Below are positions 1 to 35,310 of a stretch of DNA of 35,310 nt, piece after piece. The notes beneath the pieces were generated by a model. It ran no database searches. It saw only the letters and a program-made list of their open reading frames with translations, and was not told the origin of the DNA. Each line of letters starts with the position of its first letter. Within the stretch, counting starts at the first letter, position 1. Source of the stretch: an uncultured Lachnospiraceae bacterium (lineage in GTDB: Bacteria; Bacillota; Clostridia; Lachnospirales; Lachnospiraceae); assembly GCA_900318375.1 (NCBI GenBank), contig ONKG01000060.1, positions 1 through 35,310 of the forward strand, written 5' to 3'. The position numbers were made by a program, and so were the translations under genes.

Positions 1-87
1 AAACCCGAGAACTGGCTGTGTTCCGTTTGAATTTACCTATCCTGAATAATACACTATTATTTTCTATTTTCATACCTTAATGTCATT

Positions 88-107
88 GGAACCGTCCCCC
101 GTGTCCC
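88..107. repeat. GGAACCGTCCCC...GTGTCCC motif, possible dispersed repeat fragment
   Basis: A C-rich stretch (GGAACCGTCCCC followed by CGTGTCCC) lies in an otherwise AT-rich leader. From memory, similar GAACCGTCCCC/GTGTCCC words recur between genes in many Clostridia as REP-like elements. Only one copy is visible here, so the repeat call rests on recollection and not on this window. Confidence 0.3.
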
Positions 108-110
108 ATA

Positions 111-119
111 TGGTATACT
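111..119 (+). promoter_or_regulatory. Extended -10 promoter candidate for the zinc-ribbon gene
   Basis: TGGTATACT matches the extended -10 pattern TGnTATAAT with one mismatch. It lies about 60 nt before the chosen start at 179. No good -35 hexamer sits at 17 nt, which extended -10 promoters can tolerate. Inference from motif only. Confidence 0.4.
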
Positions 120-178
120 AATAAATGAGGTTTATGCACAGTGGAATAGGTTGATCTATGTACGGAAGGAGGCTGAAT

Positions 179-1720
179 ATGTTTTGTGGGAACTGCGGCA
201 GGGAGATGATACCAGGTTCAAAATTCTGCGCTTATTGCGGAAATAAAGTGGATCCGAAGCGCTATACGGATTTGACAAAGAGTGTCCCGGAGAACCGCAT
301 GGAAAAACCGGTCAGGAAACAAAGCAGTCTGGATGGTCAGAAGCAGGAACCGACACCGGAGCAAAGCAGTTTTATAAGTCAGCCTGAGAACCCGATACCG
401 GAGCAGACCGGTTTTGATAAAGCAGTGGAAACTCCGATACCGGAGCAGACCGGTTTTGATAAAGCAGTGGAAACTCCGATACCGGAACAGACCGGTTTTG
501 ATGGTTTTGATAAAGAAGTGAAGCCTTCGATACCGGAACAGATCAGTTTTGAGAATGAAGTGAACAGTCATGTCCCGGAAAAAGGGGCAGGGATTGCACC
601 GCCGCGAAAGAAGCAGCCTAAGCGAAGCATGCTGATTGCTGCAATTGCCGGAGTGCTGGCATTGGTGATTTTTGCAGGTCTGCTCAGTACAGTCTTAAGG
701 TCGGGAAAAAGCGGCGGACGCAGCGGGACTATGGAGGGCAAAGGCTTTAATACTCCGGAGGAAGCTGTGATTTCTTATTTGGAAGCCTTAAAAGCAGGAG
801 ACATGGATGCAATGAGATCCTGCTTCGCAATTGAAACCATAGCTCAAAATTATGATATCTGTGACAATACCGATCGTATAAAGGTATATGCTCATGATAC
901 TGCAAAATTCTATGTGCCTACAGATGTGCCGCTTCTTCAGGAACTGAATGTGGAAAGGCAGCGAAGCAGAGTCAGTAATATCATCTATTCTCATGTCCTG
1001 GTGAGATCATTCGATAAGGGAGTAGAGTCGGGTGACAAGATCATTACGGAATTTAAGGACTCGTATCTGGTTTCTAATGTGGACGGAGATGATATGAAAA
1101 AAACCATGAGTATCATCGAAGAAAGCGCATCGGAGTTTGCTGACCTGGAAATAGGACATGCGATTGATCCATATTTATTGTCAGATATATATACAAGAAC
1201 CAGTAATCTGGCTGCGATGAAGAAAGTACATGATACTTATGGCGGCTCAGGGGCTAAATGTGTTGCGATCACGCTGCAGATCGGAGGAACTGATTATCTG
1301 CTGTCAATGGATACAATCAGGTACAATGACCGCTGGTATTTGTCGGGAATAGGATCTAATCTTGCAGTTATCATGGGACTCGATGCCCTTTCAGAGGGTT
1401 TGATCAGATTTGACGACCTGGATAGCGGCACATTGGATCTGCTGGACATCATGGATGACTATTCTATATATAATTACGAGGATATGAAAGCATGCAAAGA
1501 CAGTGAAAAGCTTGAACAATTCAGTAATGACTGTGATATTCTTGATATGGGTTTAGAGGAAGAAGAATATAAAAAAGTAATAGATGGTGAAAACTCTGAA
1601 GATTTTGAAGAGTTTTTCGAAATGCTTGAAGTATCTTCTATACAGGAAGTGGCGGATTATTTCGCATTTCCGCTTTTGACTGATGTGGAAACGATGAAAA
1701 AGCTGAGAATGTTCTATTAA
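179..1720 (+). CDS. Zinc-ribbon membrane protein with repeat linker and extracytoplasmic domain
   Basis: A 513-aa protein. The ATG at 179 is preferred over 158 because GGAAGGAGG ends 6 nt before it and the zinc ribbon then starts at residue 2. Residues 3-20 hold CxxC...CxxC (C3, C6, C17, C20), a typical short zinc ribbon. Residues about 70-130 form a Pro/Glu-rich linker with an imperfect 14-residue repeat (PIPEQTGFDKAVET). A single membrane segment lies at about 150-175 after a basic KRS. The outer part opens with TPEEAVISYLEALKAGDMDAM, which resembles NTF2/DUF4878-like domains of bacterial surface proteins. Topology should be ribbon inside, C-terminal domain outside. It precedes the DAC-like gene by 156 nt on the same strand. 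The specific function is unknown; comparable proteins are annotated only as zinc-ribbon proteins. The gene looks AT-richer than larA or nrdD. Confidence 0.85.
   Translation: MFCGNCGREMIPGSKFCAYCGNKVDPKRYTDLTKSVPENRMEKPVRKQSSLDGQKQEPTPEQSSFISQPENPIPEQTGFDKAVETPIPEQTGFDKAVETPIPEQTGFDGFDKEVKPSIPEQISFENEVNSHVPEKGAGIAPPRKKQPKRSMLIAAIAGVLALVIFAGLLSTVLRSGKSGGRSGTMEGKGFNTPEEAVISYLEALKAGDMDAMRSCFAIETIAQNYDICDNTDRIKVYAHDTAKFYVPTDVPLLQELNVERQRSRVSNIIYSHVLVRSFDKGVESGDKIITEFKDSYLVSNVDGDDMKKTMSIIEESASEFADLEIGHAIDPYLLSDIYTRTSNLAAMKKVHDTYGGSGAKCVAITLQIGGTDYLLSMDTIRYNDRWYLSGIGSNLAVIMGLDALSEGLIRFDDLDSGTLDLLDIMDDYSIYNYEDMKACKDSEKLEQFSNDCDILDMGLEEEEYKKVIDGENSEDFEEFFEMLEVSSIQEVADYFAFPLLTDVETMKKLRMFY
392..560. repeat. 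42-bp in-frame tandem repeat in the zinc-ribbon gene
   Basis: Two near-identical 42-bp units (392-433, 434-475) begin CCGATACCGGAGCAGACCGG. They are followed by a third partial and a fourth diverged copy. The unit is a multiple of three and encodes the 14-residue linker repeat, so copy number can change linker length without a frameshift. Confidence 0.85.
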
Positions 1721-1766
1721 TGAGAATGTTTTATTAATGATAAATGACCGTAATGATAAATGACCG
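1706..1766. repeat. Short direct repeats across the stop codon and downstream spacer
   Basis: GAGAATGTT(C/T)TATTAATGA occurs twice in succession over the end of the zinc-ribbon gene. TAATGATAAATGACCG then occurs twice. The first copy contains the stop codon, so a duplication of the gene end has generated the spacer. Confidence 0.7.
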
Positions 1767-1784
1767 GTATCGGGCGGGAAGTCA

Positions 1785-1814
1785 GGGAAAGCCCAGACAA
1801 TCAGCAGCTTTCCC
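1785..1814 (+). other. Intergenic hairpin between the zinc-ribbon and DAC-like genes
   Basis: GGGAAAGC (1785-1792) can pair perfectly with GCTTTCCC (1807-1814) across a 14-nt loop. No T-run follows, so it is not a canonical terminator. It may stabilise or process a shared transcript. Confidence 0.4.
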
Positions 1815-1876
1815 GGAAGCCGGTAAGAGACAGCTATTAGACAGTCAGAGCCAGGCAGCATCCGGAGGAATGGGCC

Positions 1877-3001
1877 ATGGATGGCATTAAAGCGTTTGTA
1901 GATGCTATTTGCGATTATGAAGACAACTTGAGACGGACGGGTGAAATCGAAGAGGATCAGAAGCTTCCTTCCAGGGATGTGCTTGAGGAGGTGTGTCAGA
2001 TTCTTTTGAATGTCAGCTGTATGCGCGAGGAGGGCAGGTTTCCTTCTTTCAGGGTATGTTATCTCAGACCGGATTCGGAATTACTGGATGCCTATATTTA
2101 CGCGCATGCTCTCCTTTTTAAAAAACCCATAGAGTTCAATGCCGGAAGTATCCATAAACTCGCGCCGGCCCTGAATCCGGATATGAGCTATCTCATGGTA
2201 GATGTCAGCGTAAGACCTTTTAAGGCGGTCGGTATAATCGCGGCATTTACGATGTGGGAAAAAATCATGACGGGAGAACGTGTAACCGGCAACAGGATGC
2301 CGAAAATACCCAACATTCTTGTGAGCGGGCCCGGGCAGCTGAGGGCATGTCTCGGCGAGTCGCTCATTGTGAATTATTCCGCAGGACAGTGTGTTTTTTT
2401 CCGCACGGATACATTTACTTCGACGCTTGTCGCCGATCAGCTTGCGAAGAACACCAGTGTGTCAAAAAGAGAACGTCTTCAACTCCTGTACAGGGTTCTC
2501 TGGCAGGTGACAAATTACGGGCATGGCGCAGCGATCCTGATCGTGCCCAGCCCCGAGGCCTGTGCAGGGTTCATTGATTTGAAATATCCCATGCCGGGCA
2601 AGTACCTCTTCCATGATGATGCCAGGGCGGAGATATCATCCGGGAAGGTTCGTGAAAAAGAAATCCTTACGTATGCGGATATGATCGCTAAGCTTACGTC
2701 TGTTGACGGTTCCGTCATCCTCACAAAGGACTTTGACCTTGTGGGCTTTGGTGCGGAGACTCTTGTGGATCAGATGGAAAGCAGGCATCCGGAAATGTGC
2801 TTCATCAGCTACAACAACAAGGCAAATAAGCTCAAAACCTTCAAGGACCAGGGAATGCGCCACAGATCTGCATATCGATTCTGCAGCGCCGTCGAAGGAA
2901 GTGTCGCCTTTATTATTTCTCAGGACGGAACAATTGAAGCATGCACAAAACATGATGGCAGTGTTGTCGTTTATGACAATGTCGCGCTGCCGCTGATTTG
3001 A
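1877..3001 (+). CDS. Divergent DisA-N/DAC-like protein (diadenylate cyclase fold, sensor or enzyme)
   Basis: A 374-aa soluble protein; the ATG at 1877 sits 8 nt after GGAGG. No signal peptide or membrane segment is visible. The C-terminal third carries both hallmarks of the DAC fold: VDGSVI at 276-281, matching the DGA motif, and GMRHRSA at 326-332, matching GTRHRAA. The latter is followed by the EGSVAFIISQDGTI strand pair that in DisA/CdaA reads as VVSEETGxIS. An upstream YGHGAAILIV (214-223) resembles another DAC-family strand. Known DACs make cyclic di-AMP from two ATP. Divergent relatives (the DACNV/DACNG group) have been proposed as nucleotide sensors. The Asp and RHR are kept here, but the spacing between motifs is longer than in DisA and DGA is DGS. 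The N-terminal ~200 residues are not recognised. It follows the zinc-ribbon gene and ends at a terminator. The fold is fairly secure, the activity open. Confidence 0.7.
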   Translation: MDGIKAFVDAICDYEDNLRRTGEIEEDQKLPSRDVLEEVCQILLNVSCMREEGRFPSFRVCYLRPDSELLDAYIYAHALLFKKPIEFNAGSIHKLAPALNPDMSYLMVDVSVRPFKAVGIIAAFTMWEKIMTGERVTGNRMPKIPNILVSGPGQLRACLGESLIVNYSAGQCVFFRTDTFTSTLVADQLAKNTSVSKRERLQLLYRVLWQVTNYGHGAAILIVPSPEACAGFIDLKYPMPGKYLFHDDARAEISSGKVREKEILTYADMIAKLTSVDGSVILTKDFDLVGFGAETLVDQMESRHPEMCFISYNNKANKLKTFKDQGMRHRSAYRFCSAVEGSVAFIISQDGTIEACTKHDGSVVVYDNVALPLI

Positions 3002-3010
3002 CAAAAAAGA

Positions 3011-3058
3011 AAGCCTCCGGACATTCACCACTGAGGATGGATGTCCGGAAGCTTTTTT
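3011..3058 (+). terminator. Rho-independent terminator after the DAC-like gene
   Basis: CCGGACAT (3017-3024) pairs with ATGTCCGG (3041-3048), extended by AAGC/GCTT, and is followed by a run of six T. It starts about 10 nt after the stop codon at 3001. Confidence 0.85.
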
Positions 3059-3191
3059 GTTAAGTCCGGGCCTTCACTGCCTGATTCTGTTCTTTGACAG
3101 CCCTGACAGCGGCAGGCATGTTTTTTGTATAGAGGGATAAAACTAATCCCGTAGTATTTATTGGTTATAGGAGCGAAAAAAAATATACAGA

Positions 3192-3419
3192 TCAGCGCAT
3201 AGCACCGGCAAAGAAGATGATTACATTGATGATAATACCGATAATGATCCATTTTTTGACCTTTCCGGCATACATCCATGCTTCCTCTGCATTCTCAGCT
3301 GCAATAGCTTCTTTCATCTTATTATAGGGGCCGAACGCGAGGGCCCCCCAGATAATACCGCATACGAAACCGACAATAACTAAAAACAGGTATGTTCCCT
3401 GTTTCGGCATTTCTTTCAT
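3192..3419 (-). CDS. Small two-helix membrane protein, CD225/dispanin-like
   Basis: A 75-aa protein. The internal ATG at 3419 is preferred over longer readings because GGACGGAG precedes it and the extra N-terminal sequence is not protein-like. Two hydrophobic helices lie at about 7-27 (TYLFLVIVGFVCGIIWGALA) and about 53-72. They are joined by a charged loop, FGPYNKMKEAIAAENAEEAWMYAGKVKKW. Loop and order resemble bacterial CD225/dispanin-like small membrane proteins, where a short A..A..AKKW segment precedes the second helix; the match is by eye. It lies downstream of the Lys/Glu-rich lipoprotein gene on the same strand, with a hairpin in the 174-nt gap, so co-transcription is possible but not shown. 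Function unknown. Confidence 0.6.
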   Translation of the reverse strand: MKEMPKQGTYLFLVIVGFVCGIIWGALAFGPYNKMKEAIAAENAEEAWMYAGKVKKWIIIGIIINVIIFFAGAMR

Positions 3420-3525
3420 TTTAAATACTCCGTCCTTTCTGTAAATCATTTCTAACAACTGCCTGGCGGTTTGCCCGGAAAGAAATAACCTGTTAAGAAT
3501 AGCACAGTGACAAATGTGCGTCAAG

Positions 3526-3575
3526 AAGGGACTGTCCAAAGCGGCTGAACTTCTCAGCTGATTGAACAGTCCCTT
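3526..3575 (-). other. Perfect 10-bp inverted repeat between two minus-strand genes
   Basis: AAGGGACTGT (3526-3535) and ACAGTCCCTT (3566-3575) form a 10-bp stem, with AGCTGA-type internal pairing possible. It lies 19 nt after the stop of the lipoprotein gene. Only a weak T-run follows on the minus strand, so it could be a leaky terminator or an RNA-processing site. Confidence 0.5.
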
Positions 3576-3593
3576 GCGCTGGTTCATATCCCG

Positions 3594-4850
3594 TTATGCA
3601 TGCTCAACGTTGTCGGTTACCTTTGCTGCATTCCAGCCGTCATCATCCATCCTGCCCTTGATCACAACTGTGACCTCGTCGCCTTCCTCGATGGAATCTT
3701 TGACATGCTTATCTGCGGAACCCATCTTGACGGTAATGCTGGCACCATCAGCGCGGACCTGCATCTTGTCTCCGCTGATCGATGTGACTGTGCCGGTAAT
3801 AGTCTGGGTCTTGTTGGCCTCTTCCTCAGCAGCCTTTCTTGCTGCCTCTTCCTCAGCTGCCTTCCTTGCTGCCTCTTCCTCAGTTGCCTTCTTAGCGGCT
3901 TCTTCCTCGGCTGCCTTCTTAGCGGCTTCTTCCTCAGCTACCTTCTTAGCAGCTTCTTCCTCAGCTGCCTTCTTAGCGGCTTCTTCCTCGGCTGCCTTCT
4001 TGGCTGCCTCTTCCTCGGCTGCCTTCTTGGCTGCCTCTTCCTCAGCTGCCTTCTTGGCTGCCTCTTCCTCGGCTGCCTTCTTGGCTGCCTCTTCCTCGGC
4101 TGCCTTCTTGGAAGCATCTTCTCCGGTGGTCTTCTCAACGACTTCTTCCTGGACGTCGGATTCCTCGACAATGGTCTCGCCGGATACCTGATCTTCTGCT
4201 TCAGCAACAGGGACAGATACTTCCGTTACAGTAACTTCTTTTTCAGCCTGCTCTTTAGCCTTCTTCTCGGCAGCTTCCTTCTCAGCCTTTTCTTTAGCCT
4301 TCTTCTCAGCAGCTTCCTTCTCGGCCTTTTCTTTAGCCTTCTTCTCGGCAGCTTCCTTCTCGGCTTTTTCTTTAGCCTTCTTCTCGGCAGCTTCCTTCTC
4401 GGCCTTTTCTTTTGCCTTCTTTTCCTCAGCTGCCTTCTTGGCTGCCTCTTCCTCAGCAGCCTTCTTCTCAGCGGCTTCCTTCTCGGCTTTCTCCTTTGCC
4501 TTCTTTTCCTCGGCTTCCTCCTTTGCGGCTTCTTCCTCAGCAGCCTTCTTCTCAGTTTCTTCCTTCTCGGCCTTTTCCTCAGCGGACTGGCTGCCGGAAG
4601 TATTTGCGGAAGCATTTTCTTTGGATGTATTTACATCAGCTTCTTTAGAAGCTGTATTTTCGGATGTCTTGTCCTCAAACTCTTTACTCTCATCGCTTGT
4701 TTCCTCTGTGGTAACTTCTGTTACCTGGGCAGGGGATGCATTGTATGCGGGGGCACTGCTGACATTTTCTGTTCCGGGAACAATTGCGCAGGCGCTGATG
4801 CCGGCTGTAAGTGCGATTGTGAGAAGTGCCATAACTGCTTTATTTTTCAT
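3594..4850 (-). CDS. Lipoprotein with long Lys/Glu/Ala repeat helix and C-terminal OB-like domain
   Basis: A 418-aa predicted lipoprotein. The signal peptide ends in a lipobox, ISAC with Cys21 (after KNK and a hydrophobic stretch). Residues 22-90 are Ser/Thr/Glu-rich. Residues about 90-205 carry [13 protein letters not shown] repeats of 13 residues. A short acidic/Val break follows (about 205-245), then 11 copies of a 9-residue AAEEEAAKK repeat (about 246-347). Such E/K-alternating sequence is expected to form a stiff single alpha-helix or coiled coil, here potentially tens of nanometres long. Residues about 348-418 ([18 protein letters not shown]...) look like a small OB/beta-barrel domain of the DUF5666 kind. 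A lipid-anchored stalk displaying this domain through the wall is a reasonable reading. The long hydrophobic frame on the opposite strand is a compositional shadow. The ribosome binding site AAGGAG lies about 11 nt before the ATG. Confidence 0.8.
3829..4110. repeat. 27-bp tandem repeat array (about 10-11 copies)
   Basis: The unit GCTGCCTTCTTGGCTGCCTC plus TTCCTCG recurs with few changes and encodes AAEEEAAKK on the minus strand. Copies near the 3' end of the gene have diverged more (KAT, RKA) than the central ones, as expected if expansion occurred inside the array. The length is a multiple of three. Confidence 0.9.
4249..4420. repeat. 39-bp tandem repeat array (about 4 copies)
   Basis: A unit containing TTCTTCTCGGCAGCTTCCTT recurs every 39 bp and encodes the 13-residue [13 protein letters not shown] helix repeat. 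It is independent of the 27-bp array in the same gene. Confidence 0.85.
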
Positions 4851-4899
4851 GATTTATTATTCTCCTTAATTGTTATTGTAGTTCTGTTTATTTGTTTAG

Positions 4900-4929
4900 A
4901 TCTGCCGTCCGTCCGGCGGTTCGGCAGAT
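4900..4929 (-). promoter_or_regulatory. Hairpin in the 5' leader of the repeat lipoprotein gene
   Basis: ATCTGCCG (4900-4907) pairs with CGGCAGAT (4922-4929) about 50 nt before the lipoprotein start. Read on the plus strand it is followed by GTTTTT and could stop transcription entering the gene backwards; on the minus strand it would be a leader hairpin. Confidence 0.45.
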
Positions 4930-5083
4930 GTTTTTGCTCTGTTTTTGTTTTGCATGGCCAGTATAACAAGGGAAACTGCACAGAACTGTCACACAGAAAA
5001 CTGATTTTTACTTTTTTTAAAGAAAAGATTTTGAGAAGATTCAGAATTGGACAAGCGGGTCTTTACATGAGCTTTCCATGAAG

Positions 5084-5127
5084 CAAAAAAAACAGGGCAG
5101 AGGCGGTAATGCCTTCCTCTGCCCTGT
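5084..5127 (-). terminator. Rho-independent terminator of the two-domain secreted protein gene
   Basis: ACAGGGCAGAGG (5092-5103) and CCTCTGCCCTGT (5116-5127) form a perfect 12-bp stem. Read on the minus strand the stem is followed by eight T. It lies about 10 nt past the stop codon at 5139. Confidence 0.92.
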
Positions 5128-5138
5128 TCTATTATCTG

Positions 5139-5795
5139 TTAATTGTCTCTGGCGACAAATGTTCCGGAGATGGTCTGGTAAACGGAGGTTCCTTTGACGC
5201 GGACGCCGGAGATTTTGTAGGTGTACTTGCTGCCGACCTTGAGACCGCTGACTTTTACTTCGATGCTGTCCTTGTCCTTCTCAAGGATGCGGACGCTGTA
5301 ATTCTTTTTGCCATCGGTGATGACGACTTTCGCATTCTTCCACTGGACGTCAGATGCAAAATCAAATTCGAGTTCCTTATCTTTTCTGTCATAATCAGTC
5401 TTCTTGACCCGGGGAGTGCCGGAAGCAGCGGGGATGGTGACCTTTCCTGTCACTTTTCCGTAGGTCTTTTCTTTGTTCTTCCTGACGCCGGAGATCGTAT
5501 ATGTGTAAGTACGGCCGGCTTTGTAATTTTTGATGGTGAAGGTCAGATCATCATTATCTTTCTCATTGATCTTTACGCTGTAGCTTGCACCCTTGTTATC
5601 CTTAACTGAGACTTTGACATTTTTGTATTTCACCTTCGAACTGAAATCGACTTCGACCCTGCCATTGCCTTCATATTCAGCTGCCTTGATTTTCGGCGCT
5701 GCAAAAGCGGGGACAGCGGCGATCAACATCCAGACCATGACCATTGCGGTGCAGATCATTTTCCTGATTGCGGTTCCGGTATTTGTTTTCTTCAT
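5139..5795 (-). CDS. Secreted protein with two similar beta-sandwich-like domains
   Basis: A 218-aa protein. The ATG at 5795 is chosen because GAGGAGGAG precedes it by about 6 nt and it begins directly at a signal peptide: MKKTNTGTAIRK, hydrophobic core, then VPAFA-AP. After cleavage two domains of about 85 residues follow. Each contains a matching series: VEVDFSSKVKYKNVKVSVKD / LEFDFASDVQWKNAKVVITD, SVKINEKDNDDLTFTIKNYKAG / SVRILEKDKDSIEVKVSGLKVG, and YTYTISGVR / YTYKISGVR. This points to an internal duplication of an Ig/fibronectin-III-like fold (fold assignment is inference). There is no wall anchor, membrane helix or catalytic motif, so it is probably secreted or loosely wall-bound. It is the first gene on the minus strand here and has its own terminator. 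Confidence 0.8.
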   Translation of the reverse strand: MKKTNTGTAIRKMICTAMVMVWMLIAAVPAFAAPKIKAAEYEGNGRVEVDFSSKVKYKNVKVSVKDNKGASYSVKINEKDNDDLTFTIKNYKAGRTYTYTISGVRKNKEKTYGKVTGKVTIPAASGTPRVKKTDYDRKDKELEFDFASDVQWKNAKVVITDGKKNYSVRILEKDKDSIEVKVSGLKVGSKYTYKISGVRVKGTSVYQTISGTFVARDN

Positions 5796-5961
5796 ATTGT
5801 TCTCCTCCTCGTATGATAAGTTCGTATTTGCGGCCATGACCTCTTGCTGATAAACATGTTTTTAGTATGGACTTAGCATACATGAGAAATATTAAAACTT
5901 TCTTAGAGAAAGAGAAAAATAAAAAATATCCTCTCAGAAAAAATGCTCTGCATCAAAAATG

Positions 5962-5990
5962 TCGAAATAAAGTCAGGTTTGGTTTATACT
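5962..5990 (+). promoter_or_regulatory. Possible promoter for the TPR-nuclease pair
   Basis: TCGAAA and TATACT are separated by exactly 17 nt, a weak but correctly spaced pair about 130 nt upstream of the start at 6124. The 328-nt interval 5796-6123 is AT-rich and otherwise contains only the 19-bp repeats; no gene is visible in it. Confidence 0.35.
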
Positions 5991-6041
5991 TAGGGAGACT
6001 GCGTTATCACTTTATTATATGGAAGAGCTATATGAACAGAA

Positions 6042-6096
6042 GAACCATAGGATTATAGAAGAACCATAGGATAATAGAAGAACCATAGTATAAAAA
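6042..6096. repeat. Three 19-bp direct repeats upstream of the TPR-like gene
   Basis: GAACCATAG recurs at 6042, 6061 and 6080 in a 19-bp unit (GAACCATAGGATTATAGAA and variants). The array ends about 25 nt before the ATG at 6124, just upstream of the ribosome binding site, so copy number would change leader length. Confidence 0.85.
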
Positions 6097-6123
6097 AGAA
6101 AAAGGAAGCAGGGCGGAAGGAAC

Positions 6124-8433
6124 ATGACACATTTCGGAAGTGACAGAGACGATAAGACAGTCAAAAAGAAAAACGCTAAAAGTAAAGGTGAAGTGATTGT
6201 CAGCAGTATAAAGAATAACAGAAACAAATGGATCGCCGGCGCGCTGGCTGTCGTTATTCTTATAGCAGCCTATAGCTGCGCGGCCGGGGGCAGGTCTGGT
6301 GCCGGCGGCGGTCAGGAGAGCGGGTCAGCTGCCGGAATGACAGGAAGCGCCGGGAACCCTTCCTCTGCAGATGATGGATCTCTGGAGACAGGGACTGTCG
6401 AAACAGGTTCTCTGGAATCCGATTTTGAAGAGCGGGGTTCCGGAGGACAGGGTACAGTCGGAACCGGAAGCAGCGGGCAGAATACCGGGGAAAACGGTGA
6501 GGGCTCTGCGGATTCCAATCCCGGGGGAGGTGCCTATTCAGGAACAGGGACCGGTGCGGATACAGGGACCGGCTCGGATACAGGACCCGGCACAAGCTCA
6601 GGAGCGGGAGCGGATTCCGGAAGCGATACAGATTCGGGAATCGGAGTGGATTCCGGAACAAGTATAGCTTCAGGGGACGGAAAGGATTCAGGAACCGGCA
6701 AAGACTCAGGAACCGGCACAGGGACGGGATCCGAAGCGGGCGGCAGCGGAACGGATGACAGGATGACATCCACCCAGCGCAATTCGATCAATATGCTGAA
6801 CTACATGGCGGTCCTGACGCAGGAGATCAATGAATCCAAGGGTAATCAGATGTTCCTTGAGTCTGCCAATTCAGCCCTGGTCAATGACCTGTATCCGAAT
6901 GCGGTGGATACGAGAACACAGGCACAGGTGCAGAGCCTTCTGGATTCCATCGAAGGCTATCGCATGATCGACGTAAAAAGGAACCGCCTGGAATTTATCT
7001 ATGAGCAGAATAAAGCAAAGGCGCTCAGAAAGGCGGTCCCCAACCCGGTCGGTCTGCTCAGCGCAGTCAAGTCCCAGGATGTGCTGAGGACGGTCCTCTC
7101 AGTGGTCTATATGGCGGCGGATTCTGTCACCAGTTACAACACGGCTTCGTCCCAGACGGATCTGCAGTACATTAAAGAGGGCTGGGAACTGGATGACGCC
7201 GAGGCAGCGGAGCTTCACGACAGCACGAAGAGCGAACTGTCATATATGTTCAACATGGTCCGCGACTATTCACTGCCGGGCGATTATGCGCTGAATCAGG
7301 AGTCCGTGGAAAATTTTGTCTCATGGGTAAAAAATCCGAATGTTGTGCGCCGGATTGCATGGCTGGAGACAAATGAAAAAACCTACAGTCAATTCGGGCC
7401 TTATTGGCTGCGGCTGGCGGAAGCCTATTATGAGACAGGGGATTACAGCAAATGCCTGGAGGCATTCGGCAGATATGAAGCTATTGCGACTCGTATTTTC
7501 CGTAAAGATCTGGATTATGCCAGGGCACTGCCTATGGCGATCATTTCGGCAGCGGAATGCAGGGAGGAGTCGGAGTATATTGAGATTGCGGAGAACTATT
7601 GCGAACTGATCCTTTCTAACACAAAGGATTCGGACTGGGGACTTCGGTATTTTGTCGCGCAGACCTATCTGGATCTCTACGCAAAGACAGACCGGGATTC
7701 CTATCTGGATGCTGCTTATAAGATTGAGTTTGACAACGTGAATATTCTGGTCGATGAGCAGAAAGAGCTGAACACGGTCTATCTTCTGGATGTAGTGGAT
7801 GTCAAGGCAGAGAAGGATGCCACAAAGCGCGAAAAGAAGGAAATCAAGCAGTACAACAAAATGCGCAAAGAAGAGAGAAAGACTGCACTTCCTCCGGCCA
7901 GTGAGGCACTGTATCTGAACTGCGAAATGCTGTTTGCGCTGGCGGAGGAAAAAAATATTTCTGAGGCAGAGCAGAAAAAGATCGATGCGATCCTCCATGA
8001 GAACGGAGAGCCGATCTTCCTTGCCGGAACACTCGATGATAAGTTCCGGTTTGACCATTCAGAGACAGAGATCAACCCCGATGAAATCGCCGTGGAGTTT
8101 GACGGGAAATCGCTGACCATACCGGCAGTCTGTATGACAGACCGTTCCACGGTCACGCTTGAAATCTCAGGGCCCGACGGAAAGGAGACGATCGAAGACT
8201 GGACTGTCACATCGGTCAAAAGACCCGAGGGGGCAGAATGCGCGGATTACAAGGTCAAAATTAAAAGTCAGGCTGCGGGAAAGCACAAATATAAAGCCGG
8301 TGAGAAGCTTGTGATCAGGATCATCACGGTTGACGGAAAACCGGAAGATTATACGGCCTTCAACTACAAGGTCGTTTCGAAAAAGAAGTACCTGTTTGTA
8401 AATGGGATCGATTTTGAGAGGATTACAGAATGA
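6124..8433 (+). CDS. Membrane-anchored protein with Gly/Ser/Thr/Asp stalk and TPR-like domain
   Basis: A 769-aa protein; GGCGGAAGG precedes the ATG. A basic N-terminus is followed by one membrane segment at about 36-53 (WIAGALAVVILIAAYSC). There is no good lipobox, so it is probably a signal anchor with the rest outside. Residues about 55-215 are low complexity, rich in Gly, Ser, Thr, Asp and Glu (GTGTGADTGTGSDTG type), suiting a flexible wall-crossing linker. Residues about 215-620 are helical; WLRLAEAYYETGDYSKCLEAF and the segments after it look like tetratricopeptide repeats. A beta-rich C-terminal domain ends the protein (about 640-769). I recognise no enzyme motif. The last 4 nt overlap the nuclease start (ATGA), implying translational coupling and a joint role, for example scaffold, chaperone or surface tether of the nuclease (inference). 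Confidence 0.75.
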   Translation: MTHFGSDRDDKTVKKKNAKSKGEVIVSSIKNNRNKWIAGALAVVILIAAYSCAAGGRSGAGGGQESGSAAGMTGSAGNPSSADDGSLETGTVETGSLESDFEERGSGGQGTVGTGSSGQNTGENGEGSADSNPGGGAYSGTGTGADTGTGSDTGPGTSSGAGADSGSDTDSGIGVDSGTSIASGDGKDSGTGKDSGTGTGTGSEAGGSGTDDRMTSTQRNSINMLNYMAVLTQEINESKGNQMFLESANSALVNDLYPNAVDTRTQAQVQSLLDSIEGYRMIDVKRNRLEFIYEQNKAKALRKAVPNPVGLLSAVKSQDVLRTVLSVVYMAADSVTSYNTASSQTDLQYIKEGWELDDAEAAELHDSTKSELSYMFNMVRDYSLPGDYALNQESVENFVSWVKNPNVVRRIAWLETNEKTYSQFGPYWLRLAEAYYETGDYSKCLEAFGRYEAIATRIFRKDLDYARALPMAIISAAECREESEYIEIAENYCELILSNTKDSDWGLRYFVAQTYLDLYAKTDRDSYLDAAYKIEFDNVNILVDEQKELNTVYLLDVVDVKAEKDATKREKKEIKQYNKMRKEERKTALPPASEALYLNCEMLFALAEEKNISEAEQKKIDAILHENGEPIFLAGTLDDKFRFDHSETEINPDEIAVEFDGKSLTIPAVCMTDRSTVTLEISGPDGKETIEDWTVTSVKRPEGAECADYKVKIKSQAAGKHKYKAGEKLVIRIITVDGKPEDYTAFNYKVVSKKKYLFVNGIDFERITE

Positions 8434-9872
8434 AGAAACGTCTGATCGCCTTTGTGCTGGCGATTGTAATGCTGCTTCTGATGGACCTCCCTGTTTTTGC
8501 ATGTAATGAAAAACAGACCGAAACCTATGAACTGCAGCTGCTGTTCGGTGAGGAGTATTCTTCTTTTGATTCAAAGCAAGAGTTCAAGATGCTGATGAGC
8601 GCACTGTATTTGTGCAGTGAACAGTGTGACAATCAGGGGCAGGACAAGCTTGATTTCCTTGACCGCCGGCATGTCAGACGCCTTCCTGAACTGGAAGAGC
8701 TCAACATCAAGAACTCCGACCTGGCGGAGTGCTCCCACAACAGCTGGGAGTATGAATATACACCGCTTTCCAGGATCCAGAACAGAAGGAAAAAACTTCT
8801 GGTAAAGACTGTAAAGACGGTTTTCCAGTTCAGTTTCTTCGACGGGCTTTTTCACGATGGAAATCAGAAAGCGGACAGCTTTTCCGCCATGCTCTACTAT
8901 ATGCATATTTTGTCCGATCTTCTGGCGGACAACCCCTCAGCGTCGGATGCATCACTGGAAAGCGGCAATGTCAATCCCTTCTCCGGGAGCGCGTCTGAGG
9001 AAGTCAACGGAAACCAGCCCGGATTCACCCCGGAACAGATGAAGTATGCGGATTATTCCTTCTACAGTGAACTGGATTATTTACATCGCTGCGGAATGGC
9101 CTTTAAAGTGATCGGACCGGATACCCTGCAGACGGGCGACAGCAAAGAAGATTTCGGTATGAACGATCCGCCCGGATGGAGTCAGAAAAGATATGACGAC
9201 ATTATCGATGTCGGCTATTTATATCACAGATGTCACCTGATCGCCCATCAGCTCGGAGGCAATGAAGATCAGAAAAATATCATGACAGGGACATCCTACC
9301 TCAACGAAACAGGCATGAAGCCTTACGAGGAAAAGGTGGCAAATTACGTCAGGAAAACGGGCAATCATGTACTTTATCGCGTCACTCCTTTTTATAAAGG
9401 AGAGAACCTGATCGCGTCCGGTGTCCAGATTGAGGCATATTCAATCGAAGATAAGGGGCAGGGTGTCTGCTTTAACGTCTACTGCTATAATGTACAGCCC
9501 GGTGTGGAGATCAACTATAATACAGGAGACAACAACAGGGCTGACACGATTTATGACGATCCCCATGCCCTTCCCTTTGCAGTTTACAAGGCGGACGAAA
9601 ACAATCCGGATCTCATCCTTGAGATGAACAAGCACCTGGCAATCCTTTTTGAGGATCATACCAGTTCCCGCATATACATCTCCATGATGGATAATATCGG
9701 AACCGTCGCCGAAAAAGCCAGAAACATCGGTTTAAAGGGGGAAAAACCGGCGCAGATCTACAAGGCACGCAAAGAATGCCAGTATGAGTACTTCAACATA
9801 CTCAAAGAGCACATTCCCCTCCTGCTTCGGAAAGAAGACTTCTTCTCGAAAGTGTTTTATAAGTATAGGTAA
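8430..9872 (+). CDS. Secreted EndA-type DNA/RNA non-specific endonuclease
   Basis: A 480-aa protein with a signal peptide (MKKRLIAFVLAIVMLLLMDLPVFA-C). Residues about 25-215 are helical and unrecognised. The C-terminal half matches the Endonuclease_NS_2/EndA family (beta-beta-alpha metal nucleases). H269 in RCHLIAHQLGG corresponds to the general base His160 of pneumococcal EndA, and N292 (nine residues after N283, as in EndA N182/N191) to the Mg-binding Asn. HVLYRVTPFY and FNVYCYNVQPGVEINYNTGD match later family blocks. The canonical DRGH has become HRCH, so two flanking residues differ. Such enzymes cut single- and double-stranded DNA and RNA outside the cell for DNA uptake, nutrient scavenging or competition. 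The gene overlaps the TPR-like gene by 4 nt and is closed by a terminator. No obvious inhibitor gene is adjacent. Confidence 0.88.
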   Translation: MKKRLIAFVLAIVMLLLMDLPVFACNEKQTETYELQLLFGEEYSSFDSKQEFKMLMSALYLCSEQCDNQGQDKLDFLDRRHVRRLPELEELNIKNSDLAECSHNSWEYEYTPLSRIQNRRKKLLVKTVKTVFQFSFFDGLFHDGNQKADSFSAMLYYMHILSDLLADNPSASDASLESGNVNPFSGSASEEVNGNQPGFTPEQMKYADYSFYSELDYLHRCGMAFKVIGPDTLQTGDSKEDFGMNDPPGWSQKRYDDIIDVGYLYHRCHLIAHQLGGNEDQKNIMTGTSYLNETGMKPYEEKVANYVRKTGNHVLYRVTPFYKGENLIASGVQIEAYSIEDKGQGVCFNVYCYNVQPGVEINYNTGDNNRADTIYDDPHALPFAVYKADENNPDLILEMNKHLAILFEDHTSSRIYISMMDNIGTVAEKARNIGLKGEKPAQIYKARKECQYEYFNILKEHIPLLLRKEDFFSKVFYKYR

Positions 9873-9967
9873 GAAGGACTGAGGGGACGGGCAATGAAGC
9901 GATCACGGTGACAAACCTGTAAAAGACAGCGGAATGTACCCTGGAGAGATAAGGATCAGGAAGTCAG

Positions 9968-10016
9968 AAAGACCGGAGACGGTTCTGCGGAATGCAGAAC
10001 CGGCCTCCGGTCTTTT
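9968..10016 (+). terminator. Terminator after the TPR-nuclease operon
   Basis: AAAGACCGGAG (9968-9978) pairs with CTCCGGTCTTT (10005-10015), with inner GGTTCTGC/GCAGAACC pairing, followed by TTTT. It is a long GC-rich stem with a short loop, about 95 nt past the nuclease stop. Confidence 0.9.
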
Positions 10017-10064
10017 AAGGTCTGAGTCTCTGTGCCTTTTAAGGTCCGAGTCCCTGTGCCTTTA
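10017..10064. repeat. 24-bp tandem duplication
   Basis: Two 24-bp units (10017-10040 and 10041-10064), each AAGGTC.GAGTC.CTGTGCC plus TTT, directly abut the terminator and end 18 nt before the stop of the minus-strand lipoprotein gene. Confidence 0.85.
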
Positions 10065-10081
10065 TCGGGACATTCTCCTCT

Positions 10082-12604
10082 TTATTCGGTCGGAATACCG
10101 CCCGGCTCTTCCCAGTAGTCTTCATAGGAGAACCAGGAATCGTCCCAGCAGGAATCGGCGTTGTCGAGGTAGACTCCGTCGAAGCCCTGGTCGATGATGC
10201 GGTCGATGGAGGAGGTGTTGTCTCCTGTAACGATGTTGTTATATTTACCGCCGCCGTTGATGATGATATCGCGCCAGTCTTTATGCCACCACTGGACAAC
10301 CGACTCCTCTGGATATTCATCTCCGTAGCTGAAGGCCAGCCATGTGGGAATCGGGTCACCTTCGGCTTCCATGCCGGCTTCTGTCGCTTCAAAGGGAATG
10401 TAATAAGAGCGGTTTCCCAGCCAGCGGATCTCGCCGGTTTTCATGCTGTATGTGGAGTCGAGGTTGGTCGGGTCGACCCATCTCCAGTTATCCTGGCAGT
10501 ACCAGCGGTTCTGTTCCGCTGTGCCGATTGCCAGATAGGAGAGTACCAGGCGGCGTCCTCCGTCGGGTTTTGTCTTCAGACTCTCCACCTCTTCTCTGGT
10601 CAGAGGTGTCATGCTGTCGGGACCAGCCTTGTGATTGTAGCAGGAATCGATAAAGATTACGTCATAGTCGGAATTGCGGAGTGCTTCCAGCCATGTCTCT
10701 CTGCCGGCATTTTCATCCAGTCCGGCAGCTCTCCACCACCAGTCCCAGTGTTCTCCGTATTCATCTATTGCGCCTGTAATTGCCTCGTCATCCGGATCTT
10801 CGGATGCGGGCAGATAACTGCCGTTTTCGGAAGGGACCAGAAGTCCGCAGGCGTAGGAATCTGTGATCCTGACCCTGTCACCGGAGCCTTTATTGAACGC
10901 GGCTTCCTCCGTATCCCACATATTCCAATTGTCATAGGGACGCCCGTTTATATTGTAGAGATAGGTTCTGGCGTCTGTCAGTTCATTGACATCGCGGGAA
11001 CCGTCAGTATATTCGGAGAGTCCGATCTTGTCGGTGTCCTCCACCCAGAAATAATCAAAATTATCCGCAAAGCGCTGTCCGGGATAGAGCTCCTGTGCCA
11101 GATCCGCGCCGATACGGGGGAAGGGTACGATTCCCCATTCCTGTGCTTTGGAGATATATTTTTCGAGGTCTTCCTCTGAAGACACGATGGTCGTATCCGT
11201 GATAAATTTTCCGTTTTCGGCAAGTGTAATATACGCAGCCTGGATGGAATTGGGGGCAAAGCTCTTATCTTTGCCGACCACGCCCTCGTTGCCCCATCCG
11301 TCGATCAGTTCCATCATGGACGGCTGGAGATCCTTTTTGATATTTCCGTCAGTGAATCCCAGATATTCGGCACCCTGGATCATAACTTTGAAATCAGGAT
11401 TTTTCTCTTTTGCGTGGAGGGACAGTTCCATCAAAAATGCCTGCATTTTGTGGATGCGGCCGATCGTTCCGGGGCCGTCTTTGGTATAGAGATCCTCAAT
11501 CTCCTGCATGTATTCATCGTGGGTCTTTTCTAAAGAGGTACCATCCACAGATTCGGCAGAGCCCGCGCCTGCTTCATCCGTGCCGCCTGTCTGCTGTCCT
11601 GCTGCGGCCTGTGCGGCAGGGTCTGCCGCTTCAGTCGTATGAGGAACCCAGTCGATCATTTCTTTTGCGGAAGAGGTCAGCGAATCTTCCGGGCTGCGGG
11701 GTTCTGCCGGTACACTTTCATCTTTCTCGTACTCGACCATGTCATCGTCAACACTCAGGTAAAGATAATTGCCCTCAATGGTATATTCCCATGATGTCTC
11801 TTCGTTTTTTACCATGAGCTCTGTACTGGTCCAGAGTACAGGGATCTCTTCGTCGGTTTCCATGGTTCCGGAATGATCTTCATACAGGACGATCGTCCTG
11901 GGCGCGTCCGCTGAATCGTCGACTTTCCGGTATGTGCCGGGATAGTAGGAGAAGAGGGTCTGCGGTTCGGAATCTTCAAAAGTCATGGAATTGACCATAT
12001 CGTGAAGAGTGTCGGAGGCAAAATATTCCAGTGTCACGTCCGCCTCACTGCAGCTGTGGATGGTGGTGAGGATCACGCCGCCCTTATATTCCATTGAGGT
12101 ATAGTCAATGGTGACTTCATACTCGTCACTGTCATCGACGGAAGCGGTAAAACACCATTTGTCGACGCCGACATACCCTTCGTCCCGGCTGACAGCGTCT
12201 TCATCATAATCCTCGAGCCGTGCAGTGAGGGCTTCCATGGGCTGCACATCGGGAATGAATTCGACAGTCAGGTAGTTTTCTCCTGTCTGTTCACCGGTGT
12301 ATTGAAACAGAACCGAATCCTCGGTTCCCGCGTCAATTTCGACAGTATCCGGATCATACTTTATGCTCCATCCGTATTTGCTTGCGTAGGTTTCGAAGCC
12401 TTCCGGATCGGGGACATCTGTCCCCTCTGCCGTCTGTGACTGTGCTGCAGCGCCGGTCCCGGCATCTGCGGAGGAGTCATCGGCTTTACCCCCTGCCTGA
12501 TCTGCGGAACCCTTGCTGTCTGCGGAAGAAGCGCCCCCGCCGGAGCATGCGGTCAGCAGACAGAGCACCAGCAGGGAAACTATGAGTCGTTTTGCTGTTT
12601 TCAT
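10082..12604 (-). CDS. Large lipoprotein with C-terminal GH114/TM1410-like glycosidase domain
   Basis: An 840-aa protein. The ATG at 12604 is used because GGGAGGTGGAG ends at it and the signal sequence follows at once. The lipobox is LLTAC (Cys about 21), followed by a Gly/Ser/Ala/Asp linker. Residues about 60-330 form one or two beta-rich domains of unknown type (YASKYGWSIKYDPDTVEI...). A second Ala/Gly/Thr linker lies at about 335-385. Residues about 390-840 show features of GH114 and TM1410-like TIM barrels: EWGIVPFPRIG, YDVIFIDSCYN, LVLSYLAIGTAEQNRWY (about 685-700) and GFDGVYLDNAD (about 808-818). GH114 covers endo-alpha-1,4-polygalactosaminidases acting on amino-sugar exopolysaccharide. 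The usual IGEAE motif reads IGTAE, losing one acidic residue while keeping the second. Substrate is not predictable; envelope or biofilm polysaccharide is likely. It is convergent with the nuclease operon and divergent from larA. Confidence 0.78.
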   Translation of the reverse strand: MKTAKRLIVSLLVLCLLTACSGGGASSADSKGSADQAGGKADDSSADAGTGAAAQSQTAEGTDVPDPEGFETYASKYGWSIKYDPDTVEIDAGTEDSVLFQYTGEQTGENYLTVEFIPDVQPMEALTARLEDYDEDAVSRDEGYVGVDKWCFTASVDDSDEYEVTIDYTSMEYKGGVILTTIHSCSEADVTLEYFASDTLHDMVNSMTFEDSEPQTLFSYYPGTYRKVDDSADAPRTIVLYEDHSGTMETDEEIPVLWTSTELMVKNEETSWEYTIEGNYLYLSVDDDMVEYEKDESVPAEPRSPEDSLTSSAKEMIDWVPHTTEAADPAAQAAAGQQTGGTDEAGAGSAESVDGTSLEKTHDEYMQEIEDLYTKDGPGTIGRIHKMQAFLMELSLHAKEKNPDFKVMIQGAEYLGFTDGNIKKDLQPSMMELIDGWGNEGVVGKDKSFAPNSIQAAYITLAENGKFITDTTIVSSEEDLEKYISKAQEWGIVPFPRIGADLAQELYPGQRFADNFDYFWVEDTDKIGLSEYTDGSRDVNELTDARTYLYNINGRPYDNWNMWDTEEAAFNKGSGDRVRITDSYACGLLVPSENGSYLPASEDPDDEAITGAIDEYGEHWDWWWRAAGLDENAGRETWLEALRNSDYDVIFIDSCYNHKAGPDSMTPLTREEVESLKTKPDGGRRLVLSYLAIGTAEQNRWYCQDNWRWVDPTNLDSTYSMKTGEIRWLGNRSYYIPFEATEAGMEAEGDPIPTWLAFSYGDEYPEESVVQWWHKDWRDIIINGGGKYNNIVTGDNTSSIDRIIDQGFDGVYLDNADSCWDDSWFSYEDYWEEPGGIPTE

Positions 12605-13076
12605 CTCCACCTCCCTTGATTTATTTGGCAATATTACAAAAAAATATTATAGCACTTTACATAGAGAAATGACTCTTTACAGTCTTCAAAATCACGCAAA
12701 ATGAACTCAAAAAAGGATGCAAAAAGGATGCAGAAAAGGATGCAAAAAGGATGCAGAAAAAGATGCTTCACCGTTTAAAGAGCGGCCTTTAAAGATCATC
12801 AGCAGAACTGTTTGGAAAAGTTTATAAGAGAGCAAAAGAAGATGAGGCCGGACATCATAGCGGGCAGCTCAAGAGGGGCCATCTTGTTTTCATGAGGCGT
12901 CCTTTTTTTGAAACATTTTGTTCTGTCGGGGCACAGACAGGCTTTGTATGATATTATATTTACATGAGACAAGCTCGGTTTGACATGGCGTGTACAGATG
13001 AGTTAGCAATATATAATCATGAGCGGCTGCGGTAAACCTGCCCCCTTTTTCAGAAAGGAGAAACACAGAGGATCTT
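12605..13076. other. 472-nt divergent intergenic region upstream of larA
   Basis: No gene is visible. It holds the purine-rich tandem repeat at 12711-12767, a small TTTAAAG/CTTTAAA inverted repeat near 12775-12795, a perfect TTGACA (12980-12985) and a TATAAT (13012-13017). These two are 26 nt apart, too far to form one standard promoter. The larA ribosome binding region (GAGG, 6 nt before the ATG) closes it. Confidence 0.5.
12711..12767. repeat. Short purine-rich tandem repeat (11-13 bp, five copies)
   Basis: AAAAAGGATGC with an optional AG recurs five times, the last copy diverged to AAAAAGATGC. It sits between the divergent GH114-like lipoprotein gene and larA. Each unit contains AAGGATG, resembling a ribosome binding site plus start codon, but no reading frame follows. 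Confidence 0.85.
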
Positions 13077-14354
13077 ATGAAAACAGTCAAATTCTTTTAT
13101 GCACATACCACCCAGGATCTGCAGGTACCGGACGATACACCCGTCCTGACCAGCAATGTCGATCAGCTTACCAGCGACCGGACCGGGATTGAGATCGTGC
13201 GCGAGGCAATGGAAAACCCGATCGACAGTCCCAGGCTCTGCGAACTGGCAAAAGGAAAAGACGACTGTGTCATCATCATCAGTGATCACACAAGACCTGT
13301 TCCCAGCAAGGATATTCTTCCCAATATGATCCGCGAGCTCCGTGAGGGCAGCCCCGAGATCAAAATCACTCTGCTTGTCTCCACCGGTTTCCATCGTCCC
13401 ACAACGATCGAGGAACTCAGAAACAAGCTCGGCGACGAGCTGTATGAGGAGTTCAAGGACAACATCATCGTTCATGACGCTCATGATCCCTCCAGGAATG
13501 TCAAGGTCGGCTCTCTGCCCAGCGGTCCTGACTGCATCATTGACAAGGTGGCGATGGATACGCAGCTTCTGATTTCGGAAGGTTTTATCGAGCCTCATTT
13601 CTTCGCCGGCTTCTCCGGCGGCCGCAAGAGCATCCTGCCCGGCGTAGCCGACGCCGTCACAGTTATGGGCAACCACTGCTCCAAGTTTATCGACAGCCCT
13701 TATTCCCGCACGGGCATTCTGGATCACAATCCCATGCATGAGGATATGCTGGCGGCAGCGAGAATGGCGAAGCTGGCCTATATTGTCAACGTTGTCATCG
13801 ATGAAGACAAAAAGACAGTTGCGGCATTTGCCGGAAACTTCGAGACAGCACACCGCAGAGGCTGCGATTTTATCGCGGATTATGTGTGCGTGAAGCCTGC
13901 TTATGCGGACATCGTTATCACCACTAACGGCGGATATCCTCTGGACCAGAATGCTTATCAGTCGCCCAAGGGCATGACAGCAGGCGAGGCAACTGCAAAG
14001 GACGGCGCTGTCATCATCATGCTGGCATCCTGCTCGGACGGCACAGGAGGTGATTTCTTCTATCACATCATTGCTGATGAGCCTGACATTGAGACAGCCT
14101 ATCAGAAATTCCTGGCGACCCCTCAGGAGAAGACTGCTCCCGATCAGTGGTGCAGCCAGATTCTGGCAAGGATCGTCCGCAAATATAAAGTCATCTTTGT
14201 TGCCAACGAGGACCAGAAGGATATGATCGAAGGCCTGAAGATGGAGTACGCGCCCAGTCTTGAAGCTGCCTACAAGCGTGCAAGGGAGATCAAGGGTGAG
14301 GACGCTTCTCTGACCTGCATTCCCAACGGTATCTCCGTTGTTGTCAGGGAATGA
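13077..14354 (+). CDS. larA: LarA-family nickel-pincer racemase (lactate racemase or paralogue)
   Basis: A 425-aa protein, the usual family length, aligning without gaps to Lactiplantibacillus LarA around the active site. H174 in EPHFFAGFSGG, K184 in GGRKSILPG and H200 in MGNHC fall at the same residue numbers as the residues that bind nickel and carry the pincer cofactor. The catalytic His equivalent to H108 is H106 in STGFHRPTT, and DHTRPVP at 70-76 matches the substrate-binding D/R. LarA interconverts L- and D-lactate; paralogues act on other 2-hydroxy acids such as malate, so the substrate is not certain. No larB, larC or larE cofactor genes are in the window. An XRE-like regulator follows after 28 nt, and a terminator ends the pair. 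Codon use is rich in C-ending codons, suggesting high expression. A probable lactate-utilisation gene begins at 35234. Confidence 0.92.
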   Translation: MKTVKFFYAHTTQDLQVPDDTPVLTSNVDQLTSDRTGIEIVREAMENPIDSPRLCELAKGKDDCVIIISDHTRPVPSKDILPNMIRELREGSPEIKITLLVSTGFHRPTTIEELRNKLGDELYEEFKDNIIVHDAHDPSRNVKVGSLPSGPDCIIDKVAMDTQLLISEGFIEPHFFAGFSGGRKSILPGVADAVTVMGNHCSKFIDSPYSRTGILDHNPMHEDMLAAARMAKLAYIVNVVIDEDKKTVAAFAGNFETAHRRGCDFIADYVCVKPAYADIVITTNGGYPLDQNAYQSPKGMTAGEATAKDGAVIIMLASCSDGTGGDFFYHIIADEPDIETAYQKFLATPQEKTAPDQWCSQILARIVRKYKVIFVANEDQKDMIEGLKMEYAPSLEAAYKRAREIKGEDASLTCIPNGISVVVRE

Positions 14355-14382
14355 TCTGCGTTGCTTTGCAGGAGAGGATACA

Positions 14383-14901
14383 ATGGCCAGAGCTTCGACA
14401 AAAGAAAATAAGAATATTTATTTCCGGCAGAGGGAGCAGCGGGGTCTTACCCGCGATGAAGCGAGCGAGTTGATGGACGGTCTGACGGCTGACCGGATCG
14501 AGAAGATTGAGAATGAACGCTCGCTTCCGCACCCGGATGAGGTCCTGATGATGTCCGAAGGCTATAAGGCACCCCATCTTTGCAATTACTATTGCGCAAA
14601 CGAGTGCCCCATCGGGCAGCAGTATGTGCCCGAGATCCAGATAAAGGATCTGTCAAGGATCGTTCTGGAAATGCTGGCGTCTCTCAATACAGCGCAGAAA
14701 CAGAAGGAGCGCCTGATCGAGATTACAGCAGACGGAGAGATCGGGGATGATGAGGTGGAAGATTTTGTGAAGATTCAGGAGACGCTGGAGAAAATTTCCA
14801 TCACAGTGGAGACACTGCAGCTGTGGTCGGAGCAGATGCTGGCTAACGGCACTATAGACCGCGGTCTGTATGAAAAGCACAAAGCACGGAGCGATGCATA
14901 G
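14383..14901 (+). CDS. XRE-type helix-turn-helix protein with a Cys cluster
   Basis: A 172-aa protein; the ATG at 14383 follows GGAGAGG and is preferred over 14338, which overlaps larA. Residues about 8-50 (FRQREQRGLTRDEASELMDGLTADRIEKIEN) form a HTH of the Xre/Cro class. PHLCNYYCANECPIG (about 64-78) has three Cys spaced CxxxCxxxC, which could bind metal or an Fe-S cluster or respond to redox state. The C-terminal half (about 85-165) is helical, with leucine and charged heptad-like spacing, probably a dimerising coil. Placement 28 nt after larA suggests that it controls larA or is co-regulated with it. Proteins of this layout occur in Clostridia as conserved hypothetical regulators (recollection); the ligand is unknown. 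Confidence 0.75.
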   Translation: MARASTKENKNIYFRQREQRGLTRDEASELMDGLTADRIEKIENERSLPHPDEVLMMSEGYKAPHLCNYYCANECPIGQQYVPEIQIKDLSRIVLEMLASLNTAQKQKERLIEITADGEIGDDEVEDFVKIQETLEKISITVETLQLWSEQMLANGTIDRGLYEKHKARSDA

Positions 14902-15019
14902 TTGATTCCCGGCCGCGCAAGACCCGCGGGCGGGTCATGAATGATTCGTCGGCTGCGGCACACAGCTATAGAATCGATGCCTGCACACATACGTGCCCGC
15001 GCATGCTGTATAATTGATC

Positions 15020-15064
15020 AAAGCGCCCCGGAAGGTCACTTAGTGACAGGTCCGGGGCGCTTTT
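15020..15064 (+). terminator. Terminator of the larA-XRE operon
   Basis: AAAGCGCCCCGGA (15020-15032) and TCCGGGGCGCTTTT (15051-15064) form a long GC-rich stem, with inner GTCAC/GTGAC pairing and a TTTT tail. Confidence 0.93.
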
Positions 15065-15107
15065 CGCTGTTTTTGCAAAAATAAGAAGGGCTAATTCTCT
15101 GTTCCTG

Positions 15108-15176
15108 CGGTTTCGAAGATAGGTCTTCTGGATTATCATGTGTTCAGAAACGGAAAAACAAAAAATCTCGAAACCG
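15108..15176. promoter_or_regulatory. Inverted repeat upstream of the two small genes
   Basis: CGGTTTCGA (15108-15116) is repeated inverted as TCGAAACCG (15168-15176), and flanking AGAT/ATCT can also pair. The separation of about 50 nt fits two operator half-sites or a long hairpin. The interval 14902-15249 (348 nt) otherwise contains only the larA terminator and no further gene. Confidence 0.5.
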
Positions 15177-15249
15177 AAACAGACGGTAGAGATAATGTTT
15201 TCAGATTTCAGTGCTGCCTGCAGATTGTATTGTTGCCAAGGAAGAGATG

Positions 15250-15435
15250 ATGACTATAAAAAGCAGAATACTGACGATCCGGCTTGCAGAGAAGCTTGAC
15301 AGAAAGCCTTCTTATTCAGAGCAGCTTGGACTGAATGTCCGGCTGCGCAGAAGCGGGACCTATGATCTTGATGAGATAACCGGGACAGATTGTAAAGCTG
15401 CTGACCGGGCGAAAATGATGAAAGGCGGAAAATAA
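15250..15435 (+). CDS. Small basic protein of unknown function
   Basis: A 61-aa protein from ATG 15250 (AAGGAAGAG lies just upstream; the adjacent ATG at 15247 is the alternative). The sequence MTIKSRILTIRLAEKLDRKP is basic and amphipathic, followed by YSEQLGLNVRLRRSG and a short tail. No known domain, signal peptide or membrane helix is recognised. Its stop overlaps the start of the next gene (TAATG), so the two are translationally coupled, and the partner is a small membrane protein. The pair may be a cytoplasmic adaptor with a membrane anchor. Confidence that it is a gene comes from the ribosome binding site and the overlap. Confidence 0.6.
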   Translation: MTIKSRILTIRLAEKLDRKPSYSEQLGLNVRLRRSGTYDLDEITGTDCKAADRAKMMKGGK

Positions 15436-15650
15436 TGATTACATTGACAGCAATTTTTCTTTTTGTTTTGTTCCTGAAGCTGACCGGAATGATTTTTAAA
15501 GCCGGTATGCGGGCTCTTGGCTGGCTGTTCGGCGGACTGGGATTTATTTTTTCAATTCTTCTGGCGGTATCGGTTCTTGGGTTTGTCTTTGACATGATCC
15601 CGATTCTCCTCGTCATCGGAGTGATCATGATCGCGCGCCGGACCGCGTAA
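15435..15650 (+). CDS. Small hydrophobic membrane protein
   Basis: A 71-aa protein with two strongly hydrophobic stretches: about 2-19 (ITLTAIFLFVLFLKLTGM) and about 29-66 (LGWLFGGLGFIFSILLAV onward, probably two helices). It ends in a basic MIARRTA tail. The start overlaps the previous stop by one base (TAATG). Size and layout resemble PspG-like or other phage-shock-type small membrane proteins, but there is no diagnostic motif, so I do not assign a family. It is likely expressed from the same promoter as the preceding gene and is followed by a terminator at 15753. Confidence 0.6.
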   Translation: MITLTAIFLFVLFLKLTGMIFKAGMRALGWLFGGLGFIFSILLAVSVLGFVFDMIPILLVIGVIMIARRTA

Positions 15651-15752
15651 GCCGGCATGGCGTGTCAACAATGCCCGGGCAGGCGCGCATTGAGGACACG
15701 GCATTTACGCCGACAGACTCGCTGTTTATTCATATTTTGTAAGGATTTTTTT

Positions 15753-15800
15753 AAAAGCCTCAAAGCGGAATGTCACAGACACTCCGCTTTGGGGCTTTTT
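15753..15800 (+). terminator. Terminator after the small gene pair
   Basis: AAAAGCCTCAAAGCGGA (15753-15769) pairs with TCCGCTTTGGGGCTTTT (15783-15799) and ends in a T-run. It separates the small gene pair from the kinase promoter at 15810. Confidence 0.92.
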
Positions 15801-15809
15801 GAGTGGCAC

Positions 15810-15839
15810 TTGTATCGTTTGCCATGTATAATTTATAAT
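15810..15839 (+). promoter_or_regulatory. Promoter of the lectin-kinase gene
   Basis: TTGTAT (15810-15815) and TATAAT (15834-15839) are 18 nt apart. The predicted start of transcription (about 15846) lies beyond the ATG at 15838, which supports ATG 15883 as the true translation start. Confidence 0.65.
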
Positions 15840-15882
15840 GTTCTTACTATTATTATATGATGTAAAGGTCAAAAGGTATCCA

Positions 15883-18261
15883 ATGGCTCTGAGTCTCGTC
15901 AAGTTGCACAAACAGCCGAAGGGCCTTGCGCAGCTCCGAAGGAGATGCTTTGATGAGCTGACATACATCCAGCAGGAACTATCATCGGTCTGGCCGGATT
16001 GGACGATTACAAAAAAGATCGGAAAGGGAAGTTTCGGGACTGTCTATGAGATCACGCGCAATGACCTTGGCAGAACCTACAGCTGTGCCCTGAAGGTCCT
16101 TCACATGGAGACGGGCGATAACGGCCTGTACTACGACAGTGAGAGCTGCGCTGCAGGTATGGATAATACCGACCTGACAGAAGGACGGTTTGATACAGAC
16201 GGCGGGGAGCCTGATCGTGACAGTGAGTCTGCAGGTTTTTCGGCTTTTTCATTCGGTATGCAGGAGAGCGCGCTTGATGAGTTTATTTCCGGCGTAATCA
16301 GGGAAATTGATATGATGATGCGGCTTAAAGGAACGCCCAATATCGTATCGATCGAGGATTATAAAGTCCTGCGCTCGAATGACTCATGCACCATCCTGAT
16401 CCGCATGGAACTTCTGGAGAGTCTGGAAAAATATTACAGAAGAACAGGAAAACCCGGATGGCGTGATGTAGTCCGTCTCGGAACAGATATCTGTACGGCC
16501 CTGGAATTCTGCGAAAAGAACAATATTATTCACCGGGATATAAAGCCGGGAAACATTTTTTACAGCGAAAAAGCGGGATTTAAACTCGGGGATTTCGGAA
16601 TCTCCAGGACCATGTCCACTATTTATGAAAAAGTGTCCATGAGCGGAGCCGGGACATTTCAGTACATGGCGCCCGAAATATATGATGGAAGCCGATATGA
16701 CAATACGGTGGATCTCTATTCTCTCGGTATTGTACTTTATATCCTGCTCAATAAAGGGCTGCCGCCATTCTGTGACACCAGTGACGGCTCAGAAGAGGAA
16801 GGAGCCGGAGGATTTCCCGGATTTTCAGCACTGCATGAGGCAAATATACGCCGGCTGAAGAGAACGCCTCTGCAGTTTCCCTGCGAAGCCGGAGACGAGT
16901 TGTCTGCGGTGATCTGCAAAGCCTGTGACCCCTATTCTGAAAATCGCTATCAGACAGCCGCCCAATTCAAAGACGCGCTGCAGGGATGTCTGACCGGAAG
17001 AACGAGTTCGGACGCGGAACAGGGCGCTCTGTCAGAACCTGCGGTCAACGGAAACGTTTCTGAAGGCGGCGAGAGTGCTATGCATGGCCTCAGATCTGCC
17101 GGCGGAGGCAGCAGTTCTTCAGGGGAAAACAAAGACAGCAGTGATAACAGGAAAATCAAAGATAGCATAGACGACATAGGTAACAGAGACGGCGGAGATA
17201 ACAGAGATAACAAAGACAGCAGAGACAACGAAGACAAGAGGAAATCCGGGAGAAAGGGAAAGCCTCCGGGTTTGATCCTGCTGCTTGCGGCAGGTTTTAT
17301 AGCTCTTGCAGGGATCGGGTGTTTTTTCCTTGTCCGCAGCAGTTCCGCCTCGTCCTCTTCTGCCGTGGAAGCCGTGGATTCTGCGGATTCCGCAGAGTCT
17401 GACGGGGCAGTCTATTATACGATTATTTCCAGGGATAATAACGGAGTGACACTTGAGCGGGAGGTGAAGGAGGGCATTGCCGGGGAGAAGGTGACAGAGG
17501 TCCCCAAGGAGAGAGAAGGCTACAGAATCGAAGAGGATTCCCAGACACTTGTGCTGTCTGAGGACGGTTCTGAAAATATCATTCTTTTCCAGTACACGAA
17601 AGTGGAGAACAACGGGGCGGCGGCTGTGTCTTATACCGTGATCTGTGTGGATGAGGAGACATCAGAAATCCTGTCCGAAAAAAAATATTACGGCGAGAAA
17701 GGGGCATCTGTCCTGCTGACTGCGCCGAAAGTTGAGGGATTTGTTCCGCGGGTGGATTCGCAGACCGTCGTTTTATCGCATGATGAGAAGGAAAATGTGT
17801 TTTACCTCTCTTATGATTCCTGTGAGGTGATCGCCGGGCAGCTGGACATCCCGGACGGAAACGTCCTGCGTTATAAGGGACATACCTATTATGCACTGCG
17901 CACAGAGAGTATCGACTCCTTCCGTGACGCCAATCAGTACTGCAGGGAGCACGGAGGCCATCTCGCCGTACTCAGCGACGCTGAGGAAAACGCTGCTGTA
18001 TATGATTATGTCTTTTATGATCTGAAATATGAAAGTGCCTATTTTGGCCTGACGGACGACGGATCGGAAGGCAGCTGGTACTGGGTGGACGGGACTCCTT
18101 TCAGCTTTGAAAGCTGGCTGGAAGGGCAGCCGGACGGACTTGGAGATACAGAAAACTACGCACTGTTTTGGTATAAAGATGTTCCTTATAAGTGGAATGA
18201 CGGGGATTTCGGAAAAGACGCGGAAGGAAGGGTTACATTTTTGATTGAGTGGGATCAGTGA
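15883..18261 (+). CDS. Transmembrane Ser/Thr kinase with MucBP-like repeats and C-type-lectin-like ectodomain
   Basis: A 792-aa protein; ATG 15883 follows AAAAGG. The kinase domain (about 40-330) is complete: GKGSFG loop 48-53, Lys71, alpha-C Glu141, HRD 217-219 with Asn224, DFG 237-239, APE 263-265. An Asp/Ser-rich insertion of about 55 residues sits between Lys71 and the alpha-C helix. A Ser/Asn/Asp-rich segment leads to one membrane helix at about 462-483. Outside are two repeats of about 65 residues (YTIISRDNNGVTLEREV.. and YTVICVDEETSEILSEK..) like MucBP modules. The last about 130 residues form a C-type-lectin-like domain (YYALRTESIDSFRDANQYC to WNDGDF). It keeps QPD (749-751), Glu757 and WND (771-773), the residues that in animal lectins bind calcium and galactose-type sugars; the usual disulfides are absent. 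It is probably a receptor kinase signalling inward on glycan contact (inference). An unrecognised protein gene follows after 139 nt. Confidence 0.88.
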   Translation: MALSLVKLHKQPKGLAQLRRRCFDELTYIQQELSSVWPDWTITKKIGKGSFGTVYEITRNDLGRTYSCALKVLHMETGDNGLYYDSESCAAGMDNTDLTEGRFDTDGGEPDRDSESAGFSAFSFGMQESALDEFISGVIREIDMMMRLKGTPNIVSIEDYKVLRSNDSCTILIRMELLESLEKYYRRTGKPGWRDVVRLGTDICTALEFCEKNNIIHRDIKPGNIFYSEKAGFKLGDFGISRTMSTIYEKVSMSGAGTFQYMAPEIYDGSRYDNTVDLYSLGIVLYILLNKGLPPFCDTSDGSEEEGAGGFPGFSALHEANIRRLKRTPLQFPCEAGDELSAVICKACDPYSENRYQTAAQFKDALQGCLTGRTSSDAEQGALSEPAVNGNVSEGGESAMHGLRSAGGGSSSSGENKDSSDNRKIKDSIDDIGNRDGGDNRDNKDSRDNEDKRKSGRKGKPPGLILLLAAGFIALAGIGCFFLVRSSSASSSSAVEAVDSADSAESDGAVYYTIISRDNNGVTLEREVKEGIAGEKVTEVPKEREGYRIEEDSQTLVLSEDGSENIILFQYTKVENNGAAAVSYTVICVDEETSEILSEKKYYGEKGASVLLTAPKVEGFVPRVDSQTVVLSHDEKENVFYLSYDSCEVIAGQLDIPDGNVLRYKGHTYYALRTESIDSFRDANQYCREHGGHLAVLSDAEENAAVYDYVFYDLKYESAYFGLTDDGSEGSWYWVDGTPFSFESWLEGQPDGLGDTENYALFWYKDVPYKWNDGDFGKDAEGRVTFLIEWDQ

Positions 18262-18400
18262 ATTGATTTCCCATCGCGCCATTCCCTTGATTTCAGCTGC
18301 AGGATAAGCATGCAGGAGGGGCATTCGCCTCACCGCTTATACCCGTGTCCTGAAGAATCAGCTATACGGCCTGTGAACGGCGGGCAGTCCGGAGGAGTTT

Positions 18401-19675
18401 ATGTCTGAATGGATCAACATGATTACGGATAATACGATAGACTGGTCGAACAATTCTCTTGAGTATACCAGAAAGGCAGGGCGGGACATTCAGTCTCTGG
18501 TCCGCAGGAGGGATTTTTCGGAGAATGACAGCAGGATGATACTCCGCTATCTGAGAAGCCAGTCGGAAATCATTCCTTTTGGCCAATATCTGAAGAGATA
18601 TATTTATCAGCGGTTCGGCAGAAAAAACGGGCTCGGAAAGGATGATGACGCGGCTTACAGGGATTTTTTGAAAACAGCTTTTTCGCGCACAAATACGCCT
18701 AAATCCTTTCACCGGTCCAGTACTACGCTGGGGGCTCTGATCAATGGGTGGCTCAGTGCCGCCTCTGTCAGCAGGGAGACAGTGTTTTTGCTGGGATTCG
18801 CCCTGAAAATGCCTGTGGAAGATGTCTCTATGTTTCTGACGAAGGCAATCTGCGAACAGGACTTTAATCTCAACGACCCGGAGGAGGTCATTTACTGGCA
18901 CTGCTACAGAAACAGGCTGCCGGCTATGTATGCCCGGGAAATGATGGAAGCCTACAATCATTCCGACGTTCTGCCTGTGTTGGATCCGGGAGAAGCTGCA
19001 GCGGATGTAAGGCTCAAGATGCCCGGGGATCAGGAGGCCTTCCTGCTGCCGGACGGTCCCACACTGGTCAACAGAATGAATCTCCTGAAAGGGAGGATGA
19101 GCGAGAAGGAAATCCTCGACTATCTCTCGACTTTGAAGGCACAGAAAAAACTAAACCGATACAGCCGAACGGCATATAACTGCTTTGTCAGTCTCATGGA
19201 GCGAGCGAAGTCACAGATTCAGGATCTGAATGCGGAGGAGGACCTCTACGTATTCGGAAAAGTCCAGGACAGAAAAACCGTAAAGGAGGCGGAAATCGAG
19301 AAGATCCTGTACAGCGGAGTTCCTGTCGATGAGAAGGGAAATCTGCTGAACAGCTCATTTTCAAGTCTGGGGAAAGGCTTTGCAAAACACCGCCTGAGCA
19401 GGCAGCGGATGAGCCGTCTGCTGTCCGGAAAAGCGGCAGTCACCCGGTATGATCTTCTGACGCTTCTGTTTTTGAACTTTGTCCTCAAGGACGAAGAGGA
19501 GCCGATTCCCCGCTATAAGCAGTTTGTAAAAAACGCCGACGCCATTCTTGAATATTGCTATATGGGCAGACTGAATATTTCCAATTTATATGAAGCCTTC
19601 CTCCTGGTCTGCCTGCTCACAGAGGACCCCCTGAATGCCTTTTCAGAGGTCTGGGAGCAGTCTTATCAAGAGTAA
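18401..19675 (+). CDS. Unrecognised 424-aa protein with a possible HTH-like segment, next to the lectin kinase
   Basis: A 424-aa protein; GGAGGAG lies 5 nt before the ATG. It is mainly helical, soluble, and rich in Arg, Lys, Glu and Leu, with no signal peptide or membrane segment. Residues about 103-150 (LGALINGWLSAASVSRETVFLLGFALKMPVEDVSMFLTKAI) resemble the 'SR..V..LaFALgL...e...fL..A' helix pair seen in XRE-type regulators. That is a weak visual similarity. FSSLGKGFAKHRLSRQRMSRLLSGKAAVTRYDLLTLLF (about 322-360) has a second similar helix-turn pattern, so a duplication is possible. The position directly after the kinase suggests a substrate or effector, and the many Ser/Thr in loops would permit phosphorylation. 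Function not assigned. Confidence 0.75.
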   Translation: MSEWINMITDNTIDWSNNSLEYTRKAGRDIQSLVRRRDFSENDSRMILRYLRSQSEIIPFGQYLKRYIYQRFGRKNGLGKDDDAAYRDFLKTAFSRTNTPKSFHRSSTTLGALINGWLSAASVSRETVFLLGFALKMPVEDVSMFLTKAICEQDFNLNDPEEVIYWHCYRNRLPAMYAREMMEAYNHSDVLPVLDPGEAAADVRLKMPGDQEAFLLPDGPTLVNRMNLLKGRMSEKEILDYLSTLKAQKKLNRYSRTAYNCFVSLMERAKSQIQDLNAEEDLYVFGKVQDRKTVKEAEIEKILYSGVPVDEKGNLLNSSFSSLGKGFAKHRLSRQRMSRLLSGKAAVTRYDLLTLLFLNFVLKDEEEPIPRYKQFVKNADAILEYCYMGRLNISNLYEAFLLVCLLTEDPLNAFSEVWEQSYQE

Positions 19676-19938
19676 AAAATAATGTCGATACAAGATTTTT
19701 TACTCCGGATGTTTGTGCCGCGAGACGGCCAAAGCTCCGCTGATCCCATCGGAGAATATCGCCAGTTTCAAAACCCCTATAAGTAAGGCTTTGAAATGCG
19801 GATTTCTCTTCGGGTGTCCCAGCACAGGAGCGCTTCGACATGTCCGGAAGTATGAAAAACGCTCGATGACGGGCGTCCGGGCAACACGGTCATCATGTCG
19901 CCGCTACAGACTTTCTTCAAGGTATTGTTACAATCGAA

Positions 19939-20148
19939 ATGAAGGAGGCAGAGTTCGACGACATGAAATACCTGAGGCAGGATTCTAAAGAGTCTGCGAA
20001 GCTGCGGGAGGCAATTTCAAAAATCCGCGAGATGGAAGCTGTTCCGGGCAGAAAGAAGAAAGTAAGGGATCTGCGCGCATATATCAGGCTCAATTACCGG
20101 GGCGAATATGCTGATTTTTTAGGAAATGAACTGCGGAGATTTCTTTGA
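19939..20148 (+). CDS. Small basic protein upstream of the GG-leader peptide
   Basis: A 69-aa reading from ATG 19939, or 61 aa from ATG 19963. AAGGAGG (19942-19948) lies within the first codons of the long form and 14 nt before the second ATG, so the start is uncertain. The sequence (KESAKLREAISKIREMEAVPGRKKKVRDLRAYIRLNYRGEY) is charged, helical and Arg/Lys-rich, without signal or known motif. It lies 263 nt after the 424-aa gene and 165 nt before the GG-leader peptide, whose promoter falls in between. It may be a small regulator or partner of its neighbours; nothing more can be said. The 19676-19938 spacer shows no other gene. Confidence 0.5.
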   Translation: MKEAEFDDMKYLRQDSKESAKLREAISKIREMEAVPGRKKKVRDLRAYIRLNYRGEYADFLGNELRRFL

Positions 20149-20187
20149 GCGGAGCGAATTCCGTGAACAGGGCAAATTTTTTTGAGC

Positions 20188-20222
20188 TTGTGACACTTTT
20201 GTGACATCTATGATGATATACT
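20188..20222 (+). promoter_or_regulatory. Promoter with TTGTGACA direct repeats for the GG-leader peptide
   Basis: TTGTGACA occurs at 20188-20195 and again at 20199-20206, an 11-nt (one helical turn) spacing. Ten nt further is TGATATACT, an extended -10 (TGnTATAAT type; hexamer 20217-20222). Such repeats over the -35 zone are typical of activator or response-regulator sites. Which protein binds is unknown. Confidence 0.55.
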
Positions 20223-20313
20223 GAACTCATCAAATAAAACAAAACAAGGCAGATGAAGCAGAACGATCATCTGTCAGTTAAAAACATTTTAGATTAAGAA
20301 AAGGAGAATGAAC

Positions 20314-20658
20314 ATGGATAACGAGATGAAGAAAATGAACGCAGAGGAACTTGGAGAGGTTGCAGGCGGAGCATACGGTGTTGAGGGAGTCCCGATTTAC
20401 GACAATAACGATGGTACCGGCAAATATAAATCAACAGTAACAGGTCTGCAGTCAGGCTGGCTTGCTCTCAGGAGTGAACCCGGCTACAATGCCAGCAATG
20501 AGATCGGACAGCTTTACAATGGTGATAAGGTTGAGGTCCTCGGCGAGGTCCGTTACGTGAATAATGACTTTAACGCCGGCGGAGCCACAAAATATATCAA
20601 GGTCAAGGCCCTCAAACTTGGCAAGATCGGCTGGGTTAATGCATCCTTCATCGCCTGA
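20314..20658 (+). CDS. Double-glycine leader peptide with bacterial SH3-like domain
   Basis: A 114-aa protein. ATG 20314 is preferred over 20308 because AAAGGAGA lies 6-7 nt upstream of it. Residues 1-19 (MKKMNAEELGEVAGG core) form a classic double-glycine leader: acidic helix with L/V spacing and GG at 18-19, as in class II bacteriocins and peptides exported by C39-peptidase ABC transporters. Cleavage after Gly19 would release about 95 residues. The mature part (SGWLALRSEPGYNASNEIGQ, GDKVEVLGEV, IGWVNASFI) matches an SH3b domain, a module that commonly binds cell wall. It is therefore probably not a simple pore-forming bacteriocin. No PCAT transporter or immunity gene is in the window; the C39-like protein at 26195 is secreted and differs from transporter peptidases. 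It has its own promoter and terminator, so probably a single-gene transcript. Confidence 0.85.
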   Translation: MDNEMKKMNAEELGEVAGGAYGVEGVPIYDNNDGTGKYKSTVTGLQSGWLALRSEPGYNASNEIGQLYNGDKVEVLGEVRYVNNDFNAGGATKYIKVKALKLGKIGWVNASFIA

Positions 20659-20783
20659 TCATCACTTCGATCATAGAAGAACAGGCATGGAAAGGTAGAA
20701 TTACAAGAACAGCGATACCCGGAGAAAAGACCGGAGAAGGAAACGGGAATATAAAAAGACCCGGAAATATAACTGCAGAAAAC

Positions 20784-20846
20784 AAAGACCTGTACCGCAG
20801 GCTGCTTTACAGAAATGAGAGCAGACTTCGGCACAGGTCTTTTTTT
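20784..20846 (+). terminator. Terminator after the GG-leader peptide gene
   Basis: AAAGACCTGT (20784-20793) pairs with ACAGGTCTTT (20833-20842), with inner CCG/CGG pairing and a run of at least seven T. It lies about 125 nt past the stop. Confidence 0.85.
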
Positions 20847-20873
20847 CCAGTTTTACGATTTACAGTTCCTGGT

Positions 20874-21012
20874 TTTACTGGTTTCAGTATTGAGTGGCTG
20901 CAGCTTTACTGGTTTACAGTATTGAGTGGCTGCAGCTTTACTGGTTTACAGTATTGAGTGGCTGCAGAGCCTTACGGGTTTACAGTTTTAAGTGACTGCA
21001 GCTTTACAATAT
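20874..21012. repeat. 32-bp tandem repeat, about four copies
   Basis: A unit containing TTTACTGGTTTACAGTATTG and ending GAGTGGCTGCAG recurs every 32 bp; the second and third copies are nearly identical, the fourth diverged. Units abut with no unique spacers, so it is not CRISPR. It occupies the 3' side of both convergent genes (GG-leader peptide and the ArAE-HAD gene), within the gene-free stretch 20659-21038. Confidence 0.9.
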
Positions 21013-21038
21013 TACGGGTTTCCTGATTTGCTGCAGAT

Positions 21039-22490
21039 TTACAGGTGCAGGATATTTCTCCAGCCCCGCAGGCTGACCGGCTTGAAGCGCTTTTTCAGTT
21101 CTTTGACGACCTGGTCCCTGGAAGGATCGCGGATGAGGATGTCGCCTCTTCCCGGAATGTTGCTGAAGGTGACGACACCGGGGGCGCCGGTGAACTGGCG
21201 GAGTTCTTCAAGCATATTCAGGCGGGTCGCGTCAGAGGAGTAGATGCGCATGATTTTTTCTCCCTCATCACAGTCGAGCTGCTCAAAGTTTGTGCGCACA
21301 CTGTCTGCCCAGGGCTGTGCCATGAGTTCTTCGTGGAGACGGTCGATGTTGTCCTCCAGATCGATGACCTGAATATACACGACATCCTCTGTGATGGGAG
21401 TATTTGTACGGACATAGTTGCGGTAAGGAGAAACCCGTTTCTTTTTGTAGAGCCTTGCCATGCACAGATAAGCCGATTTGGTGAGTGTAAAATGATCTTC
21501 ACTGTCGGAGCTTACGCTGTCTGAAACGTAAGTGCCGGCGTCTGTTCCCGGTGCCGTACTGCCATGATGCGCGTTTTTCACTTCTTCCAGGATCAGGTCT
21601 TTGTAGTCCTTAAAATAAATGACCAGGAGCTGATCCTGTATGGTATTTACAAAAAACGGCATCCCTTCTCTATAGAGAAAATCACTCACCAGCCGGACGA
21701 TCTGCGGATCCATTTTTGTTGTCCGGACATATTTCATGGTGTTGAGATCGTAGAGGACGGCTCCGTCCATGGCAATGATGGGGAGACGGAAACTGACACC
21801 CGCGAGGACTTCGTGTACGGTGGCAGGTGTCTGTTTGGTGGAGACGGAGAAGCGCATGCCTTCATCCAGATAGCGGTTGAGCTCGATCTTTGTGAAGGAG
21901 GAAAGCTGCCGGTCCTCGCGGAAGAGGACGTGATCGATGCCTGATACAAACAATGTTGAGCAGTCACGCTCTCTGGGCATGTGGACTGAATTGACAATGA
22001 CAGCGATCACAACGCCGATGATGGTGTCCATGGTACGGTTAAATATATGGACATAGAAGATCGTGTCGTCGGAGTGGTACATGGCGATACCGAGAAAGAC
22101 AACAGCGGAAAAGAGGGCATACTGGGAAATGTTGAGCACGACAGTGGAGTAGATCACAAGGCCGGCAAAAACCCCCAGCAGGATCAGGTGAAGCAGGGCT
22201 GTGCTCATGCCTCCCCCCGCGGGGAGAAGCTCGGCATAGAGCACGACGCCGCCCCAGAAGGCACCGATCAGTGTGCCGATGATCCTGTCTTTTCCCTCAC
22301 TGAGCATGTTGGAGGAATAGGGCTGTACGCACTGAAGGGCTGCGATGACAGAGTAGAAAGGCTCTCCGCGCATGCCGCGGATATAGTACAGAATCATGCA
22401 GAGCCACACGGAAACGACAGACCGGACAATGCGCTGTCCGGGAAGGGAAAATCTGGATAATGGAAAGCGGGAAGAGGATTTTTTGTTCAT
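21039..22490 (-). CDS. ArAE/FUSC-type membrane protein fused to a degenerate Cof-like HAD domain
   Basis: A 483-aa protein from ATG 22490 (a GTG at 22511 is the alternative; neither has a strong ribosome binding site). The N-terminal 165 residues contain about six membrane helices (RIVRSVVSVWLCMILYYI, GTLIGAFWGGVVLYAELL, LLGVFAGLVIYSTVVL, ALFSAVVFLGIAMY, DTIIGVVIAVIVNSV) with the GEPFYSVIAALQCVQP block typical of aromatic-acid exporter/FUSC families. The rest follows the order of Cof-type HAD phosphatases: LFVSGIDHVLFRED...L...F..YLDEGMRFSVSTKQ...LPIIAMDGAVLYD. However, the catalytic DxDGT reads GIDHV, so the nucleophilic Asp is lost, and motif II TGR reads TKQ. A ligand-sensing pseudo-phosphatase regulating export is a fair guess. 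It is divergent from the rhomboid gene. Confidence 0.82.
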   Translation of the reverse strand: MNKKSSSRFPLSRFSLPGQRIVRSVVSVWLCMILYYIRGMRGEPFYSVIAALQCVQPYSSNMLSEGKDRIIGTLIGAFWGGVVLYAELLPAGGGMSTALLHLILLGVFAGLVIYSTVVLNISQYALFSAVVFLGIAMYHSDDTIFYVHIFNRTMDTIIGVVIAVIVNSVHMPRERDCSTLFVSGIDHVLFREDRQLSSFTKIELNRYLDEGMRFSVSTKQTPATVHEVLAGVSFRLPIIAMDGAVLYDLNTMKYVRTTKMDPQIVRLVSDFLYREGMPFFVNTIQDQLLVIYFKDYKDLILEEVKNAHHGSTAPGTDAGTYVSDSVSSDSEDHFTLTKSAYLCMARLYKKKRVSPYRNYVRTNTPITEDVVYIQVIDLEDNIDRLHEELMAQPWADSVRTNFEQLDCDEGEKIMRIYSSDATRLNMLEELRQFTGAPGVVTFSNIPGRGDILIRDPSRDQVVKELKKRFKPVSLRGWRNILHL

Positions 22491-22550
22491 AAAAGTACCC
22501 GGGGTGTACACAGCAATTGGACATGGCAGGAGGCAGAGACAGCAGACCGG

Positions 22551-22579
22551 TTGTTTTCAGGAAACTATTTTCTTATAAT
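22551..22579 (+). promoter_or_regulatory. Promoter of the rhomboid gene
   Basis: TTGTTT (22551-22556) and TATAAT (22574-22579) are exactly 17 nt apart, about 58 nt before the ATG at 22637. Confidence 0.7.
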
Positions 22580-22636
22580 ATTGAATATCTTTCGGCGGTA
22601 ATTGCCGGATCTATTCTTTAAGACGGAGGAAATATT

Positions 22637-23197
22637 ATGCGTTTATCAGCCACGTATATCCTGATCGGCATCAATATTCTGATCTTCGCGGCGGAGACCA
22701 TGGCGGGAGGGACGGAAAACAGGGAGATTGCTCTGAAGTTCGGTGCCCAGTATACCCCCTATGTAAAGAAGGGACAGTGGTACCGTATGTTTACGTCTAT
22801 GTTCCTGCATTTTGGTTTTATCCACCTGATCTGCAACATGTATTCACTGTATAACCTGGGACCGGCGCTTGAGTATTTCTTCGGGATTCCCCTGTTTCTG
22901 CTTCTCTATCTTGTCTCCGGACTGTGCGGAAATCTGCTCAGCTATGCAGTGGAGACACGCAGCGGGAAAAATAAAATCTCCGCAGGGGCCTCCGGTGCGA
23001 TCTTCGGCCTTCTGGGTTCCTACCTGATTTTTGCTCTGCTTCCCGGTTACGGAGGGGTGTCCCTATACGGAATCCTGCGTGTGCTGGGCATCAATGCCTT
23101 TTACGCGTTTGCCAACCGCGGGATCAATGCCATAGCCCATCTGGGCGGCCTGATCGGAGGCATTGCTGTGACCTTGATTCTTCTGCTCCTCTTTTGA
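22637..23197 (+). CDS. Rhomboid-family intramembrane serine protease
   Basis: A 186-aa protein; GGAGGAAATATT precedes the ATG. It has about six membrane helices. Catalytic Ser119 is in ISAGASGAIFG (GxSG motif) and His168 in NAIAHLGG; HFGFIHLICNMYSLYNLG supplies the conserved helix-2 His/Asn residues. This is the minimal six-helix prokaryotic rhomboid form. Rhomboids cut single-pass membrane proteins within or near the bilayer. Several single-pass proteins are encoded nearby (the two receptor kinases, the zinc-ribbon and TPR-like proteins), so one may be a substrate, though nothing in the sequence proves it. It has its own promoter and terminator. Confidence 0.93.
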   Translation: MRLSATYILIGINILIFAAETMAGGTENREIALKFGAQYTPYVKKGQWYRMFTSMFLHFGFIHLICNMYSLYNLGPALEYFFGIPLFLLLYLVSGLCGNLLSYAVETRSGKNKISAGASGAIFGLLGSYLIFALLPGYGGVSLYGILRVLGINAFYAFANRGINAIAHLGGLIGGIAVTLILLLLF

Positions 23198-23245
23198 ATT
23201 CTGGGCGGACAGGAAAGGGAGCTGCGTTTACATTTTTATTTTTTT

Positions 23246-23270
23246 GGAGGACGGATTGTCCTCCTTTTTT
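23246..23270 (+). terminator. Terminator of the rhomboid gene
   Basis: GGAGGAC (23246-23252) and GTCCTCC (23258-23264) around GGATT, followed by six T, about 50 nt after the stop. Confidence 0.9.
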
Positions 23271-23395
23271 CATTGCGCCGCATTTTCTGTCCGGTACGGG
23301 AACACGATTTATTCGGGAGGACAGATTTGTCCTCCCCTCTTTCATAGTGCCGTATTTTCAGCCATGGGCAGTCTTTCATAGTGCCGTGTTTTCTG
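23265..23395. repeat. Duplicated terminator-like hairpin and CTTTCATAGTGCCG repeats
   Basis: A second copy of the hairpin (GGGAGGAC 23315-23322, GTCCTCCC 23329-23336) follows the first, each followed by a related tract. TCTTTCATAGTGCCGT occurs near 23338 and again near 23372, and TTTTCATTGCGCCGC at 23267 is a diverged third copy. The spacer therefore arose by local duplication of a terminator unit. Confidence 0.7.
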
Positions 23396-23436
23396 ACAGG
23401 GAGCCGGACCAAGGCAGGAAAGAGGATCCTGTTCCG

Positions 23437-26118
23437 TCAGTCATGTTCAACATAGCCGATGGACATTTCATCCAGGACGGAAAAATCTGTTATGAGATTC
23501 TCTTTCATTTTCAGATGGTATAGTTTCGTGCAGTTTCGTATTGGCGTGATGTCCTTGATCCTGTTGGATGTCATGGTCAGCACGGCCAGATCGGGCATGT
23601 TTGCCACTACACTGATATCTTCCACATAATTGTAGCTGATGTTCAGGTAAGTGAGCCTGGTCATTCCGGCAATGGCTGAGATGTCACTGATCTGGTTGGT
23701 GCCGAGGTAGAGGTCGTTCATATTGGTCATGTCTCTGAGAACACTGACATCAGAAATCATATTATAACGGAGATCCAGCATCGTGAGAGATTTCATGCCT
23801 TCCAGGGCTGAAATGTCCGATATGTTATTGTCGTAAAGATCAAGCTTCTCGATCCATGTCATTTCCGCAAGAGGAGTCAGGTCTGAAATTTTATTTTCCT
23901 CAAGGTGAATCTGTTTGAGACCGGTAAGGCCTGACAGAGGAGAAAGGTCTTCTATACTGTTGTTTTTGAGACGCAGTTCTTCCAGGCGTGTAAAATACCG
24001 GAGTGAATCGATATTGATGATGCCTGCATCTTCAAGTACCAGCCTTTTGACGGAAGCAGCATCCTTGTAAGTCATTGTGCCGTCAATATTCAGATAGCTG
24101 TAAACGGCTTTGCGAAGGTTGCCGTCACTCCATTCGATCGGGTCGGTCAGGGAGGGAGATGCCGGAGTCTGATTGTCCGGCGGTGCAGTGACGTCTGAAT
24201 CGGGCTCGTCAGTCTGGGCAGCGGCGCCTGAATCGGGCTCGTCAGTCTGGGCAGTGACGTCTGAATCGGGCTCGTCGGTCTGGGCAGTGACGTCCGAATC
24301 CGGAGTATCAGTCTCTACAGTATTGCCGGAATCCGACACCTGCGTTGGTGCGGAGCCGCCGGGAATCGGGTCTTCATTCTGTGCAGATATTCCGGAATTG
24401 CTGCCTGCCGTCGGCCCGGTCACGGTTTGTCCGGCGGATCCGTTGTTGAAAAGATACCCGATTCCCACCAGGACGATAACCGCGACAGCAGCACTGATCA
24501 AAACGATGATCGGAATCAGCGGCAGACCGCCGCCTTTTTTGTCTCTGTAATAGTCGGATGACGCGGTGGACCTGTTTACACTGCCTCCATGCGACGCAGA
24601 AGGCCTGCGGGGACCGCCGCCGTACGACGCAGAAGACGCAGAAGGCCTGCGGGAATCGCTGCTGTAGGATGAGGATGCGGAAGGTCTGCGGGAATCGCCG
24701 CTGTAGGGTACGGAAGGCCTGCGGGGATCACCGCTGTAGGGCACGGAAGAGCCGCGGGGATTACTGCTGTATCCTTGTGAATATGACTGCCCGCTCTGTT
24801 CTCTGAAAGAAGCATTGTAGTCGACGACAGTCTGTCCGCCTGCGGGAGAACTGTATTCGGCAGCATTTCTGCTGTCACGGTTTTCACTGTCCCCGCTTTC
24901 ATCGGGGGTCTCAGGGAAAATCCGGATGATCCGGCTCTCACGGTTAGTGCCCGCACTGCTCTGAGAAGAAGGATCGGAAACAAATCCGGCTTCCTTAACG
25001 GGAGTGCGTCTTGTCTGTTCAGGGTTTTGTGAGCCGCTGTCTCCTCCGGGAAGAGAACTGCCGCCGGCAAAGGCTGCAGAAGAGGCGGAAAGACACTGGC
25101 TCAAAGCAGTCGAAAAAGTATCCGCAGTCGGATAACGTTTTTCCGGTTTGGGGGAACATGCAGTCAGAATGACGCCGGCGAGACGATCATCTGCCTGGGA
25201 AGGCCCGGGCAGCGATTCTCCCTGCAGACGGCGTATATTTGCCTGATGCATTATGGAGATGCGATCCGCTGAATCAGGATAATCGCTGCACAGAGGAGGC
25301 ATCATGTTGTTCATGAGGATGTAGAGGACGATACCCAGGGAATACAGGTCCGCGGTGTTATTGTAGCGGTCGCCCATGTAGACTTCCGGGGCCATATACT
25401 GCGGAGTTCCCGTGCCGCTCATCGATGCTCTTTCATAGATGGAATCCATGGTGCGGGAGATACCGAAATCACCCAGCTTGTAGCCTGTTTTTTCACTGAA
25501 GAACAGGTTGTTGAGCTTAATGTCCCGATGGATGATATTTTTCTTTTCGCACAGGGAGAGAGCTTTGCAGATACTTATGCCCAGGCGGATCACTTCGTCC
25601 CGGCTCATGCTGCCCGTTCGTTTTATATATGCGGTCAGGGCCTCCAGCTTTTCCATACGGATCAGGATCGCGCAGCTGCTTTTGGTCCTGCGTACAGCAT
25701 AATCTTCAATGGAAACAATATTCGGATGGCCCTTGAGCTCGATCATGGTCTTGATCTCGGCGCTGACGTTGACGATGAAATCATCGATCATGCTGTCCGA
25801 TGCGTAGCGCAGAAAAGGATTTCCGGATGAACCGCCGGAGCCTGAACCGCTGCCGGAGCCGCTGCCGGAGCTGAGTCCGCTTGCGGAACCGGAAGGGTCC
25901 CGAAAAGTGCCGGACGAGTCATTCATATAGTCAATGCTCTCAGCATCCGAAGATTCCATGTAAAGGATTTTCAGGGCAGAAGTATAGCGGGTTCCCAGGT
26001 CGTCCCTGTATATTTCGTATACGGAGCCGTAACTTCCTTTTCCGAGCCTGGAGGCTACTTTCCATTCCGGCCATACAGAGGCCAGAAGTTCCCGTGTAAA
26101 AGCTGTATCACCGTACAT
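23437..26118 (-). CDS. Transmembrane Ser/Thr kinase with LRR ectodomain
   Basis: An 893-aa protein; GGGGGT lies 6 nt before the ATG. The kinase (about 18-340) is complete: GKGSYG 26-31, Lys50, alpha-C Glu121, HRD 197-199 with Asn204, DFG 217-219, APE 243-245. A Gly/Ser-rich insertion (about 66-105) separates Lys50 from alpha-C, at the same place as in the kinase at 15883. The shared SVWPEW start and SMSGTG..QYMAPE loop show the two are paralogues. A Ser/Pro/Arg/Tyr-rich segment (about 340-545) carries repeats of SYSGDSRRPSA type. One membrane helix lies at about 550-575, then DSDVTAQTDEP repeats, then nine 22-residue LRRs (about 680-885) of the internalin kind (LxxLxLxxNxISDIsxLxxMxx). Predicted topology: kinase inside, LRR outside, as in receptor-like kinases. 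It lies 76 nt downstream of the C39-like gene on the same strand. Confidence 0.9.
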   Translation of the reverse strand: MYGDTAFTRELLASVWPEWKVASRLGKGSYGSVYEIYRDDLGTRYTSALKILYMESSDAESIDYMNDSSGTFRDPSGSASGLSSGSGSGSGSGSGGSSGNPFLRYASDSMIDDFIVNVSAEIKTMIELKGHPNIVSIEDYAVRRTKSSCAILIRMEKLEALTAYIKRTGSMSRDEVIRLGISICKALSLCEKKNIIHRDIKLNNLFFSEKTGYKLGDFGISRTMDSIYERASMSGTGTPQYMAPEVYMGDRYNNTADLYSLGIVLYILMNNMMPPLCSDYPDSADRISIMHQANIRRLQGESLPGPSQADDRLAGVILTACSPKPEKRYPTADTFSTALSQCLSASSAAFAGGSSLPGGDSGSQNPEQTRRTPVKEAGFVSDPSSQSSAGTNRESRIIRIFPETPDESGDSENRDSRNAAEYSSPAGGQTVVDYNASFREQSGQSYSQGYSSNPRGSSVPYSGDPRRPSVPYSGDSRRPSASSSYSSDSRRPSASSASYGGGPRRPSASHGGSVNRSTASSDYYRDKKGGGLPLIPIIVLISAAVAVIVLVGIGYLFNNGSAGQTVTGPTAGSNSGISAQNEDPIPGGSAPTQVSDSGNTVETDTPDSDVTAQTDEPDSDVTAQTDEPDSGAAAQTDEPDSDVTAPPDNQTPASPSLTDPIEWSDGNLRKAVYSYLNIDGTMTYKDAASVKRLVLEDAGIINIDSLRYFTRLEELRLKNNSIEDLSPLSGLTGLKQIHLEENKISDLTPLAEMTWIEKLDLYDNNISDISALEGMKSLTMLDLRYNMISDVSVLRDMTNMNDLYLGTNQISDISAIAGMTRLTYLNISYNYVEDISVVANMPDLAVLTMTSNRIKDITPIRNCTKLYHLKMKENLITDFSVLDEMSIGYVEHD
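24188..24330. repeat. Tandem repeat encoding (D)EPDSDVTAQT in the LRR kinase
   Basis: A 33-bp unit including GAATCGGGCTCGTCAGTCTG and GGCAGTGACGTCT occurs about four times and encodes EPDSDVTAQTD on the minus strand, just outside the membrane. A separate imperfect array at about 24600-24760 encodes YSGDSRRPSA repeats just inside it. Both preserve frame. Confidence 0.75.
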
Positions 26119-26194
26119 TTGTTACCCCCGTCAAATCATAGGTAAGCGGTCCCGGATTAAGCGGTCTGTCCGGATCGTCGGGCATTAACATTCC

Positions 26195-27472
26195 TTATTT
26201 GAGGATCACTGCCTGTTTGTAGAGTGCATTATATCTGCTGCGGAAGAGGTCCAGGTCATAGAGGCGGATCGTTCCGCTGTAGGGATCGGCCACTTTGACA
26301 TTCCCGTTCTGGAATCCCAGCAGGACCAGGCAGTGTTCCTGTGAGATCCATGTGATCTTTTTGCCGTTTACAGTCCAGGTCTTTCCTCGATAAGGAGCAA
26401 GGCAGTTGATGGTGCCCCAGACCATGACCGGTCTGTTGGCATTTGTATAGGAGGACAGAGACGTGAGTTCCCTGCCGGAGATATCCGAGGCTCTCATTTT
26501 TGAGTTCTTGGCGGTCAGGTATCTGTTGGCTGTTTTGACAATAACAGGAGCATAGCAGCCATAGGATGAGCCGCTGCGCGGATTTCCGACGAATGCTACG
26601 CGGAAGTCAGTGCTGCCGACAGGCCCTTTGGGAAGGTAGTTGTCGGCGATGTCGAGTTTGTCCGCGCCGAAGCCGTAGTAGTTGAGGACCATGGTCAGAG
26701 CAGTTGCTTCGCATCCAGTCGGAAGTTCGGGATGCTGGTTGATCACGGCAAAATTGGTCAGTGTTCTGGCAGGTTGAGTGGGCAGGGTCCGCAGAAGTTT
26801 TCCGGAGCTGTCGAACTGATAGGTCTTGCTGCCGATTTTCTGCCTGCCTGTCAGAAGGGCACCGTAGTGTCCTTTTTTGTTGCAGCTGGCGTAGTATTTG
26901 TTTCCTCCTACCGTGATCCATCCTGTGACCAGATGTCCGTTCTTATTAAAATAGTACCTTCTGCCGGAAATCTTCTGGAAGCCGGTGGAAACGGCACCGG
27001 GGGCAGGGGATGAGCCGGGGTTCATGAAATATGTCTTTCCCTGTACCCATACAAGGCCGGTCAGGATCTGGCCTTTGCCTTTGGCGCCTTTGACGTAGCT
27101 GGCATACCATTTCTTTCCGCCTACAGTGATCCATCCTGTCTTCAGATAGCCTTTGGAATCAAAATAGTAGTATTTGCCCTTGTATTTTACAAAGCCGGTC
27201 TTGTATTTGCCGTTGGATCCCTTCAGGCGGAGACGGCTGCCCTTTTTCACCCATCTGGCGGCGGAGGTGTCTGCCGGACGCACAGACAGCCGGCTTTCGT
27301 CGATCAGTTCGGCTGCTCTGCCGCCCTGGCCCGCGCTGACAGCTGCCTGTGCGGGTACTGCCGTCTGATAGGCCAGAACAAGGATCAGGACGCTGCAGGC
27401 AAGAGCCATTTTGATCCGCGGCATCAGTGCCTTCTGCTTAGTGTCCTTTACAGTATAAGTTCCAGTCTTCAT
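26195..27472 (-). CDS. Secreted C39-like cysteine peptidase with choline-binding-type repeats
   Basis: A 425-aa protein; GAGGGA precedes the ATG. The signal sequence has a long basic n-region, a hydrophobic core at about 22-38 and VPAQA-AV. Residues about 75-230 contain several repeats of the cell-wall/choline-binding type (TGWITVGGKKWYAS, YYFDSKGYLKTGW, YYFNKNGHLVTGW), which dock to wall teichoic acids or glucans. The C-terminal half (about 238-425) is a Peptidase_C39_2-like papain fold: Cys254 in LPTGCEATAL, His380 in SQEHCLVLLG and Asp396 in VADPYSG form the expected triad. Unlike transporter C39 domains it is secreted and wall-attached. Substrates of this group are mostly unknown. It lies directly upstream of the LRR kinase, in the same direction, 76 nt away, suggesting an operon. 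Confidence 0.88.
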   Translation of the reverse strand: MKTGTYTVKDTKQKALMPRIKMALACSVLILVLAYQTAVPAQAAVSAGQGGRAAELIDESRLSVRPADTSAARWVKKGSRLRLKGSNGKYKTGFVKYKGKYYYFDSKGYLKTGWITVGGKKWYASYVKGAKGKGQILTGLVWVQGKTYFMNPGSSPAPGAVSTGFQKISGRRYYFNKNGHLVTGWITVGGNKYYASCNKKGHYGALLTGRQKIGSKTYQFDSSGKLLRTLPTQPARTLTNFAVINQHPELPTGCEATALTMVLNYYGFGADKLDIADNYLPKGPVGSTDFRVAFVGNPRSGSSYGCYAPVIVKTANRYLTAKNSKMRASDISGRELTSLSSYTNANRPVMVWGTINCLAPYRGKTWTVNGKKITWISQEHCLVLLGFQNGNVKVADPYSGTIRLYDLDLFRSRYNALYKQAVILK

Positions 27473-27795
27473 ATCATCCCTCTTTTGTCTTTAAATTGAG
27501 TAAACACTTCCGAAAAGCCTTTTTGTGCTGTATGATTGTGTTAGTCTTTTTAAAAGTCTTGTGTGGAACCGTACCTTTTATTTTACCAATTTGCCGAAAG
27601 CAGTTCAATAACTATTGCGGCACAGATCAGTTACAGGGAAGAAACAGGAGTACAGACCCACCTGAAACTCGACGTGTTTTTGTACGCCGAAGCGTACAAA
27701 AACCGGAGTTTTACGGCGTTCGACGCACGCGAAGCGTATTGGAACCCTCGACAGGGCGTGTAACAGAAACAGGACAGAAACGGAGCGAAGCAGGT
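27473..27795. other. 323-nt divergent spacer between the C39-like and YunG-HAD genes
   Basis: A reading frame from TTG 27496 is open through this region into the next gene, but its translation (Arg/Thr-rich, with no ribosome binding site) is not convincing. I see the hairpin at 27676-27703 and no other gene. Promoters for both flanking genes must lie here; none has a clear -35/-10 pair. Confidence 0.5.
27676..27703. repeat. Perfect 12-bp hairpin with CGAA loop
   Basis: GTTTTTGTACGC (27676-27687) and GCGTACAAAAAC (27692-27703) flank CGAA. The related CGCGAAGCG sits 40 nt further on. The T-run is on the wrong side of the stem for a terminator, so a palindromic repeat or operator is more likely. 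Confidence 0.7.
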
Positions 27796-28902
27796 ATGAG
27801 CTATCCTTTTTACGGCAGTGAAAATGCAGATGTGACGGCCGTCAGCACGGAATATCCCGGGATCAGGACCCCGATGGATCTCTATGATGTGCTCTCGGGT
27901 GTCTGGTGCGAGTATACCTGTGCGCCCCGCCTGCGGGATGAATACAGTAAAAGGCATATGACCTGGGGACAGTGTTCGATCACGTCTTTTCTTGTGCAGG
28001 ATATTTTCGGCGGCAGGGTATTGGGGGTTCCCCGAAAGGGCGGGACATTCCACTGCTACAATGACGTGGACGGCCATGTGTTTGATATCACCAGCGAGCA
28101 GTTTTCGGGCGAGGAACTGTGCTATGAGGGAAATCCCGAGCAGTTGCGCGAGGTACATTTCGCGAAGAAAGAAAAGCTTGAGAGATATGAGTATCTGCGC
28201 AGGGCTCTGAAGCGTGCCTGCGGGGTGAAGCCGGATTATAGATATATCTTTTTTGACCTGGACGGGACTTTGACACAGTCAGAGTTCGGCATCGTGGATT
28301 CTGTGATCTACGCCCTGGAAAAATTCGGCATTGAGGGAGAGGACCGGGAGGATCTGAAAAAATTCATCGGCCCCGCTCTCTTTGAGTCCTTTCAGAAATA
28401 TTATCATTTTAATAAAGAAGACGCGGACCGCGCAGTTGCCTATTACCGGGAAAATTATGAAAAAGAGGCTATTTACCGATCGCCTCTTTACGATGGAGTC
28501 AGGGAAATGCTGCAGGATCTGCAGGCTATGGGAAAGAAGCTTTTTGTCGTGACTGCAAAACCTCAGGAACTGGCGGGAATCGTTCTGAGGCATACAGGGA
28601 TTGCCGGGTATTTCCAGGCGGTCATCGGCCCCGACCGTTCTGAAAGGAAGACGGATAAAGCTGCGCTGATCCGCAGGGCTCTGAGGGCGGCGGAAGATTC
28701 GGAGGAAAACGCAGACCGGGCAAAGACGGCAGAGCATTCTCTGATGGTCGGGGACCGGCATTATGATATAGAAGGTGCCATGCAGACCGGCCTGGATTCG
28801 ATGGGTGTCCTCTACGGCTATGGCAGCCGCAGGGAGCTGAGCAGGGCGGGTGCTGCCTATCTGGCCCGGACCCCGGCGGAGGTGGCGGAACTTCTTCGGT
28901 GA
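27796..28902 (+). CDS. YunG-like domain fused to a HAD-family phosphatase
   Basis: A 368-aa protein from ATG 27796 (GGAGCGAAGCAGGT upstream). Residues about 25-130 resemble the small YunG family: YDVLSGVWCEYTC, MTWGQCSITSFLVQDIFGG, DVDGHVFDITSEQF. Residues about 148-368 form a phosphoglycolate-phosphatase-type HAD: FFDLDGTLTQSE with Asp154 and Asp156, cap helices, FVVTAKP, the Lys of ERKTDKAAL, and MVGDRHYDIEGA. All catalytic motifs are intact, so hydrolysis of a small phosphorylated metabolite is likely; the substrate is unknown. Residues VLYGYGSRREL match the end of the PGP subfamily. A stand-alone HAD is usual; the N-terminal fusion is the odd point. nrdG follows 46 nt later on the same strand, so co-transcription is likely. 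Confidence 0.85.
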   Translation: MSYPFYGSENADVTAVSTEYPGIRTPMDLYDVLSGVWCEYTCAPRLRDEYSKRHMTWGQCSITSFLVQDIFGGRVLGVPRKGGTFHCYNDVDGHVFDITSEQFSGEELCYEGNPEQLREVHFAKKEKLERYEYLRRALKRACGVKPDYRYIFFDLDGTLTQSEFGIVDSVIYALEKFGIEGEDREDLKKFIGPALFESFQKYYHFNKEDADRAVAYYRENYEKEAIYRSPLYDGVREMLQDLQAMGKKLFVVTAKPQELAGIVLRHTGIAGYFQAVIGPDRSERKTDKAALIRRALRAAEDSEENADRAKTAEHSLMVGDRHYDIEGAMQTGLDSMGVLYGYGSRRELSRAGAAYLARTPAEVAELLR

Positions 28903-28948
28903 CTGCGCTGTAAAGCCGGTATATGTTTTGATTTGAGGAGGAGCTGTT

Positions 28949-29452
28949 GTGAGTATTAAATGCAGGATCGCGGGTACGGTACGTCATTCCAGCGTGGACG
29001 GTCCCGGTGTCCGCTATGTGGTTTTTTTTCAGGGATGTCCCCATCATTGTCCCGGCTGTCAGAATCCCGAGACCTGGAACCCCGCGGAAGGTGAAGAGAC
29101 GACCGCGGAGGAGCTGGCGGAAGAGATGCGGGCGACCCGTTATCTGGACGGCATCACGCTTTCGGGGGGAGATCCCCTTCTGCAGCCTTCGGCAGTGATC
29201 GTGATGGCGGATGCGGCACATGAAAAAGGTCTTTCTGTCTGGTGCTACACCGGCTGGACTTTCGAGGCGCTTATGCAGGGCGCGGCGGGAGAAGAGGCTG
29301 TGGAGGCGCTTCGGCACATCGATGTCCTTGTGGACGGACCTTTCGTGCAGGAGCTTCTTTCTAAAGAAAGCATCTATCGCGGCAGCAGCAACCAGCGGCT
29401 AATCGATGTGCAGGCCAGTCTCGCAGCCGGGGCTGCAGAGCCGTTAGAGTGA
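28949..29452 (+). CDS. nrdG: Anaerobic ribonucleotide reductase activating protein (radical SAM)
   Basis: A 167-aa protein starting with GTG at 28949, 7 nt after GAGGAGGAG. GCPHHCPGCQNPETW supplies the three cluster Cys and the conserved QNPETW of NrdG. TLSGGDPLLQP is the SAM-binding GGxPL element, VWCYTGWTFE and VDGPFVQELLS are further family blocks, and the length matches NrdG. The enzyme uses a 4Fe-4S cluster and S-adenosylmethionine to make the glycyl radical on NrdD. Here nrdG precedes nrdD and is separated from it by 503 nt containing a terminator and a putative NrdR box. The common order is nrdD-nrdG with little gap, so this pair appears separately transcribed. Confidence 0.95.
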   Translation: MSIKCRIAGTVRHSSVDGPGVRYVVFFQGCPHHCPGCQNPETWNPAEGEETTAEELAEEMRATRYLDGITLSGGDPLLQPSAVIVMADAAHEKGLSVWCYTGWTFEALMQGAAGEEAVEALRHIDVLVDGPFVQELLSKESIYRGSSNQRLIDVQASLAAGAAEPLE

Positions 29453-29476
29453 AAAAACTGTCAAATAAATGGAGAA

Positions 29477-29530
29477 AAAAACAGGAAGGTGTCAGAGAAG
29501 AGTCTTCTTCTCCGGCACTTTCCTGTTTTT
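29477..29530 (+). terminator. Terminator after nrdG
   Basis: AAAAACAGGAA (29477-29487) and TTCCTGTTTTT (29520-29530) form the base of a long hairpin with inner AGAGAAG/CTTCTTCT pairing, ending in a T-run. It lies about 25 nt after the nrdG stop. Confidence 0.85.
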
Positions 29531-29545
29531 GTTCACAGAATGTAT

Positions 29546-29561
29546 ACACAATATATTGTAT
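29546..29561 (+). promoter_or_regulatory. Putative NrdR box upstream of nrdD
   Basis: ACACAATATATTGTAT matches the 16-bp NrdR palindrome (ACACwATATwTwGTGT type) with the left half perfect and the right half GTAT for GTGT. NrdR represses ribonucleotide reductase genes when dATP is high and usually binds two boxes; a second, about 31 nt away, is not clear. A TATAAT (29598-29603) lies just downstream. Confidence 0.6.
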
Positions 29562-29640
29562 TTTTAACTTGCATTTTAATCTAAATGTAGGTATATTTAT
29601 AATGCTTGCGAAAAATGCGCTGTTATTTGCTTCTGCAGAC

Positions 29641-29707
29641 GTCGGAAAATCCTGCCGAAAGCTGTGGCCGGGTCCTCGAAAGAGAGGTGCAGGATTTCTA
29701 TTCCGGC
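29641..29707 (+). ncRNA. Structured leader element upstream of nrdD
   Basis: GTCGGAAAATCCTGC (29641-29655) pairs with GCAGGATT (29689-29696) and, after a 4-nt bulge, TTCCGGC (29701-29707): 15 pairs including one G-U. The enclosed loop contains CCTC/GAGG around GAAAGA and a possible GCC/GGC stem. No T-run follows, so it is not a terminator. It lies within the probable nrdD 5' leader, about 250 nt before the ATG. No known riboswitch class is recognised. Confidence 0.45.
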
Positions 29708-29812
29708 ATAGATTGAATGGATTGCAGGAAGCAGGAACAGAAAAGATTGTATTTATAACAGGAACCTGAATACAAGAACAGGAAACTGTAAATCAGAGCT
29801 GAAAAACCAGTA

Positions 29813-29862
29813 CCAGAAAACCAGAATACACACAGAACCAGAAAACCAGAATACACACAGAA
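29813..29862. repeat. Exact 25-bp tandem duplication in the nrdD leader
   Basis: CCAGAAAACCAGAATACACA plus CAGAA is repeated twice without change (29813-29837, 29838-29862), within an A-rich, CCAG-rich tract about 100 nt before nrdD. Confidence 0.92.
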
Positions 29863-29955
29863 CCGGAAAGACAAGCATTAAAGCACTGAAAAAGATACGG
29901 AGACAAGTTCCGGAAAAGCTTGTTGAGGAGTACGGAAAGAGAAGGAGCCGGAAGG

Positions 29956-32463
29956 ATGGGCATCACAAAGATCAGAAAGCGCGACGGGCGTGTTGTTGAA
30001 TTTGATATTACCAAGATTGAAAACGCGATTGCAAAGGCATTCATTGCGTCCGGAGAGGTAGACGCAAGAGATGTCTCTGCGGTTTCACGCGCGATCGGTC
30101 TGCTTTTGATGAGCGGACGCGAAGAAGCGGACAAGATGCCTGAGGTCGAGGAAATCCAGGACCGCGTCGAGAGCGCTCTGATGAAGGCCGGTTATCCCAA
30201 GACGGCCAAGAGCTATATCCTTTATCGCAGCCAGCATCAGAAGGTCCGTGAGACCAAACAGACTCTGCTGGACTACAAGAAGCTGGTGGACGGCTATATC
30301 GGCGCCGAGAAAGACTGGCGTGTAAAAGAGAACTCTACGGTCACCCTCAGTGTCGGCGGTCTGATCCTGTCCAACTCGGGCGCGATCACAGCAAACTACT
30401 GGCTGACCGAGGTCTATGATGACGAGATCGCACAGGCGCACCGCAAGTGCTTTATCCATCTGCACGATCTTTCCATGCTGACAGGCTACTGTGCGGGCTG
30501 GAGCCTGAAGCAGCTGATCCAGGAAGGTCTGGGCGGCGTTCCGGGCAGGATCACATCCGCACCGGCCAAGCATCTGTGCACACTGTGCAACCAGATGGTC
30601 AACTTCCTCGGCATCATGCAGAACGAGTGGGCCGGCGCACAGGCATTCTCTTCTTTCGATACCTATCTTGCACCTTTCGTCAAGATCGATAACCTCTCCT
30701 ATAATGAGGTCCTTCAGTGCGTGCAGTCTTTCATCTACGGTGTAAACACACCTTCCAGATGGGGCACGCAGGCTCCCTTCACCAATGTCACTCTCGACTG
30801 GACTGTTCCTTCCGACATGAAGGATATGCCCGCGATCGTCGGCGGCAAGCCTCAGGATTTCACCTACGGCGACTGCAAGAAGGAAATGGATATGGTCAAC
30901 AAGGCTTTCATTGAGACCATGATCCAGGGCGATGCCAACGGCCGCGGATTCCAGTATCCGATCCCGACTTATTCCATCACAAAGGATTTTGACTGGAGTG
31001 AGACAGAGAACAACAAGCTTCTTTTCGAGATGACTGCCAAATACGGCACACCTTATTTTTCCAACTATGTCAACTCCGATATGGAGCCTTCGGATGTCCG
31101 CTCCATGTGCTGCCGTCTCCGTCTCGACCTGCGTGAGCTGCGCAAAAAGGGCGGCGGTTATTTCGGCTCCGGCGAGAGCACAGGTTCGATCGGTGTTGTC
31201 ACCCTGAACCTGCCCCGCATGGCTTATATGTCCAATAACGCCGACGAGTTCTATGCTATGCTGGACCGTTACATGGACATCGCGGCGAGATCCCTGCGTG
31301 TCAAGCGTCAGGTCATCACCCGCCTGATGAACGAGGGCCTGTATCCCTATACAAAACGCTACCTCGGAACTTTCTCCAATCATTTCTCCACGATCGGCAT
31401 CGTCGGTATGAACGAGGCGATCGAGAATGCGGCGTGGGTTCCCGGCGATATCACCGGCCGTCAGGGACACAACTTCGCCATGGAGGTCCTGCAGCATATG
31501 CGTGACCGTCTCTCTGATTACCAGGAGAGGTACGGTGACCTCTATAACCTTGAGGCGACCCCTGCGGAGTCCACGACTTATCGTTTCGCCAAGCACGACA
31601 CCGAGGAGTTCCCCAGGATTGTCACCGCGGAGAAAAACGGCGGCGCTCCCTACTACACCAACAGCACGCACCTTCCCGTCGGCTATACAGACGACATTTT
31701 CGATGCTCTGGAGATGGAGGACGACATGCAGACCATGTATACCTCCGGCACAGTTTTCCACGGCTTCCTGGGCCAGGAGCTTCCGGACTGGCGCGCAGCA
31801 GGTACTCTGGTCAGAAAGATCGCAGAGAACTTCCGCCTGCCTTATTACACCCTGTCCCCGACCTACTCGGTCTGCGTGAACCACGGTTATATCTCCGGCA
31901 AGCATTTCGAGTGCCCTTACTGCGGCAAGGATGCGGAAGTATATTCCCGTATCACCGGCTACTATCGTCCGGTCCGCAATTGGAACGACGGCAAGGTTTC
32001 CGAGTTTAAGAACCGCCGCACTTATGCGGAGAAAAAGATGTCCAAGCCGATCCGCGGTCTCGCCGGAAAGGGCGGCATCAACGGACAGGCGTGGGCGGCA
32101 CAGGAGCGCAGGATGGCCCAGGCTTTCGCGGCTTCTCCCGTGACCGGCACGACTGCGGCCATGAACTCTATTGAGACAGCGGCAGCGAAAAAAGAGCCCG
32201 CCGGTTTTTCAGAAGCGACGGCAGTTCTCGTTGCCACAACGACCTGCCCCAACTGCGGTGCGGCAAAGAAGATGCTTGATAAAGCCGGTGTCAGTTATCA
32301 GGTGGTCTACGCGGATAACGAGGACGGTGCGGCTTTCGCGGAGCAGAACAATATCATCCAGGCACCGACCCTGCTGATCCCTGTGGAAGGCGGATACCAC
32401 AAATACACCAATATCGGCGAGATCTCCGCTTTCACCAAGAAAAGAGCCATGATCATGGCATGA
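29956..32463 (+). CDS. nrdD: Anaerobic ribonucleoside-triphosphate reductase with C-terminal redoxin domain
   Basis: An 835-aa protein from ATG 29956 (AAGGAG 8-9 nt upstream; a TTG at 29920 is the alternative). An ATP-cone lies at about 1-90 (ITKIRKRDGRVVEFD), the allosteric dATP/ATP site. The catalytic barrel includes RSMCCRLRLDLRE and STGSIGVVTLNLPR. A C-terminal zinc site (SVCVNHGYISG, FECPYCG) and the glycyl-radical segment SRITGYYRP (Gly668) follow. Beyond the usual end is an about 80-aa glutaredoxin/NrdH-like domain with CPNC at 764-767 and APTLLIP, containing the cis-Pro. Class III enzymes reduce NTPs to dNTPs without oxygen; some use formate, others a thioredoxin/glutaredoxin. The fused redoxin suggests the latter here (inference). 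Codons are strongly C-ending, suggesting high expression. Regulation is likely by NrdR and possibly the structured leader. A terminator follows. Confidence 0.95.
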   Translation: MGITKIRKRDGRVVEFDITKIENAIAKAFIASGEVDARDVSAVSRAIGLLLMSGREEADKMPEVEEIQDRVESALMKAGYPKTAKSYILYRSQHQKVRETKQTLLDYKKLVDGYIGAEKDWRVKENSTVTLSVGGLILSNSGAITANYWLTEVYDDEIAQAHRKCFIHLHDLSMLTGYCAGWSLKQLIQEGLGGVPGRITSAPAKHLCTLCNQMVNFLGIMQNEWAGAQAFSSFDTYLAPFVKIDNLSYNEVLQCVQSFIYGVNTPSRWGTQAPFTNVTLDWTVPSDMKDMPAIVGGKPQDFTYGDCKKEMDMVNKAFIETMIQGDANGRGFQYPIPTYSITKDFDWSETENNKLLFEMTAKYGTPYFSNYVNSDMEPSDVRSMCCRLRLDLRELRKKGGGYFGSGESTGSIGVVTLNLPRMAYMSNNADEFYAMLDRYMDIAARSLRVKRQVITRLMNEGLYPYTKRYLGTFSNHFSTIGIVGMNEAIENAAWVPGDITGRQGHNFAMEVLQHMRDRLSDYQERYGDLYNLEATPAESTTYRFAKHDTEEFPRIVTAEKNGGAPYYTNSTHLPVGYTDDIFDALEMEDDMQTMYTSGTVFHGFLGQELPDWRAAGTLVRKIAENFRLPYYTLSPTYSVCVNHGYISGKHFECPYCGKDAEVYSRITGYYRPVRNWNDGKVSEFKNRRTYAEKKMSKPIRGLAGKGGINGQAWAAQERRMAQAFAASPVTGTTAAMNSIETAAAKKEPAGFSEATAVLVATTTCPNCGAAKKMLDKAGVSYQVVYADNEDGAAFAEQNNIIQAPTLLIPVEGGYHKYTNIGEISAFTKKRAMIMA

Positions 32464-32517
32464 TCTGACTGCAAACCTTTTCGTTTTCCGGGCCGGAGAT
32501 CAATGTATAAAAAAGAA

Positions 32518-32555
32518 CAGCGTACACGTCCGTTCGGGCGGGTACGCTGTTTTTT
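32518..32555 (+). terminator. Terminator after nrdD
   Basis: ACAGCGTAC (32518-32526) pairs with GTACGCTGT (32542-32550), with inner CCG/CGG pairing, followed by six T. Confidence 0.93.
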
Positions 32556-32617
32556 CTGCTTTCTATTATATTTTTTTCTGCTTTTTCTGTTTTTCTGTTC
32601 TTTTGTTTTTCTGTTTT
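32549..32617. repeat. TTTTTCTG microrepeat tract
   Basis: TTTTTCTG and close variants (TTTTTTCTGC, TTTTGTTTTTCTG) recur at least five times between the nrdD terminator and the end of the convergent MgtC-like gene. On the minus strand this is a CAGAAAAA tract. Confidence 0.75.
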
Positions 32618-32673
32618 GCAGCTGCAGACCTGCGGCCATGGCCAGGCGGCATTAAACATGTAAGAGGTTCTGT

Positions 32674-33423
32674 CTAACTCTGCATATAGAGGGAACTTGT
32701 GCTGACAGAAATGACTGTATCCCCCTGTTCCTCGGCAAATTTCCTGACTTCGATATATCCGAGATCCTGTTTGCGCCTGATGATCAGGTCATATTCAGTG
32801 GTTCCGTTCTGGATGTTGCGTGTGACCCTGCTGTTGGTCACCTGCGCATTCCATTTTTTCAGCTGCTCGTGAAGAACATTCTCAAATCCGTGGTTGCTCT
32901 TGACAACGAACACCAGATGGTTGCCCCCGTGTATATCGGAACCTATGGGGAGGCGGTACATCACATACTGGAGGATCCAGAGAAGGACGACGCAGAAGGC
33001 GACCGGGATGTACATTCCGGCACCGATGGCGAGTCCGAAGCCCGAAGTCATCCAGATTCCTGCGGCAGTTGTCAGTCCTCTGATATTACTGCCGACTTTG
33101 AAGATGACACCTGCACACAGAAAGCTTATGCCGCTGACGACCTGGGATGCGATTCGTGAGGAGTCTGCGCCTTTTGTACCCAGAAGTGCCTCGCCTGCCG
33201 GACCGGCCAGATCCGCAAAACCGTATTTGGAGACCAGCATGAGAAGGGTAGCTGCTATGCAGACCAGGATGTGGGTCCTGATGCCGGCTTCCTTGAAACG
33301 GTGGCTGCGCTCCATTCCCACCAGCCCGCCGACGATGAAGGCGAGAATAAGGCGCAGGCAGAAATCGATATTCTGCCCCAGCGAAAAATTCATATTATAG
33401 ATATAGGAAAGTGTATGTGCCAT
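32674..33423 (-). CDS. MgtC/SapB-family membrane protein
   Basis: A 249-aa protein; GAGGTGA lies 6 nt before the ATG. The N-terminal 150 residues contain about five membrane helices with the family signatures RLILAFIVGGLVGMERSHRFKEAGIRTHILV and SGISFLCAGVIFKVGSNIRGLTTAAGIWMTSGFGLAIGAG. The C-terminal about 85 residues (HLVFVVKSNHGFENVLHEQL) form the soluble ACT-like domain common in longer members. MgtC-type proteins are linked to growth at low Mg2+ and membrane-potential control in pathogens; in Firmicutes the role is less clear and Mg transport itself is doubtful. It lies 68 nt downstream of the methyltransferase-like gene and probably shares its transcript. No Mg-sensing leader is seen. 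Confidence 0.92.
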   Translation of the reverse strand: MAHTLSYIYNMNFSLGQNIDFCLRLILAFIVGGLVGMERSHRFKEAGIRTHILVCIAATLLMLVSKYGFADLAGPAGEALLGTKGADSSRIASQVVSGISFLCAGVIFKVGSNIRGLTTAAGIWMTSGFGLAIGAGMYIPVAFCVVLLWILQYVMYRLPIGSDIHGGNHLVFVVKSNHGFENVLHEQLKKWNAQVTNSRVTRNIQNGTTEYDLIIRRKQDLGYIEVRKFAEEQGDTVISVSTSSLYMQS

Positions 33424-33491
33424 GGTGTCACCTCACACGTTAACTGATAGATGAATGAATCCTGATCATTCCTGGAAGGCATTGTCAGGAC

Positions 33492-34487
33492 TTACAGTTC
33501 GGTTTCGCTCCAGTCGTCATTCAGGGTCAGTTCATGCCATGAGATGTTACTGTCGGCGGCTTTCTGGCGATGGAGTTCGCCGACCATATGGCGGAGGACT
33601 TTCTGTCGGTCCTCTGTGTGAAAACGCCTGAGATAAGGGACATCTCCCTGGACGTCTGTGAAATAGTAAATGACATTCGGGCGGTTTGCCGAGGAGTAGA
33701 GGGCAAGTTTTCCCATAAGGTCTTCTCCCTGGTAAATGTGATATCCGCGAATGAGACCGGAGAGATCCGCCTGGAGGAGGATTTCCGCATCGTGCCCCTG
33801 CAGCTCGACTTCTGCTGTGTTCATCCTGTCGAGGGAGAAGTTGAGATTTCCCGCTATGAGAGAGCTGATCTCGGAGCGCGCTCCGGCTTCTGCCCTTATT
33901 GCCTGCAGAGTCAGGGATTTTCCCTCTTCACGGCAGTGGATTTGGCGGATGAAAGCCGGATCGATCTGCATTTCCTCTGAAGCCAGAGCGAAGCAATATC
34001 CCAGGAGGTGTTCATCGTGCCCGGAGCGGACCAGATTGAACAGGGTCCCGCCCTTGCGCAGATGTCTGCGAAGAATGGCTGCACCGTTTTCATAATAATC
34101 CATCAGGAGAGAAACGCGTTTCAGATATAGTGTGCCGCGTTCAATTGCCGGATAGGGTTTGTCCCCGTGGATCCAGCTGCTGCCTGTCTCCGCGGCGGGA
34201 CACAGGGGCTCTTCCGGGAAACAGACGACAGTATCAAAAAGGCCGCCCTGATAGGTTTCAATGCGGTCCCGGATCACGAGAGGTCCCCTCAGGTCCTTGT
34301 CCGAAAGATCTGCCCCCTGATCGGTCAGATACACGATCGAAGATTCGGGAAACAGGTGTGAAAGATGAACTGCGATCCGGAGATCAATACCGGCACAGAG
34401 AATTTTGCGTCCAAAGGCGTCCCGGTTTTTATCAAGCCAGGCGGTTATTTTTTCGTTGACGTTGTTGATGATGGGTCTCTCGGACAT
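33492..34487 (-). CDS. Unrecognised protein with a methyltransferase-like Rossmann layout
   Basis: A 331-aa protein from ATG 34487 (AAAGGAAA upstream); an Arg-rich extension to 34691 is open but looks non-coding. Residues about 25-190 follow the strand order of a class I SAM-dependent methyltransferase: RKILCAGIDLRIAVHLSHLFP in the place of motif I, SSIVYLTDQ as strand 2 ending in Asp, LFDTVVCFPEEP as strand 4, LRRHLRKGGTLFNLV as helix and strand 5. The glycine-rich GxGxG is not clean (CAGID), so cofactor binding is uncertain. The C-terminal 110 residues (GHDAEILLQADLSGLIRGYHIYQGEDLMGKLALYSSANRPNVIYYF) form a separate beta-rich domain of unknown type. It is probably soluble. It heads a likely two-gene unit with the MgtC-like gene. 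Confidence 0.7.
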   Translation of the reverse strand: MSERPIINNVNEKITAWLDKNRDAFGRKILCAGIDLRIAVHLSHLFPESSIVYLTDQGADLSDKDLRGPLVIRDRIETYQGGLFDTVVCFPEEPLCPAAETGSSWIHGDKPYPAIERGTLYLKRVSLLMDYYENGAAILRRHLRKGGTLFNLVRSGHDEHLLGYCFALASEEMQIDPAFIRQIHCREEGKSLTLQAIRAEAGARSEISSLIAGNLNFSLDRMNTAEVELQGHDAEILLQADLSGLIRGYHIYQGEDLMGKLALYSSANRPNVIYYFTDVQGDVPYLRRFHTEDRQKVLRHMVGELHRQKAADSNISWHELTLNDDWSETEL

Positions 34488-34522
34488 TATTTGGTTTCCT
34501 TTCCGGAACCGGGCGGCCTGCC

Positions 34523-34775
34523 CGGCTTTTCTTCGCTGTTTATTCTTTCCTGCGGTCATGATCCCAAAGCTGCAAATATGTATGAATAAACTACGCGCTG
34601 CTCCGCGCCGCGGGCGCTCTCGCATCGCTCCAAACATTCGGAATCCGCTCGTTTTGCGCGAAATGCGTGCGCCAAACGGCTTCTTCCTCATGTTTGGACG
34701 CTCGTCAAGGCCTCATGAGCGTTCGTGCGGGCACGACGCTCCCTCGGCTTTTCCTCACTGTTTATTCATACATAT
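34523..34775. repeat. Inverted and direct repeats bounding a GC-rich block (MITE-like)
   Basis: ATATGTATGAATAAAC (34576-34591) is perfectly inverted at 34760-34775 (GTTTATTCATACATAT), enclosing about 168 bp rich in GCGC and CTCGC words. A 23-bp direct repeat, CGGCTTTTCTTCGCTGTTTA plus TTC at 34523 and its two-mismatch copy at 34745, overlaps the right arm. The arrangement resembles a small non-autonomous mobile element or a decayed repeat. There are no transposase remnants. Confidence 0.65.
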
Positions 34776-35091
34776 TATGCACTTTTTTGAATTCTAAATC
34801 AATGCCGCGGAGGCTGGGAAGCTATATGTTGGTAGTGTACAGTTCGGCGCGCCGTCGATCAATGCCGTGCAGTCCGCTGCGTCCTCAAACAGGAACGGTT
34901 TGATGATGAGCTTTCACCGGACACATGCAGAAGTGTACCAGGCTTCAACACTACTCGATCAGGGGGGGATGGACTCGTCGGCCTGTACAAGTTAGTTTGT
35001 ATTAATTGTTTAATATTGTACATAATCAGACACATTGGTAAAAAGCATCAAAAATCAGGGGTAAAAGTATACAAAATGGAAAGGGGCAGAA

Positions 35092-35120
35092 TTGAAGTAT
35101 TTGTAAAAAAGTTATATAAT
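35092..35120 (+). promoter_or_regulatory. Promoter of the gene starting at 35234
   Basis: TTGAAG (35092-35097) and TATAAT (35115-35120) with a 17-nt spacer. The predicted leader is about 107 nt and includes two GGAGG-like elements before the ATG. Confidence 0.75.
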
Positions 35121-35233
35121 TTTGGGTAATATATACTGTTGTTAACCGTCGGGGAATTCGGTGAATTATGTATTATAAAAGAAGAAACAGTAATCGCCGG
35201 AGGAGGTAGTTGTAACAGAAAGGAGTGAGCTGT

Positions 35234-35310
35234 ATGAGTACAACGGATGCGCTGTATGAACGTTTCAAAGCGAACCTGGAAGCGGTCAACGGAGAATGTT
35301 CATTGGCAGC
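35234..35310 (+). CDS. Start of a probable LUD-domain lactate-utilisation protein (cut by window edge)
   Basis: Only 25 complete codons are visible: MSTTDALYERFKANLEAVNG then ECSLA. AAAGGAG lies 7-9 nt before the ATG. The opening 'alyeRFkanleavnGe' resembles LutC/YkgG-type LUD proteins, which with LutA/LutB oxidise L-lactate. The call is tentative because so little is present. A lactate role would fit larA about 21 kb away. Confidence 0.45.
   Translation, partial: MSTTDALYERFKANLEAVNGECSLA

Follow-up and report, generated by a model that had tools for sequence, protein, structure and literature searches.

An uncultured Lachnospiraceae bacterium encodes a protein in which a transmembrane Hanks-type kinase is joined to a C-terminal C-type lectin-like domain (CTLD) that keeps a complete set of calcium-ligand residues, and this domain belongs to an exchangeable set of putatively extracellular heads. 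The gene lies in the stretch of DNA analysed here (the window; 35,310 nucleotides, positions 1-35310 of contig C164), 5 kb from a sister kinase with an LRR ectodomain. Both this neighbour and the kinase family with exchanged ectodomains to which the two proteins belong take the picture beyond the single protein described in the initial annotation. Sequence, structural model and analogy together make it somewhat probable that the protein is a calcium-dependent glycan receptor kinase of type II that is activated by clustering.

The host genome assembly comprises 3.93 Mb in 193 contigs and is 82% complete. Mechanical calling starts the reading frame at 15838 (807 aa), while the ATG at 15883, which opens the frame of the 792-aa protein (P0001), is the likelier start, since AAAAGG precedes it at the usual distance (judged by eye). 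The start region is part of a dispersed repeat. A 201-base query spanning the repeat arm yielded 61 listed matches in the genome, self and inverted arms included, and a paired inverted arm was seen in three of the five copies examined. An Rfam scan of the window gave one RNA, which is unrelated. Coordinates of all features are collected in Table 1.

Table 1. Features of the CTLD receptor kinase gene and the sister kinase gene in the window (res, residues of the 792-aa protein).
Feature	Position	Strand	Basis
CTLD receptor kinase, 792 aa	15883..18261	+	translation, Pfam, motifs
Dispersed-repeat arm: likely ribosome-binding site, ATG, about the first 22 codons	15857..15949	+	genome matches
Hanks-type kinase domain, res 31-367 (as used for searches), insert between K71 and helix C	15973..16983	+	Pfam Pkinase, motifs
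Basic flank KRKSGRKGK (452-460) and transmembrane helix (461-484)	17236..17334	+	sequence, hydropathy
Two MucBP-like repeats (res 510-573, 582-646), stalk	17410..17820	+	repeat comparisons
C-type lectin-like domain, res 651-792	17833..18258	+	Pfam Lectin_C, AlphaFold2, Foldseek
QPD motif 749-751, predicted calcium/sugar ligands Q749, D751	18127..18135	+	aligns with EPN of langerin, mincle
E757, predicted calcium ligand	18151..18153	+	aligns with Glu of langerin, mincle; E in 56/66 CTLDs
WND motif 771-773, predicted calcium ligands N772, D773	18193..18201	+	aligns with WND of langerin, mincle
Sister receptor kinase, 893 aa, LRR ectodomain instead of CTLD	23437..26118	-	Pfam Pkinase 131.4, LRR_4 123.5 bits

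From the N-terminus, the protein consists of a Hanks-type kinase, a charged low-complexity linker, a basic flank, one transmembrane helix, two MucBP-like repeats and the CTLD. Motifs, Pfam, repeat comparison and AlphaFold2/Foldseek all bear out the architecture first proposed for it, namely a kinase, one helix, two MucBP-like repeats and a C-terminal lectin fold. Pfam Pkinase scores 131.6 bits (cut-off 31.7), and all catalytic motifs are present: the G-loop (47-52), K71, E141 in helix C, HRD (217-219), DFG (237-239) and APE (263-265). Judged by its sequence, this is a complete Hanks-type Ser/Thr kinase, which is probably active. The single helix, at about 461-484, with the basic flank just before it, fits a kinase inside and a C-terminus outside the cell under the positive-inside rule. 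The two repeats of the putative stalk are similar to one another (E 2e-8), and the first also aligns with that part of the C66 paralogue from the same genome in which Pfam MucBP is found (E 6e-12). Pfam MucBP scores 31.4 bits on this paralogue (cut-off 23) and gave no match on the window protein, with E values of up to 1 allowed.

The C-terminal domain is a CTLD according to both profile and structure prediction, two of the checks suggested at the outset. Pfam Lectin_C scores 45.6 bits, well above its cut-off of 22.6, with the best stretch (679-753) ending before WND; in the genome search, the score was 49.7 bits and the match reached profile position 94 of 107. The AlphaFold2 model built from an alignment of 30 CTLDs has pLDDT 94.8 and pTM 0.89, and Foldseek with this model found 492 PDB chains at E up to 0.001. 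The best 50 of the 492 all have the C-type lectin fold (E 8e-10 to 4e-8); the best is SRCL (TM-score to target 0.82), and CEL-I, ASGPR, MGL, mincle and langerin are also listed. Aggrecan and lithostathine, which to our knowledge are not known as sugar binders, are among the best 50, too. A profile of the 30 CTLDs found 194 PDB sequences at E up to 1e-5, the best 60 being C-type lectins or chains containing such domains. The CTLD loop was well modelled only with the 30-sequence alignment; an ectodomain model from eight sequences had a poor loop (pLDDT <50, model residues 220-257) and was excluded from the fold assignment. Among records with a name, the most similar CTLDs are encoded in Lachnospiraceae assemblies, including one from sheep duodenum.

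The QPD, E757 and WND motifs stand in the translation at the positions originally given. An alignment with langerin and mincle puts the segment from QPD through E757 on their calcium-site residues with no gap, and WND on their WND after a gap of one residue; under this alignment, the motif residues would share one calcium site. Both reference lectins are of the EPN type, and the alignment locates the residues rather than deciding the sugar. The set of ligand residues is complete and appears correctly placed, the geometry resting on the alignment and the overall fold.

The initial statement that the animal disulfide cysteines are missing is right for the C-terminal partner, which is absent, but not for C687, which stands at the usual helix position in a column occupied by C in 61/66 CTLDs. 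C687 is the only residue at an expected cysteine position, and the two canonical disulfides, which are typical of sugar-binding C-type lectins without defining them, are absent. The partner of C687 is lost across the close clade; L050 and L051 also have no equivalent of C687, and L150 and L035 retain both cysteines.

In the clade of nine closest CTLDs, 42 of 128 columns are invariant, including four of the five ligand columns (751, 757, 772, 773; hypergeometric P 0.01). At position 749 seven members have Q and two have E, and all nine have D as the third residue of the triplet. Two positions ahead of W771, the clade has an invariant Tyr; this column is Gly in 44/58 non-kinase CTLDs. The full five-ligand set, for which D was accepted at 757 as well, is present in 8/8 kinase-linked and 37/58 other CTLDs of the first set of 66, in 12/13 and 50/76 after addition of 23 more CTLDs from the genus, and in 13/14 and 50/76 when L220 is added. 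The contrast is modest, and no p-value is attached to it since the rows are related. The one exception among kinase-linked CTLDs is L192, which reads APD. Duplicates (L003, L004, L019, L044, L153, L154, L163, L164, as well as L009, L011 and L012) were left out of these sets and of the CTLD tree, L023 was removed by hand as lying at a contig edge, matches spanning fewer than 95 profile positions were dropped, and identical sequences were collapsed; the enlarged set also left out short matches and L196, L197 and L205 (the same records as L052, L049 and L054).

The reading as a galactose-type lectin suggested by the QPD triplet is not borne out by the relatives. The triplets of the 14 kinase-linked CTLDs are mixed (QPD 5, EPD 2, EPN 6, APD 1), and relatives that read EPD or EPN make the galactose label weak. 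QPD galactose lectins have a Trp and a glycine-rich stretch in the loop after the motif; here, the loop reads QPDGLGDTENY and has neither. The Q/E variation at 749 inside the clade means that the type of sugar is either not conserved or not decided by that position.

Many CTLDs bind proteins or nothing, and domains without sugar binding are common in animals. The head might accordingly be a protein-binding or structural one that keeps the ligands because calcium stabilises the loop. The variation (QPD/EPD) of a residue that helps to set the sugar type and the loss of a ligand in the fused CTLD of L192 would agree with such a role, but what persists in 13/14 kinase-linked domains is the complete ligand set, beyond the structural residues, and we consider a head of this kind unlikely. 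The reading as a glycan receptor is favoured because the domain resembles sugar-binding lectins in Foldseek and keeps the five ligands in those 13/14 cases, and because related kinases carry other plausible ligand-binding heads, namely solute-binding protein, NPCBM and LRR domains.

The search for other kinase-CTLD fusions, proposed with the initial annotation, revealed 13 distinct proteins in 11 genomes. Two are encoded in the host genome (the window protein and the C66 paralogue), and other members of the genus contribute L050, L051, L053, L055, L150, L186 (two, in tandem), L190 and L192, so that fusions are present in 9/62 genus genomes searched, the host included. The genus search listed 54 CTLD matches, of which 20 regions, picked by large frames and strong scores, were examined. 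One of the two L186 kinases bears two successive CTLDs. Beyond the genus, L035 represents another genus of the family (25 of the 397 genomes in that search matched the CTLD at E up to 1e-10), and L220 represents another family of the class (24/391 genomes at E up to 1e-15). The counts of fusions are lower bounds, because the loci from the family and the class reach only about 1.5 kb past the match and miss kinases further upstream.

The CTLD is only one of the heads found on this family of kinases. The sister LRR-kinase shares 46% identity with the CTLD kinase across residues 22-442, and the related kinases of the host genome carry CTLD (2), LRR (3), DUF6273 (3), an unrecognised head (1) and, by eye, a DUF6273-like head (1). 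The host also has a kinase with PASTA-like repeats, again by eye, on contig C97 (L013). In other genomes, solute-binding protein domains are found in L146, L152, L142 and one of the two L149 kinases, the other having a YARHG head; further heads include NPCBM, an F5/8-type domain and PASTA. A kinase search of 299 family genomes at E 1e-60 returned the host genome only, the threshold being too strict; at E 1e-35, 28 of 245 relatives (a set overlapping the 299) had a match.

The kinase tree was built from 79 of 89 kinase reading frames, with nine duplicates and one fragment of L151 left out. Frames scoring at most 60 bits or devoid of HRD had been removed beforehand, e.g., the second kinase of contig C119. 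By eye, the end of that kinase resembles DUF6273. The tree was built quickly, with SH-aLRT as its sole measure of support, and 31 of its 75 inner branches are open; 34 of the 79 kinases are labelled "other" (no recognised head or no head), the Pfam scan having covered part of these. One clade (SH-aLRT 99) combines LRR (12), CTLD (5), solute-binding (3) and YARHG (1) kinases. A distant clade (SH-aLRT 100) contains LRR (4), CTLD (2) and solute-binding (1) kinases together with unrecognised heads; its ten rows amount to nine distinct kinases, since the cut copy L055_11335, left in the tree, is identical to L163_835. The AU test was run without this copy.

A single kinase clade for the six CTLD-kinases with the closest CTLDs was rejected (78 rows, log-likelihood loss 288, p-AU 3e-13). 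Their CTLDs all fall in the clade of nine (SH-aLRT 95), which also contains L052 and L054, membrane proteins without a kinase, and L049, cut at a contig end. As the CTLDs form one clade and the kinases do not, the same type of head is found on two kinase lineages and on non-kinase anchors, and the simplest reading of these sequences is that heads have been swapped between kinase lineages. It is somewhat probable that heads genus-wide (CTLD, LRR, solute-binding, DUF6273, YARHG) are cassettes repeatedly exchanged between separate lineages of transmembrane Hanks kinases and non-kinase anchors. A single genome would in this way possess a range of receptor kinases, for glycans outside the cell and for other ligands, comparable to that of plants.

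The gene neighbourhoods of the CTLD-kinases allow a role in the cell envelope as an alternative. The CTLD-kinase of C66, L050 and L051 comes directly after an LRR-kinase and is followed by a zinc-ribbon protein and a deaminase-like protein (recognised as such by eye). A protein with a GH25 domain (muramidase family) precedes this row in C66 and L050; the L051 record starts inside the LRR-kinase, so the preceding gene is outside it. L053 has a short kinase that lacks a membrane helix between its LRR-kinase and the CTLD-kinase that follows, and a similar short kinase precedes the CTLD-kinase of L055. PASTA kinases read the cell wall, and the CTLD might likewise read glycans of the cell's own envelope (peptidoglycan, teichoic acid, capsule), making the protein a sensor of wall integrity rather than of environmental glycans. 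The GH25 genes ahead of the conserved row and a stalk that would put the head near the wall are consistent with this role, but no GH25 gene adjoins the window copy, whose LRR-kinase lies 5 kb off on the opposite strand and whose other neighbours differ, and L053 and L055 have other neighbours again; we regard a wall-integrity sensor as possible but doubtful. For the neighbouring frame at 18401-19675, neither Pfam (E 0.01) nor NCBIfam (0.001) gave a match, and among the loci examined a relative (35% identity) is found beside one other kinase only, in L159 (the same place as L092).

The favoured model of a receptor for extracellular glycans, which draws on analogy with C-type lectins and receptor kinases for calcium and sugar binding and for activation by clustering, would operate as follows. 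The protein would be a type II (N-in, C-out) receptor Ser/Thr kinase, with the two MucBP-like repeats holding the CTLD off the membrane, in or beyond the cell wall. The CTLD would bind an extracellular glycan through one calcium held by Q749, D751, E757, N772 and D773, and glycan binding would gather receptors together. Trans-phosphorylation of the activation loops among the gathered kinase domains could follow, and after it the phosphorylation of targets in the cytoplasm.

Among the nearest known systems are cyanobacterial kinases with a C-terminal CLec domain that is diversified by diversity-generating retroelements (DGRs). The window protein could by the same logic be a DGR target with a hypervariable lectin surface, a candidate that we rejected as extremely improbable. 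DGR reverse transcriptases are typically shorter than the frames of 678 and 793 aa in which the two reverse transcriptases found here are located. No template repeat matching the 3' end of the lectin was found in the host genome (82% complete), where, apart from itself, the CTLD matches only the C66 paralogue at the DNA level, at 69%. The resemblance that argues for a DGR target is the shared order of N-terminal kinase and C-terminal CLec (PMC7517822). The cyanobacterial proteins, described there with template repeats and in paralogous families, are bacterial Hanks-type kinases with a C-terminal C-type lectin fold, too. The window protein has a membrane helix, Pfam Lectin_C and the calcium ligand set; the passages of that paper on these kinases mention none of the three, although the cyanobacterial proteins may still have them (PMC7517822). 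Another prokaryotic combination of a kinase with a C-type lectin domain is found in phages, where CotH-family kinase domains carry hypervariable C-type lectin domains; the passage describing these fusions terms them unstudied (PMC8008677). They differ in belonging to another kinase family, in being phage-borne and in having a hypervariable lectin. The initial view of PASTA as the usual bacterial ectodomain omits these C-type-lectin kinases of cyanobacteria and phages (PMC7517822, PMC8008677). With both cases in print, at least in the passages cited, a prokaryotic kinase with a C-type lectin fold is not new as such; among the papers listed by searches of the open-licence PMC literature, no other prokaryotic kind came to light. 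What appears to be new here is that a Hanks kinase spanning the membrane bears a Lectin_C domain with its calcium ligands retained, as one member of a set of exchangeable heads.

Most of what is known about receptor kinases in bacteria concerns PASTA domains and the sensing of the cell wall. The window protein is similar to PASTA kinases (PknB, PrkC, Stk1) in being a transmembrane Hanks kinase with a C-terminal ectodomain, but the Pfam scan found no PASTA domain in it, and the PASTA kinase model NF033483 of NCBIfam scores 138.8 bits, far under the cut-off of 450. LRR and solute-binding heads are already known on bacterial kinases, since passages of the 2005 survey of bacterial kinase architectures name an LRR kinase of Pseudomonas aeruginosa and a Streptomyces coelicolor kinase with an extracellular solute-binding domain (PMC1262709); the word "lectin" is absent from the main text of that survey. 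In contrast to the kinases named there, LRR, CTLD and solute-binding heads are found here on closely related kinases, and LRR- and CTLD-kinases adjoin in three loci.

With animal lectins (SRCL, CEL-I, mincle, langerin, ASGPR) the CTLD shares the fold and the positions of the calcium-site residues; it differs from the sugar-binding ones in having no kept disulfide pairs and in a galactose type that the relatives do not bear out. The system opens the direct question of whether a Hanks kinase answers a defined glycan, and would show how easily ectodomains swap on bacterial kinases. Plant C-type lectin receptor kinases have an N-terminal ectodomain and a C-terminal kinase, whereas the bacterial protein has an N-terminal kinase, a C-terminal lectin and a MucBP stalk, and its fusions occur in several kinase lineages. 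The common feature is a membrane kinase with an extracellular C-type lectin domain, which according to the passages cited is represented in plants by one or two proteins per species (PMC5889549). By analogy, the bacterial protein most likely works like these plant receptors, and we make no claim of a common origin as a receptor. Taken with the LRR and solute-binding heads, the recurrence of an animal-like lectin head with intact ligands on several kinase lineages suggests a modular receptor-kinase system, resembling that of plants, that has evolved in these Clostridia.

The 5' end of the CTLD kinase gene lies in one arm of a dispersed repeat: this arm contains the likely ribosome-binding site and the likely ATG start, and the reading frame runs on within it for about 22 codons. 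Among the genome matches listed for a query spanning this arm there were 61, a count that includes the self-match and inverted arms. An inverted partner arm is present in three of the five fetched copies of the repeat; in the window, a single arm was observed and a second was not found.

The 424-aa protein encoded next to the kinase gave no matches in Pfam or NCBIfam, and a relative (35% identity) adjoins the LRR-kinase of another fetched locus, L159. Further downstream, the product of the small ORF has an N-terminus resembling, by eye, a double-glycine leader peptide, followed by a bacterial SH3 domain.

The gene order found around the CTLD-kinase paralogue of the same genome (L006) is also present in L050. 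Locus L051 shares its LRR-kinase/CTLD-kinase/zinc-ribbon protein part, and the GH25 position would fall beyond the record.

Features of the window and of related loci
Feature	Location	Strand	Remarks
DACNV sensor domain protein	window 1877-3001	+	71.2 bits
Arm of dispersed repeat	window 15857-15949		5' end of CTLD kinase gene
424-aa protein	window 18401-19675	+	immediately 3' of CTLD kinase
Small ORF, SH3-domain protein	window 20308-20658	+	Pfam SH3_3, 33.1 bits
Receptor kinase with LRR ectodomain	window 23437-26118	-	related to CTLD kinase
Clostridiales-1 RNA	window 34585-34766	-	Rfam RF01699, 92.7 bits
GH25 protein, LRR-kinase, CTLD-kinase, zinc-ribbon protein (in this order)	L006 3508-11204		
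Two CTLD-kinases in tandem	L186 2000-5977	-	kinase type other than the window's

One of the tandem CTLD-kinases carries two successive CTLDs and, by eye, a zinc-ribbon-like N-terminus. In related kinases of four other loci (L142, L146, L149, L152), the ectodomain is a bacterial solute-binding protein domain, SBP_bac_8. Plant LRR receptor kinases have the same parts as the bacterial LRR kinase of the window, but in the opposite domain order.
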